The notes beneath the pieces were generated by a model. It worked only from the letters and a program-made list of their open reading frames with translations. It was not told where the DNA came from and made no database searches. From positions 1 to 38,414 of the IMG/VR virus record IMGVR_UViG_3300033144_006345: DNA of 38,414 nucleotides, one strand, 5' to 3'. Numbering within the stretch: position 1 is the first letter of the stretch; each line of letters opens with the position of its first letter. Of this stretch, positions 1 to 38,414 are shown piece by piece. The stretch comes from a virus. The position numbers and the translations under genes were made by a program.

Positions 1-93
1 TATATAGAAGTTGAACTTTCTGTTCAAGCCTCAAGTGCAAGTGCAAGAGTAAATGCTAATAAATGTCAAATAATAGAACCGTCGTTTTACTAA
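1..93 (+). CDS. C-terminal 30 residues of an upstream protein (cut by window edge)
   Basis: An open frame enters from the left edge and stops at TAA 91-93, leaving 30 residues that end in IIEPSFY. The next gene starts 17 bases later, on the same strand and with its own ribosome binding site, so this looks like the tail of the preceding gene in the late operon. The visible part is rich in Ser, Ala and Val and contains no recognisable motif. The product cannot be named. In phages with this gene order the terminase or lysis genes would be expected nearby, but nothing here shows which. Confidence 0.5.
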   Translation, partial: YIEVELSVQASSASARVNANKCQIIEPSFY

Positions 94-109
94 CAGGAAA
101 GGAAATAAC

Positions 110-322
110 ATGCCAGACTGTCCAAAACATAGTGGAGTTATTGAAAGGTTAAATAGTCATGACAGGGAAATGGAATTGTTAAGAGAGGAACTTGAACGCT
201 TATCCAAGGTAATTGGAGAAGTTCGTGACTTACTATTACATCGTCCAACATGGTTTATCACGATTGTAATTACGATACTAACAAGTGCTGTTGTTGTCTT
301 ATTACCATTAGCTTTAAAGTAA
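110..322 (+). CDS. XhlA-like small membrane protein (putative lysis/holin-associated)
   Basis: This is a 70-residue protein. Residues 8-45 are a charged, probably coiled-coil segment, and residues 48-68 form one strongly hydrophobic helix next to the C-terminus. An N-terminal coiled coil followed by one C-terminal membrane anchor is the plan of XhlA-type haemolysin/holin-associated proteins in phage lysis cassettes. The start ATG at 110 follows AGGAAAGGAAATAAC. The next gene, a lipobox protein, starts 14 bases downstream, which fits a lysis or membrane cassette. No catalytic residues are expected or seen. The assignment rests on topology and context, not on a diagnostic motif. It could instead be another small inner-membrane phage protein. 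Confidence 0.5.
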   Translation: MPDCPKHSGVIERLNSHDREMELLREELERLSKVIGEVRDLLLHRPTWFITIVITILTSAVVVLLPLALK

Positions 323-335
323 AGGAGATTTAAGA

Positions 336-800
336 ATGAAAGATTTACTACATGTGTTTTTGAATAAGATTGATCATAATCGTTATACTTTTCTAGCGAT
401 TATCCTTGGTTTTGTTATCTTGTTTTACACAGTAGGATGCGTGCCGAAAACGAAAAGTCCCTTGACGGGTAAGGAGGTAACAACAGAGGAGCTAGTTGCC
501 GAAGTAAAGATTGAGGAGGTGGAATTAACAAAAGACCTTACAGAGATTGAAAAAGAAATAGAACTACTTCCTATCAAAACAGGTCCAGCTTTTGCTGATT
601 TAGAGAGGAAAAGAGCTATCATTACAAAGGCTCTTCAAGCTGCTTCTATTCTCTTAAACCAACACACCGGACCTTATGGTGATATTCTTATGTTTGGGTT
701 AGGTATTGCTGGATCAATCTTCGGAGGTGGTGTTAAGGTTGATAACATACGCAAGGATCATATAATTACGGGGTTAAAGGATGCCAAAAGTACTCCATGA
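336..800 (+). CDS. Putative phage lipoprotein/membrane protein
   Basis: This protein has 154 residues. Residues 18-34 are a hydrophobic segment ending in TVGC, which resembles a lipobox with Cys35 as the possible lipidated residue. A charged region rich in Glu and Lys (about 40-95) is probably helical. A second hydrophobic Gly/Ile-rich stretch (about 111-135) precedes a basic tail. A lipid anchor plus helix would suit an envelope protein such as an outer spanin, but the second hydrophobic stretch is not typical of spanins. The ribosome binding site is AAAGGAGATTTAAGA. The last 20 bases overlap the next small gene in another frame. The family is not recognised, and a lysis role is inferred only from the neighbouring XhlA-like gene. 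Confidence 0.5.
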   Translation: MKDLLHVFLNKIDHNRYTFLAIILGFVILFYTVGCVPKTKSPLTGKEVTTEELVAEVKIEEVELTKDLTEIEKEIELLPIKTGPAFADLERKRAIITKALQAASILLNQHTGPYGDILMFGLGIAGSIFGGGVKVDNIRKDHIITGLKDAKSTP

Positions 801-909
801 AAAACTGGAAAGACAGGCAAGGAAATTGAAGTTAAAGGGTAAACGGAAAGATGCTTATGTCTATGGGACATTAAAGAAGATTAAAAAGAAGAGGACTAAA
901 AAACGGTAA
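781..909 (+). CDS. Small basic protein ahead of the portal gene
   Basis: The product has 42 residues and is very rich in Lys and Arg, with a central KGKRKDAYVYGTLKK segment. Very small basic proteins containing a K-R-x-x-A-Y-x-Y-G-T segment are common just upstream of portal or terminase genes in phages; their role is unknown and nucleic-acid binding is plausible from the charge. The ATG at 781 lies inside the end of the preceding gene and follows TTAAAGG. The gene ends in a run of six A's followed by CGG TAA, exactly where the open frame of the portal begins one frame back, so the start of the portal has to be considered together with this gene. Confidence 0.65.
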   Translation: MPKVLHEKLERQARKLKLKGKRKDAYVYGTLKKIKKKRTKKR

Positions 910-983
910 GAAAGAAAGAATTAAAAGTATCTGAATGGGTAACTGAACTCGATAAGGGTCTTGAGTATCGTAGAAAATATGGT

Positions 984-2639
984 ATGGAGGACTATTGGGC
1001 TTCTTTAGAAGATATGTTCTTTTCCAAGTCGCCGGAGGGTGATGAAGGTCATATTATAGAGAAAGGGCCTAATATTATCTATTCAACAGGTGATTCCCTT
1101 ATATCAGCCTTATCCGTCCCATACCCTCGGATTACAGTTAAACCTTTACATTTAAAACATGTTGAGGGGGCAAGGGTCGTTGAAGCTATTGATAATTGGT
1201 TATTGACTGAATTAGATATACCAGCTCAAGTTGAAGATATGATAACACATTGTTATCTCTACTCACGTGCCATGATAAAGATTGGGTATGATAGTGAGTT
1301 TGGTTATGACCCGGATTTAGACTTCTCCGAGGGCCTCGGTGCGACCCTAAGTATGTTTAATAAAGGGGGTAATAGGATTGAATATAAGGGAACACGGCCC
1401 GGAATGCCTTGGGTGCAAAGTGTATTACCTCATGATATAATTGTTCCTTGGGGGACACGGTATTTAAAAGATGCCCCTTGGATTGCTCATCGGGTTGTTA
1501 GACATATCGATGATGTTAAGGGAGATAGGAAGTACTTGGGTTTAAGAGACCTAGAACCCACAGTATCAATGCAGGATTTCCTTAATTCCTATGAAACAGT
1601 TCAAAAACCTTATAGGGTTGGAGAAACGGTTGCAATGGCGACGGGAGAGGGGAAAGAAGCCTCATTTGTTGAAATATGGGAGATTAGGGATAAGAGAACA
1701 GGTAAAATATATGCTATTGCAACAGGACATGATAAGTTTTTAAGGCACGCAAATGATCCTTTGCAAATAGAAGGTTTACCCTTTACATCTCTTGGTTTTG
1801 TCCCTGTAACGAAAGCTTTTTGGACAACCCCAAGTGCTTATTACTTACGGTTTCATCAAGCAGAACTCGCAGATATTTCAATACAAGCGTCAAAACAAAG
1901 GAGACTTGCTGTTGTTAAGCTATTATATCAAGAGGGTGCGATTGACGATGATCAACTTGAGAATATTCTAAGTGACGAAGTTGGTCTAGGTGTTAAGGTT
2001 AATGCAGGTTTTGACTTACAAAAGGCAGTTGCAATGTTCGGGGCACATAATAACCTAAGTCTATATCAGGATGCTGAATCAGTTAGACGTAATGCAAGGG
2101 AGATAATGGGCTTTTCAAGGAATCAAGCAGGAGAGTTTGAGGCATCAGGTAGACGGACAGCAACCGAAGCAATGACTGTTGAACGTTCAGCGATGAGACG
2201 GGTAGGTAGGAAGTTCATTGCTCTTCGTCGAATGTATATTGAGATGTTTAGAAAGATAAATCAAATCATCTTTAAATACTGGACAGGAGATAGGGTTATT
2301 CCTATTGTTGGAGAAGATGGTGCGCAACAATGGGTTTCCTATACTGCGCAGGATATTATTGGAGAATATTCTTATGAAATATCATTCTCTGATGAACAAC
2401 CTCCTACACAAGGGAGTAGGAAACAAGAAGCTATGATGCTATATCAAATGTTATCTCAAGACCCCACTGTTGATCAGATGAAGTTAAGGGGATATTTAGC
2501 TCAAGCTTTGGGTTCAAAGGATATTGGGAGTTTATTTACAGGAGGGCAAAATGCCAATCTACGAGTACCGATGCAAGAGATGCAACAAGGTGGTGGAAAA
2601 GTTCCACAGAGTAGTTCCGGTGAAGCCGGTGGAGGTTAA
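984..2639 (+). CDS. Portal protein (head-tail connector)
   Basis: The ATG start gives 551 residues, about the size of podovirus portals such as T7 gp8. Portal rings form the DNA entry vertex and the tail attachment site. Support comes from position (before zinc ribbon, scaffold and capsid), length, an N-terminal region rich in aromatic and acidic residues, repeated aromatic/proline positions through the central domain, and a low-complexity Gln/Gly/Ser C-terminus as in many portals. The start is doubtful. ATG 984 has no Shine-Dalgarno sequence, and the frame stays open back to position 900 with a plausible sequence (ELKVSEWVTELDKG) but no ATG, GTG or TTG codon. The last 89 bases overlap the zinc-ribbon gene in another frame. 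Confidence 0.8.
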   Translation: MEDYWASLEDMFFSKSPEGDEGHIIEKGPNIIYSTGDSLISALSVPYPRITVKPLHLKHVEGARVVEAIDNWLLTELDIPAQVEDMITHCYLYSRAMIKIGYDSEFGYDPDLDFSEGLGATLSMFNKGGNRIEYKGTRPGMPWVQSVLPHDIIVPWGTRYLKDAPWIAHRVVRHIDDVKGDRKYLGLRDLEPTVSMQDFLNSYETVQKPYRVGETVAMATGEGKEASFVEIWEIRDKRTGKIYAIATGHDKFLRHANDPLQIEGLPFTSLGFVPVTKAFWTTPSAYYLRFHQAELADISIQASKQRRLAVVKLLYQEGAIDDDQLENILSDEVGLGVKVNAGFDLQKAVAMFGAHNNLSLYQDAESVRRNAREIMGFSRNQAGEFEASGRRTATEAMTVERSAMRRVGRKFIALRRMYIEMFRKINQIIFKYWTGDRVIPIVGEDGAQQWVSYTAQDIIGEYSYEISFSDEQPPTQGSRKQEAMMLYQMLSQDPTVDQMKLRGYLAQALGSKDIGSLFTGGQNANLRVPMQEMQQGGGKVPQSSSGEAGGG

Positions 2640-2817
2640 GTGTCCTCGGTGTGAAGGCGAAATGTGCAGGATGTACTCAACATTTCATGATAATACATGG
2701 AAACCTGTTACACTTAACCATATAGATGTCGAACACGGACAACCTAAGACGTTTGAAACTCGAAAGAGTTTAAAGGATTATTGTAATAAGCATGGTTTAC
2801 ATAGCGGAGCATTGTAA
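2551..2817 (+). CDS. FmdB-type zinc-ribbon protein
   Basis: The 88-residue product starts MPIYEYRCKRC, the hallmark of FmdB-type zinc ribbons. A second pair, CPRC, follows after about 20 residues. The two CxxC knuckles (Cys8/11 and Cys33/36) would bind one zinc ion. FmdB-like ribbons recur in phage head gene clusters, but their function there is not established. The start at 2551 is fixed by GGAGGGCAAA directly before it and by the family's usual N-terminus. An in-frame upstream codon at 2524 is less likely. The first 89 bases are read in a different frame within the C-terminus of the portal gene, so two proteins share that DNA. Confidence 0.75.
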   Translation: MPIYEYRCKRCNKVVEKFHRVVPVKPVEVKCPRCEGEMCRMYSTFHDNTWKPVTLNHIDVEHGQPKTFETRKSLKDYCNKHGLHSGAL

Positions 2818-2818
2818 A

Positions 2819-3043
2819 ATGAAAAAGATAATTTTAACTTTAAAAGATGGTCAATGGGATGTTGACCTTGAGACTGCGTTAAATGATCCTATAAATAGAA
2901 GGGAGTTTAATATAGCAGTTCGAGCATTACGTGTTAAGTATGGTGTTTATATTAGGACACTTAGGTTAAAGCCTAAGGATGATGTTAATAAGAGAAAAGA
3001 AAAGGTTGATATAAAGAAGGAGAAGTCAGATGGAAAGTCGTAA
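2819..3043 (+). CDS. Small charged protein before scaffold, unknown
   Basis: The product has 74 residues when started at ATG 2819, one base after the zinc-ribbon stop. The earlier in-frame ATG at 2792 would lie within that gene and lacks a good ribosome binding site. Residues 1-50 look folded (alternating hydrophobic residues, VRALRVKYGVYIRTLRL), and the last 25 residues are almost entirely Lys, Glu, Asp and Arg. The 3' end overlaps the scaffold start by 14 bases, implying coupled translation. No family is recognised. Its place between portal and scaffold suggests a role in head assembly, which is inference only. Confidence 0.6.
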   Translation: MKKIILTLKDGQWDVDLETALNDPINRREFNIAVRALRVKYGVYIRTLRLKPKDDVNKRKEKVDIKKEKSDGKS

Positions 3044-3812
3044 TTTAGACGATTTGGATAGCTTTAAGAGTATTGCTGATGATGTGAAGAAAGACGTTAT
3101 GCAGGATGATAAGGATGATAAGGATGAAAATGGAACTTTAAAAGACATGGCAGAAGCCAATTTGGAAAAAAGGTTTTCCCAACAGGATGACAAGATTAAC
3201 CGAGTTGAAGCATTAAATCAACTAATGCGTGATCCTGATATTCAAAAGGTTCTTGAGGCAAAGCGGAAGGGAAATGAGATTGTGATTTCTTCTAAAGAGA
3301 AGGATAACGAAGATGGCCTTTTCGAATTACCATCTTTCAAGGATGATGAGGGGAAGGATAAAAGTCTTGAGGATTTATCCAATAAAGAATTACTTGAACT
3401 TGCAACAGGGAATGTTACAAAGACAATTAGTGACTTATTGGATAAGAAATTAAAGGGTGTTAAGGGAGACATATCTGGTGTTCAGAAGTTTGTACAACAG
3501 ACCGAAACGGAGAGAATACAAAGGGAAGTCGTAGATGTACGAAAGGCTGCTCCAGATTTCGATAAATATAAGGAACAGATAGTTGAATTAAATAGACAAA
3601 ACCCTGGCTTAACTGTTGAAGAACTTTACCTTCTTGCGAAAAGACGTGTGGAAGGTAAGAAAAAACAGGATAATACAGATACGGAAAAACCAACAGGTCA
3701 GACGTCAACAAAGGGTTTGTTTGATGATGATAAAACAGAGTATCTTGGCAAACAAGGAATGGATGCATTGTTAGAGAAAGCCCTTGAGGGTCAAGATTTT
3801 AACACAGGATAA
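3030..3812 (+). CDS. Probable capsid scaffolding protein
   Basis: This 260-residue protein is highly charged and acidic in its first half, with runs of Asp and Lys near residues 12-45, long predicted helices and almost no Cys or Trp. Scaffolding proteins that guide procapsid assembly are typically acidic, helical, about this long, and sit directly upstream of the major capsid gene, exactly as here (12-base gap). The ribosome binding site AAGGAG precedes ATG 3030 inside the end of the previous gene. No protease motif is visible, so it seems to be a simple scaffold rather than a fused protease-scaffold. The call rests on position and composition, because scaffolds share little sequence. Confidence 0.7.
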   Translation: MESRNLDDLDSFKSIADDVKKDVMQDDKDDKDENGTLKDMAEANLEKRFSQQDDKINRVEALNQLMRDPDIQKVLEAKRKGNEIVISSKEKDNEDGLFELPSFKDDEGKDKSLEDLSNKELLELATGNVTKTISDLLDKKLKGVKGDISGVQKFVQQTETERIQREVVDVRKAAPDFDKYKEQIVELNRQNPGLTVEELYLLAKRRVEGKKKQDNTDTEKPTGQTSTKGLFDDDKTEYLGKQGMDALLEKALEGQDFNTG

Positions 3813-3823
3813 AGGAGATAAAA

Positions 3824-4825
3824 ATGGCAGTTCCGAGTTTAACACGGACAATCGATGATGCCTTTACCCATACCTGGTTTGAGATCAGGAAAAAAGCTAT
3901 TGACAATATCTTAAGTGCGACACCTATTGTTGCTGCACTTCGAGAGATGGGTTGTTTTAAAACCCAAGTCGGTGGTGAGTTTATTACGAGAACAGTCTCA
4001 TACGGGGAAAAGACAGCAGAGGATGTGACGAAAACGTCTACCCTCCCGTCAGGGGAGGATGACATTGAAACAATGGCTCGTTATACGTGGAAGTATCTTG
4101 CTGTTCATGTACAACGATCTATTATGGACGATCAGAAGAATAATGGTCCTAATAAGATTAAAAGTCTTGTTACGACTAAGTTGAATGCGGCCCGGAATGC
4201 TCTTAAACAGAAAACGGAAGGGAGCATGACGAATACGGAGAGTATACTTGAGACGTCAAATGCAGTCGGTGGGCTTATGAATATTGTGCCTGATAACGCA
4301 GGAGAAGCTCCAGCGACTACGTATGCGTCTACAGGTACTAGTACTCTAGGTAAGATTGATAAGAATAACGCTTGGTGGAGGCATCAGGTTAAAGCGGGAA
4401 TAGCTCCAATGGAAGTTAATCTAATCACAAGTATGAACAACATCTACAATACTTGTTCGGGTAACTTTGCTGATGAGGTTCCGAAACTTATCATCACAAC
4501 ACAAGCCATACATGAACTGTACGCAGAGTTTGTCCAGGATAAGGTCCAGATTGTTAAGGATGCTTCTACAAAGTTGGCCGACTTGGGGTTCGATGTGTTA
4601 AGGTTTAGAGGAAAACCTCTTATCTGGTCTAGTGATATCACCGCTGGGTATATGAAGTTTCTGAACACTGACTACATCGATGTTGTATACGACCCACAAC
4701 TGTGGTTTGAAATGACTGAATGGAAGCCGATTTATAATCAGCCGACGAGAATTGCACATATTATGTGCGCTCTTGAAACTGCTTGTAGTTCGCTTCGTCG
4801 TCAGGGTAGTTTGTACCTTACATAA
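3824..4825 (+). CDS. Major capsid protein
   Basis: The product has 333 residues and is the main head subunit candidate. The gene follows the scaffold, has a strong AAAGGAGATAAAA binding site, and is followed by a short hairpin and then a decoration-like gene, as is usual for highly expressed capsid genes. The N-terminus (residues 5-35) is helical. The body alternates beta-prone and Gly/Thr-rich segments, including a stretch with FADEVPKLIITTQAIHELY that resembles the peripheral-domain segments of HK97-fold capsids in which proteins test a stored target (IITT). No prohead cleavage site can be read with confidence. The HK97 fold is assumed from phage type; the capsid call rests on length and gene order. 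Confidence 0.8.
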   Translation: MAVPSLTRTIDDAFTHTWFEIRKKAIDNILSATPIVAALREMGCFKTQVGGEFITRTVSYGEKTAEDVTKTSTLPSGEDDIETMARYTWKYLAVHVQRSIMDDQKNNGPNKIKSLVTTKLNAARNALKQKTEGSMTNTESILETSNAVGGLMNIVPDNAGEAPATTYASTGTSTLGKIDKNNAWWRHQVKAGIAPMEVNLITSMNNIYNTCSGNFADEVPKLIITTQAIHELYAEFVQDKVQIVKDASTKLADLGFDVLRFRGKPLIWSSDITAGYMKFLNTDYIDVVYDPQLWFEMTEWKPIYNQPTRIAHIMCALETACSSLRRQGSLYLT

Positions 4826-4834
4826 GTTATACAG

Positions 4835-4849
4835 ATGTCATAATGACAT
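4835..4849 (+). terminator. Short hairpin after the capsid gene (weak terminator or processing site)
   Basis: ATGTCA (4835-4840) and TGACAT (4844-4849) form a perfect 6-bp inverted repeat with a 3-base loop, about ten bases after the capsid stop. Only TTGTTAGG follows, so there is no real U tract. It could attenuate transcription, stabilise the 3' end of the capsid message or be cut by RNase III. Efficient termination is unlikely. Confidence 0.35.
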
Positions 4850-4871
4850 TGTTAGGAAAAGGAGATAGAAA

Positions 4872-5405
4872 ATGGCTACTAATTCGGGACTTAAAAGTCT
4901 CTTTGTGACTGATTTAACCGATACTAGGACGGCTGCTCAAGGGGACGTCGAGGGTGTGGGTTCTATTAGGTTTGACAATGATGGGAAGGTTTATCGGTGG
5001 GTGAAGAATAATGAGGCTTATGCTCTCGCTGTTGGTGTCCCTGTTGTCCATGAGTGGGCTGATACTACCACGGCGTTGCAGAAGGTCTCCGTGGCTCTCA
5101 CAGCAAACCTAGGTTTCTTAGCTGGTGTTTGTATTTCAGCTATTCCTACATTAGGATTTGGCTGGATTCAAATCCAAGGCTATAATGCGGCTTGTTATGT
5201 CTCTGGTGAGACAGAAACAACAACGTATGCTGCAGGTTATTATTTGAAAGCTGTAAACGCTACGGGTACTGCGATGTCAACAGCATATATGACTAATGAT
5301 GCAGCTACACAGCCTTCATATAAGCGGAACATCCAAATGCAAGCAGTCTTGTCCACTGGAACAGTTAGTACAGCTCGGCCTGTTAGGATAAACTGTTTCG
5401 ACTGA
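4872..5405 (+). CDS. Probable head decoration protein
   Basis: The product has 177 residues rich in Ala, Thr, Gly and Val with regular beta-strand alternation and few charged residues in the second half. The region GWIQIQGYNAACYVSG and the following Thr/Ala-rich strands resemble small capsid-stabilising or decoration proteins. It lies directly downstream of the major capsid gene with a strong AAAAGGAGATAGAAA binding site, the usual place for a decoration protein. There is no signal peptide or membrane segment. A minor head protein or head fibre base would be the alternative. No sequence family is recognised with certainty. Confidence 0.55.
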   Translation: MATNSGLKSLFVTDLTDTRTAAQGDVEGVGSIRFDNDGKVYRWVKNNEAYALAVGVPVVHEWADTTTALQKVSVALTANLGFLAGVCISAIPTLGFGWIQIQGYNAACYVSGETETTTYAAGYYLKAVNATGTAMSTAYMTNDAATQPSYKRNIQMQAVLSTGTVSTARPVRINCFD

Positions 5406-5430
5406 TTTAATTTAATTTAGGGAGAATAAA

Positions 5431-6132
5431 ATGTTAAGAATAGGATTGGGAATACCTTTTATTGACTCAATACCAGGAGAGGCCTTTGATTCTTTTCTGA
5501 ATGTTGCTTATGAAATAGGTAGAGTTGCTGACATCGTAATTATTACTCCAAATGGAATAATGCCGCACGATAATGCTCGTATTGCTGTTGCAGAGGTAGC
5601 AACGAAGAAGCAGTGCGACCTTTTAATGTTCGTAGATGCTGATACAGTTATTCCAGCAGGAGCGTTTTTAAGGTTGTTTCGCACGATGGTAAGAGAGAAA
5701 CCTGCTGTTGTAAGTGGCTATTACATAAGGCGAGGGTATCCTTGGACCTCGGTGTGGGCTAGTAAAGTTCCTGATCCTATTCTTGACATATCACCTCTTG
5801 TAGCTAATGTAGATGCTAAGACAGGTATCCATGTTATTAAATATACTGGTTTGGGCTGTGCTTTAATTGATTGGGTTTGGGTGCAGAAGAATCTATTAAA
5901 GCCCTATTTTCAGCATACCAAGAATGAGGTGCAGGGAGGGACAATCATAACAGATGATGTTACTTTCTATAAACAAATAGATGAAAGGCATGGTATTGTC
6001 TTAGGTGATGCTGATATAAGATGTGGTCATGTAGGACCAAGACAAGTTTACTGGGATAAGGATGCTACTAAACTTAGGGCTGAGGTTATAGAAAACGAAT
6101 TTTACTCGAAAAAGGAGAAAGAAAATGGATAA
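5431..6132 (+). CDS. Glycosyltransferase family 2-like (GT-A fold)
   Basis: This 233-residue protein has a Rossmann-like start (MLRIGLGIPFIDSI), an N-x-A-R/A helix (HDNARIAVAEVA), and the segment LLMFVDADTVIPAGAF. The DAD in that segment is the metal- and sugar-nucleotide-binding DxD motif of GT-A enzymes. A later TDDVTFYKQ could supply the acidic residue and a conserved His follows (CGHVG). Such enzymes transfer sugars from nucleotide donors. Here the acceptor is unknown; virion proteins or host surface glycans are possibilities. The gene is embedded between capsid and tail genes and overlaps the next gene by 8 bases, so it is probably expressed late. The neighbouring methyltransferase-like gene suggests the two act together. 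Confidence 0.7.
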   Translation: MLRIGLGIPFIDSIPGEAFDSFLNVAYEIGRVADIVIITPNGIMPHDNARIAVAEVATKKQCDLLMFVDADTVIPAGAFLRLFRTMVREKPAVVSGYYIRRGYPWTSVWASKVPDPILDISPLVANVDAKTGIHVIKYTGLGCALIDWVWVQKNLLKPYFQHTKNEVQGGTIITDDVTFYKQIDERHGIVLGDADIRCGHVGPRQVYWDKDATKLRAEVIENEFYSKKEKENG

Positions 6133-6664
6133 GTCTCAATACTGGATTTATGGAAGTCACTTACCTGCTTTGACGACTGCGATTTTTAAGACAGAAGGTA
6201 GGATACTTGAAATTGGAACGGGACATGCATCTACCCCGCTTTTTCATGAACTCACGAACGCAACTAAAAGATATGTCTTGAGCTTGGAAAGAAACGAAAA
6301 ATATTTATTAAATGCTGCCGTTCTGATAAAAGAGAATCATCAAATTAGACATTATCTAAGTGTTGAGCAAATCCTTCCTGTTATAAAAGATGGTGAAAGA
6401 TGGTCTATTGTCTTTGTAGACTGTGATGATTTTGAACTTGAGTTTGATAAGAAGGGACAGTGTCTTTATAAAGATAGAGTGCGTTTTATAGGTGCTTTAC
6501 GGACAATTACTGACATCATCGTTCTACATGATGTTGAAACACCTAACTTAGCTCCTTTAGTAAAGAAGTTTAAGTATAAGAAGATTTTTAAGTTTGAGGG
6601 TGTACCGGATACTGCTCTTCTAAGTGATACGATAGATTTTTCAGATAAAGAAAAGGAGAAATAA
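6125..6664 (+). CDS. Class I SAM-dependent methyltransferase-like protein
   Basis: The 179-residue product contains the Rossmann signature LEIGTGHAST (motif I, SAM binding) near residue 28. An acidic strand end, LSLERNEKY, suits motif II, WSIVFVDCDD suits motif IV, and DIIVLHDVE follows. These match class I methyltransferases of the group often paired with glycosyltransferases. The acceptor cannot be predicted; a sugar or a virion protein is possible because the gene overlaps the glycosyltransferase by 8 bases. The start ATG 6125 follows AAAAGGAGAAAGAAA. It is shorter than stand-alone DNA methyltransferases and lacks a target recognition domain, so a role in DNA methylation is unlikely. Confidence 0.65.
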   Translation: MDKSQYWIYGSHLPALTTAIFKTEGRILEIGTGHASTPLFHELTNATKRYVLSLERNEKYLLNAAVLIKENHQIRHYLSVEQILPVIKDGERWSIVFVDCDDFELEFDKKGQCLYKDRVRFIGALRTITDIIVLHDVETPNLAPLVKKFKYKKIFKFEGVPDTALLSDTIDFSDKEKEK

Positions 6665-6666
6665 AA

Positions 6667-6969
6667 ATGGCTGAGAATACTTTAACGTATGGGGATCGTA
6701 AAGCAATTTGGAGAACGATGTTAAAGAAACTCCAGCTTGTTACAGCGACAGCAGAGACCGAGCAAACGGATAGGGTTGTGGAAAAAGACTTCTTAATGAA
6801 ACTTTGTAGTAATACTGATGCTCCAACTAATGATGAAGAGATTGCTAACAACGTAGGTGATCTTTGTTGGGTGGGAACAGCGGCGGGTGTTGGGGATATT
6901 TACATGGCCTCTGCTGTCTGTCATAATGTAGGATCGCTTACGACTACCTGGACAAAGGTTGTTGACTAA
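6667..6969 (+). CDS. Small structural-operon protein, unknown
   Basis: The product has 100 residues. The first half is helical and charged (GDRKAIWRTMLKKLQL). The second half is Gly/Ala/Val-rich and beta-like, with two Cys and the ending TTTWTKVVD. The ending W-T-K-V resembles the C-terminal strands of small phage head or tail completion proteins. The ribosome binding site AAAGGAGAAATAAAA overlaps the end of the methyltransferase-like gene, and the stop lies 11 bases before the adaptor gene. The family is not recognised. A small virion or head-completion protein is the most likely role from its position. Confidence 0.55.
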   Translation: MAENTLTYGDRKAIWRTMLKKLQLVTATAETEQTDRVVEKDFLMKLCSNTDAPTNDEEIANNVGDLCWVGTAAGVGDIYMASAVCHNVGSLTTTWTKVVD

Positions 6970-6980
6970 GGAGTTTTTAA

Positions 6981-7379
6981 ATGTCCAGAACACGTTTACA
7001 ATTAGTCTCTGCTGTACAAGATATATTAGGGCGAATCGATAAGGATGATGTTATCTTATTAGGTTTAGATATTGCCTTGGAGGATATAAAGGATCGTCAT
7101 GTTTGGAACGACCTTGCCTTGCAGGATACAAGTATTATCGAGGATGATGGAAGCGTAACGTTACCAACAAACTTCGATAAACTAATTGAGGCCCGGCTAA
7201 TTGATGGGACATCATCTTATCCGATTACAATAAGATCAAGTGAGTTTGTTAGAACAAATTATCCTAATCCATCAGAGGATAGTACAGGGACACCTTACCT
7301 TGGGTTTGTCGAGGGGGGGTCTCTTTATTTTATCCCTTATTCAAATGATAGTTATTCTATCTATATGACATATAACTGA
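6981..7379 (+). CDS. Head-tail adaptor/tail tubular protein A-like, N-terminal part (frame breaks)
   Basis: This open frame has 132 residues and starts SRTRLQLVSAVQDILGRID, a helix pair typical of head-tail adaptors of the T7 gp11 type that bind the portal ring. The beta-rich part, with LPTNFDKLIEARLIDG and YFIPYSNDSYSIYMTYN, fits the same family's middle domain. It stops abruptly at TGA 7377-7379, while the logical continuation is open in the +1 frame from 7369. The combined length of about 220 residues is normal for such an adaptor; 132 is too short. The ribosome binding site is AAGGAGTTTTTAA. See the next entry for the remainder. Confidence 0.6.
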   Translation: MSRTRLQLVSAVQDILGRIDKDDVILLGLDIALEDIKDRHVWNDLALQDTSIIEDDGSVTLPTNFDKLIEARLIDGTSSYPITIRSSEFVRTNYPNPSEDSTGTPYLGFVEGGSLYFIPYSNDSYSIYMTYN

Positions 7380-7653
7380 TACTGTTAGAGTGTTTGAGGA
7401 TGGGGATGACGACACGACATGTCCTATAAATGGTGTGGATAGATGTTTAATCTATTATGCCTCAATGTATGCCCTTGATTCTGTTGAGTTATTTGATTCA
7501 GCAAGGGTATATGAGAAGAAGTATGAAATAAGTTTAATGGGGGCAATAAGATCAGATAGGAAGAATCCTGCTAGGAAGTTTAAACCAAGGTCTGATTATA
7601 GTGTAGATAATAGGTCTATATATAATCCATTTAAGGGGTTACAACATGGCTAA
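7369..7653 (+). CDS. Head-tail adaptor, C-terminal part in the +1 frame
   Basis: This frame is open from 7369 and encodes about 94 residues, including VFEDGDDDTTCPINGVDRC and a helical segment with LIYYASMYALDSVELFDSARVY, then a basic end. The pattern of an acidic loop, then Cys-Pro, then a long helix matches the second half of podovirus adaptors. Its only possible own start is GTG 7390, with no ribosome binding site, so independent translation is unlikely. The junction with the upstream frame must lie in 7369-7376 and needs a +1 shift. Either a real programmed shift, a mutation, or a one-base sequencing error explains the break. The 3' end overlaps the next gene by 8 bases. Confidence 0.55.
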   Translation, partial: HITDTVRVFEDGDDDTTCPINGVDRCLIYYASMYALDSVELFDSARVYEKKYEISLMGAIRSDRKNPARKFKPRSDYSVDNRSIYNPFKGLQHG

Positions 7654-8575
7654 TGGTAGTGCTGGTGCATGGGATGTGGATTCTCCTACAAATGCAGAGG
7701 ATGCAGGGAGTGGGGCGTCTGAAATAAGGTATTTAAGGGAGGGTGTTGGGACTCGAATGAGTAAGGAACATGCTACCTTGGCAACGGGGGGTGCTGGAGG
7801 GGAACATGTTGCAGGGTCGGCTTTCTCTTATTATGAGACAGGAGCAGAGGAGAGTGTACCTACAGAACGACCAAATGGAGATTCTTTAACCTCTGCTGAT
7901 AATGGTAGGTTATGGTATAGAACTGACACAGGAGCTATATACGTTTATATACATTCAACGTGGACCCTTGTTAAAGCTGGTGATTATGTTGCCAACAGTG
8001 TCCTTGGGACGGACTTGGAGGAATCTCCTACAATAGTAACTCCGACAATTGCTGATTTAACTAACATGACACATGATCATGCTGATGCGGCTGGAGGGGG
8101 AAGGGCTTATCCTTTATATATGTTATATGAGGATAGAGAGAATAGTGGAGTAGATGGTGGAGCTGCTGTTCTTGATGGGGTAAATTGGCAGCTTTTCGAA
8201 GGCTGGGCAGAGGTTCAGGATGAGGGAAGTGATGGGGTTTTGGCTGAAAGCGATAAGGCGATTACTCTTCAAGCAGGAACTTATGTCATAAGAGCATGGC
8301 ACACTTTCTTTGCTTGTAAAGCAGTTAGGATTAGACTATATAATTCCTCTGGTGGGGGTTCTATTGAGTTACAAGGTGGTAATGCTTATGCTCATGGTAC
8401 CTCAAGCAGTTCAGTTGTGGCTCATTTAGAAGGAGAGTTTACTCTTGATGAGGCACAGAATGTGAGGTTAGAGTATCGAGTAGGCACTGCTCAAGCAACA
8501 AACGGTTTAGGTGTTAAAGCTGGTTTCGGACAGGAGCTTTATGGAGCTATTGCTCTCTGGAAGGTTGCTGATTAA
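7646..8575 (+). CDS. Fibre-like virion protein with C-terminal beta domain
   Basis: The product has 309 residues. Residues 1-160 are Gly/Ser/Ala/Thr-rich and contain a LWYRTDTGAIYVYIHSTW segment, a beta hairpin frequent in phage fibre and tail-tip proteins. Residues 160-309 form an alternating beta domain with Gly-rich turns ending in GAIALWKVAD, which looks like a C1q/TNF-like jelly roll used for receptor or capsid surface binding. It sits between the adaptor and the nozzle gene. The ATG overlaps the preceding gene, and its stop TAATG overlaps the next start. It may be a tail fibre, a head fibre or an adhesin; exact placement in the virion cannot be told. Confidence 0.55.
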   Translation: MANGSAGAWDVDSPTNAEDAGSGASEIRYLREGVGTRMSKEHATLATGGAGGEHVAGSAFSYYETGAEESVPTERPNGDSLTSADNGRLWYRTDTGAIYVYIHSTWTLVKAGDYVANSVLGTDLEESPTIVTPTIADLTNMTHDHADAAGGGRAYPLYMLYEDRENSGVDGGAAVLDGVNWQLFEGWAEVQDEGSDGVLAESDKAITLQAGTYVIRAWHTFFACKAVRIRLYNSSGGGSIELQGGNAYAHGTSSSSVVAHLEGEFTLDEAQNVRLEYRVGTAQATNGLGVKAGFGQELYGAIALWKVAD

Positions 8576-10668
8576 TGAGAAGCAAAGGACTATTCATTCC
8601 AAGTGAAACAAAGTATCCCTTAATGGGATTGGATAGTTCATCTCCGTCTACTGCTTTAGACCCGAGGTTTAGTCCAAGTTGTAAGAATGTGTTCTTTGAG
8701 CAGGGTGTTGTTAAGAAGAGACTGGGGTATGTGGGTTTTGGCGCAGGGGATTTATTGTCAACAGTCACAGAACATCCTATAATTGGGCTAGTACAACATG
8801 AGGATACGGATGGTGATTTACATTTACTTGCAATAACAACGAGGGAGTTTTATAGGTACGATTCAGGGTCTGATGAATGGGTTTGTATTTCAGATGTTCT
8901 TACTTTAAGTAAATGTGAAGGTAAGACAGGTTGGACTGATCCGGGTGATAATATTACTCTCCATGATGAGGACGAGGAAACCATAGTAAAACTTGGGGAT
9001 ATGAATTTTAAGATTGCTGTTTGGGCTGATTTTGAAACGGGCGCTCTTGCTTATGTTAATGAGCATGCTGCTCCTTTGGATTTAACTGATGCTGTTGCAA
9101 TCTCTTTTTGGTTTAGGTCTAGTATTGCTTTGGGTGTTGGGAATGTCCAGTATGTTATAACGGAGAGTGAAACTTTTGAGAAAGCTCCAGAGGAAGGTTT
9201 TGCGGTTTTTGATATTCCTGCTTGTGATGCAAATACGTGGTATTACTTAACTTTAACTCCAAACGCTGAGGGTGAGTCAACATTTGCAAACTTAAATGCA
9301 GTCGAAAATCATGGATTTTGGGGTGCTGTTGATAAGGGAGAGTGTTTTCTTTACGTTTATAACATAAGTGCGAAGTCGTCTAGGTGGACAGGAGATAAGG
9401 ATGATGCTTTTACATCAGCTAGGCTATGGAGTGGGGCTAATCTCGATGTTACAGAAACCTTTATGTCAAATGGGAAGGATATACCTGTTCTTTGGAACAG
9501 TAGTGATGCTTATGTTACGGAGTTTAAAGTTCTTGATGTAGATGTTGATTATGTTAAATGTGTTGCTACTTTCATGGAGATGGCCATTGCTGCAAACTTT
9601 AGCGTGGATTCTGTTTATAACTCTCATGGTTTCGCTTGGAGTGATATTGGAGATATTACAAATTGGACAACTGGGGATTCAGGGGATGCTGATTTAACCG
9701 ACCTTGATGGTGAGATAGTTAGGCTTGAACCCCTAGGGGATAGGCTTGTTATATACTCAACAAATAGTATAATGACATGTGCTTATACAGGGAGTGAAGC
9801 TGTCTTTGCCTTTGACTTACGTATACATGATTCTCATTTGATATCAGGTAAGTCTGTTGTAAACTTGGGGCCTTATCACATCTTTGCATCTACTAACAAC
9901 TTCTTCCTCTTTGATGGGACACGGGGTATAAGGGAGATAGGTAGACCTATTGAGAAGGAATATATTAGTGATCTAGACCCTACGTATGCAAGCCGTAGCT
10001 TTGCTTATCATGACGTGCCTAGAAGAAGGGTTTACTTTTTTTATCCTCATTTAGGGTCAGGAGGGAAGATAACAAAGGCTTTTGTTCTCGATTATGACCT
10101 TACATCAGTGAGTAATTGGGTATGGTCAAAGTACTCTATGTCTAAAGACATACTATGTATGGCAGGGTTTCAGGGTTATTCAGCTTTGTTGTCATGGGAT
10201 AATTTAGCGGAGGGAGAAGGAACACCCTGGGAAACGTGGGATGGTCCTTGGTTGCATCCATCGGAGAAGGAAGGTTTCTTGACCTTAATAATTGGTTCGA
10301 CAGAAGGGGATGTATTCCTCCACGATGAGACAGAAAGAAATGATGATGGAGGGGTTATTGAATCGTTTTTTGAAACAAAAGATTTTACCGTCCCGCAGTC
10401 TTATAAGTCCTCTTACGGCAGGTGGATGGAATGTGAAATGGAGTTGAAGGGGGATTCTGTTGAGGTGTTTTACTCAACGGATGGGGGTGCTGGTTTTGTA
10501 AATATAATGTCATCGGATGACATTTTAAAAGATAAATGGAGATATATAAAGTATCAATTTGACGTTCATGCAAAGCAATTAAGGATAAAGGTGCAGAATA
10601 ATTCAACAACAGGAGGTTTTGAGTTAAGGAACATAAGGGTTTGGCTAAGGGAAGGAGCGCCGAGATGA
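8575..10668 (+). CDS. Tail tubular protein B/nozzle-like virion protein
   Basis: The product has 697 residues, close to the length of podovirus nozzle proteins such as T7 gp12 (about 790). It is beta-rich throughout with many aromatic, Asp and Gly residues. The opening region MGLDSSSPSTALDPRF with CKNVFFEQGVVKKRLGY is the N-terminal signature commonly seen in phage nozzle/stabilisation proteins, in which a surface loop and a first propeller blade are laid down. The segment LEPLGDRLVIYSTNSIM reads as a propeller strand pair. The gene follows the adaptor and fibre genes and starts in an overlapping TAATG. A nozzle role in short-tail assembly is inferred from order and composition. Confidence 0.65.
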   Translation: MRSKGLFIPSETKYPLMGLDSSSPSTALDPRFSPSCKNVFFEQGVVKKRLGYVGFGAGDLLSTVTEHPIIGLVQHEDTDGDLHLLAITTREFYRYDSGSDEWVCISDVLTLSKCEGKTGWTDPGDNITLHDEDEETIVKLGDMNFKIAVWADFETGALAYVNEHAAPLDLTDAVAISFWFRSSIALGVGNVQYVITESETFEKAPEEGFAVFDIPACDANTWYYLTLTPNAEGESTFANLNAVENHGFWGAVDKGECFLYVYNISAKSSRWTGDKDDAFTSARLWSGANLDVTETFMSNGKDIPVLWNSSDAYVTEFKVLDVDVDYVKCVATFMEMAIAANFSVDSVYNSHGFAWSDIGDITNWTTGDSGDADLTDLDGEIVRLEPLGDRLVIYSTNSIMTCAYTGSEAVFAFDLRIHDSHLISGKSVVNLGPYHIFASTNNFFLFDGTRGIREIGRPIEKEYISDLDPTYASRSFAYHDVPRRRVYFFYPHLGSGGKITKAFVLDYDLTSVSNWVWSKYSMSKDILCMAGFQGYSALLSWDNLAEGEGTPWETWDGPWLHPSEKEGFLTLIIGSTEGDVFLHDETERNDDGGVIESFFETKDFTVPQSYKSSYGRWMECEMELKGDSVEVFYSTDGGAGFVNIMSSDDILKDKWRYIKYQFDVHAKQLRIKVQNNSTTGGFELRNIRVWLREGAPR

Positions 10669-11216
10669 GTATATCTATACAAAGACTTATTGCTGGCGAA
10701 CCATTACCGTTAATCCCTGAGGGAGTCTCTCCAGAGGTTGATAGGTATTTAAGGGCATTGCATGAGTTCCTGAGAAGGCTTGGGAGTATACTCTCTGATG
10801 AGAACTTAGTGTCTATTACAACAGAGCTAACAGAACTTGGTAGTATGTGGGAGTTTGCTATTGAAAAGTGGGTTGATGTTACAGGCACGGGCACATTTGA
10901 GCTTGATAATAGAGATTGGAGAGGTAGACTTATTCAAGTAACTGGTTTGGCTGTAGCTGGGACTCCAGCAGGAGCTAAGGATGCGCATTGGGCTTATGCA
11001 AGTAATTTTGTTATTGGTATGGTAGGGGATCAGAAGGATGATAGCTTTTACTCTTTTTGGGGTAATGCTCTTTCTGGTAATAACTGCCTTGTTGAGGTTT
11101 TAAACACAGAATCAGGTAAGTTACAGTTAAGGGTTGCTGCGTTTGCTGCTCGAGTTCAGTTAAGGGTTGTGGCTATGGCTTCTTTTGTAAAGACTGGTAT
11201 TGATGGAACTATTTAA
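10665..11216 (+). CDS. Tail-associated structural protein, unknown
   Basis: The product has 183 residues when started at ATG 10665, whose ATGA overlaps the stop of the nozzle gene and which follows AAGGAGCGCCGAG. The TTG at 10641 is in frame but would lie deep in the upstream gene. Residues 1-60 are helical with a Pro-rich lead (GEPLPLIPEGVSPEVDRYL). The rest is beta-rich with Gly/Ala repeats and two VQLRVVA-type strands near the end. Such proteins occur after nozzle genes in podoviruses as tail fibre attachment or minor tail proteins. The family is unrecognised and the role is inferred only from translational coupling. Confidence 0.55.
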   Translation: MSISIQRLIAGEPLPLIPEGVSPEVDRYLRALHEFLRRLGSILSDENLVSITTELTELGSMWEFAIEKWVDVTGTGTFELDNRDWRGRLIQVTGLAVAGTPAGAKDAHWAYASNFVIGMVGDQKDDSFYSFWGNALSGNNCLVEVLNTESGKLQLRVAAFAARVQLRVVAMASFVKTGIDGTI

Positions 11217-11232
11217 TTTAAGGAGTTAGAAA

Positions 11233-11865
11233 ATGCGAATTGTAATAGGACAGAACAGATCAGCTATTGACTTTATAAAAGGTCATTTAATAAAGGATGA
11301 GTGTTATGATAACATGGAGTCCTTTGTCACAGACCTTAAGGAAATTATAGGGAATCCATCAGTTTTCCTCTGTATTGCTTTGGATGGAGAGGATGTAAAG
11401 GGGTTTATTCTTGCAACCGCTCCTCCTAGGTATAAGCATGTTTTCCTCTGGCAAGTGTGGGTTGATCCAACTGTTAAAGAGAAAATTGCCCAGAAACTAT
11501 TCTTCCGTCTAAACCTTTGGGCTTCTTCTCTTAAAAGAATGGAGATAAGAGCAGAAACAAAGCGTAATACGGATGCGGTTTTAAGGAAATGGAACTTTAA
11601 GGAAATATCAAGCATAGTGTCTTATAAAATACCTGATGACTTTGACATTGACTACCTTGAAAGTGTTCAGGAGAATAAGGAGAAAGAAAATGGCGGGAAA
11701 ATCGGAAATGGACATAGGGAGCAGTCTAACAGCGGGTCAAACAAGGACAGCGGACCAGTTGGAGGGGTACATAGCAAGTCGTCTGGGAAAGTGGAATCAG
11801 TTATACCCCGGCCAGTTGACTCCAGGGATGTCAACAATAGCAAGACAAGCACAGGGGTTAATTGA
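11233..11865 (+). CDS. GNAT-like acetyltransferase-fold protein with overlapping tail
   Basis: The product has 210 residues. Residues 1-150 resemble the GNAT fold: an N-terminal strand-helix, the strand pair FLCIALDGEDVKGFILATA, the beta-4-like strand HVFLWQVWVDP, the helix EKIAQKLFFRLNLWASS and the strand RMEIRAETKRNTDAVLRKWNFKE. The last of these matches the 'N-x-x-A-x-x-x-x-x-x-G-F' end of GNATs, although Asn replaces Gly. The usual Q/R-x-x-G-x-G/A acetyl-CoA loop is not clear, so catalysis is uncertain. Residues 153-210 are Ser/Gly/Lys-rich and lie wholly inside the next gene in another frame, so they may be a read-on tail after loss of an earlier stop. GNAT-like proteins are common among podovirus tail genes. 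Confidence 0.55.
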   Translation: MRIVIGQNRSAIDFIKGHLIKDECYDNMESFVTDLKEIIGNPSVFLCIALDGEDVKGFILATAPPRYKHVFLWQVWVDPTVKEKIAQKLFFRLNLWASSLKRMEIRAETKRNTDAVLRKWNFKEISSIVSYKIPDDFDIDYLESVQENKEKENGGKIGNGHREQSNSGSNKDSGPVGGVHSKSSGKVESVIPRPVDSRDVNNSKTSTGVN

Positions 11866-12664
11866 GGGGTATCAACCGGGTGAGTTTAGTACCTCCAGAA
11901 GTGCTGTTATAGAACGTCTTTTAAGTGGAGAGCCCTCTACTGAAATATCTCCAGAGAGAACAGAAAAGTGGTTTAAGGGGGCTGTGGCTCAACCTATGAT
12001 GAGTGCTTTTGAGGAGTACATTAGACCTCAATTACAGAGGGCGTTTTTGTCAAGTGGGGCGTTGAGGTCATCAAGGAAAGGAACAGCAGAGGCTGATGTA
12101 TTAAAAGGTATGTCTACTGAAATGACTAAACAGTTGACAACAGCACAGAGAGAAGATGAGATGTTAAGGGCACAGTTAAGGGAAAGCGCTCTTGCGAGAG
12201 CTTTACAAGCTGTACCTATCTCTCAACAGGCCGCAATGCAACCTTTAATGGAGGCAAGTGGTATGCTTCAAGCGGAGGATCCATTATATCAAAGAGAGTT
12301 AATGGATTATCAAGCCCCTTATCTAGAATGGGTTAGGTCAATGGGTGCTGATCCTATAGCACAACTCGGCCTTGGATTAACGGGGCAATCTCATTTATAT
12401 GCTGCTCCATCTTATTCACCTGATTATCTCGGCGGGGCTATGGGTATGGGAGCAGGTTTCCTGGAAGGTGGAGGATTAGATATGTTATCTGGTCTTTTTA
12501 ATAAAGATAAGACAACAGGTAAAACAACAGGTAGTGTTGGAGGAGGTACGGGGAGTACAATTGGTAGCGTACTAGGGTCATTGATCGGAACTGCTGTTGG
12601 CGGTCCTGCTGGTACTGTGGTTGGCGGACAAATAGGTAGCACTGCTGGAAGTTACTTTAATTAG
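11690..12664 (+). CDS. Internal virion/ejection-type protein with Gly-rich C-terminus
   Basis: The product has 324 residues from ATG 11690, which follows AGGAGAAAGAAA inside the GNAT-like gene (176-base overlap). Residues 1-240 are long charged helices (QLQRAFLSSGALRSSRKG and neighbours). Residues 255-324 are a Gly/Thr/Ser-rich hydrophobic tail with repeated G-x-x-x-G steps (IGSVLGSLIGTAVGG), resembling glycine-zipper membrane-inserting segments. This plan is usual for podovirus ejection proteins that leave the head and form a channel across the envelope. It stands just before another helical protein and the giant internal protein. The assignment is from architecture and context. Confidence 0.6.
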   Translation: MAGKSEMDIGSSLTAGQTRTADQLEGYIASRLGKWNQLYPGQLTPGMSTIARQAQGLIEGYQPGEFSTSRSAVIERLLSGEPSTEISPERTEKWFKGAVAQPMMSAFEEYIRPQLQRAFLSSGALRSSRKGTAEADVLKGMSTEMTKQLTTAQREDEMLRAQLRESALARALQAVPISQQAAMQPLMEASGMLQAEDPLYQRELMDYQAPYLEWVRSMGADPIAQLGLGLTGQSHLYAAPSYSPDYLGGAMGMGAGFLEGGGLDMLSGLFNKDKTTGKTTGSVGGGTGSTIGSVLGSLIGTAVGGPAGTVVGGQIGSTAGSYFN

Positions 12665-12679
12665 TAAAAGGAGAATAAA

Positions 12680-13483
12680 ATGGCAATACAATATTTACCA
12701 TTACAAAAACCTGATGATAAGTTCCTCCCCGCAATGCAATTAACTTTACAGGCAATGGAGCAAAAGCATCAAAGAGAAATGATGAAGGCACGAGAGCAAA
12801 GGGAAGTTGATTTATTAGAATATAGGAAAAATGTCCTTGCTTCACAATTACAGGGTCAAAAAGATGCCCTTGCTTTTGACAAGGAGAAGGCTAAATTAAC
12901 AGCTGATTATAGGGGAAAGATGCTTGAGAAAGAAGGTAAAAAAGGTCCAGCAGAACGTTCTTTCCTGCCTGGTTTTGAGGAGGAACACCCTGAACTTGTT
13001 GCTTGGTTTAAGTTATATGATGCAGTTCCTTATATAGATGTTCTTGATGAAAAGGGAGAACGCTATAAAAGAGTAAAAGATCCTGTTGAACTTAGTGTAG
13101 CTAGGAAGATGTGGAGAGATGCCTATCCAGGTTTGGGTGATCCAGAGGCTCTTATAAAAGGTTTAGGTGTGGAGAAGCCTTTTAATGAAGAAGGTCCGAA
13201 GGATATAATACCGGAAATAACAAAGACTCGTGAGAAGGTGATAATGGGTGAGAAGTTGATGAGGGGTGAGGAGCCTGAAATACAATGGGAAGCTCCCCTG
13301 GAAGTTCCACCAAGAGTTAAGTTAGGAGAGGAGCTTTTTGGAAAACCCCAAAGATTATTCCCCATAGAGGGAGGTGAAGGGTATGGACAACAAGGGATGA
13401 TGAGGGATATTTTATTGGGGAGACCTTCTCCTTCACCATTTAGTGTAGGTGGTGTCTCACCCTTTAAAAGACAAGGATACTAA
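12680..13483 (+). CDS. Helical internal virion protein, unknown
   Basis: The product has 267 residues. Residues 18-95 are an uninterrupted charged helix, probably a coiled coil (Gln, Lys and Glu rich). Residues 100-180 look globular (EEHPELVAWFKLYDA), and the rest is Pro/Glu/Gly-rich and likely disordered. It starts with AAAAGGAGAATAAA before ATG 12680 and is followed 10 bases later by the giant internal protein. Small helical proteins between tail and internal-protein genes are frequent in podovirus ejection modules. No conserved family motif is visible and no enzyme activity is suggested. Confidence 0.55.
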   Translation: MAIQYLPLQKPDDKFLPAMQLTLQAMEQKHQREMMKAREQREVDLLEYRKNVLASQLQGQKDALAFDKEKAKLTADYRGKMLEKEGKKGPAERSFLPGFEEEHPELVAWFKLYDAVPYIDVLDEKGERYKRVKDPVELSVARKMWRDAYPGLGDPEALIKGLGVEKPFNEEGPKDIIPEITKTREKVIMGEKLMRGEEPEIQWEAPLEVPPRVKLGEELFGKPQRLFPIEGGEGYGQQGMMRDILLGRPSPSPFSVGGVSPFKRQGY

Positions 13484-13493
13484 AGAGGTAATT

Positions 13494-16400
13494 ATGTCAA
13501 CACTAATACCAACATATAACGAAGACCTTCCGGGTTTGCCTAGGACATTGAAGAATCAACTCCTATATGAAACAGATCTAAAGGTTGCAAACCTACCTTA
13601 TGGGGCTAATTGGACACCAGGGCAAAAAGATGAATTAGATAGGTTTAAGCATCTTTATAGAAGTTACAAGGATGTCCCTATCTCTTATGGGCAGATATTT
13701 GGTTATGAAAAGGCTTTGAAGAAGTTTGGTTTAACCAAGAAACAGTATAGAGAAAGATATAAGAAAGTTCTTGAGAATGTTCATGGTTTTACTAGTATTA
13801 AATTAGGTCCTAAGATGGGGTTAGTTCCAACTGATGAGGAGGGGAAGGAGTTATATCCGGAGGCAAAACAGATTGAACATGGGTCGTCGTTGTATAACAT
13901 GCCTGTTGAGTTATTCGACACATACGTTAATTTCAGTTATGGCTTAGGGAGAGGTCTTGGTCTTGTTACAAGGATGGGGAAGTACCTTCCTTATATAGGA
14001 GAAAGTCTTGATAAAGCTGGTATTTCAGTATATGATTTATATGATGATGCTCTTGAGAATAGAAGTCGGAAGTATCACATGGGAGAAGGCGTTGGAGGAT
14101 TCTTTAAGGCGCTTCCTAGTATGGGTCTTGAAACAGGTTTATATATGGCAACGGCGATGACACCTATTGTAGGTTTGGGTTTGGTTTATGGGAAGGGTGT
14201 AGATGAAGTTTATGAGGAAACACAAAGACATGGTATAAGTGATGATATTGCATTACCCCTCTCCGCTGCGGGTGGTGGTGTTTATGTCCTTATTGAGAAA
14301 TTACAAATGGGGAGGATCATAAAGACAAGTAAGAAGGGGAGGGAGATTCTTAATAAGAAAGTAGGAAAGGCTTTAGTTAGACAAATGTCAGGAGGTTATA
14401 TAAAGAAGATTCCTAGAAGGAAGATTTTTAAACCTTTGACAAAGGAGTTACTTTATAATGCTTTGACAGAGGGTCTTGAGGAGACAGCACAAGAGGCTAC
14501 TGTTGTCCTTTTCGGTCATGCGATTCCGAAGAAGGATGCCTCTTTAAAGGAAAGGATAGGGATACTTACATCTAAGGAGTCTTTAAAGCGTTATTTATTA
14601 TCAGGTATTGCAGGTGCTGTTATGGGAACAGGGTTTGCTGGCGCTAAGATGGCAGGGCCTGTGACTAAGGTGTATAAACACAGAACAAAGGTTAATCATT
14701 TAATTGATAAAATGAAGGCTCATAGTGAGAACCCTCTTACATTGTATCAGGGAGGGAAGGAGAAGAAGAGTTTAACAAGGGATGAGATGGAACTCGGTGT
14801 ACAATTATTTAGGGTCTTTAATGCTAAGACGGAAAAGAGTCAAGAAAAGGAGAGGAAAAAGTTTACAGAACTTGTTGATGAAATTGAGAAAAAGAAGGGA
14901 ACAGAATACACTCAAAAGCTGGCCTTTGGTATAAGGGAGATGCTAAGGGAAAATCCTGACTTCTTTACAAAGAATGAGAAGATACTTGACTTTATAACAA
15001 AGGATAATTATCGAGTAGGGATGGAGATTGCCTTTAGATTAACGGAGGATGAGTCTCTCCTTATGGAGGCTGTGCAGAAGATAAGGGTTAAGGAATGGGT
15101 AAAGGAAAATAAAGGGAAAACTGAGGATGATTATTATAATGAAAAGTTGAGGTCGTTGTATCAGGGTGGGGTTGTCCTTGATAAGGATGGGCTATTTCAA
15201 ATTGATCAGGGTCTTGTATATCAAGGTTATTGGAAAGATAAACACTTAGGTGCTTTTGACGAGCTTGATTTTAGGGAGAAGTTAAAAGAAACAAATCTCC
15301 CGCCTGAACTACATGAGACTTTTAGTAAAATTGCAAGTAATCCAGAGGTTCAGATTATCCTTTCTGAACTCGCTTTACAGACATCTAAGGTGATCAATAC
15401 AACAAAGGGATTTAATAATGCTGTAAGTCTTTTGTTGAATGAAATAAATCTTGAAAGAGCTACTAGTGAAATTACACCTGAAATACTCCTGACATCTCTT
15501 ATAGACCCTAAAAGTAGAGGTAGCTTTGTTTCAATCCCAAGAACTGATGCAGAGGTAGAACAAGCCCTTGATTATGTTAAGAGGTTAGGTAAAAGTAATA
15601 ATAAGGTTTTGTTGGTCTTTCCTGATGTTAAAGGGGTGAGGGCGAAGTTGAGGAAGAGTAAGTTTAAGGTTAGTAAGACCGTCCCAGGTTTCCTTGTCGC
15701 CTATAACTTCCCCGTCCCTAATATCAACGTCAGGAAGGTTACTAAGGAATATGAGATGACCCTTCCAGAATGGACCGATTATATCTTTAAAAAATTAGGA
15801 ATGGATATAAAGAGAAAAACAGATCCAATTAAAGTAATAAATGATTTTCTAGACAAAGGTTCTTCAGAACTCGGAAGACTTGTAAAAGAGAAAATAGGTA
15901 GTTCTGATGGGTATATAATTATAGATTATTATAGGAAGGTGTTTGGTTTAAAGGAGGTTAAGGTTAAAAGTAAAAAGGATCATGGTGGGGATGCATATTC
16001 CATCTTTGAGGATTCTAAGGGCGATCTTTACTATTCTGATACAGCATTGGCGGCTGGTATCTTTGACAGGGATCATATAAAGTATCATGGTATTAACTTA
16101 GATAATACTATAATTAAACAAATGCATAGCCTAAGCGATTTTAACGTAGGTTTATTACGGCATGAGTTAGAACACCTTCTAGATATAGAAAGGGGTTATT
16201 ATGTTCCTGTTGAGCTTAGGTCAAGGCGAGACCCAAGTTCAATAGTACTCTTACGAGATAGGTTTGAAAACTACATAAAAGAAGGATATTCGGTTATTAA
16301 TGCCTATACTATGGCATATAAAGGTCATCATAAGAACTATTATGACTTCGACTCAATGTTCCTTTATAGGATAATGGTAAGGGAGGCTATACAGGAGGGG

Positions 16401-19400
16401 GCTGATGTTCCAAAGAGAGTCCTTACACAATTCGATAATGTAGAAGGTTTTGATGTTCAGTTCTTATGGCATGGTCCCTTGTATCAAGGGGAGAGAGGAG
16501 CTGTTCGCTTTTTAAAAGATGGTCGTGCTGATATACATGCATTAACAAATCCTAACTTAACAACAGCATTGCATGAAATGTTTCATATTTGGAGAAGGGA
16601 TTTATCTCCTACTAAACTTGTTGAAATTGAGAAGTTGCTGGGAGTTAAGGATAGTAAGTGGACGGTTGCACAAGAAGAGAAATTCGCAAATATGGGACTT
16701 GAGTTTGCTGAAAGTGGAAGGACGGTGAATCCTTTATTAAGACCTATTCTTGAGTCTTTTAGGGATCACATATATGCTTTGTACAAAGAGACAACAGTAA
16801 GGCATCCTAAGAGATATTTCTTATCGCCTGAAATTAAATCCTTTTTTGACAGATCATTTGGTGCTGGTCAGATGTTAAAGGAGAAGGCCAAAAGATGGTA
16901 TCATGTTTCAAAGTATTTTAACCTCGGTATTTTAAGACCTGCAAACTTGGTTATATCGAAGAAAAATCTAGGTGAGGATATTTATGCTCAGGTCATAACA
17001 GCCTTTCATACATCAGAGGCGGAACAGCAGAGGTTCCTTGTATCTACAATAGGAGACAAGGCTGTTGATGATTTAAGAAAGGAGTTCTCAGAGTTGAGCG
17101 AGGAGGAGTTATTAGTATTATATACATCACGAGGTGAGCCAACTACGGATGAAGGGAAGGCATTACAGAGAGAAGCACAAGGATTTATTGAGGAGAATCC
17201 TCATTTAAAACATTATGTAGATGTAATGCAAAATATATATGATAATATCTATGACATAGGGAGTAAGTTATTCGGGAAGAAACTTAAATATAACAAGGCG
17301 TATTTTTATGGAGTGTATAGAGAAGGAGCCGCTGAACAATTTGTAAATGACTTTTGGAAAACATCAGTTAAGCCTCTTAAGAAAAAGAAATACAAAACAT
17401 TCGCTGATGCCATTGGTAAGGGTTTAGTTTTAAAGAATATGAATCCTATAAATAATGCAATGGCTGAATTATCTACCCTTACGACAAGAGCTGCTATGTT
17501 GAAGTTAAGAGAGAACCTTATGTTACAGGGGAATAAGAAGTTTATTATAAAAGGGAATAAGGATATTGTATCGGAGGAGTACAAAAAATGGGTATCTGTT
17601 GGATTTGTTTTGGGAGGGAAGGGTAATAAAACAAGTGAACCCACTTTCGCTGGTTACCTCGTAGACCCTGATTTAGGGAGAATGATAAATAATTTACTCT
17701 CAACGAATAAGGTTACTCATAGTAAGATACTAAGGACATTTAGAGGGATAAATAATTTTGTAAGAGCAATTAAATTCGCTATTCCTTTATTCCATATTAT
17801 GGTAGTTGCTCAACATGCGTTTATAGACACGGGGCCATTCTCAATTTTAGACCCAAGAAATTGGTATAAGGGATATAAAAGTATATTCCATTCTGGTCCC
17901 TGGGATGCTTCTCAGTATCTAAAAACAGAGGATTACATTGATTATGTAAAACATGGTGGGGGACATAAGTACTCGATGGAAGCCGAGGCTATGTCAATGT
18001 TTAAAAAGTTCCTAACAACAAAGGATATTCCCAACATCTTTCGTGCCTTACGATTACCTCTTAGGGCAGGTTTGTATTTACCTCAAAAGTTTACAGAGTG
18101 GACCTTTGACAAGTACATTCCCAAGATGAAGTATATGAAGTATCTGGGAGAAAGGGTTAGATTAGAAAAGAAGTTAAGTCGCCCTTTATCAGCACAGGAG
18201 AAGATTGAAATTATAAAAGAAGGACAGAACTTCTATGGTGAAATGAACGAAAGGTTGTTTGGTAGAAGTGGGACAGCAACGTCGTTACTCCGTTTCCTAT
18301 TCCTTGCACCAGGGTTTAGAGAAGGTAACTTCGGTACAATAGGAAAGGCTTTGTTTGAGTGGGATAAGAAAGGACATAGAAGTCGAGGTAATATTGCCTT
18401 TGCGGTTTTCCTCCAAGGGATAATCGCAGCCATTGGAACTTATATCCTAACAGGGAAAGTACCTGATTTCTGGGATGAGGATAAGAAGGATAAGAAAGAC
18501 ATAACAGCGTTCAGGGATGCCTTTAGAGTTAAGATGGGGGAAAAGGATGAGAAGGGGAGAGATAGGTATCTCGATATGGGAGGGACATATCGAGATTACC
18601 TTGAACTTGTCCTCATGCCAGGGATTGAGTTTGCTGGGGGTAAGCCAGGGAAAGCTAGTGTAACTGTATTTAATCAATTTGCAAGAACGCTTAAAAATAT
18701 GAGGTCTCCTTTTGCTGTTGCGGCATTAGAGCTAGGCCAGATAATAACAGGGAAAGCTGTATATGATTGGAAAGAGGATAGGGTATATTATCCTCATGAT
18801 CCTCTTCTTAAAAAATTATTAAAGATAACAAGTCATTGGACTAAGAATATCGAACCTATTCCTATCTCGGTTTATAAACAATCTCGAGAAAAAGGTATCT
18901 CGGACATGATGAGTTTTATATACGGTGCAATGGGGTCGAGGGTGGGGATTGGTGAGTTAGAGAAAAGAAGAAATAAACTAATAAGTAAGGTTATTTCTTT
19001 AAGGGAGAATCAAAAGGATCTTTATCTACATCTTGGGGAGGAGGATTACCCAAGGGATGTCATCGATAATTATAATAGGTTGGTAACAGGGGTTACAGAA
19101 AGTCCATACTTAACAAATGAGCTTAAAAGAGATATAAAGAAACGTCCTCTTATCATAGATGTAAAGGAAATGTTACAGAATAAGTCAAGGAGAATAACTG
19201 ACCCTGACATGGAACCTAGGGATGTTTTTCGGGCCATTAAGTATCTTAAAAACTTCGATATGTCATTAAGGGACGTACAGGTTTTATTGTTTAAATACAG
19301 TAGAAGGGTTTCTTTAGTTAAGACAGCAAGGGGGTATAAGTACAGGAGAAGATGGGGCAAGGAAGCTCTTAAAAGAAGAAGAGCATTACTATATTATAGG

Positions 19401-19433
19401 TGGAAAAAATATGAAAATTATCGTGGTCGATAA
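13494..19433 (+). CDS. Giant internal virion protein with two zincin-like HExxH motifs
   Basis: The product has 1979 residues from ATG 13494 (AAAGAGGTAATT before it); the in-frame GTG at 13449 lies in the preceding gene. Hydrophobic Gly/Ala segments at about 206-237, 365-390, 1425-1449 and 1633-1661 could insert in membranes. Two HExxH motifs are visible: HELEH at 890-894 and HEMFH at 1027-1031. The second is followed by WRRDLSPTKL and later a KWTVAQEEKFA stretch, a pattern well known in the large polyvalent proteins of phages. HExxH is the zinc-binding and catalytic motif of metallopeptidases. The protein is probably packaged and ejected with the DNA, and may cut cell wall or host proteins on entry. 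It is longer than T7 gp16. Confidence 0.75.
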   Translation: MSTLIPTYNEDLPGLPRTLKNQLLYETDLKVANLPYGANWTPGQKDELDRFKHLYRSYKDVPISYGQIFGYEKALKKFGLTKKQYRERYKKVLENVHGFTSIKLGPKMGLVPTDEEGKELYPEAKQIEHGSSLYNMPVELFDTYVNFSYGLGRGLGLVTRMGKYLPYIGESLDKAGISVYDLYDDALENRSRKYHMGEGVGGFFKALPSMGLETGLYMATAMTPIVGLGLVYGKGVDEVYEETQRHGISDDIALPLSAAGGGVYVLIEKLQMGRIIKTSKKGREILNKKVGKALVRQMSGGYIKKIPRRKIFKPLTKELLYNALTEGLEETAQEATVVLFGHAIPKKDASLKERIGILTSKESLKRYLLSGIAGAVMGTGFAGAKMAGPVTKVYKHRTKVNHLIDKMKAHSENPLTLYQGGKEKKSLTRDEMELGVQLFRVFNAKTEKSQEKERKKFTELVDEIEKKKGTEYTQKLAFGIREMLRENPDFFTKNEKILDFITKDNYRVGMEIAFRLTEDESLLMEAVQKIRVKEWVKENKGKTEDDYYNEKLRSLYQGGVVLDKDGLFQIDQGLVYQGYWKDKHLGAFDELDFREKLKETNLPPELHETFSKIASNPEVQIILSELALQTSKVINTTKGFNNAVSLLLNEINLERATSEITPEILLTSLIDPKSRGSFVSIPRTDAEVEQALDYVKRLGKSNNKVLLVFPDVKGVRAKLRKSKFKVSKTVPGFLVAYNFPVPNINVRKVTKEYEMTLPEWTDYIFKKLGMDIKRKTDPIKVINDFLDKGSSELGRLVKEKIGSSDGYIIIDYYRKVFGLKEVKVKSKKDHGGDAYSIFEDSKGDLYYSDTALAAGIFDRDHIKYHGINLDNTIIKQMHSLSDFNVGLLRHELEHLLDIERGYYVPVELRSRRDPSSIVLLRDRFENYIKEGYSVINAYTMAYKGHHKNYYDFDSMFLYRIMVREAIQEGADVPKRVLTQFDNVEGFDVQFLWHGPLYQGERGAVRFLKDGRADIHALTNPNLTTALHEMFHIWRRDLSPTKLVEIEKLLGVKDSKWTVAQEEKFANMGLEFAESGRTVNPLLRPILESFRDHIYALYKETTVRHPKRYFLSPEIKSFFDRSFGAGQMLKEKAKRWYHVSKYFNLGILRPANLVISKKNLGEDIYAQVITAFHTSEAEQQRFLVSTIGDKAVDDLRKEFSELSEEELLVLYTSRGEPTTDEGKALQREAQGFIEENPHLKHYVDVMQNIYDNIYDIGSKLFGKKLKYNKAYFYGVYREGAAEQFVNDFWKTSVKPLKKKKYKTFADAIGKGLVLKNMNPINNAMAELSTLTTRAAMLKLRENLMLQGNKKFIIKGNKDIVSEEYKKWVSVGFVLGGKGNKTSEPTFAGYLVDPDLGRMINNLLSTNKVTHSKILRTFRGINNFVRAIKFAIPLFHIMVVAQHAFIDTGPFSILDPRNWYKGYKSIFHSGPWDASQYLKTEDYIDYVKHGGGHKYSMEAEAMSMFKKFLTTKDIPNIFRALRLPLRAGLYLPQKFTEWTFDKYIPKMKYMKYLGERVRLEKKLSRPLSAQEKIEIIKEGQNFYGEMNERLFGRSGTATSLLRFLFLAPGFREGNFGTIGKALFEWDKKGHRSRGNIAFAVFLQGIIAAIGTYILTGKVPDFWDEDKKDKKDITAFRDAFRVKMGEKDEKGRDRYLDMGGTYRDYLELVLMPGIEFAGGKPGKASVTVFNQFARTLKNMRSPFAVAALELGQIITGKAVYDWKEDRVYYPHDPLLKKLLKITSHWTKNIEPIPISVYKQSREKGISDMMSFIYGAMGSRVGIGELEKRRNKLISKVISLRENQKDLYLHLGEEDYPRDVIDNYNRLVTGVTESPYLTNELKRDIKKRPLIIDVKEMLQNKSRRITDPDMEPRDVFRAIKYLKNFDMSLRDVQVLLFKYSRRVSLVKTARGYKYRRRWGKEALKRRRALLYYRWKKYENYRGR

Positions 19434-20301
19434 AATAGGTTTGTATAAGCCGATTGCATCTCGTTTGGAGCTTGAAGGGGATGAAGTTGAGGTCGTGTCT
19501 AGTTTGGATACAACAGGTCTTAAAGCCGACCTTGTGATTAGTGAATTGGATTCAACCGTTCTCCCGGGTAAAGCCTTGGAAACGATTGGGATTCCTATCT
19601 TTGATAAAGAAGATGTTGACTTCTTTGTTATTAAAAGACTTGATAATGAAGTGTTTGACTATCAAACGATTGTTGGGATACCTTTATTGAGACTAATGAA
19701 TAATAACCTTGGTCCTAAGGCTGAAATGGGGTCATGTTTTCGTTTTATCCAGGACTCACCTTTATCCGATCTTTTTAGAAGTCCATCTCTTTTAAGTGTC
19801 TTAAACAAAATGGGGTATAAGGGGTTTGTTGTCTTTAAGTGTTCATTTAGGGGAGGAGATAAGAAGTCTTTCTCCATTACAGGGATTGAGTTAGGTTTAC
19901 CTTATTTCTTATTCTATAGTATTATAGAAAGTATCCCAGGAAGGGTTGCTGATTTCTTTAAAACTCCAAGTAGGTTAATGGAGTCTTGGGTATCATCCCT
20001 TGTTGTATCCGTTTTCCCTTATCCTGTTCATCGAGGGAAAAGAGTTACAATGGAATGTCCAGAAGAGGGTATGTTAAGACATTTCTGGATGCCTTATGTA
20101 ACAAGGTATGAAAGGTCTCTTTATACAGATCACACATTAGTTGGAGTTGCAACAGCATGGGCTACGGAGTTAGAGGACTCGGTGAAAAGGGCTCTTGTTA
20201 CATGTAGGTCTCTTAACGTTGAGTTTAAACAATATAGAACAGATGGTTTAAGTTATGTTAGGGAGAAATGGTGTCATTTAAGGGATATGAATCTAGTATA
20301 G
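19411..20301 (+). CDS. PurD/ATP-grasp-like protein at the end of the virion operon
   Basis: The product has 296 residues. The N-terminus MKIIVVDKIGLYKPIASRLE followed by GDEVEVV resembles the Rossmann-like N-domain of phosphoribosylamine-glycine ligase (PurD). The C-terminal part, LVGVATAWATELEDSVKRA and then CRSL, F and QYRTDG, matches the PurD C-domain pattern (strand, L-E-x-A-x-x-R-A, YRTD). The middle ATP-grasp region is short and atypical, so catalytic activity is uncertain. PurD makes glycinamide ribonucleotide in purine synthesis; a phage copy could also act on modified nucleotides. It overlaps the giant protein gene by 23 bases and converges with the minus-strand gene, sharing 44 bases of 3' end. 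It could be a structural cousin with another ligase function. Confidence 0.45.
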   Translation: MKIIVVDKIGLYKPIASRLELEGDEVEVVSSLDTTGLKADLVISELDSTVLPGKALETIGIPIFDKEDVDFFVIKRLDNEVFDYQTIVGIPLLRLMNNNLGPKAEMGSCFRFIQDSPLSDLFRSPSLLSVLNKMGYKGFVVFKCSFRGGDKKSFSITGIELGLPYFLFYSIIESIPGRVADFFKTPSRLMESWVSSLVVSVFPYPVHRGKRVTMECPEEGMLRHFWMPYVTRYERSLYTDHTLVGVATAWATELEDSVKRALVTCRSLNVEFKQYRTDGLSYVREKWCHLRDMNLV

Positions 20302-21022
20302 GTTCAACCTCACTGATATATGTAATGACACTTGATGACATTTCTTTAATAAAGGGGTGAGATGTTATTGACTCAATAGGCGAACATGTTATTATAAACT
20401 TATCTAAAGCATAAGCATAGCCTAATTCAGCCCATGTTCCAATCGACTGTCTAAGAATAGTATCAGGGTAATATAATAGAACAATGTCGCTTTTTTCCAG
20501 TGCTTTAATGTCTTTAGAGACAATACTTTGGTCTTTAATTAGGTCTCCTGATGAAAGACCATCTTTCTTAAACTTTGATGGGTCCAGACCCTCGATTGGA
20601 TTAAAGGCATAAAAGCCTTTTTTCAAGAGGTTCTTGGCAAGTTTAAAACGCCAGTCTATGTGAATAGAGTTCTCTGTTATAGTCCCGCCAAGATAGACTA
20701 AAGGTGTTATTTTTACTTCTTTTCTCTTCTCAAGGGCTTCAAACTTAGCCTCTGCCTCTTGCTTGAGAGATAGTTTAAGGGATAAGGGGGTGAAAGAACC
20801 ACCTCTCTTATACCTTTTTAAGTCTATGATTCTATCTGTAACAATGGTCCTGCCGTTCCGGGTTGCTGTACTTGTAATAATCGCTTCATTTGATAATTTG
20901 TTACCCAAAACCACAACATGTCTAAGCTGGGCTATTGACAAGGTTGCTTGGAATCTCCTTATTACATCTTGATATAACATATATATATAAGGATTAACAG
21001 TAAGTTTGTACTCAATTTTCAT
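20258..21022 (-). CDS. Nucleoside 2-deoxyribosyltransferase-fold protein with extra N-domain
   Basis: The product has 254 residues from ATG 21022, placed after AAGGAG with six bases between. Residues 107-215 carry the fold's signature: PLVYLGGTITENSIHIDWR (phosphate/nucleoside strand and loop), NPIEG, KDQSIVSKDIKALEKSDIVLL, and QSIGTWAELGYAYALDK, where Glu199 in the GT-x-x-E-L-G segment is the expected catalytic nucleophile. This family moves deoxyribose between bases or hydrolyses nucleotides such as dHMP-type substrates. Residues 1-106 are an unrelated N-terminal domain that I do not recognise. The stop lies 44 bases inside the convergent PurD-like gene. It overlaps the DUF3987-like gene by 11 bases. 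Confidence 0.7.
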   Translation of the reverse strand: MKIEYKLTVNPYIYMLYQDVIRRFQATLSIAQLRHVVVLGNKLSNEAIITSTATRNGRTIVTDRIIDLKRYKRGGSFTPLSLKLSLKQEAEAKFEALEKRKEVKITPLVYLGGTITENSIHIDWRFKLAKNLLKKGFYAFNPIEGLDPSKFKKDGLSSGDLIKDQSIVSKDIKALEKSDIVLLYYPDTILRQSIGTWAELGYAYALDKFIITCSPIESITSHPFIKEMSSSVITYISEVEPILDSYPLNDTISP

Positions 21023-22190
21023 TTTCATCTCCTTTGTAAACATAAATGATCTTTCTACTATCTGCTATTTCAGTAACCCTTTCCATTTGAACAAGTGTAC
21101 TGATAACCTCATTTAACTGAACTGCATTCATTCTATGTGATGTATTTCTAAGGAGGTTCGTTCTTGTTATTCTTCCCTTTGACCTAATCTTCTTATAAAC
21201 AAAATTGAGAAGTTCTCCCTCTGACGATTGCGTGGCATACTTTGTTATACTTGGTAGGTTTTTCTCTGTCTGTTCTAGTAACACTTTAGATGCCTCTATA
21301 TCACCCTTTTCAATAACAAGAGATCGCCGTTGGGACACGGCAAATATAATAGCGAGTTTAAGTATATGAATGAATCTTCTAGAAGCGTAACCTGATAGGT
21401 TAGGGTCGTTGTATAACGGAGACTCAAAGTAAAACTTATCATATTCTTCTTTATAAAAGGATAAGGCAGGTTTTGTTAAGGTTATCTCACCTTCTAGGAG
21501 TCTAATGGTCTCCATTTGATCTATTAACCAAGTTTTTAATTCCATTTTCTCCTTGGTTGGTTGAGTCCAGGATGCTGGAGGAGGAGCATCCTCAAGGTAA
21601 ACGAAGATAAAGCGAGAGGTTAAGCCACCTGCAAAGGTCTTTTCAGGGAAACTATCCTTTAACCATTCCATTGTAGTACCACCGAGGATAGATAAACAAG
21701 CGTTTGTTATAATTTCGCTCCCTCCACCTTTTGTCCTATATGTAAACCTTTTCTTACAATCATATAAAGGGTTTAATAGTTCAGGGATACCTGCCTCATA
21801 CGTTCTTTTGTTAAGGAAAGTTTTAAACTCATCAGCAATGAGAAAGCCTACTGATTCCTGATATACCTCCGTTTCACTTTCAACCTTAACACTCTTTAAT
21901 GCTGTGATAAGAGCTTCTGTCGTTATCTTTTGAGCAATTAAATTGATGGGTTTTTCTAATTCTTGTAGGAGGTTCTCTATTTGACTAATCGAGGTGGACT
22001 TTCTTAGCTTACCCGAACCTGCAATAAGAACAGTGTATAGGTTTGGGTATACCATGAAGTGACCTCTGTCGATAAACACACGTCTTGCAAGGAGAGCTGA
22101 TATCCCTAGAATACCACACCACAAGGCGAAGAGTTCCGGTATTTCAGTATCCTTGTTATATTTTAGATACTCCCTTAACCAGTCTTTCAT
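21012..22190 (-). CDS. DUF3987-like ATPase (putative primase/helicase-type replication protein)
   Basis: The product has 392 residues. Residues 57-66 (AGSGKLRKST) form a P-loop-like motif following the strand YTVLI. SVGFLIADEF near 115-125 supplies the Walker B acidic pair, and LSILGGTTMEWL plus TSRFIFVYLED are the motifs around the sensor strands. A winged-helix-like C-terminus (RITRTNLLRNTSHRMNAVQL) follows. This arrangement is that of DUF3987/YfjI-like proteins, found beside phage polymerases and thought to act in replication initiation. The gene is third in a run with the polymerase. No zinc finger or TOPRIM primase motif is visible, so it may work as a helicase or loader and use a separate primase. 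Confidence 0.6.
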   Translation of the reverse strand: MKDWLREYLKYNKDTEIPELFALWCGILGISALLARRVFIDRGHFMVYPNLYTVLIAGSGKLRKSTSISQIENLLQELEKPINLIAQKITTEALITALKSVKVESETEVYQESVGFLIADEFKTFLNKRTYEAGIPELLNPLYDCKKRFTYRTKGGGSEIITNACLSILGGTTMEWLKDSFPEKTFAGGLTSRFIFVYLEDAPPPASWTQPTKEKMELKTWLIDQMETIRLLEGEITLTKPALSFYKEEYDKFYFESPLYNDPNLSGYASRRFIHILKLAIIFAVSQRRSLVIEKGDIEASKVLLEQTEKNLPSITKYATQSSEGELLNFVYKKIRSKGRITRTNLLRNTSHRMNAVQLNEVISTLVQMERVTEIADSRKIIYVYKGDENEN

Positions 22191-22204
22191 ATCTTTTAAA
22201 CCTA

Positions 22205-22510
22205 TTATTTTGTTGTTATTATATCGACCAGTTTTGGATTGTCTCTTATCAAAGACAATACCATCGTTGAAAGCCTTTCCAAATCATCTTCCGATAAATT
22301 AATTGCCATCGCCCATAGTCCTTGATGAATTATTTCGTGTAGCAAAGTAATTAAATACCCATCCCCCGAACATTCAGTGTCGATCAGTATTTCTGCCGTT
22401 GACGATCTAGCATGTCCCCCCAACGCCACACCTAAGGGATCACGGAGGTCTTTAACATGAGTAACTTTAAACACCATTCCTAAAAGTTTAATTTGTTTGA
22501 TCTTTTTCAT
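22205..22510 (-). CDS. Small HExxH zincin-like protein
   Basis: The product has 101 residues from ATG 22510. A TTG codon at 22519 is in frame, and AGGAG upstream serves either. The core ITLLHEIIHQGLW contains the HEIIH zinc motif of minimal metallopeptidase-like domains, like those in SprT and ImmA families, but no clear third ligand is visible. The protein starts with a basic strand (KKIKQIKLLGMVFKV) and ends in a helical stretch. It overlaps the upstream gene by 23 bases. Proteins of this type occur in phage replication gene runs. A regulatory or anti-host peptidase is possible, but its target is unknown. Confidence 0.55.
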   Translation of the reverse strand: MKKIKQIKLLGMVFKVTHVKDLRDPLGVALGGHARSSTAEILIDTECSGDGYLITLLHEIIHQGLWAMAINLSEDDLERLSTMVLSLIRDNPKLVDIITTK

Positions 22511-22811
22511 CCTGTTCAACTCCTACTTCTTCAAGGATTTCTTCAACAACAACAGACATAACCTTTTTAATATCTGAACCGCTTACAGATCGAAGCCCTG
22601 CATCAAAACCCATGTCGGCTCGTTTGCTTGACCTCCAACTTGCCGTATATATAACATCCTTAGTTATATAATTCCAGTCAATTCTTACCTGTACTTCGCT
22701 AAGTAGTCTAGCAATAAGACCTGTGATTTCTAAGTCCTTTCTTTTTTGTTTAGCCTCTACTTCTTTTACTATTCTCTCTTCTTCCTCTATCCAATCTTCC
22801 TTAGTTTTCAT
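22488..22811 (-). CDS. Small helical protein next to DNA polymerase, unknown
   Basis: The product has 107 residues when started at ATG 22811, whose ATGA overlaps the stop of the polymerase gene. A GTG at 22823 is possible but lies within that gene. It is very charged: residues 5-30 are Glu/Lys/Arg-rich and probably helical. A central region with WNYITKDVIYTASWRSS could be a beta hairpin, and the C-terminus is an acidic helix (VVVEEILEEVGVEQDEKD). Its translation is probably coupled to the polymerase. No motif or family is recognised. Confidence 0.55.
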   Translation of the reverse strand: MKTKEDWIEEEERIVKEVEAKQKRKDLEITGLIARLLSEVQVRIDWNYITKDVIYTASWRSSKRADMGFDAGLRSVSGSDIKKVMSVVVEEILEEVGVEQDEKDQTN

Positions 22812-25156
22812 TTCTTTTTCCACTCCTCATAAGGAACAACATCATACCAATTTTTACCAACCTCAACATTAGCAGGGATTACTAAAGGTTCAGGTATTTT
22901 ATTTATCTTAATCCCAATCTCAAAGGCATTCTTTATAACAGGAACAGCAAGGTCTATGTCATTGATAGGACACTCAATTACAAGTTCATCGTGCATGTTA
23001 ATAAGGGGATAGGCTGTTTTTAACTTATCATCTATGATAAAGATTGCCCTGTTTACAATATCAGCAACGATGCTTTGAGGAACAAATGAATATGCCGCAC
23101 GGTACAAACCTCTATCTAATCTACCATAAAAACAGTGGCGTCGTCCGAAAGGTGTAGTGAGAGTCCTAGTTCTGTTGATTTGTTCTTCGACCTGTCCCCA
23201 CCATTCTTTAATTTCAGGTAATGCCTGATGGTATGATGCAAGGGTATCCTTTGCTTCCTTGTAAGATATTTTATACATCGCAGAAGTTGTCCTAGCGTGT
23301 ATGCCATAGTTTCCTCCATGTACTCCTGGTTTAGCACTACTCCGTTGTGCTGGCGTTACTTTATCGGCCGGTATAAAATATATGTTCTCAGAGGCGTGCC
23401 ATGTGTGGATGTCGAAGTTGGGGTCTTGTAAGTATTTGTCAATAAGATGTCTTATATCTGCCAGCCAAGCGACTGCCCTGAACTCAGCTTGAGAAAGGTC
23501 AACTTTGATAAAAACATAACCAGGCCGAGCAATGAATATGCGTCTAAAGGTATCCTTCGGTGCTGTTTGAATAGCCATCCCATCGCCCCATATTGTAACT
23601 GATGAGGATAAACGTCCTGAAACAGTACCACTTATGTTATAGGATGTCATCATTAGGTTGTCAGAGGTAAGGGTTGCATTTAGATATCCTGTAAGTTTAC
23701 CGGCTTTTCGGTATTTTATAATTGGACTTATTTTACTTCTCATTGTAGGATATTTAGTGTATAAGCTATCAATAGCTCCTTCATCTGTCGTTATTTTCTT
23801 TGTTTTTCTGTGACGTTGAGGTGTAAGACCAAGGTCTTGATATAAATACTTTGCCATTTGTTTAGGGGAGGCGGGGTTTATATCTCTCCCTGAAAACTCT
23901 TTCAACTTTAATTTAGCTTCCTCCATTCTCTTACTTTGAACTTCTTTTTGTTTTTTGATCTCGTTTAGGTCAACTAGAATACCTCTATTCTCTGCTCTGG
24001 TTAAAGCAATCATTGAAGGTTGAACGTGTTCTTTATAAAAGTCATAAACATTTATGTCAATCATTTCCTTAATGATAAGAGGGGCAATCTCAAACGTTAT
24101 GGAGGCATCCATGCAGTTGTATGTCCATTCATCCTCATCATTAGATGTGTTATGTTCAGCATAAGAGGGAGCGTTGGTCCACATTGAGGCTAGGAAGGTG
24201 AGAGATTTGGGGAGTTCACAATAACACAAGTGATGGGCAATAAGGGTATCAAGGTAAAGGTTTTTAATAACAAAGCCGAAGTCCTTAGCAAGAACTGTTG
24301 AGTCAAAAGGGAAGTTCTGAGCTATTTTCTCATTATCTTCTGATATAAAAAGGTCATAAAGACGTTTTAATATCACATATTCCTCTATAAATGTATAGTT
24401 ATTAGTAAAAGATGAGTTTCCTATTCTAACTTTTAAATCACCTGTTGAGTATGCTCGTATTTTAGTAAAGGGAATGCAAAAAGCTTGATATAGTTCATGA
24501 GAGATACCAAGACACCTAACATGTCGTCCTGTTGTCTCGATGTCAAAAGCGAATCTCTTTTTCTCTTTTATAAGGAAGTCAATATATTCAATAACATCTA
24601 AGTAAGATGGGTTTATTGTAAACTTATAATCAGGACGGCTGGTGTGTGGAGATAAAGATTCCTTATTTGCCTTAATTAAATCAAGTTCTACAACGGATCT
24701 TAAGTTATAAAATCGAAGAACGGCGGAAGGATGATATGTTCCAATAACTTTTCCAACCTCGGCGTCAAAGGTATATCCTCTCTTATCCTTAATTCCTCTT
24801 TGTCCTGTGAGGGCACGAAGGGGTTCTGCTCCGAGGGCTATTGTGATATTTGGTTTGAGGTTTTTTAACTCATTTATAAGACGCTTACGTCCTTCTATTA
24901 AGGAAGGAGATGGATTTGTTCGGCTTGAATCTAAGTAGAATGCTCCGAAGTTGTTATTTAAAGGTCTTGTCTGCATTATATTCGTGAGGTAACAAAGGGA
25001 ACGAGGGATTCCTGCTGTACTTAACATTGAATCAAGGAGTTTACCTGATGGTCCAATGAAGGGAGTTCCTTTAAGTTCCTCCATGCGGCCCGGAGCTTCA
25101 CCGACGATAGCAATTTTTGCGTTCGGTGGTCCGATTGATCCTATTAGTTTAGTCAT
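22808..25156 (-). CDS. Uracil-DNA glycosylase domain fused to family A DNA polymerase
   Basis: The product has 782 residues and is the phage replicase. Residues 1-165 form a family 4/5-like UDG domain: VGEAPGRMEEL (motif 1) and GTYHPSAVLR (HPS motif) are present, but the Cys residues that hold the iron-sulfur cluster in family 4 enzymes are mostly missing. Residues 195-370 hold a 3'-5' exonuclease beginning RFAFDIETTG (ExoI, Asp205). The PolA palm follows: motif A DLSQAEFRAVAW near 552, motif B RSSAKPGVHGGNYGIH near 605, motif C NMHDELVIE near 721. A UDG-like N-terminal domain on a PolA enzyme is known from SPO1-like phages. It is followed by a replication operon. Confidence 0.85.
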   Translation of the reverse strand: MTKLIGSIGPPNAKIAIVGEAPGRMEELKGTPFIGPSGKLLDSMLSTAGIPRSLCYLTNIMQTRPLNNNFGAFYLDSSRTNPSPSLIEGRKRLINELKNLKPNITIALGAEPLRALTGQRGIKDKRGYTFDAEVGKVIGTYHPSAVLRFYNLRSVVELDLIKANKESLSPHTSRPDYKFTINPSYLDVIEYIDFLIKEKKRFAFDIETTGRHVRCLGISHELYQAFCIPFTKIRAYSTGDLKVRIGNSSFTNNYTFIEEYVILKRLYDLFISEDNEKIAQNFPFDSTVLAKDFGFVIKNLYLDTLIAHHLCYCELPKSLTFLASMWTNAPSYAEHNTSNDEDEWTYNCMDASITFEIAPLIIKEMIDINVYDFYKEHVQPSMIALTRAENRGILVDLNEIKKQKEVQSKRMEEAKLKLKEFSGRDINPASPKQMAKYLYQDLGLTPQRHRKTKKITTDEGAIDSLYTKYPTMRSKISPIIKYRKAGKLTGYLNATLTSDNLMMTSYNISGTVSGRLSSSVTIWGDGMAIQTAPKDTFRRIFIARPGYVFIKVDLSQAEFRAVAWLADIRHLIDKYLQDPNFDIHTWHASENIYFIPADKVTPAQRSSAKPGVHGGNYGIHARTTSAMYKISYKEAKDTLASYHQALPEIKEWWGQVEEQINRTRTLTTPFGRRHCFYGRLDRGLYRAAYSFVPQSIVADIVNRAIFIIDDKLKTAYPLINMHDELVIECPINDIDLAVPVIKNAFEIGIKINKIPEPLVIPANVEVGKNWYDVVPYEEWKKK

Positions 25157-25157
25157 T

Positions 25158-26447
25158 TTACTTATCTCCTTTTTCGGTGTTTGATTTATGTAACCGAGAT
25201 AAGCCTGCCTTATAATTCAAGGGGTCTATCTCAAACCCAATAGCTGACCTTCCAACATTATGAGCAGCTTGTAAGGTAGAGGCAGAACCGACAAAAGGAT
25301 CAAGAACTGTCATACCCTTGTCAGTAGATTGTTCTATTAAATATTCTAAAAGAGAGAGAGGTTTCTCAAAAGGGTGAAATCTGTTTTGGGCTTGTAAAGG
25401 GGAGAAGTCAAGGATGTCCCTGCAAGGGTTTTTCAAACGTCTTTGTCTTGGAGGTTTATGACCGAAGAATATTGTCTCATAAGAAGGACAATAACTGAGT
25501 CCAAGGAATGCTTGAGATGTTCTCATTTTATTCCATATAAGAGGGACTTTGTTTATATTGAAGTGTTCATTTAGGATGCTAAAGAGTTCTTTATAAAGAG
25601 ATATACCAAAGAATACATAAAGGTGAGCAGAAGGTTTAAGAACACGATTTAAACTTGGTGCTAATTGTTCAAGGAGGTTAATAACTTCTTTTGATGTCAT
25701 ATTATCTGTGGATGACATTAGATTTGTAAACGACCTTGTCGTTCTAGTATGTCCTCTATCATCCTCAAGAGACTGAACACCATAAGGAATATCTGTTAGT
25801 AATAGGTCAACTGATTTATCAGGTATGTCTTTTATTAAATCAAGACACGAACCTTGTTTTAAAGATACATTTAGGTTAATAATGCCTCTTTCAACAAGAC
25901 CCTCGTTTATTTCTGATTCAAGAGTTTGGTTGACGAGTTTAAGAGCAACACCCTCCGGTAATTTTTCTACTCTCTTCCTTAAATCAGGTCTGTTTTGAAG
26001 TTGCTTATCTAACTTTAACCTTTTCACAACAACAGTTCGGGTTTTGACAAGGAGACGAGCTGTATCTTCTTGTTTCCACTTTGGATTCTCTTTCTTCTTT
26101 AAATCATGTATTTGTCTGGTGAGTTCCATTTTCTCCATCCAAGAGAGATCATCCCTTTGAATGTTCTCCTCAAGCTCAATTTCCTTTTTTTCAGACATGG
26201 ATAGATTTTCTCTAAGGTTGCATTCAATTTCGGTTAAACCGTTTAACATGTGGGCACGTAGACGCCGCTCACCGGATACAAGGATGTATTTCCTTTTATT
26301 CTCCGGGTCATTATATGGAGCAACAAGAATAGGGTGGATAAGGGAATGCTTTTTAATTGATTCCCTAAGGTCATTTAAGTGATTAAACTTAACCCTAACA
26401 CGATCCTCGGAGACTTTAATATCTCCTATTGAACAGATGAATGACAT
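25158..26447 (-). CDS. ParB-like domain fused to DNA methyltransferase (beta class)
   Basis: The product has 429 residues. Residues 1-170 resemble the ParB/Srx N-terminal nuclease-like domain and its helices: SIKKHSLIHPILV, ILVSGERRLRAH (58-66), ENIQRDDLSWMEKMEL and a helix-turn-helix-like stretch. Residues 195-410 are an N6/N4 DNA methyltransferase. Catalytic motif IV is TDIPYG (218-223, in place of DPPY), a linker HPFEKP lies near 358-363, and SAM motif I is DPFVGSAST (383-391), giving the beta order IV to I. ParB-methyltransferase fusions are common in phages and methylate host-type sites or mark phage DNA. It begins the replication run, 2 bases from the polymerase start. Confidence 0.8.
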   Translation of the reverse strand: MSFICSIGDIKVSEDRVRVKFNHLNDLRESIKKHSLIHPILVAPYNDPENKRKYILVSGERRLRAHMLNGLTEIECNLRENLSMSEKKEIELEENIQRDDLSWMEKMELTRQIHDLKKKENPKWKQEDTARLLVKTRTVVVKRLKLDKQLQNRPDLRKRVEKLPEGVALKLVNQTLESEINEGLVERGIINLNVSLKQGSCLDLIKDIPDKSVDLLLTDIPYGVQSLEDDRGHTRTTRSFTNLMSSTDNMTSKEVINLLEQLAPSLNRVLKPSAHLYVFFGISLYKELFSILNEHFNINKVPLIWNKMRTSQAFLGLSYCPSYETIFFGHKPPRQRRLKNPCRDILDFSPLQAQNRFHPFEKPLSLLEYLIEQSTDKGMTVLDPFVGSASTLQAAHNVGRSAIGFEIDPLNYKAGLSRLHKSNTEKGDK

Positions 26448-26449
26448 TT

Positions 26450-26683
26450 TTACCTCCTTAGCGTCTCCGATTGTGGAGACTTTTGTTCCTTCGTTTTAAT
26501 GTGCCCTGTTTTGTTACAGCAGAGTCCTTGGACATCATTTGCTGCTTGTGTAAGATATAGGATACCATCCTCTTTTCCTATAAAGAGGATAACAACCCCA
26601 TTAAGTTTAAGAAGGAGATCATCGCTCTCGTCTATCCTTAATCTTGCGTCGATCTCATTTGGACCTTCTACGTGAAACTTCAT
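26450..26683 (-). CDS. Small phage protein, paralogue of the 28.0-28.2 kb gene
   Basis: The product has 77 residues. MKF-V-P, then L-x-x-DE(S/G), DDLLLKLN and LYLxxAAN-VQGL positions match the 71-residue protein at 27988-28203, so the two are paralogues. Strand-rich with few Lys/Arg in the core, it looks like a small beta domain. The function is unknown. The last 20 residues are extra (KTKEQKSPQ). The ribosome binding site is AAAAAAGGAGAATAAAA. The duplication of such genes within one early gene run suggests paired dosage or binding roles, but nothing shows which. Confidence 0.6.
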   Translation of the reverse strand: MKFHVEGPNEIDARLRIDESDDLLLKLNGVVILFIGKEDGILYLTQAANDVQGLCCNKTGHIKTKEQKSPQSETLRR

Positions 26684-26685
26684 TT

Positions 26686-26901
26686 TTATTCTCCTTTTTT
26701 ATTAAGTTCGTTTATTAAAGTGTCGGCATATAAAATAGCTCTTTGAGCTGTAATAGTTTCGCTGAAAAAGGTGTCCTGTGTAATTCCAGCAAGGAGTCCA
26801 CTCATTGCTAGTCCTGCGAAATACTCCCGAACGTTAATTCCTGAGTGTTGCCCTGCATCTGTTTTTATTGGATACATAGGTTCATTTGGTTTCAGTTCCA
26901 T
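26686..26901 (-). CDS. Small conserved phage protein (VREYFAGLAMSGLLAG family)
   Basis: The product has 71 residues. The core GINVREYFAGLAMSGLLAG is followed by TAQRAILYADTLINEL. This 'I-R-x-Y-F-A-A-x-A-M-x-G-L-L-A' and later 'A-x-x-A-D-x-L-I-x-E-L' pattern is common to a widespread family of short phage proteins of unknown function, usually located near replication or lysis genes. The protein is helical and lacks Cys clusters. The ribosome binding site is AAAAGGAGAATAAA. It lies in a tight run of small genes (2-base gap to its downstream neighbour). Confidence 0.65.
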   Translation of the reverse strand: MELKPNEPMYPIKTDAGQHSGINVREYFAGLAMSGLLAGITQDTFFSETITAQRAILYADTLINELNKKGE

Positions 26902-26923
26902 TTTATTCTCCTTTTTTATTTAT

Positions 26924-27235
26924 TTATATTCTTCTTGGAAACCACTCTCCACCAGGACAAATATAACCACAAATAGGACAGAACCAAGAGATGTTAGGAG
27001 GAAAAGGGTAGTTAGCATAATGATATTGCTCTACAATCTTTTCGCCTGCAGCATTCTCTACAAATTGATCTGGATGAAAACAGATTCTATCCGTAGATAG
27101 GATTGCAACTTCATACCAAAACTCTTTTCCTCTTTTGGGGAACATTCTTTTAGCTTTATCATAGTGTTTAAAAAACAGAGTTTCCGACTCCATTGCCTCT
27201 TCCCAAGATATATCTTTAGGTTCTATCCTTGGCAT
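26924..27235 (-). CDS. Small zinc-knuckle protein, unknown
   Basis: The product has 103 residues from ATG 27235, after TTAGGAGATTTTAAA; an upstream in-frame start at 27274 is not supported by a binding site. The N-terminal half is helical (SWEEAMESETLFFKHYDKAKR). The C-terminus has ISWFCPICGYICPGGEW, in which CPIC and a later Cys could bind zinc together with His residues further upstream (FHP, YHY). Such short proteins with one Cys pair are common in phages and may bind nucleic acid or partner proteins. No named family is recognised. Confidence 0.55.
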   Translation of the reverse strand: MPRIEPKDISWEEAMESETLFFKHYDKAKRMFPKRGKEFWYEVAILSTDRICFHPDQFVENAAGEKIVEQYHYANYPFPPNISWFCPICGYICPGGEWFPRRI

Positions 27236-27267
27236 TTTAAAATCTCCTAAATAAGAACAGAAAAAAT

Positions 27268-27283
27268 AAGACAAGCCCTTTTT
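27268..27283 (+). repeat. 16-bp inverted repeat flanking the DUF669-like gene, left arm
   Basis: AAGACAAGCCCTTTTT lies just after the 3' end of the gene at 27291-27683, and its exact reverse complement occurs at 27738-27753, just upstream of that gene. The two arms bracket a single gene, about 450 bases apart. No other copy was noticed in the window. It could be a protein binding site pair, an mRNA-end pairing or a relic of an insertion. Confidence 0.6.
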
Positions 27284-27290
27284 GTCTAGG

Positions 27291-27683
27291 TTAGGATATG
27301 GGGACGATGTAGTCTTTTATCCTCGCTGTTTCCTTCATCTCTCCTGTATCCTGGTCCTCGTATGTCCTACTCTGAATAATCACCTTAACGATTTTATCCT
27401 CAAGGTCCTCTGCATCGAACCCTGTTTCGTCAAAGGTTACTCCAGCGGACTGACAAAGGTGCTTTAACCTTGTGTCCATTTTTAGGGAAATGTGGTCGAA
27501 AACACGACGGTCTTTGTCAGGATCATCGTCTCCTGTTACGACAAAGTCAACAACGAGCTTTGTTGACAACTTATCGTTTGTTGGTTTGACAATAGGTATT
27601 CCAAGTATCATGAGGTCGTGTTCTCCTGGTGATACAGGGATTACTTGGTCAGGGGCGGCTACTAGGTTTACATTTACTCTCAT
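27291..27683 (-). CDS. DUF669-like probable single-stranded DNA-binding protein
   Basis: The product has 130 residues, beta-rich with a strand pattern typical of OB-type folds: VIPVSPGEHDLMILGI, then TKLVVDFVVTGDD, then a helical segment around KMDTRLKHLCQSAGV, and the strand DKIVKVIIQSRTYED ending IKDYIVP. The run of D residues and the placement in a replication and recombination gene run beside a Sak4-like recombinase match DUF669/single-strand-binding-like phage proteins, which help recombinases. The ribosome binding site, GAAAAAGAA before ATG 27683, is weak. The gene is bracketed by the 16-bp inverted repeats. The fold assignment is moderate, as no strict motif defines this family. Confidence 0.5.
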   Translation of the reverse strand: MRVNVNLVAAPDQVIPVSPGEHDLMILGIPIVKPTNDKLSTKLVVDFVVTGDDDPDKDRRVFDHISLKMDTRLKHLCQSAGVTFDETGFDAEDLEDKIVKVIIQSRTYEDQDTGEMKETARIKDYIVPIS

Positions 27684-27737
27684 TTCTTTTTCTTCCTCTC
27701 TTTTTTCTAATTAGGTTATTTGGTTATCTTGTTAATA

Positions 27738-27753
27738 AAAAAGGGCTTGTCTT
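27738..27753 (+). repeat. 16-bp inverted repeat flanking the DUF669-like gene, right arm
   Basis: AAAAAGGGCTTGTCTT here is the exact reverse complement of the left arm at 27268-27283. It lies in the short gap between the gene at 27760 and the DUF669-like gene, in front of the latter's start. See the left arm for interpretation. Confidence 0.6.
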
Positions 27754-27759
27754 TTTTAT

Positions 27760-27957
27760 TTACTTTCTTTTAAACGACCCGCACCAGTCACTGTCGTAAA
27801 CCCGAGGGTAAAATGCTTGAAACTCGCTACAGAGTTTACCTCTACTATCTTTGTGTATTCCTACGCAAAAAGTGATAGGAGGGTTTTTCCGACAAACTCC
27901 ATCATTTTTATTGTAAATATCTCCATACAAGCAACACTTACAATTCTCAGGTATCAT
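27760..27957 (-). CDS. Small Cys-rich zinc-binding phage protein
   Basis: The product has 65 residues and starts MIPENCKCCLYGDIYNKN. Further Cys residues lie in DGVCRKNPPITFC and in KLCSEF, and the ending is DSDWCGSF. The arrangement C-x-x-C near the N-terminus, C-R-x-x-P-P in the middle and W-C-G-x-F at the end is that of a common family of small phage and plasmid zinc proteins. They probably fold around one or two zinc ions, and their function is not known. The ribosome binding site is CGGGAGAATAAAA. Confidence 0.65.
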   Translation of the reverse strand: MIPENCKCCLYGDIYNKNDGVCRKNPPITFCVGIHKDSRGKLCSEFQAFYPRVYDSDWCGSFKRK

Positions 27958-27987
27958 TTTTATTCTCCCGTCTTTACTTAGGTTCTT

Positions 27988-28203
27988 CTATAATCCTACC
28001 TTTACGACCTTAATAAAGCAATCAAGGTCATGGTGGAGGCCTTGTACTTGGTTGGCTCCTTTTACAAGATAAAGTTTGCCGTCTCCTTTTATGTAGAGAA
28101 TAAGGTAGTTGTTGAGTTTGAGAAGAAGGTCTCCTTCTTCATCTACCTCTAGGCTAGCTTTAACTATCTCACTTGTAGCTGGAGGGTCTACTAGAAACTT
28201 CAT
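27988..28203 (-). CDS. Small phage protein, paralogue of the 26.45-26.68 kb gene
   Basis: The product has 71 residues. MKFLVDPP, DEEGDLLLKLN, LILYI, GKLYLVKGANQVQGL and a basic end align with the 77-residue protein at 26450-26683. The central strand pattern is the same, so it is a paralogue. The function is unknown. It ends in a short basic tail (FIKVVKVGL). The ribosome binding site GAAAGGAAGAGAA precedes ATG 28203, and the gene begins in the overlap with the Sak4-like stop (ATGA-type contact at 28200-28203). Confidence 0.6.
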   Translation of the reverse strand: MKFLVDPPATSEIVKASLEVDEEGDLLLKLNNYLILYIKGDGKLYLVKGANQVQGLHHDLDCFIKVVKVGL

Positions 28204-28991
28204 TTCTCTTCCTTTCTTTTCTTGAGTTCATCTGGTTTGTTGATCTCATGTTGATCAATATCATAACCCATTGTGAGGAGGACGTCCTTTAATCCAACGT
28301 TCGAGTTTACCAAAGGAGGGATATTTGACCTACTACGGGCTATTTGACTTGCTGTTGGTTTTGCTACTATTTGGAAGGATACTTTCCCTCCAGCCTCGTT
28401 CTGGACTTTTGCTCTAAGAACTTCATCAAAGTATCCTAACACCTTTGAAGGCGTTCTCTGTCCAGAGACAGCTATGTCCATTTTTTGTTTGTTGTCAACT
28501 GTGTATACCATTTGATGTGCTGTTAAGACTACAGGGATTTTTATTGAGTATACCATAAGGAGGAATTGGTCAAGTTCTGCGGAGATTAAAAGGTGTTGTT
28601 GCATTTGAGGAGGTTTATAAAGCATATTTGAGTTTCCCATGATATAACGAACGAGGGAATCAGAAAGAGATGTAAGGGATTCTATAATAAGGACTTTATG
28701 TTCAAAGGTTCCTTTTCGAACCTCATTGAATATTCGTAGCATTTCTGTTTTTAACAAACGATATGCAGAGGGCCTTTGTACATCAGTTTCGGCGCATGGA
28801 AAAACCTCAATGCCTTGACGAGTCTCAAAAAAGTCATCCTTCAATGTCCTCGCAGTCTCAATCCCCCCATCGATGTCGATAAGATAACCATCCTTACCTA
28901 TTGTTGAGACAAAGGCTGTTTTACCTGACCCTGCAGGTCCATAGAGGATAATCTTAGGGGGTTTTTTCTTTAAATCTGAGAGTTTAACCAT
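28200..28991 (-). CDS. Sak4-like RecA-fold ATPase (single-strand annealing/recombination)
   Basis: The product has 263 residues. Residues 18-25 (GPAGSGKT) form the Walker A loop after the strand KIILY, and the following YLIDIDGGIETA is the first switch strand. The Walker B strand VLIIESLTSLSDSLVRY ends in Glu-Ser. PVVLTAHQMVY with polar residues is the sensor strand. The C-terminal stretch lacks a helicase motif. Short RAD51/RecA-core proteins of this type (AAA_24, Sak4 group) are phage recombinases that work with a single-strand-binding protein. The DUF669-like gene and a PD-(D/E)XK nuclease stand nearby, consistent with a recombination module. It overlaps the ArsR-like gene by 22 bases. Confidence 0.75.
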   Translation of the reverse strand: MVKLSDLKKKPPKIILYGPAGSGKTAFVSTIGKDGYLIDIDGGIETARTLKDDFFETRQGIEVFPCAETDVQRPSAYRLLKTEMLRIFNEVRKGTFEHKVLIIESLTSLSDSLVRYIMGNSNMLYKPPQMQQHLLISAELDQFLLMVYSIKIPVVLTAHQMVYTVDNKQKMDIAVSGQRTPSKVLGYFDEVLRAKVQNEAGGKVSFQIVAKPTASQIARSRSNIPPLVNSNVGLKDVLLTMGYDIDQHEINKPDELKKRKEEK

Positions 28992-29233
28992 CTTTTTAAG
29001 TCCTTAAAATAAGGTGAACGTAAAGTATAACAAGAGAATAAGTCGATTCTCTCCTTCTTTATCAAACCTGCGTTTTTGAGAATATTTAAGTGGTGAACTA
29101 CTAGAGAAATAGATAAGCCCAGCTGTGCTGATAAGTAAGTTGGAGTCTTTGGACCTCCTAAGGATAAAATCTCGATAAGGAGAAGTCTATTAGGATGTCC
29201 AAGGGCTTTAAATTGTTGAGATATTGGGGTCAT
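28970..29233 (-). CDS. ArsR-like winged-helix regulator
   Basis: The product has 87 residues. FKALGHPNRLLLIEILSLGG is the characteristic N-terminal helix and 'H-P-x-R-x-x-I' signature of ArsR-type repressors. It is followed by a recognition region (PTYLSAQLGLSISLVVHHLNIL, helix-turn-helix) and a wing. The Cys pair of metal-sensing members is not present, so it would respond to other signals or simply bind DNA. It overlaps the Sak4-like gene by 22 bases, so the two are translated together. It may control its own recombination operon or host genes. Confidence 0.7.
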   Translation of the reverse strand: MTPISQQFKALGHPNRLLLIEILSLGGPKTPTYLSAQLGLSISLVVHHLNILKNAGLIKKERIDLFSCYTLRSPYFKDLKRWLNSQI

Positions 29234-29270
29234 TTTCTTTCCCTTTAATAAATGAACGATCTACGTCTAG

Positions 29271-29483
29271 TTATTCATTCTTGGGGTACTTCCGTAAAAA
29301 GTCCATTAAACATCTGCTTGAGTGAAAATGGAAAGTTTTATGGTCACCTGTAAGTGTTACTTTTGACAACGCCCACCAATCAGTATAACGGGATGGTCCA
29401 AAACGAGTACAATCCTCCTCGGACTCAACAATATTACAAAAAGGACCATCACATGTTCTTTCGATAAGTTTTCTTTCGGCCAT
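29271..29483 (-). CDS. Small Cys/His-rich protein (zinc knuckle-like), unknown
   Basis: The product has 70 residues. ERTCDGPFCN carries a C-x-x-x-x-C pair, and HFHSSRCLMDFL near the end supplies H-x-H and Cys, a likely zinc site. A WW pair sits in the middle. Similar small proteins occur in many phages with unknown function. The ribosome binding site AAAGGAGAACAAA precedes ATG 29483. The gene stands between the ArsR-like regulator and the nuclease gene. Confidence 0.6.
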   Translation of the reverse strand: MAERKLIERTCDGPFCNIVESEEDCTRFGPSRYTDWWALSKVTLTGDHKTFHFHSSRCLMDFLRKYPKNE

Positions 29484-29494
29484 TTTGTTCTCCT

Positions 29495-30424
29495 TTACTT
29501 TTCTTCAATCTTATCTAGATTAGATAAGGAATAAGGTTTCCAAGGTCTTACCTCGAATAAACCGAGGAGACTTTCATAATCTTCTGCTTGACACAAGTCA
29601 ATATACTCACAGTTAAAGCCTGCAAGTCCGTATGATGAGTAGGAATTACATCCTGTAAAGTGTTGAGGCCAATTGTTTTGCTCCTCTGATAATAAAGCTC
29701 GCTGTATTGTAAGAGAAGCCCACTTTATATAATTTGATACAATTTTTTCAGAGAATCTATTAAAGGTTATAAGGGAGTCTGCCTTTGTCTTAGCGACAAG
29801 AACAGACTCTAATATCATGCCTTTAATGTCATCCAATGACATTGTGTTTAAGGCAATAAAGTAGGTTAAAAGCTGAGGGGATAGGGAAAAGGAGGACATA
29901 AAGAAGGATGATAATTGAGAGGTTGTCTTATACTCAACACCCCACAGTTCACCTGTGTCTCTATGACGAGCAAGGGCATCGACTCGTCCAATAATAGGAA
30001 CAGGCGCTCCAACATCAAAGGCAAAAGGTATTTCAGAAGGGGAAACGGAATCTTCTATTTGTATTTTGGTTGAAGGAGGGTCTATTGGGTGATAAATACC
30101 TTTACCTTTTTTATGTCTCTCAATGAGATATTGTATAAGAGAAAGAGCAACAGTTGGATTTCTTTTTGGATCCTCATAAGGAGGTGATTGTTCCTCTAAC
30201 CAGGCTATCATAAAGGCATTATATGCACCTGTTTGATCTCCCTTATGTATGCAAGGGAATGCGGCATGAATACCACTTCCAAATGATAGGGCAGGGTGAA
30301 TGTTACCAGGTTTTGTTAGGGATAAAATATGCTTGAAAAAATACCGTCGAGGACATCTAGCATAACAACAGAGGGATGATTGATCAAACCACTCTATTTT
30401 CTTCTGTTTAAGTTCGTTATCCAT
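29495..30424 (-). CDS. PD-(D/E)XK nuclease, Cas4/RecB-like
   Basis: The product has 309 residues. CCYARCPRRYFFKHILSL near residue 18 is the opening of Cas4/PDDEXK_1-type nucleases (conserved C-P-x-x-Y/F). GSGIHAAF gives the helix, GRVDALARHRDTGELWGVEYKTTSQ holds the catalytic D and the E-x-K pair (motif PD...ExK), and a Cys set at the C-terminus (CEYIDLC) may complete an iron-sulfur cluster with the N-terminal Cys. Such enzymes process DNA ends in phage recombination, consistent with the neighbouring Sak4-like protein. The ribosome binding site is AAAGGAGAGTAAAAA. It is about the normal length for stand-alone members. Confidence 0.8.
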   Translation of the reverse strand: MDNELKQKKIEWFDQSSLCCYARCPRRYFFKHILSLTKPGNIHPALSFGSGIHAAFPCIHKGDQTGAYNAFMIAWLEEQSPPYEDPKRNPTVALSLIQYLIERHKKGKGIYHPIDPPSTKIQIEDSVSPSEIPFAFDVGAPVPIIGRVDALARHRDTGELWGVEYKTTSQLSSFFMSSFSLSPQLLTYFIALNTMSLDDIKGMILESVLVAKTKADSLITFNRFSEKIVSNYIKWASLTIQRALLSEEQNNWPQHFTGCNSYSSYGLAGFNCEYIDLCQAEDYESLLGLFEVRPWKPYSLSNLDKIEEK

Positions 30425-30474
30425 TTTTTACTCTCCTTTTTGTTTACAATTTTGTTTACAATAAATAAACTCTT

Positions 30475-30729
30475 TTATTTTCCTTCGGTTTTCTCCGTAT
30501 CAGGCTTATCTTTAATCCAATGTTCATAAGCATCTCTTGACCCCCAGCAAGACGCTGGAACTTCATTATAAATATATGAACATATCTCTGTGATATCACG
30601 TTGATTTTCCTCATCGGCTCTTCCAAGAGCTTCAAAAAGATCATTAGAAAAAACCGCTTTTAAAAAACTTCCTGTTGGGACATGGTGATCTGCATATCTT
30701 CTAATAGATTGTTTTATGTTGTCTCTCAT
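30475..30729 (-). CDS. Small conserved phage protein (HVPTGSFLKAVFSND type)
   Basis: The product has 84 residues. IRRYADHHVPTGSFLKAVF, then LGRADEENQ, ICSYIYNEVPASCWGS and a WIK ending match the family 'Y-x-x-H-x-P-T-G-G-F-L-x-A-V-L-x-N-D, A-D-x-x-N, Y-x-Y-N, P-x-x-x-x-G-S' found in many phages and plasmids. The function is unknown. Trp and His residues suggest a protein- or nucleotide-binding role. The ribosome binding site AAGGAGATTAAAA precedes ATG 30729. It is the first gene after the tmRNA in the direction of transcription. Confidence 0.65.
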   Translation of the reverse strand: MRDNIKQSIRRYADHHVPTGSFLKAVFSNDLFEALGRADEENQRDITEICSYIYNEVPASCWGSRDAYEHWIKDKPDTEKTEGK

Positions 30730-30897
30730 TTTTAATCTCCTTAAAACATAGACTAATTGCTTTAATTTAATGTTTTTGCATTTTCATTTATTTTCTCTTT
30801 AAAAATATAAGGGATTTCACGATCAAGCATACAGCATTTGCTTGTGGGTTTCGTTCCCGTCGAGTACGGTCTGTCCTTACATGCCGAACCAAAAATA

Positions 30898-31244
30898 TGG
30901 TGGAGGCGGTGGGAATCGAACCCACGTCCTGTAATATTTCAGCAAGTGATTCTACGTGTGTAGTCAGTTGTTTTCGATCTCTGTCGGTCAACTAACAAAC
31001 CTCAACGTCCTTTAATACGCCATAAGGCTCATCTGATTATAGTGTCAGAACCCGGCACACTTTTTTTACCTGCTGTTATAGACATGAACAATAGCAGGTG
31101 TCTTGCTCTGTCCACCGCTTTTACGCTGCGGCTCGCATTGGAGTGTTATTAGCACTTAAAATCATGAGTCAGTTTTACGAGATCAGCCTCATTCTCGACA
31201 CGCTACAGTTTGCTTCGATTATCCAGTCGATGCCATTCGCCCCC
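30898..31244 (-). ncRNA. ssrA: Phage-encoded tmRNA (transfer-messenger RNA)
   Basis: The transcript starts GGGGGCGAATGGCATCGAC, and this acceptor strand pairs with CGCCTCC before the encoded ACCA end (GTGGGTTCGATTCCCACC forms the T arm). Further hallmarks are GTCGAG...CTCGT of pseudoknot 1, a tag frame, and the segment GTTTGTTAGTTGACC near the 3' half as in other tmRNAs. The 347-nt length is normal. The tag frame at 31153-31121 is GCT AAT AAC ACT CCA ATG CGA GCC GCA GCG TAA, giving ANNTPMRAAA. tmRNA rescues stalled ribosomes with SmpB, which is presumably the host's. No promoter of its own is visible, so it is probably processed from a longer RNA. A short ORF track read across its 3' end ('GSIPTAST') is a translation artefact. 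Confidence 0.95.
31121..31153 (-). other. tmRNA tag-peptide reading frame (ANNTPMRAAA)
   Basis: Ten codons and a TAA follow the resume codon GCT at 31153-31151. After the Ala from the tmRNA itself, the ribosome would add A-N-N-T-P-M-R-A-A-A. The common ending is (L/V)AA; here Arg precedes AAA and the usual hydrophobic residue at the third position from the end is absent. AAGT just before GCT corresponds to the alanine resume context of bacterial tmRNAs. Confidence 0.85.
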
Positions 31245-31261
31245 AATAAGTTTTTTCATTT

Positions 31262-31321
31262 TCACCTTCCGACTTCGGGTATCCCGTGATGTATCCCCGG
31301 CTCAGGCCAGTTACTTTTCAT
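31262..31321 (-). CDS. 19-residue micropeptide B, paralogue of micropeptide A
   Basis: ATG 31321 to TGA 31262 encodes MKSNWPEPGIHHGIPEVGR. The ATG overlaps the TGA of the 90-residue gene upstream (ATGA), and GGGGGCGAGAAAAA precedes it as a binding site. A closely similar peptide is encoded at 31689-31630. The two differ at six codons only by synonymous third-base changes (GAA/GAG, CCT/CCG, GGA/GGG, ATC/ATA, CAC/CAT, GGT/GGA) and at four codons by amino acid. That excess of silent change is evidence that this frame is translated. The Trp-Pro-x-Pro-Gly-Ile-His core is unknown to me. It ends 18 bases before the tmRNA. Confidence 0.65.
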   Translation of the reverse strand: MKSNWPEPGIHHGIPEVGR

Positions 31322-31590
31322 TTTTTCTCGCCCCCTACTCCCACACCCCCTGTTGCAATATCTTTCAAAACATTGTTCGGGGCAGAAGAAGATTCGTCTT
31401 TCTTTACCGGGGGATACATCACCGACTTTAACATAGAATCAGCTAGTTGTGAGAGTTGTTCAGGGGTGAAAATCAGGATCATTTCGTTGCCGTCGGTAGT
31501 CAGCTTTAGTGTGTAGACGTGCAGTTGGGGATCATACTCAGTTTTGACGACCAGTTCCTTTGTAAGCTCGTAGAATGAAAGTGAACGCAT
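31318..31590 (-). CDS. Small protein of module B, unknown
   Basis: The product has 90 residues from ATG 31590, after AGGAGAGAGTAAA; the earlier in-frame start at 31623 has no binding site. The first 60 residues read as a small beta-alpha domain (VKTEYDPQLHVYTLKLTTDG, EMILIFTPEQLSQLADSML). The end is a Ser/Gly-rich tail, VGVGGEKK. The TEQ-type 'T-P-E-Q-L-x-Q-L-A' helix resembles other short phage proteins. Its stop overlaps the start of micropeptide B, so translation is probably coupled. The function is unknown. Confidence 0.65.
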   Translation of the reverse strand: MRSLSFYELTKELVVKTEYDPQLHVYTLKLTTDGNEMILIFTPEQLSQLADSMLKSVMYPPVKKDESSSAPNNVLKDIATGGVGVGGEKK

Positions 31591-31629
31591 TTTACTCTCT
31601 CCTAAAAAAGTTATATTCTTCAATATTCC

Positions 31630-31689
31630 TCAAATACCGGCGGCGGGTATCCCGATGTGGATTCCAGGTTCAGGCCAGTTACTTTTCAC
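31630..31689 (-). CDS. 19-residue micropeptide A, paralogue of micropeptide B
   Basis: GTG 31689 to TGA 31630 encodes MKSNWPEPGIHIGIPAAGI (first codon GTG). The GTG overlaps the TGA of the 48-residue ORF upstream (GTGA), with GGGGGAGGCGAAAAA as binding site in that ORF's last codons. The first eight codons after the start and four later codons code the same residues as micropeptide B. The shared upstream G-rich binding site and stop-start overlap make the two modules true duplicates. No signal peptide or membrane segment is seen. The function is unknown. Confidence 0.6.
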   Translation of the reverse strand: MKSNWPEPGIHIGIPAAGI

Positions 31690-31832
31690 TTTTTCGCCTC
31701 CCCCGGATAGTAAACCAGATCATCTTCCATCATCGTTCGAAGTTTGTCCGTCGGCCGCCCCCATTTGGCTATAGCCAGGCTTGTCTGTGCGGTATCGAGC
31801 CTTTGTTTTGCAAGATTAAGTAATCCTGCCAC
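31686..31832 (-). CDS. 48-residue ORF of module A (possible gene overlapping RNA structure)
   Basis: GTG 31832 to TGA 31686 encodes 48 residues, beginning AGLLNLAKQRLDTAQTSLA and ending DDLVYYPGEAKK. The Ala/Leu/Lys helix pattern and the ordered end look protein-like. However, no ribosome binding site is seen, and an in-frame TTG (31841) is also possible. The same DNA holds a perfect 10-bp inverted repeat (31832-31841 with 31744-31753) and internal hairpins, so it may instead be, or also be, an extension of the large RNA. The stop overlaps the start of micropeptide A. The two readings cannot be separated by eye. Confidence 0.4.
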   Translation of the reverse strand: MAGLLNLAKQRLDTAQTSLAIAKWGRPTDKLRTMMEDDLVYYPGEAKK

Positions 31833-31841
31833 GACGGACAA
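31744..31841 (-). ncRNA. Possible additional RNA domain closed by a 10-bp helix
   Basis: On the minus strand TTGTCCGTCG (31841-31832) is perfectly complementary to CGACGGACAA (31753-31744). Between them GCAGGATT/AATCTTGC (8 bp with one G-U, ACTT loop) and TGGCTATAGCCA (palindromic hairpin) can form. The domain lies 5 bases after the U tract of the large RNA. It could be a last domain of that RNA, in which case the U tract would be a linker, or a separate structure over the 48-residue ORF. Confidence 0.4.
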
Positions 31842-31846
31842 TTTTC

Positions 31847-31976
31847 AAAAAAGCTGCCTGGCCGGGCTCGAAACCGACTTCGTGCTTTCTTCCCGTAACG
31901 CAATAGGCCGGGCTGTACAGTCTTGCACGATCTTCCTATTACACAAGTGCGTTTCCTTCAACGCTGCAGGCAGCTT
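31847..31976 (-). terminator. Terminal helix and U tract of the large RNA
   Basis: AAGCTGCCTG (31976-31967) pairs perfectly with CAGGCAGCTT (31860-31851), and the sequence continues into a run of six T (31852-31847). It reads as an intrinsic terminator with a large internal structured loop of about 105 nt. It closes the last domain of the large RNA. Read-through would be needed for the downstream micropeptide modules and tmRNA unless they have their own promoter. Confidence 0.55.
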
Positions 31977-31989
31977 ATTGTCAAAGAAA
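31977..31989 (-). repeat. Internal motif CTTTGACAAT, copy 3 of large RNA
   Basis: The sequence TTTCTTTGACAATAA on the minus strand repeats the motif of copies 1 and 2 (32428-32441 and 32226-32238). Each copy immediately follows the 3' strand of a domain-closing helix; here that strand is CCGTCCC at 31996-31990. Confidence 0.6.
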
Positions 31990-32225
31990 GGGACGGGATT
32001 TCATCTTATTTGTACTTAATTTTTCGTACAAATTATGGGCCTGTTCCGTGTGCCATCACGTCTATCCGTCCCTAAGTTTTTAAAGTAAGGGGCAACCGCT
32101 TGCCTATTTCCGCACCTTATTTATCACATGTGACCCGGCTAACTCATAGTAGCGGGGTAGGCTGGCCGGTGAGCAGGACTTCGACGGCCATTTAACAGAT
32201 GCGCAACGGCTGCCCCAATTTTTCG

Positions 32226-32238
32226 AATTGTCAAAGAA
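32226..32238 (-). repeat. Internal motif CTTTGACAAT, copy 2 of large RNA
   Basis: The sequence TTTCTTTGACAATT follows CACATCAT (32249-32242), the 3' strand of the long-range 8-bp helix. It matches copy 3 in ten consecutive bases and copy 1 except for one C/T difference. Confidence 0.6.
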
Positions 32239-32427
32239 AAGATGATGTGTCCGTTTCTCAACGGAAGGCTTTTATATTATGGCTTTTCAAATTAATGCAT
32301 ACTTTCGGTTTCCCTGGCATTACGACCGTGTTATTGCTCCTAAACAATAACAGATTATCTGCGAATAGCCAATCCGCTGGAGCTTTCAATAACGAGCGTC
32401 CTCGTATACCCGCTCCGCACATCATTT

Positions 32428-32441
32428 AATTATCAAAGAGA
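32428..32441 (-). repeat. Internal motif CTTTGATAAT, copy 1 of large RNA
   Basis: The sequence TCTCTTTGATAATT follows CGCC (32446-32443), the 3' strand of the first closing helix. Together with the other two copies it marks three equivalent positions between domains. Confidence 0.55.
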
Positions 32442-32515
32442 CGGCGTTGATCCTGATATATCACAAAGTGCCTGAATTGTCCTGACAGGCACACCGCCAC
32501 CTAGTTTAAAAGAAC

Positions 32516-32521
32516 ATTATA
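32516..32521 (-). promoter_or_regulatory. -10 box TATAAT ahead of the large RNA
   Basis: A perfect TATAAT on the minus strand is placed so that transcription would start at about 32508, just before the first helix. No strong -35 box is at 17 bases (ACAATT); a TTGTTA exists but with only a 12-base spacer. The element could need an activator or an extended contact, or be phage sigma dependent. The large RNA is otherwise downstream of the sigma-like gene and could be read from it. Confidence 0.5.
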
Positions 32522-32533
32522 CCCCATCCTTTT

Positions 32534-32546
32534 TAACAAATTGTTA
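32534..32546. promoter_or_regulatory. 13-bp palindrome over the -35 region
   Basis: TAACAAATTGTTA is a perfect inverted repeat with a single central base. It overlaps the stop codon of the sigma-like gene and the place where a -35 box would be read for the TATAAT at 32521-32516. Its position is typical of an operator controlling the large RNA. Confidence 0.4.
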
Positions 32547-33041
32547 TAATAAATGGTTAAGAAGATCCTCACTATCCTTTAACGAGATTGAGTTTTTCAT
32601 TTTAGATAAAGCCTTTACCGTTTTCGATACTACGGTTGAGGGAGGGATATTCATTATCTTTGCAATTTTTTTATACGTTAGTTTTTCATAAAAGTGTAGA
32701 TAAATTATAGTAAGTTCTGTTCCGTTTAGATCAGCGTTCTCTGATAAAACATTAAGAACATCCTTTAACCGTTGTTCATTTGATGTCTTTGATGTGTTTG
32801 ATGTGTCGGGTATATCAGGGGATAAACTTACTGGAGTATCCCTTAATGTTAAGGTTCGAAGTTTATCATATAGAAGAAACTTTATTTTCTTGTATAAGAC
32901 ATCTTGCTCAGGGTGTTTAAGATAGAAAAGAGTAATATCTGACACAAAGTCGTCAAGGAGGTAAAAAGTAAACCTATATTTCAGATAAATCTTCCTTGCA
33001 TAATTCCTTGCTTTGTCTAATCTTTCCTTTTGGTTATCCAT
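32544..33041 (-). CDS. Sigma-like regulator with region 4 helix-turn-helix
   Basis: The product has 165 residues. Residues 1-70 form helices with aromatic residues (YLLDDFVSDITLFYLKHPEQD) reminiscent of the sigma region 2 core. Residues 105-155 contain ELTIIYLHFYEKLTYKKIAKIMNIPPSTVVSKTVKALSKMK, the typical sigma region 4 helix-turn-helix (L-T-Y-x-x-I-A-x-x-M-N-I-x-x-S-T-V). It is shorter than ECF sigma factors, so it may be a degenerate or anti-host sigma or an RNA polymerase co-factor. It is directly upstream of the large RNA, with only the palindrome and the -10 box between them, so it may drive that promoter. The ribosome binding site is AGAAAGGATTAAGA. Confidence 0.65.
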   Translation of the reverse strand: MDNQKERLDKARNYARKIYLKYRFTFYLLDDFVSDITLFYLKHPEQDVLYKKIKFLLYDKLRTLTLRDTPVSLSPDIPDTSNTSKTSNEQRLKDVLNVLSENADLNGTELTIIYLHFYEKLTYKKIAKIMNIPPSTVVSKTVKALSKMKNSISLKDSEDLLNHLL

Positions 33042-33057
33042 TCTTAATCCTTTCTTA

Positions 33058-33294
33058 TTAAAGGAAATTATATATTTTATCTAGTTCGATAGATGAAATA
33101 TTTAATGAGTTTAATATATCTAAGGTTTTCTTACTGATTTTTTCCCTTGTTTTCCTTTCTTTGACAACTCTTTTTTGTTTAATGAGTCTAAGGGTACGTA
33201 GGTCTTTTAGAAAAGCCTCCTTACGGTTAGGAAAAGGAATAATGTTAGGGAGGACACATTTTGTTGTGCTTATTACGAATTCTTCTTCAATCAT
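33058..33294 (-). CDS. Small basic helical protein, unknown
   Basis: The product has 78 residues. The N-terminal part (EEFVISTTKCVLPNIIPFPNR) is followed by a run of Lys/Arg-rich helix (LKDLRTLRLIKQKRVVKERK) and a second helix near the end (TLDILNSLNISSIELDKIY). The basic helix suggests nucleic-acid or RNA polymerase contact; this is inference. It lies between the Xre-like gene, with an 8-base overlap, and the sigma-like gene (16-base gap), a plausible regulatory trio. The ribosome binding site AAAGGACCATAAAAA precedes ATG 33294. Confidence 0.5.
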   Translation of the reverse strand: MIEEEFVISTTKCVLPNIIPFPNRKEAFLKDLRTLRLIKQKRVVKERKTREKISKKTLDILNSLNISSIELDKIYNFL

Positions 33295-33673
33295 TTTTTA
33301 TGGTCCTTTTTGCCTTAATAGTTTCAGGGGAAGTAATGGTCATCGTTTGTAACTGTTCAATGTAGTTGACTTGTTGGACAATGACTCTTCTACACTTACT
33401 ATTTTCTTTTTTCAACTCGGCAATCTCTATGTCTTTTTTACGGCTTAAAACTAGAGATTGCAGTGTTTTTATGCAAAACTTCCCGGCATCATAGAAATCG
33501 ATTGAAGGATAAGCACTAGGGTCAGCATTCTCCAGGCAAGAGATAAACTCTATGTCTAATCCAGTGGTTTCTGCCATCTCTTCTTGAGTTAATTTTAATT
33601 TAGTGCGTAGCTCAAAAACTTGTTGGGCCAATCCCACACAATCGTATTTTAATTTTTGTTCTTTATCCATCAT
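33287..33673 (-). CDS. Xre-like helix-turn-helix protein with coiled-coil tail
   Basis: The product has 128 residues. VFELRTKLKLTQEEMAETTG followed by LDIEFISCLENAD is a typical Xre/Cro helix-turn-helix (helices 1-3 with Q-E-E-M-A). Residues 80-115 form a charged coiled coil (EIAELKKENSKCRR). Dimerising DNA-binding regulators look like this. The start ATG ATG is at 33673 with AGAAAGGACAGTGA; see the repeated cassette of three genes. Its stop overlaps the next gene by 8 bases. It probably regulates early phage genes. Confidence 0.65.
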   Translation of the reverse strand: MMDKEQKLKYDCVGLAQQVFELRTKLKLTQEEMAETTGLDIEFISCLENADPSAYPSIDFYDAGKFCIKTLQSLVLSRKKDIEIAELKKENSKCRRVIVQQVNYIEQLQTMTITSPETIKAKRTIKND

Positions 33674-33990
33674 TCACTGTCCTTTCTTGCCACCTCAGTA
33701 GCTTCTTTAAGTTGCATGTGATTGATACAATAACCAACATTCGGTCTACCGTTAGTATGCCGACAGTTGGGAAGTCCACAAGATAAGTTAAATGCCGACT
33801 TACATAATTTTCTGAGCTTATCCACAACCGCTCTCAACTCGGTGTTTTCTTTTTGTGTTTTCTCAATCTCGACAACTACATTTTTAATAAACTGCAAGGG
33901 ATCAGAACACTCTTTTGTATAAACGTGCCCTTTCAGAATACCGGCCAGCATGGCAATAATTGAGTTAAAATCTTCATTTTTATCCATCAT
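33670..33990 (-). CDS. Small helical/Cys protein, unknown
   Basis: The product has 106 residues. Residues 1-60 are helical. Residues 60-90 contain KLCKSAFNLSCGLPNCRHTNGRPNVGYCINHM, with several Cys and His that may bind zinc. The end is a short charged helix. It begins ATG ATG after GGAAAGGACGGTAG in the repeated cassette, and its stop overlaps the start of the Xre-like gene (GAATGATGG). The function is unknown. Confidence 0.55.
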   Translation of the reverse strand: MMDKNEDFNSIIAMLAGILKGHVYTKECSDPLQFIKNVVVEIEKTQKENTELRAVVDKLRKLCKSAFNLSCGLPNCRHTNGRPNVGYCINHMQLKEATEVARKDSE

Positions 33991-34067
33991 CTACCGTCCT
34001 TTCCTAAGCCACGCTCCCACCCCATCAACGCAGTAGCCAGATAATCGCAAATCTGTTGGTTATTCAT
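33987..34067 (-). CDS. 26-residue ORF between MazG-like and Cys-rich genes
   Basis: ATG 34067 (or the directly preceding ATG 34070) to TGA 33987 encodes NNQQICDYLATALMGWERG and LGKDGR. The segment 'I-C-x-Y-L-A-T-x-x-M-G-W-E' matches the start of a common family of longer phage proteins, so this may be a truncated member. The gene is preceded by GAAAGGACGGTGT and its TGA overlaps the next ATG. It is short but placed exactly between neighbours with the same initiation cassette. Confidence 0.55.
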   Translation of the reverse strand: MNNQQICDYLATALMGWERGLGKDGR

Positions 34068-34368
34068 CATACACCGTCCTTTCTTTCTTCAAACTAATTT
34101 GATTATCAATGTGTGCAATATTTCTAACACACATGGCCGCTGTTTGAATAAGCTCCTTTCGCAATTCATCAATAGGTAGTTTGTCCCAATAAACTTGGTT
34201 GGCTGCTTTCACAGCCTCCCCAGCCTCCTCTGACATGATAGATACCCCGTGAATGATATCATCACTCCAATGAGGGAACTTTGTTTGGGCTGATCGAAGC
34301 TCTAGCCCAATCTCCCAGGTAATATCATCGAATTGAAGTTTGCTAAGTATGTGTTTTTTAGTCATCAT
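34060..34368 (-). CDS. MazG-like nucleotide pyrophosphohydrolase
   Basis: The product has 102 residues from ATG 34368 (a second ATG follows at once). FPHWSDDIIHGVSIMSEEAGEAVKAAN contains the E-E-x-x-E metal site of MazG/all-alpha NTP pyrophosphatases, and ELRKELIQTAAMCVRNIA is the second helix, although the usual second acidic pair (E-x-x-D) is E-x-x-x-x-Q here. The enzyme would hydrolyse dNTPs or NTPs, cleaning the pool or acting on alarmones. It follows a 26-residue ORF whose end overlaps its start. An upstream in-frame codon (34422) gives an N-terminal extension but lacks a binding site. Confidence 0.7.
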   Translation of the reverse strand: MMTKKHILSKLQFDDITWEIGLELRSAQTKFPHWSDDIIHGVSIMSEEAGEAVKAANQVYWDKLPIDELRKELIQTAAMCVRNIAHIDNQISLKKERTVYDE

Positions 34369-34438
34369 AGTAGTAGAGTATTGCTTCTTGATGATCTTCA
34401 AGTCCCTTGATAAGGTTATCAATTTGTTCTTTCTTCAT
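34358..34438 (-). CDS. 26-residue ORF overlapping the MazG-like start
   Basis: ATG 34438 to TAA 34358 encodes KKEQIDNLIKGLEDHQEAI followed by LYYYDD. It is a helical, charged short peptide. The last codons overlap the ATGATG start of the MazG-like gene (TATGATGACTAA), so translation could be coupled. The upstream site GATTAAAAA is poor. It may be a leader peptide or a small phage protein. Confidence 0.4.
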   Translation of the reverse strand: MKKEQIDNLIKGLEDHQEAILYYYDD

Positions 34439-34502
34439 TTTTTAATCTTTTTTTTATTTTTTACTTACTTGTTTACTTGGATACTTGGATAAAGATAAAG
34501 AA

Positions 34503-34573
34503 AAAAGTCCCCTTAAATAAGGGAGAAGGAAACATCTAATGGAAAGAAACTCCTTTATTAAAAGGGGACTTTT
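34503..34573. terminator. Long stem-loop, probable bidirectional terminator
   Basis: AAAAGTCCCCTTaaAtAAGGGA near 34503-34524 pairs with TCCTTTATTAAAAGGGGACTTTT near 34551-34573 (12 bp without mismatch plus an inner, imperfect part), with a loop of about 26 bases. A-runs on one side and T-runs on the other give a U tract for either strand. It ends the minus-strand transcript from the gene at 34579-34932. Confidence 0.7.
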
Positions 34574-34578
34574 GTTCC

Positions 34579-34932
34579 TTAAGTGTTAAGTTCATGTTCT
34601 CGTTCAAGTTCAAGTTCACGAGCTTTCTTATCAATTAAATCAAGGACGGCATTTTTGTTTCCTGCTTTTACGTCATCAAGGGCACTTGAGTACTCTTCTC
34701 TCGTTAAAGCGTTTGTAGCTTCTCTCCTCAGTTGTTTCTCTGAGCTTTTTGACGTAACACCAGACTTTGCTTTACCTCTAGTAATACTCTTTGTCCTCGC
34801 ATTACCACGAGATAACCATTCTGCTTCACCTAAGTCTAAGATTGCCTCCTCATTAGATTCATAGATAGGGAAAGGACAATCCTTTATGAGAACTTTCCCC
34901 CCGGCTTTTATATCAGAATAACCTTGTCGCAT
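34579..34932 (-). CDS. Small phage protein, unknown
   Basis: The product has 117 residues. Residues 1-45 look folded (KVLIKDCPFPIYESNEEAIL). The middle is Lys/Ser/Gly/Thr-rich (KSITRGKAKSGVTSKSS) and likely flexible. Residues 75-117 form charged helices (LDDVKAGNKNAVLDLIDKKARELELERE). The ribosome binding site AACAAAGGAGATAAAAA precedes ATG 34932. It is followed by the strong stem-loop. A TATAAT-like sequence (TATATATAAT at 35000-34991) stands upstream. No family is recognised. Confidence 0.6.
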   Translation of the reverse strand: MRQGYSDIKAGGKVLIKDCPFPIYESNEEAILDLGEAEWLSRGNARTKSITRGKAKSGVTSKSSEKQLRREATNALTREEYSSALDDVKAGNKNAVLDLIDKKARELELEREHELNT

Positions 34933-35088
34933 TTTTTATCTCCTTTGTTTTTACAGATTTGTTTCTACAAAACGTTTGATTTAAGTAACAATTATATATA
35001 CGGGCAAAACAAGGCGGTTTACTTAATAAAAATTGGGTAAAGAAAAAATATTTACTTAAAGTCATCGAGGTTGCTCCTAGAGGATCGA

Positions 35089-35307
35089 TCAGTCCTCTGT
35101 AATCGTGGCAATAAGGTTCTCTATTCCACCACCTGTACTCCCACTCGTTTTGAATATCTTGAAAGAATCTTTGCCTTTTTCATGGAATCCAATAACACGG
35201 ACTCCCAATTTCCACCCCCGGATGTGGCCTTCGATGCCAGATTCCTTGCCGCCTTGCCGGGTAACTTTACCTCGACTGCCTTGGATACTTGCATAAAACT
35301 GACTCAT
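35089..35307 (-). CDS. Conserved small phage protein (SQFYASIQGSRGK type)
   Basis: The product has 72 residues. MSQFYASIQGSRGKVTRQGG, then KESGIEGHIRGWKLGVRVIG, FHEKGKDSFKIFKTSG match a family of short proteins widely seen in phages and plasmids ('M-S-Q-F-Y-A-x-I-Q-G-x-R-G, G-I-x-G-H-I-R-G-W, G-V-x-V, H-x-x-x-x-D, T-S-G-S'). It looks like a small beta fold; its function is unknown. The ribosome binding site GGAGATGGAAAG precedes ATG 35307. It is followed by about 150 bases without a gene. Confidence 0.75.
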   Translation of the reverse strand: MSQFYASIQGSRGKVTRQGGKESGIEGHIRGWKLGVRVIGFHEKGKDSFKIFKTSGSTGGGIENLIATITED

Positions 35308-35332
35308 CTTTCCATCTCCAAAAAAAGGTTAA

Positions 35333-35767
35333 TCAAATATTAGCAACGTTACTAGTAATCTGTCTAAAGATGACTTCGGTGTGGATAAGGAGAGCTACTG
35401 TTACCATAATATCAGTAGGGATTTTCGCTGGGTTGTCGTCAGGGAGGAGTAAATAAGGCATGTAGAAAAGTTTCATTCTATCAAAGCGACTCCATACATC
35501 ATTGATTTCTTTTTTAATCCCTTGGAGATCAAGGTCATCTGAGGATAGGGGAGGTCTAAGAGGGACTCCATTTAATGCAATCTCTCCAATAAGTACACTT
35601 ATTAAGCATTTAAGAACACGTGGGGGGAAAACATTCTCAGGGTCTTCAGGGTTTTCCATGAGATTATTAGTGTTCCTTAGGAGTTCATCTTGTATTCCTT
35701 GCTCGGATATTCCCTTCCATATTTGGTCTAGTTCAGCTCTGGCTAATATATTCTCTTTGTTTTCCAT
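35333..35767 (-). CDS. Early phage protein, unknown
   Basis: The product has 144 residues. It is helical with Leu/Ile-rich stretches (RVLKCLISVLIGEIALNG; ADIMVTVALLIHTEVIFRQ-like end) and acidic loops. There is no Cys cluster, P-loop or helix-turn-helix. The ribosome binding site AAAAGGAGATTTAAAA precedes ATG 35767. It follows the 29-residue membrane peptide gene by 19 bases. No family is recognised. Confidence 0.6.
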   Translation of the reverse strand: MENKENILARAELDQIWKGISEQGIQDELLRNTNNLMENPEDPENVFPPRVLKCLISVLIGEIALNGVPLRPPLSSDDLDLQGIKKEINDVWSRFDRMKLFYMPYLLLPDDNPAKIPTDIMVTVALLIHTEVIFRQITSNVANI

Positions 35768-35785
35768 TTTTAAATCTCCTTTTTA

Positions 35786-35875
35786 TTAACAAGAGTATAG
35801 AAGGATTAAGAGTAAGAAAAGCGAAGCAACTAAAAGAATTGCTTGTAACGTTACGCAAATGTCATCCCAATTCAT
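35786..35875 (-). CDS. 29-residue single-span membrane peptide
   Basis: ATG 35875 to TAA 35786 encodes MNWDDICVTLQAILLVASLF and then LLLILLYSC. After a short acidic start, residues 9-29 are almost all hydrophobic, so this is a membrane peptide. The ribosome binding site AAGGAGATAATAAA is strong, with ideal spacing. Such tiny membrane peptides in early phage regions can modify host membrane or superinfection; that is inference. Confidence 0.65.
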   Translation of the reverse strand: MNWDDICVTLQAILLVASLFLLLILLYSC

Positions 35876-35879
35876 TTTA

Positions 35880-36056
35880 TTATCTCCTTTTTTCTCTATA
35901 AAAATCACCTAGGATGTAGGTGATTACATAGGGGGTTGATCCCTGGGTCTTAATGGTAATTGAAAGAGGTTGGTTTACTAAGTCTATTAGGGTTTCCTTA
36001 ATGTCGTTAATCTCCATTAATCTTTGTTTGTTTGGTTTGTCTTTTTTGTGTATCAT
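35880..36056 (-). CDS. 58-residue protein, unknown
   Basis: ATG 36056 to TAA 35880 encodes a basic start (IHKKDKPNKQRLMEINDIKE) followed by LIDLVNQPLSITIKTQGSTP and VITYILGDFYREKRR. Helix then beta strands give a plausible small domain. The ribosome binding site AAAGGAGACTAAAAA is strong. The gene overlaps the stop of its upstream neighbour by 4 bases, and its end holds the binding site of the next peptide gene. No motif is recognised. Confidence 0.6.
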   Translation of the reverse strand: MIHKKDKPNKQRLMEINDIKETLIDLVNQPLSITIKTQGSTPYVITYILGDFYREKRR

Positions 36057-36469
36057 TTTTTAGTCTCCTTTTTTGTTCTAGAAAGTTTACACATGGTTAC
36101 GGCCCGGAAAACGGCCTGTGAGGGTTTTATGCTGTTGAAGAACTCTGGATATCCAGCAGCAATGAAGTCTTTCTTAAAACACTTTACTTTAATAATTATG
36201 TGACGAAGGGAAAGGTCTTGCTCTATTTGGTTACGGTATAGGAAAACGTGAAATCCTTTGTTGACTCTAGTATGCTCTTTACTTGTCAAGGTTATCTTGG
36301 CTCTAGATGAAACATGACGCCCAGGAGTCCAATGTTGAATAGGATAATAAAGGGAAGATAAGTTACCCAGTTTCTTTCCACGCACCTCTTTATACGCATA
36401 GATAAAGGAATGCTTTTTAAACTTTTTTAGAAGATCTTTCTCAAGGTCTTTTGATCTCATAAGGCACAT
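36053..36469 (-). CDS. Phage early protein with aromatic beta core, unknown
   Basis: The product has 138 residues. SFIYAYKEVRGKKLGNLSS, YYPIQHWTPGRHV and then VNKGFHVFLYRN resemble a group of phage proteins with 'Y-A-Y-K, S/P-x-x-Y-x-P-G, N-x-G-I-H-V' motifs. IIIKVKCFKKDFIAAGYPE, typical of the end of that group, follows (C-x-x-x-D-F-I-A-A-G). The function is unknown. The ribosome binding site AAAAGGAGATATTTAAA precedes ATG 36469. The gene overlaps the 58-residue gene by 4 bases. Confidence 0.6.
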   Translation of the reverse strand: MCLMRSKDLEKDLLKKFKKHSFIYAYKEVRGKKLGNLSSLYYPIQHWTPGRHVSSRAKITLTSKEHTRVNKGFHVFLYRNQIEQDLSLRHIIIKVKCFKKDFIAAGYPEFFNSIKPSQAVFRAVTMCKLSRTKKETKK

Positions 36470-36504
36470 TTTAAATATCTCCTTTTCTTAAGTTAAGTTC
36501 ATGT

Positions 36505-37008
36505 TCATGCCTTTTCAAACAAAACAATGTCCGCCCATTGAATATGGCCGAGAAGAAGGGTTTCAGAGTCAAGATAGACTTTTTCAAATCTACTAAAGGA
36601 GGTTATTGGAGGAAATAGATCGAGACTAACATCGGCAGAACTTGGACGGTATGTTATAAAGAGTGTCCTAAGCTTAATCTGAATACCACCAAACGTTTGG
36701 TATACACAAAAGGCACCATTTAAGGGGGGTAGTTCCTCTTGCTCAATTTCCCTTAAATGTGGGACATTCCATTCACAGGTATCACACGAATCATGACATT
36801 CACAATGTGGACATCCTATAGGAGTACATAAGGTAACTTCCTCATCAAAGGTCTCATTGAAGATTTCCTTTAGATAAGGTTTTTTGGAACGTAAGAAGTC
36901 TAATAATACAATATTACGATCTTTAATCTGTCGTGCCTGTTCATAGGTTGTCTTGATAAAGGATAGTTCCTTTATTTCAAGTTTGGTTAAGACGTTCTCA
37001 TAGTTCAT
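36505..37008 (-). CDS. Cys-rich early protein, unknown
   Basis: The product has 167 residues from ATG 37008, after AAAGGAGATAATAAA; the extended frame to 37071 lacks a binding site. The first 55 residues form helices (EIKELSFIKTTYEQARQ). Residues about 60-80 carry CTPIGCPHCECHDSCDTCEW, seven Cys in 20 residues and a probable zinc or metal site. The last part is beta-rich and aromatic. It is the first gene after the gene-free region at 37.0-38.0 kb and so may be the first gene of the early operon. The function is unknown. Confidence 0.6.
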   Translation of the reverse strand: MNYENVLTKLEIKELSFIKTTYEQARQIKDRNIVLLDFLRSKKPYLKEIFNETFDEEVTLCTPIGCPHCECHDSCDTCEWNVPHLREIEQEELPPLNGAFCVYQTFGGIQIKLRTLFITYRPSSADVSLDLFPPITSFSRFEKVYLDSETLLLGHIQWADIVLFEKA

Positions 37009-37296
37009 TTTATTATCTCCTTTAAAAAAGTTTCCTTTCTTTGTCTTACCGGTTTGTTTAAATAATGTCATCGAGTGACGTGGGTGTTTTGATATTGTTA
37101 GGCAAATGTAGTGGTTTTCTTAATATTGTATCCTTTAGCTTGAAGCAAGCTATGAGTAATAAGTGTAGTAAATCCCTTGCTTACTTATGCTTGCTTATGC
37201 TTGCTTATGTTTACTTAGGGTAAGGGGTAAACTAACAAAATGGTTAGTTTATGCTGTTTTTGGTATCCAAATGTTTTAAAAAGGGTCAATGTTAAG

Positions 37297-37475
37297 GTGA
37301 TAGTTTTTATGGTGTTGCGTAATTCCAGGTGTCCTTTGTGATAGTTATTAGGGTGTTAAGTAAATGTATGTAAATGTATTACTTACGGGGGTGATAATTC
37401 TCATTGCTTGCTTCGGGCAAATGATAATTCTAATAACCAAATGTCTTGCTTATGTTATATAAAAAGGTGATAGTT
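37297..37475 (+). repeat. GTGATAGTT direct repeats
   Basis: GTGATAGTT occurs at 37297-37305, 37338-37346 and 37467-37475. Variants GTGATAATT (37391-37399) and ATGATAATT (37421-37429) lie between. All five copies are in the same orientation within 180 bases, as iterons or binding sites of one protein would be. Confidence 0.6.
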
Positions 37476-37627
37476 TTATATAGTATCGAGCAAGTGTTTT
37501 GGTAATAATAAATGTAGTTTTCCAAGGCCGTTTTGGTTATAAGTCGTTATCCTATATTTACTTAGGCTACTTACTAGGTGGTAAAGTTAGTTGAGTTGGT
37601 CGAATGTTAGTTGAAATGTTAATGTTA

Positions 37628-37860
37628 TAACCCCTTACTACATAATAACTTATGGCAATGTTAGAAGTATTAGAAAGTTAGATGGGTTAGTTTTGAAACA
37701 CTGCCACATTTGCTGTAGTGGATGTATTTATTTTTTTTTTTTTTTTTTTTTTTAAGAAAGACCCGGCAAGTGGCGTATGTGAGGGTAACTAAAAAATAGC
37801 CCCCAGCTAAGTAACTAAAACAACTAACATTAATATAAAGTGTTATGTAGTAAGGGGTTA
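37628..37860. repeat. Long inverted repeat around a T23 tract
   Basis: TAACCCCTTACTACATAA (37628-37645) is the perfect 18-bp reverse complement of 37843-37860. In the same register AATGTTAG (37657-37664) matches CTAACATT (37824-37831), giving 37-bp imperfect arms with a 159-bp centre. The centre holds 23 consecutive T at 37731-37753. Confidence 0.7.
37731..37753 (+). repeat. Homopolymer run of 23 T
   Basis: Twenty-three T's in a row (preceded by ATTTA) are by far the longest homopolymer in the window. Length may be uncertain because sequencing and replication slip on such runs. Position at the centre of the inverted repeat suggests a functional or a slippage-prone site. Confidence 0.7.
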
Positions 37861-37997
37861 GGGTGATGGGTTTCCAGCTAACCTTAACTACGTTTAACTA
37901 ATTTACAAGAAAAGTGTGAGACATTAGTTTATGTAAGGCTTTTTAAGGGCTTGTGTTTTTTAAGGGGGTAAGGGGTACGGGTTGGGTTTTTAAATGC

Positions 37998-38009
37998 CGT
38001 GGTACCACG
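37998..38009. promoter_or_regulatory. 12-bp palindrome CGTGGTACCACG
   Basis: A perfect GC-richer palindrome in an AT-rich stretch, 36 bases before the stop of the gene at 38045. Such sites usually bind a dimeric regulator or mark a cleavage site. No function can be read. Confidence 0.4.
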
Positions 38010-38044
38010 TTTCCCGGCCATTTTGCCCCCTTTGCACAAAACCC

Positions 38045-38389
38045 TTAAAAAACCAACCCCTTTAAATATGCACAATACTCATCATAAGACATACCCTTAA
38101 CGATACCCTGAATATCAAGGGTGTTCTCTTTCCTTACAACCCTCTTCTTTACAACTTTCTTAATAACACGGTGCTTTTTTAAGGGATGTATTAAATGTCC
38201 ATCTTCCTGATAGAAAGATGGCATTTTTTCACCTGAATATTCTATCCAACCCCTCGCTTTTTCAAGACATTCAGGAGAACAGAATCGCATTCCTTCGGGG
38301 ATTGGTTTATGGCAGTGTAGACAAAAGAAGTGGTGTTCACCTTCTTTATAGACTAACTTTTTGACAATGGTTATGTTTCCTCTTTCCAT
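38045..38389 (-). CDS. Zinc-finger-like early protein
   Basis: The product has 114 residues. FFCLHCHKPIPEGMRFCSPECLEK holds a C-x-x-C-H and C-x-x-x-C set that would bind zinc, like treble-clef or MYM-type fingers. The second half is basic (KKHRVIKKVVKKRVVRKE) and then helical (YDEYCAYLKGLVF). The combination suggests DNA or RNA binding. The ribosome binding site AAAAAGGAAAAGGAAAC precedes ATG 38389. It lies at the right end of the window, and the sequence beyond is unknown. Confidence 0.6.
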   Translation of the reverse strand: MERGNITIVKKLVYKEGEHHFFCLHCHKPIPEGMRFCSPECLEKARGWIEYSGEKMPSFYQEDGHLIHPLKKHRVIKKVVKKRVVRKENTLDIQGIVKGMSYDEYCAYLKGLVF

Positions 38390-38414
38390 GTTTCCTTTTC
38401 CTTTTTTTTTATTC

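Follow-up and report, generated by a model that had tools for sequence, protein, structure and literature searches.

Phage-borne tmRNA genes are already known as such. Of 18,146 phage genomes, 402 were reported to carry ssrA (PMC9004378), and the first-pass annotation of the DNA described here thus overstated the rarity of phage tmRNAs; the current tmRNA database is reported to hold 79 unique bacteriophage sequences (PMC11915505). Examples of phage ssrA are described from mycobacteriophages, including Bxz1 and Wildcat as well as others, and from Bacillus phage G (PMC4131195). In the case of phage Melnitz, the tmRNA is in two pieces and lies under a glutamine riboswitch in a phage of 141.5 kb (PMC9004378). 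Mycobacteriophage DS6A is described as encoding a tmRNA derivative without the mRNA-like part, a part that is present in the tmRNA described here. Among bacterial tmRNAs, those of Phycisphaerae-type Planctomycetota are the most relevant for comparison, with tags such as AEYPMAMAA, GNSQLRMAA, AENNAPLRMAA, and ...NQPMRMAA.

The stretch of DNA analysed here (the window, 38,414 bases) is an entire IMG/VR virus record, 38.4 kb in length and classed as linear, and it contains an intact ssrA in what is otherwise a phage genome, that of a small tailed phage with no source other than metagenome data. In this it is like the complete phage-borne genes of Melnitz, Bxz1, Wildcat, and phage G (PMC9004378, PMC4131195), but unlike that of Melnitz it is in one piece, is of planctomycete type, and lies in a 38-kb record without tRNAs. 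It is a new example of a phage-carried tmRNA and not a new system. A planctomycete-type tmRNA in so compact a record, with no tRNAs, nevertheless widens the range of phage tmRNAs; among the literature matches listed, no title concerned a planctomycete phage tmRNA, which is weak negative evidence. The gene is an intact, phage-encoded, one-piece tmRNA, probably of Phycisphaerae-type planctomycete descent and long resident in the phage, where it has diverged to about 60% identity, and it probably aids the recycling of stalled ribosomes.

The tmRNA gene and the phage that carries it

A single tmRNA was identified in the window by ARAGORN, at 30898–31244 on the minus strand, together with no tRNA genes. 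The tag, ANNTPMRAAA followed by a stop, is as read in the first-pass annotation, which had left out the strand. The same coordinates give a full-length match to RF00023 (positions 1–374) in Rfam, with a score of 141.4 bits against the curated cut-off of 47 and an E value of 1.4e-55, which excludes chance as an explanation of the match. The gene is 347 nt, complete, and in one piece, with the 3' CCA encoded (the end is ACCA). It has the alanine-type acceptor with G3-U70, the resume codon, the stop codon, the Ala-Ala-type tag end, helix 2, and the pseudoknots of the standard form of RF00023.

The features of the gene, all on the minus strand, can be placed in some detail. The 5' part of the tRNA-like domain (31199–31244) carries the acceptor 5' strand with G3, the helix-2 5' strand, and the tip GCGUGU, while the 3' part (30898–30960) carries the helix-2 tip ACACGU, the T-arm, the acceptor 3' strand with U70, and CCA. 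Within these, 7 of 7 acceptor pairs, including G3-U70, 5 of 5 T-stem pairs, and 6 of 6 pairs of the helix-2 tip are present in the window copy. Pseudoknot 1 (31164–31197) has stems CGAGA/UCUCG and AUGAG/CUCAU, with all 10 pairs formed. The tag reading frame, from the resume codon GCU to the UAA stop, is at gene positions 92–124 (31121–31153), with the stop codon closed by helix 5 (CCGC/GCGG, 31115–31131), which also pairs. The hairpin of PK2 has 7 of 7 pairs, and PK3 and PK4 are predicted, having been folded as segments only.

The phage tmRNA was compared with 18 relatives to which it is only about 60% identical. Stem 1 of pseudoknot 1 is paired in 85 of 85 cells of this comparison and the T-stem in 90 of 90, with 31 and 15 two-sided changes, respectively; for the helix-2 tip the figures are 105 of 108 cells and 23 such changes. 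The acceptor stem is paired in 107 of 119 cells, with one two-sided change. Stem 2 of pseudoknot 1 is paired in 32 of 80 cells and adds no support, the low figure in the relatives being probably due to an offset in the alignment. The phage tmRNA is not degenerate, as its stems pair, with compensatory changes relative to its relatives, and the retention of pairing in spite of this divergence indicates that there has been selection on it as an RNA. As a single strand, the tmRNA folds only mildly better than shuffled sequences do (z -2.03, equalled by 4 of 100 shuffles), a result that is unremarkable for an RNA with pseudoknots.

That the gene is phage-encoded is supported by the other genes of the same record. 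Protein-family matches identify a portal, a major head protein, and a virion structural protein, along with a family-A DNA polymerase (PolA), a primase/helicase, a Sak4-like annealing protein, and an exonuclease; there is also a ParB-methyltransferase fusion and a sigma-factor-like protein. Together with the ARAGORN and Rfam results, these genes bear out the first reading of this locus as a complete, phage-borne tmRNA with an encoded CCA end. Among the families found in the proteins scanned from the record, there is no match to SmpB and none to an integrase. Nor was a large terminase matched among these proteins, which would suggest that one end of the record is probably absent. In the structural gene block, two frames on the plus strand (5431–6132 and 6125–6664) have starts that appear by eye to be glycosyltransferase-like and methyltransferase-like, with no matches to Pfam.

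The nearest annotated phage record, judged by the polymerase, is MW202489 (31.6% identity, with a head-protein match of 24% as well), which has no tmRNA and no tRNA. No matches to the tmRNA were found by blastn in 50,697 phage records. When viral contigs were searched with the polymerase as a single protein, 11 pattern stretches were returned, none of them from relatives; the search was then made with a six-sequence alignment. This identified 80 viral loci with a related polymerase, the best of them 40% identical, of which 53 extend far enough upstream (6.1 kb or more) to cover the position corresponding to the tmRNA. No believable tmRNA was found by ARAGORN in any of the 53, and no RF00023 match in the seven closest polymerase-related loci checked, so the gene is not a shared feature of this larger group of phages. 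A 686-nt 'permuted' tmRNA call in one polymerase relative (L131), with a tag that does not end in AA, was set aside as a false positive.

Lineage of the tmRNA

A 24-base pattern from the 5' end of the phage tmRNA, scanned over 84,980 species genomes, matched 24 stretches. By title, 19 of these are from Planctomycetota or its named subgroups, with 3 from Saprospirales/Saprospiraceae and 1 each from Syntrophaceae and Cloacimonadota; ARAGORN found a tmRNA in 17 of the 24 loci. Profiles were also compared, each built from 15 sequences and that of the Planctomycetota in six draws. The phage tmRNA is scored at 87–108 bits by the Planctomycetota profiles, against 47–60 bits for Bacteroidota, 62–67 for Desulfobacterota, and 39–42 for Cloacimonadota, although mixed profiles of viral one-piece tmRNAs also give good scores (58–87 bits). 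In a control of the method, held-out sequences were placed correctly in 8 of 8 cases for the planctomycetes and in 5 of 8, 8 of 8, and 6 of 8 for the other groups.

A maximum-likelihood tree of 120 rows was made with the window copy, 55 of the 150 planctomycete tmRNAs, 33 of the 60 tmRNAs sampled in the other three phyla, and, of 35 one-piece tmRNAs from viruses, 31 (tags shorter than 17 aa and ending in AA). The phage tmRNA groups there with 25 planctomycete tmRNAs and a single other viral row (L046), making a set of 27 rows. Support for this set is 82/95, under the star level of the tool, and the branch leading to the phage tmRNA is long (0.88). Both profiles and tree thus group the gene with planctomycete tmRNAs rather than with those of the three other sampled phyla. 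The best identity in the tree alignment is 58%, to a tmRNA titled Phycisphaerae (L161), which, with the planctomycete grouping, argues for a planctomycete-type gene that is not a recent copy.

From these sequence comparisons, the closest kin of the phage tmRNA appear to be the Phycisphaerae-type tmRNAs of the Planctomycetota. It shares with them the one-piece form, the 5' end pattern, the Pro-Met and the Arg at -4 of the tag, and for most of them the same clade of the tree; it differs in being about 60% identical and in having Ala at -3. The viral row in the clade (IMGVR_UViG_3300046467_001609, 9835–10206, tag GNTQLAMAA) is likewise a planctomycete-type phage tmRNA, but it has tail-sheath genes, indicating an unrelated phage, and the ordinary Met at -3.

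The tmRNA, taken by itself, would suggest that the phage infects planctomycetes, and its lineage could serve as a clue to the host for a virus group that otherwise has none. The major head protein has a weak match in only one of 392 Planctomycetota genomes (28% identity, E 5e-8).

If the gene functions as an ordinary tmRNA, it would be transcribed together with the leftward genes and matured by host RNases. Charging with alanine would be through G3-U70 by the host alanyl-tRNA synthetase, and binding would be by host SmpB, no phage gene for this protein having been found. Trans-translation would then add A-ANNTPMRAAA onto stalled nascent chains in the usual manner, and the likely gain for the phage would be the recycling of ribosomes while infection yields broken mRNAs.

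The tag and its degradation signal

Nearly all of the Planctomycetota genomes (384 of 392) give a match to RF00023. For the survey of tags, 191 loci were read, of which 172 have a tmRNA and 150 of these are distinct, in a sample that is biased to high-scoring tmRNAs. The residue at -3 in the 150 is Leu in 93, Met in 52, Tyr in 3, and Phe in 2, followed by Ala-Ala; Ala at -3, as in the phage tag, is not seen. Arg at -4, on the other hand, is present in 18 of the 150, and Pro-Met in 24, two of which end QPMRMAA. The tmRNAs compared from other phyla, 26 of them from Bacteroidota, 19 from Desulfobacterota, and 15 from Cloacimonadota, have no Arg at -4. A single one of these 60 has Ala at -3, a Desulfobacterota tag ending ATA, and none ends AAA. 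In the viral survey, 172 loci were read, 129 with a tmRNA. They give 87 different tags, and AA is the ending of 79; among these 79, Arg is at -4 in 8 and Ala is at -3 in 1, the tag AANDSTFEEVRAAA of L033.

The first-pass annotation had regarded both the Arg ahead of the final AAA and the lack of a hydrophobic residue before Ala-Ala as unusual, and had proposed that a phage copy might change the fate of tagged proteins. It is upheld in part, for the full phage tmRNA and for the residue at -3, where Ala replaces the usual Leu or Met; it is not upheld on the Arg, which occurs often enough in planctomycete and viral tags, nor on rarity or on the fate of tagged proteins. The tag comparison would make Arg at -4 and Pro-Met features of the planctomycete lineage, which corrects the view of the Arg as abnormal, and leave Ala at -3 as the true oddity. 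Indeed, planctomycete-type descent explains most of the apparent unusualness of the tag. One planctomycete subclade (with loci such as L154, L325, L228, and L259) has long tags of 18–22 residues, of the form ...GRIGF...P(A/V/M)R(L/M)AA.

The codons at the end of the phage tag are CCA ATG CGA GCC GCA GCG TAA, compared with CCA ATG GCA ATG GCT GCT TAA in relatives. The codon at -3 differs at all three bases and therefore a single sequencing error is no explanation. In 294 Planctomycetota genomes, the pattern PMRAAA-stop has 24 matches, and in none of 10 loci examined was a tmRNA found by ARAGORN.

In Escherichia coli, most of the signal for ClpXP is reported to be carried by the final Ala-Ala, whereas a change at -3 causes no more than a modest rise in KM (Fei et al. 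2020, PMC7652416, citing Flynn et al. 2001). GFP with AAV or ASV ends is described as more stable than with LAA or LVA (PMC9097571), but the AAV tag also alters the last residue, unlike the phage tag in which Ala-Ala is kept. Because Ala-Ala is kept, the phage tag should still work as a degron. With Ala rather than Leu or Met at -3, it is expected by analogy to be a weaker one than that of the host, without the fate of tagged proteins being reversed, and the proposed change of fate was in that respect overstated.

It is nonetheless conceivable, if unlikely, that the Ala at -3 has been selected because it weakens or redirects proteolysis, such that ribosomes are rescued while the tagged products are spared or destroyed slowly, in competition with the host tmRNA. 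The absence of this residue from the planctomycete tags and of any AAA end from those of the other phyla would fit with this, as would the three substitutions needed to go from ATG to GCC relative to the PMAMAA relatives. The tmRNA of L033 (9746–10151) is the sole other AAA-ending case among the 79 AA-ending viral tags and likewise ends Arg-Ala-Ala-Ala, in a phage tmRNA that is permuted (two-piece) and of unrelated lineage. The main ClpXP determinant has been kept, however, and the effect at -3 reported from E. coli is modest. Tags ending RAAA are 2 of 80 in phage against 0 of 210 in bacteria (p about 0.075), an excess that is suggestive only, and drift in a diverging copy explains Ala at -3 equally well. 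The existence of a natural variant with Ala at -3 makes it testable whether proteolysis is altered by phage tmRNAs or ribosomes are only rescued.

The upstream leader and the origin of the gene

Upstream of the tmRNA on the same strand is a non-coding leader of 836 nt (31705–32540, minus strand), which contains no convincing genes and is strongly folded (z -4.56, with none of 20 shuffles as stable). An Rfam comparison yields no meaningful score other than that of the adjacent tmRNA, and the leader has no matches in phage DNA. There are three boxA-like motifs in the leader, all on the minus strand, one being TTTGATAAT (32429–32437) and the other two TTTGACAAT (32227–32235 and 31977–31985). The pattern TTTGAYAAT occurs three times, compared with a single-strand expectation of about 0.018 for the leader (P about 1e-6), for a motif that was chosen after the fact. 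The sequence TCTTTGACAA is present in two of the leader motifs and also upstream of 16S-rRNA matches in two planctomycete loci (L529, L532), while a third (L530) has a closely similar sequence. We take this sequence, upstream of planctomycete 16S rRNA, to be the rrn boxA antitermination site. The leader is possibly a processive-antitermination leader or else a new large structured RNA. By its position it may be tied to expression of the tmRNA, and a boxA-like leader would suit an operon with an untranslated stable RNA.

Slightly less likely again than selection on the -3 residue is a wider reading in which phages repurpose trans-translation through the degron, rewritten here from a hydrophobic residue to Ala at -3 for rescue without rapid destruction, L033 (VRAAA) being a second case and an rrn-like boxA antitermination leader lying ahead of the gene. 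If so, the starting point in the host would have been a tag such as ...PMRMAA, and the leader would let the phage make an abundant, stable, untranslated RNA.

That a host ssrA was picked up recently and by accident, and has no function in the phage, whether by imprecise excision of a prophage from an ssrA att site or by transduction, is very improbable compared with the long-resident gene favoured here. It is true that phages are known to integrate at ssrA and that ssrA fragments in prophages are ascribed to imprecise excision (PMC9004378), but the gene is full-length and not a 3' fragment of the kind that would lie beside an integrase, for which there was no match among the families found in the proteins scanned. 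The best identity in the tree alignment is low for a recent copy, and compensatory change has preserved the paired stems. The first-pass annotation had named an identical tag in a host as the sign of such a capture; the exact tag is present in none of the 84,980 species genomes and in no viral contig, which argues against a fresh, unchanged capture. Least credible of all is a decoy that titrates host SmpB in the manner of the DS6A RNA, which consists of the tRNA-like domain only and is reported to inhibit tmRNA (PMC4131195, PMC11915505), as the mRNA-like domain is present in the window copy with its tag frame, resume codon, helix 5, and pseudoknots.

Between the leader and the tmRNA, on the minus strand, there are two copies of a 20-codon frame (31262–31321 and 31630–31689), with the sequence (M/V)KSNWPEPGIHxGIP.... 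The frame at 31262–31321 overlaps the end of a 101-aa gene (31318–31623) and is just upstream of the tmRNA. The two copies have 14 base differences, 8 of which are at third codon positions, and these frames could be microproteins.

Follow-up and report, generated by a model that had tools for sequence, protein, structure and literature searches.

Genomic context of the predicted RNA

The window analyzed here is the whole of the 38.4-kb viral record IMGVR_UViG_3300033144_006345 (38,414 nt), from a phage whose genes include those for a P22-like portal protein and for a DNA polymerase of family A that carries a fused uracil-DNA glycosylase domain. Read 5' to 3' along the minus strand, the locus of interest comprises a sigma-70 region 4 protein, a 663-nt stretch, a small frame, a frame of about 100 amino acids and a complete tmRNA:

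32544-33041, minus strand: sigma-70 region 4 protein, encoded 5' of the RNA (Pfam E 8e-10)
Somewhere from 32544 to 32500, minus strand: 5' end of the predicted large RNA
31846-32508, minus strand: predicted large untranslated RNA; intergenic, with no gene-like frame, folding z -2.8 to -3.3 and four boxA-type junctions
31686-31841, minus strand: small coding-like frame (KLSVVAGLLNLAKQ...PGEAKK), from its positive codon score and translation; start codon uncertain
31318-31623, minus strand: small protein frame of about 100 aa in the interval between RNA and tmRNA, of no known family
30898-31244, minus strand: tmRNA with tag ANNTPMRAAA (Rfam 141 bits; also called by ARAGORN)

Both neighbors named in the original prediction, the tmRNA and the sigma-like gene, are present. 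The tag of this phage tmRNA is unusual, and a DNA search of phage and plasmid collections returned no similar tmRNA. The stretch just 3' of the RNA (31841-31686), which had been overlooked, reads as a small coding frame and not as RNA only, and is also able to form the hairpin GUCCGUCG/CGACGGAC (fold z -3.55). Two paralogous 19-codon frames, VKSNWPEPGIHIGIPAAGI (31689-31630) and MKSNWPEPGIHHGIPEVGR (31321-31262), were also seen on the minus strand; each overlaps the stop of the preceding gene, one lying just 5' of the 100-aa gene and the other just 5' of the tmRNA. Elsewhere in the window, another non-coding stretch, about 970 bp long (37072-38044), holds a 10-nt tandem repeat (TGCTTACTTA), a long T-run and a 59-nt imperfect inverted repeat (37628-37686/37802-37860), and its folding z-scores, on either strand, are lower than anywhere else in the phage; it is possible that this is a replication origin or genome-end region.

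Searches of phages for DNA similar to the stretch returned only short chance matches, no homologues were reached through the sigma-like protein, and the single DNA polymerase sequence found no relatives. A DNA polymerase alignment retrieved 80 relatives, the nearest of which are 40 to 44% identical and keep the polymerase, methylase and nuclease. In L041 and L042 a distant sigma homologue occupies the same place, with the RNA absent in both, and the tmRNA was absent from all 30 relatives scanned. Because the nearest relatives lack the RNA and the scanned relatives lack the tmRNA, the RNA-tmRNA block looks like an accessory to this phage lineage. On sequence comparison, the specific large RNA appears to be unique so far.

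Coding potential, composition and folding energy

The earlier claim that the stretch holds no credible gene stood up to analysis: no frame within 31846-32508 has gene-like codon usage without stops. The GC content is raised, as had also been predicted, at 46.3% versus 38.8% for the window. Compared with dinucleotide shuffles, the minus-strand stretch folds with z = -2.8 to -3.3 (0 of 200 shuffles as stable) and the plus strand with z of about -1.3; an earlier estimate from only 20 shuffles had given -4.2. When 680-nt windows along the phage were scanned with a lighter procedure, 26 of 126 equaled or surpassed the stretch, so folding stability does not single it out, and 200-nt windows within the RNA folded unremarkably. 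Given these results, folding energy was set aside as insufficient proof of structure. The modeled energy alone weakly supports structure, and the arrangement of domains and boxA copies described below is the stronger evidence.

The signals proposed for the two ends of the RNA were only partly borne out. A TATAAT does lie upstream, at about 32521-32516, but it has no -35 partner by consensus, and no sigma-70 promoter was recognizable upstream of the RNA. The sequence described as a 10-bp terminal helix with U6 is also present, but its loop exceeds 100 nt, and no intrinsic terminator was called at 31846. The U-run at that position makes better sense as a fourth, degenerate boxA, UUUUUGAAAAU.

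boxA copies and predicted domains within the stretch

Three exact copies of UCUUUGAYAAU, which the original prediction overlooked, lie within the stretch, all on the RNA strand. The whole window holds no further exact copies, and the number expected in 660 nt of this strand is 0.0011, versus the 3 observed. The copies and the predicted domains between them follow in transcript order:

32440-32505, minus strand: domain 0, hairpin UGUGCCUG/CAGGCAC within a GGCG/CGCC helix, 5' of copy 1 (fold z -0.96, weak)
32429-32439, minus strand: boxA copy 1, UCUUUGAUAAU, exact; unpaired probability 0.61, 83rd percentile of the RNA
32242-32425, minus strand: domain 1, closed by AUGAUGUG/CACAUCAU, flush with copies 1 and 2 (z -2.97)
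32227-32237, minus strand: boxA copy 2, UCUUUGACAAU, exact; unpaired probability 0.61, 84th percentile
32089-32216, minus strand: domain 2a, closed by GGGGCAGCCG../CGGUUGCCCC (fold z -1.6, weak)
31990-32072, minus strand: domain 2b, closed by GGGACGG/CCGUCCC (z -3.85, 0 of 200 shuffles)
31977-31987, minus strand: boxA copy 3, UCUUUGACAAU, exact; unpaired probability 0.92, 99th percentile
31852-31975, minus strand: domain 3, closed by AGCUGCCUG/CAGGCAGCU, flush with copies 3 and 4 (z -3.31, 0 of 200 shuffles)
31841-31851, minus strand: degenerate boxA-like copy 4, UUUUUGAAAAU (the U6 tail), one mismatch to TCTTTGANAAT

The long-range helices of the original prediction are found here as the closing helices, with AUGAUGUG/CACAUCAU of 8 bp, GGGACGG/CCGUCCC of 7 to 8 bp, AGCUGCCUG/CAGGCAGCU of 9 to 10 bp, and GGGGCAGCCG../CGGUUGCCCC among them. 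The z values of domains 1, 2b and 3 come from folding each one on its own. The 8-bp helix of domain 1 begins 3 nt past copy 1, and 4 nt separate its end from copy 2, a placement with p 0.0008 against random intervals of equal length (0.018 when G-U pairs are allowed). The helix of domain 3, counted at 9 bp, begins 1 nt past copy 3 and at its other end lies directly against copy 4, with p 0.00045 in the same comparison (0.009 with G-U pairs). The interval from copy 2 to copy 3 has no single closing helix; it holds two sub-domains instead, the second of which ends 2 nt before copy 3. The boxA copies are predicted to be single-stranded between the domains; copy 4 is not unusually unpaired in the predicted ensemble.

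All of these copies are on the RNA strand, with the tmRNA downstream. Lambda-type nut sites consist of a boxA followed by a boxB hairpin and act with an N-type protein. A comparison can be made at copy 2 alone, where a possible 15-nt hairpin (CAAUU-CGAAA-AAUUG) lies downstream and overlaps the boxA.

Domain 3 has some tRNA-like traits, including a stem of acceptor length, a GG-containing loop near its 5' side and a UUUCGAGC loop near its 3' side. The best match to a covariance model of this domain in 589 kb was a phage tRNA-Arg, at a weak 20.4 bits. Neither ARAGORN nor the Rfam tRNA model called a tRNA in the stretch, and the separate tmRNA was the only such gene recognized.

Identity of the motif

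By its sequence, UCUUUGAYAAU is a natural form of the rrn boxA, the site of NusB/S10 antitermination. A collection of 84,980 species genomes was searched for TTCTTTGACAAT followed at 125-155 nt by a 16S start, and 12 contigs carried this arrangement; in the eight whose sequence was read out, the spacings are 126 to 155 nt. Their taxa were Acidiferrales, Bacteroidota, Lentisphaeria, Nocardioides, Magnetococcales, Elusimicrobia and one unclassified bacterium. Copies 2 and 3 are identical to this rrn leader element, copy 1 has U for C, and copy 4 is degenerate. The gammaproteobacterial boxA consensus is GYTCTTTAANA (PMC5725501), to which the UUUCUUUGACA of the window is a mismatch, with no 5' G and with G for A at position 8. 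The form found in the window is that of other phyla. In E. coli, boxA takes the form UGCUCUUUAACAAU.

In ribosomal RNA operons, boxA binds NusB with S10 and is necessary and sufficient to recruit the rrn antitermination complex (PMC10250234). The element is repeated, occurring ahead of both 16S and 23S, and it has been proposed that keeping boxA tethered to the polymerase promotes the leader-trailer helix around 16S rRNA (PMC10250234).

boxA in phage tRNA arrays and beside GOLLD

An IMG/VR scan for two motif copies near the spacing seen in the window returned 34 contigs, most of them coding. The non-coding ones were L005 and L010, where the motif heads tRNA arrays and lies on the tRNA strand; L120 and L121 fit by boxA spacing but are coding, and were rejected as homologues. 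Several copies in L005 and L010 adjoin a helix, of 13 bp (p 0.008), 16 bp (p 0.002) or 9 bp (p 0.018), and the same flush-helix test fails for L156 and several other copies.

A direct test in IMG/VR for TTCTTTGACAAT preceding a T-arm motif by 48 to 78 nt retrieved 23 contigs (roughly 18 independent, judged by repeated flanking sequence). All 23 were in tRNA-bearing regions with the motif on the tRNA strand, and a reversed-motif control retrieved 1 contig. Twenty whole records contained 28 motif copies, versus 1 copy of the reversed control. In L156 (IMGVR_UViG_3300044940_000646; regions 2416-2767 and 4823-5179), three copies spaced by 165 nt delimit two nearly identical units and are followed by a tRNA-Thr, with a permuted tmRNA 2 kb further on. 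In L139 a boxA copy precedes two tRNAs and a tmRNA.

An observation apart from these is that on the minus strand of L010 (IMGVR_UViG_3300032164_000003), between about 2340 and 1600, circularly permuted tRNA genes stand in a row, with the T-arm half before the D-arm half; ARAGORN and Rfam both missed them. Their repeated frame is TTTTGGrCAAATGC...GACTACAT...ACTCGTTGkcCAA, and one of them reads as a tRNA-Asp with the 7-bp acceptor stem GGGCGAG/CTCGCCC.

A GOLLD RNA was found within a boxA-bearing tRNA array in a 364-kb phage (L164, G004:C1:232500-240500; E 3e-61). Upstream of this GOLLD, in the section from tRNA-Ile to tRNA-Leu, the order is TTGACA, a spacer, TATAAT, GCTCTTTAACA, tRNA-Leu and GOLLD. 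The GCTCTTTAACA element is a perfect match to the gamma boxA consensus and stands behind a sigma-70-type promoter; a further exact TTCTTTGACAAT is present 1.8 kb upstream. Among 395 cellular genomes, one actinobacterial GOLLD has an imperfect GTTGTTTGACAAG about 350 nt upstream, which was not used as evidence because it is near chance level, and no boxA was seen before GOLLD in 369 genomes of another class. No boxA was found in the pMP118 ROOL either, nor in the large RNAs from phages ICP1 and K. A limited literature search returned no paper linking boxA to phage tRNA arrays or to GOLLD or ROOL.

Comparison with known RNAs

The original prediction had offered GOLLD or ROOL as the identity of the RNA, and this was not sustained: there was no Rfam match at the gathering threshold, and a lax-filter search of 31200-32700 at E up to 10 also returned none. 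Both memberships were rejected at that threshold, the GOLLD model (RF02032) being one of the conserved 3' region and the ROOL model being RF03087. As positive controls, the same models recovered ROOL in L. salivarius pMP118 (E 1e-29) and GOLLD in the 364-kb phage (E 3e-61). With one sequence, no homologues and no covariation, there is no basis for claiming a third RNA class.

GOLLD forms a 14-mer RNA cage and ROOL a homo-octamer cage (PMC12286853). The RNA of the window resembles GOLLD as a large multi-domain phage RNA, and the likeness extends to the mode of transcription, since one GOLLD-bearing tRNA array has boxA elements upstream on the same strand, but there is no match in sequence or structure, the boxA copies are inside the RNA, and the neighbor is a tmRNA rather than a tRNA array. 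With ROOL it shares a similar length (the ROOL model has 574 positions) and a mobile-element location; the ROOL model does not match it, however, and the pMP118 ROOL locus is without boxA. Vibrio phage ICP1 and staphylococcal phage K have large non-coding RNAs that are highly transcribed (PMC7567579, PMC9241854) and likewise occupy ORF-less stretches of similar size, but no boxA is present in either, and the stretch has no detectable similarity to phage records.

Like several rrn leaders, the RNA of the window carries the same element sequence on the RNA strand, repeated between domains and placed immediately 5' to the helix by which a long domain is closed. It differs in belonging to a phage, in having domains of about 120 to 190 nt rather than 1.5 to 3 kb, in its three or four copies 200 to 250 nt apart, and in containing no recognized rRNA or tRNA. 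The boxA-headed phage tRNA arrays (L005, L010, L156, L137-L159) share the same motif on the same strand, with copies recurring every 165 to 250 nt in L005 and L156 and helix-closed domains after boxA in L005 and L010. Those arrays contain tRNAs, whereas the RNA of the window has none, and there is no sequence similarity beyond boxA.

A proposed boxA-punctuated transcript and its alternatives

Leaving aside its identification as GOLLD or ROOL, the large structured phage non-coding RNA of the original prediction is the best reading of the stretch, which is probably a genuine large non-coding RNA that is expressed like rRNA. The account we favor, and hold to be fairly likely, is that of a boxA-punctuated RNA made with host NusB-S10 antitermination and tethered folding, with probable read-through to the tmRNA; the binding and the transcription are what we infer from the motif. 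The RNA would be an untranslated minus-strand transcript of about 660 nt, a chain of folded domains parted by rrn-type boxA elements. Host NusB-S10 (NusE) would bind each nascent boxA and stay on the elongating RNA polymerase, and the boxA-loaded polymerase would resist Rho, which otherwise halts a long ribosome-free transcript. Repetition of boxA would reload the complex after each domain, and each tethered boxA would hold the 5' strand of the closing helix that follows it close to the RNA exit until the 3' strand emerges. The modified polymerase would then probably continue through the small genes to the phage tmRNA. The product would most likely be a translation-related structural RNA, or several after processing, made in quantity during infection like phage tRNA arrays and GOLLD. 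For the function of the large RNA itself, this is a guess.

In favor of this account we count the rarity of the motif and its confinement to the RNA strand of the stretch, its identity with rrn leader boxA, its placement in phage tRNA arrays including the one with GOLLD, the tethering described for rRNA, the closing helices that are flush with boxA in domains 1 and 3 and those that follow boxA in L005 and L010. Against it count the lack of a homologue, the unexceptional folding energy, the lack of a recognizable sigma-70 promoter, the unclosed interval between copies 2 and 3, the failures of the flush-helix test, and the ROOL of pMP118 and the ICP1 and phage K RNAs, which do without boxA.

Among the alternatives, it seems unlikely, though still worth weighing, that the stretch is a divergent or new ornate RNA of the GOLLD or ROOL type, compact, multi-domain and possibly a homo-oligomer, in which the boxA copies are incidental transcription signals. 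Its length, multi-domain fold, phage location and tmRNA neighbor resemble those classes, and boxA also occurs in a GOLLD-bearing array; however, Rfam returned no match at E up to 10 with models that work in positive controls, there is no tRNA array here and there are no homologues, and the boxA copies lie inside the RNA and not only in a leader. A slightly less probable reading is that the tRNA genes of an array have decayed, leaving their boxA copies and the surviving tmRNA in a transcribed remnant with no function of its own. Such a remnant would fit the typical association of boxA with phage tRNA arrays and the tRNA-like domain 3, whose model found a tRNA-Arg at 20 bits as its best match in 589 kb. 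That model matched only one of several hundred tRNAs searched, though, ARAGORN and the Rfam tRNA model were empty across the stretch, and the perfect long-range helices and intact boxA copies speak against decay.

Two further readings we consider improbable. The RNA might be a decoy that, during infection, uses its repeated boxA sites to titrate host NusB-S10 and thereby lowers rRNA synthesis or the rRNA antitermination complex; the RNA does offer several clean boxA copies, with copy 3 strongly exposed, but a decoy would not need closed domains between its sites, and a single boxA at the head of tRNA arrays fits a cis role better. We give equally little credence to an antisense regulator that binds, through its UUUCUUUGACAA repeats, to mRNA from the gene upstream at 33294-33058. 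That gene contains a perfect 14-nt complement to boxA copy 3 (33155-33168 versus 31977-31990), but the BLAST E value is only 0.29 within the window, making the significance marginal, and the complement falls within coding sequence and is absent from the matching region of the distant L042 homologue. Antisense pairing would also leave the placement of the motif in tRNA arrays unexplained.

Implications for phage RNA synthesis

The presence of the rrn boxA in phage tRNA arrays, one of them with GOLLD, is the general finding most worth following. Long untranslated RNAs should be targets of Rho, and in the literature we found, the full-length synthesis of the giant RNAs and tRNA arrays of phages is unexplained. 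A repeated rrn boxA offers a concrete and testable answer, and polymerase-tethered folding, as in ribosome assembly, is a suggested reason for the multi-domain layout. The element also provides a search handle for phage RNAs that covariance models miss, and the boxA motif search has already retrieved unannotated structured and permuted tRNA loci. More speculatively, and as a possibility that we hold only tentatively, the RNA described here may represent a class of phage RNAs made like pre-rRNA, with boxA held through NusB-S10 for each domain. If that is true, boxA antitermination would be a general route by which phages make long untranslated RNA, from tRNA arrays to GOLLD.
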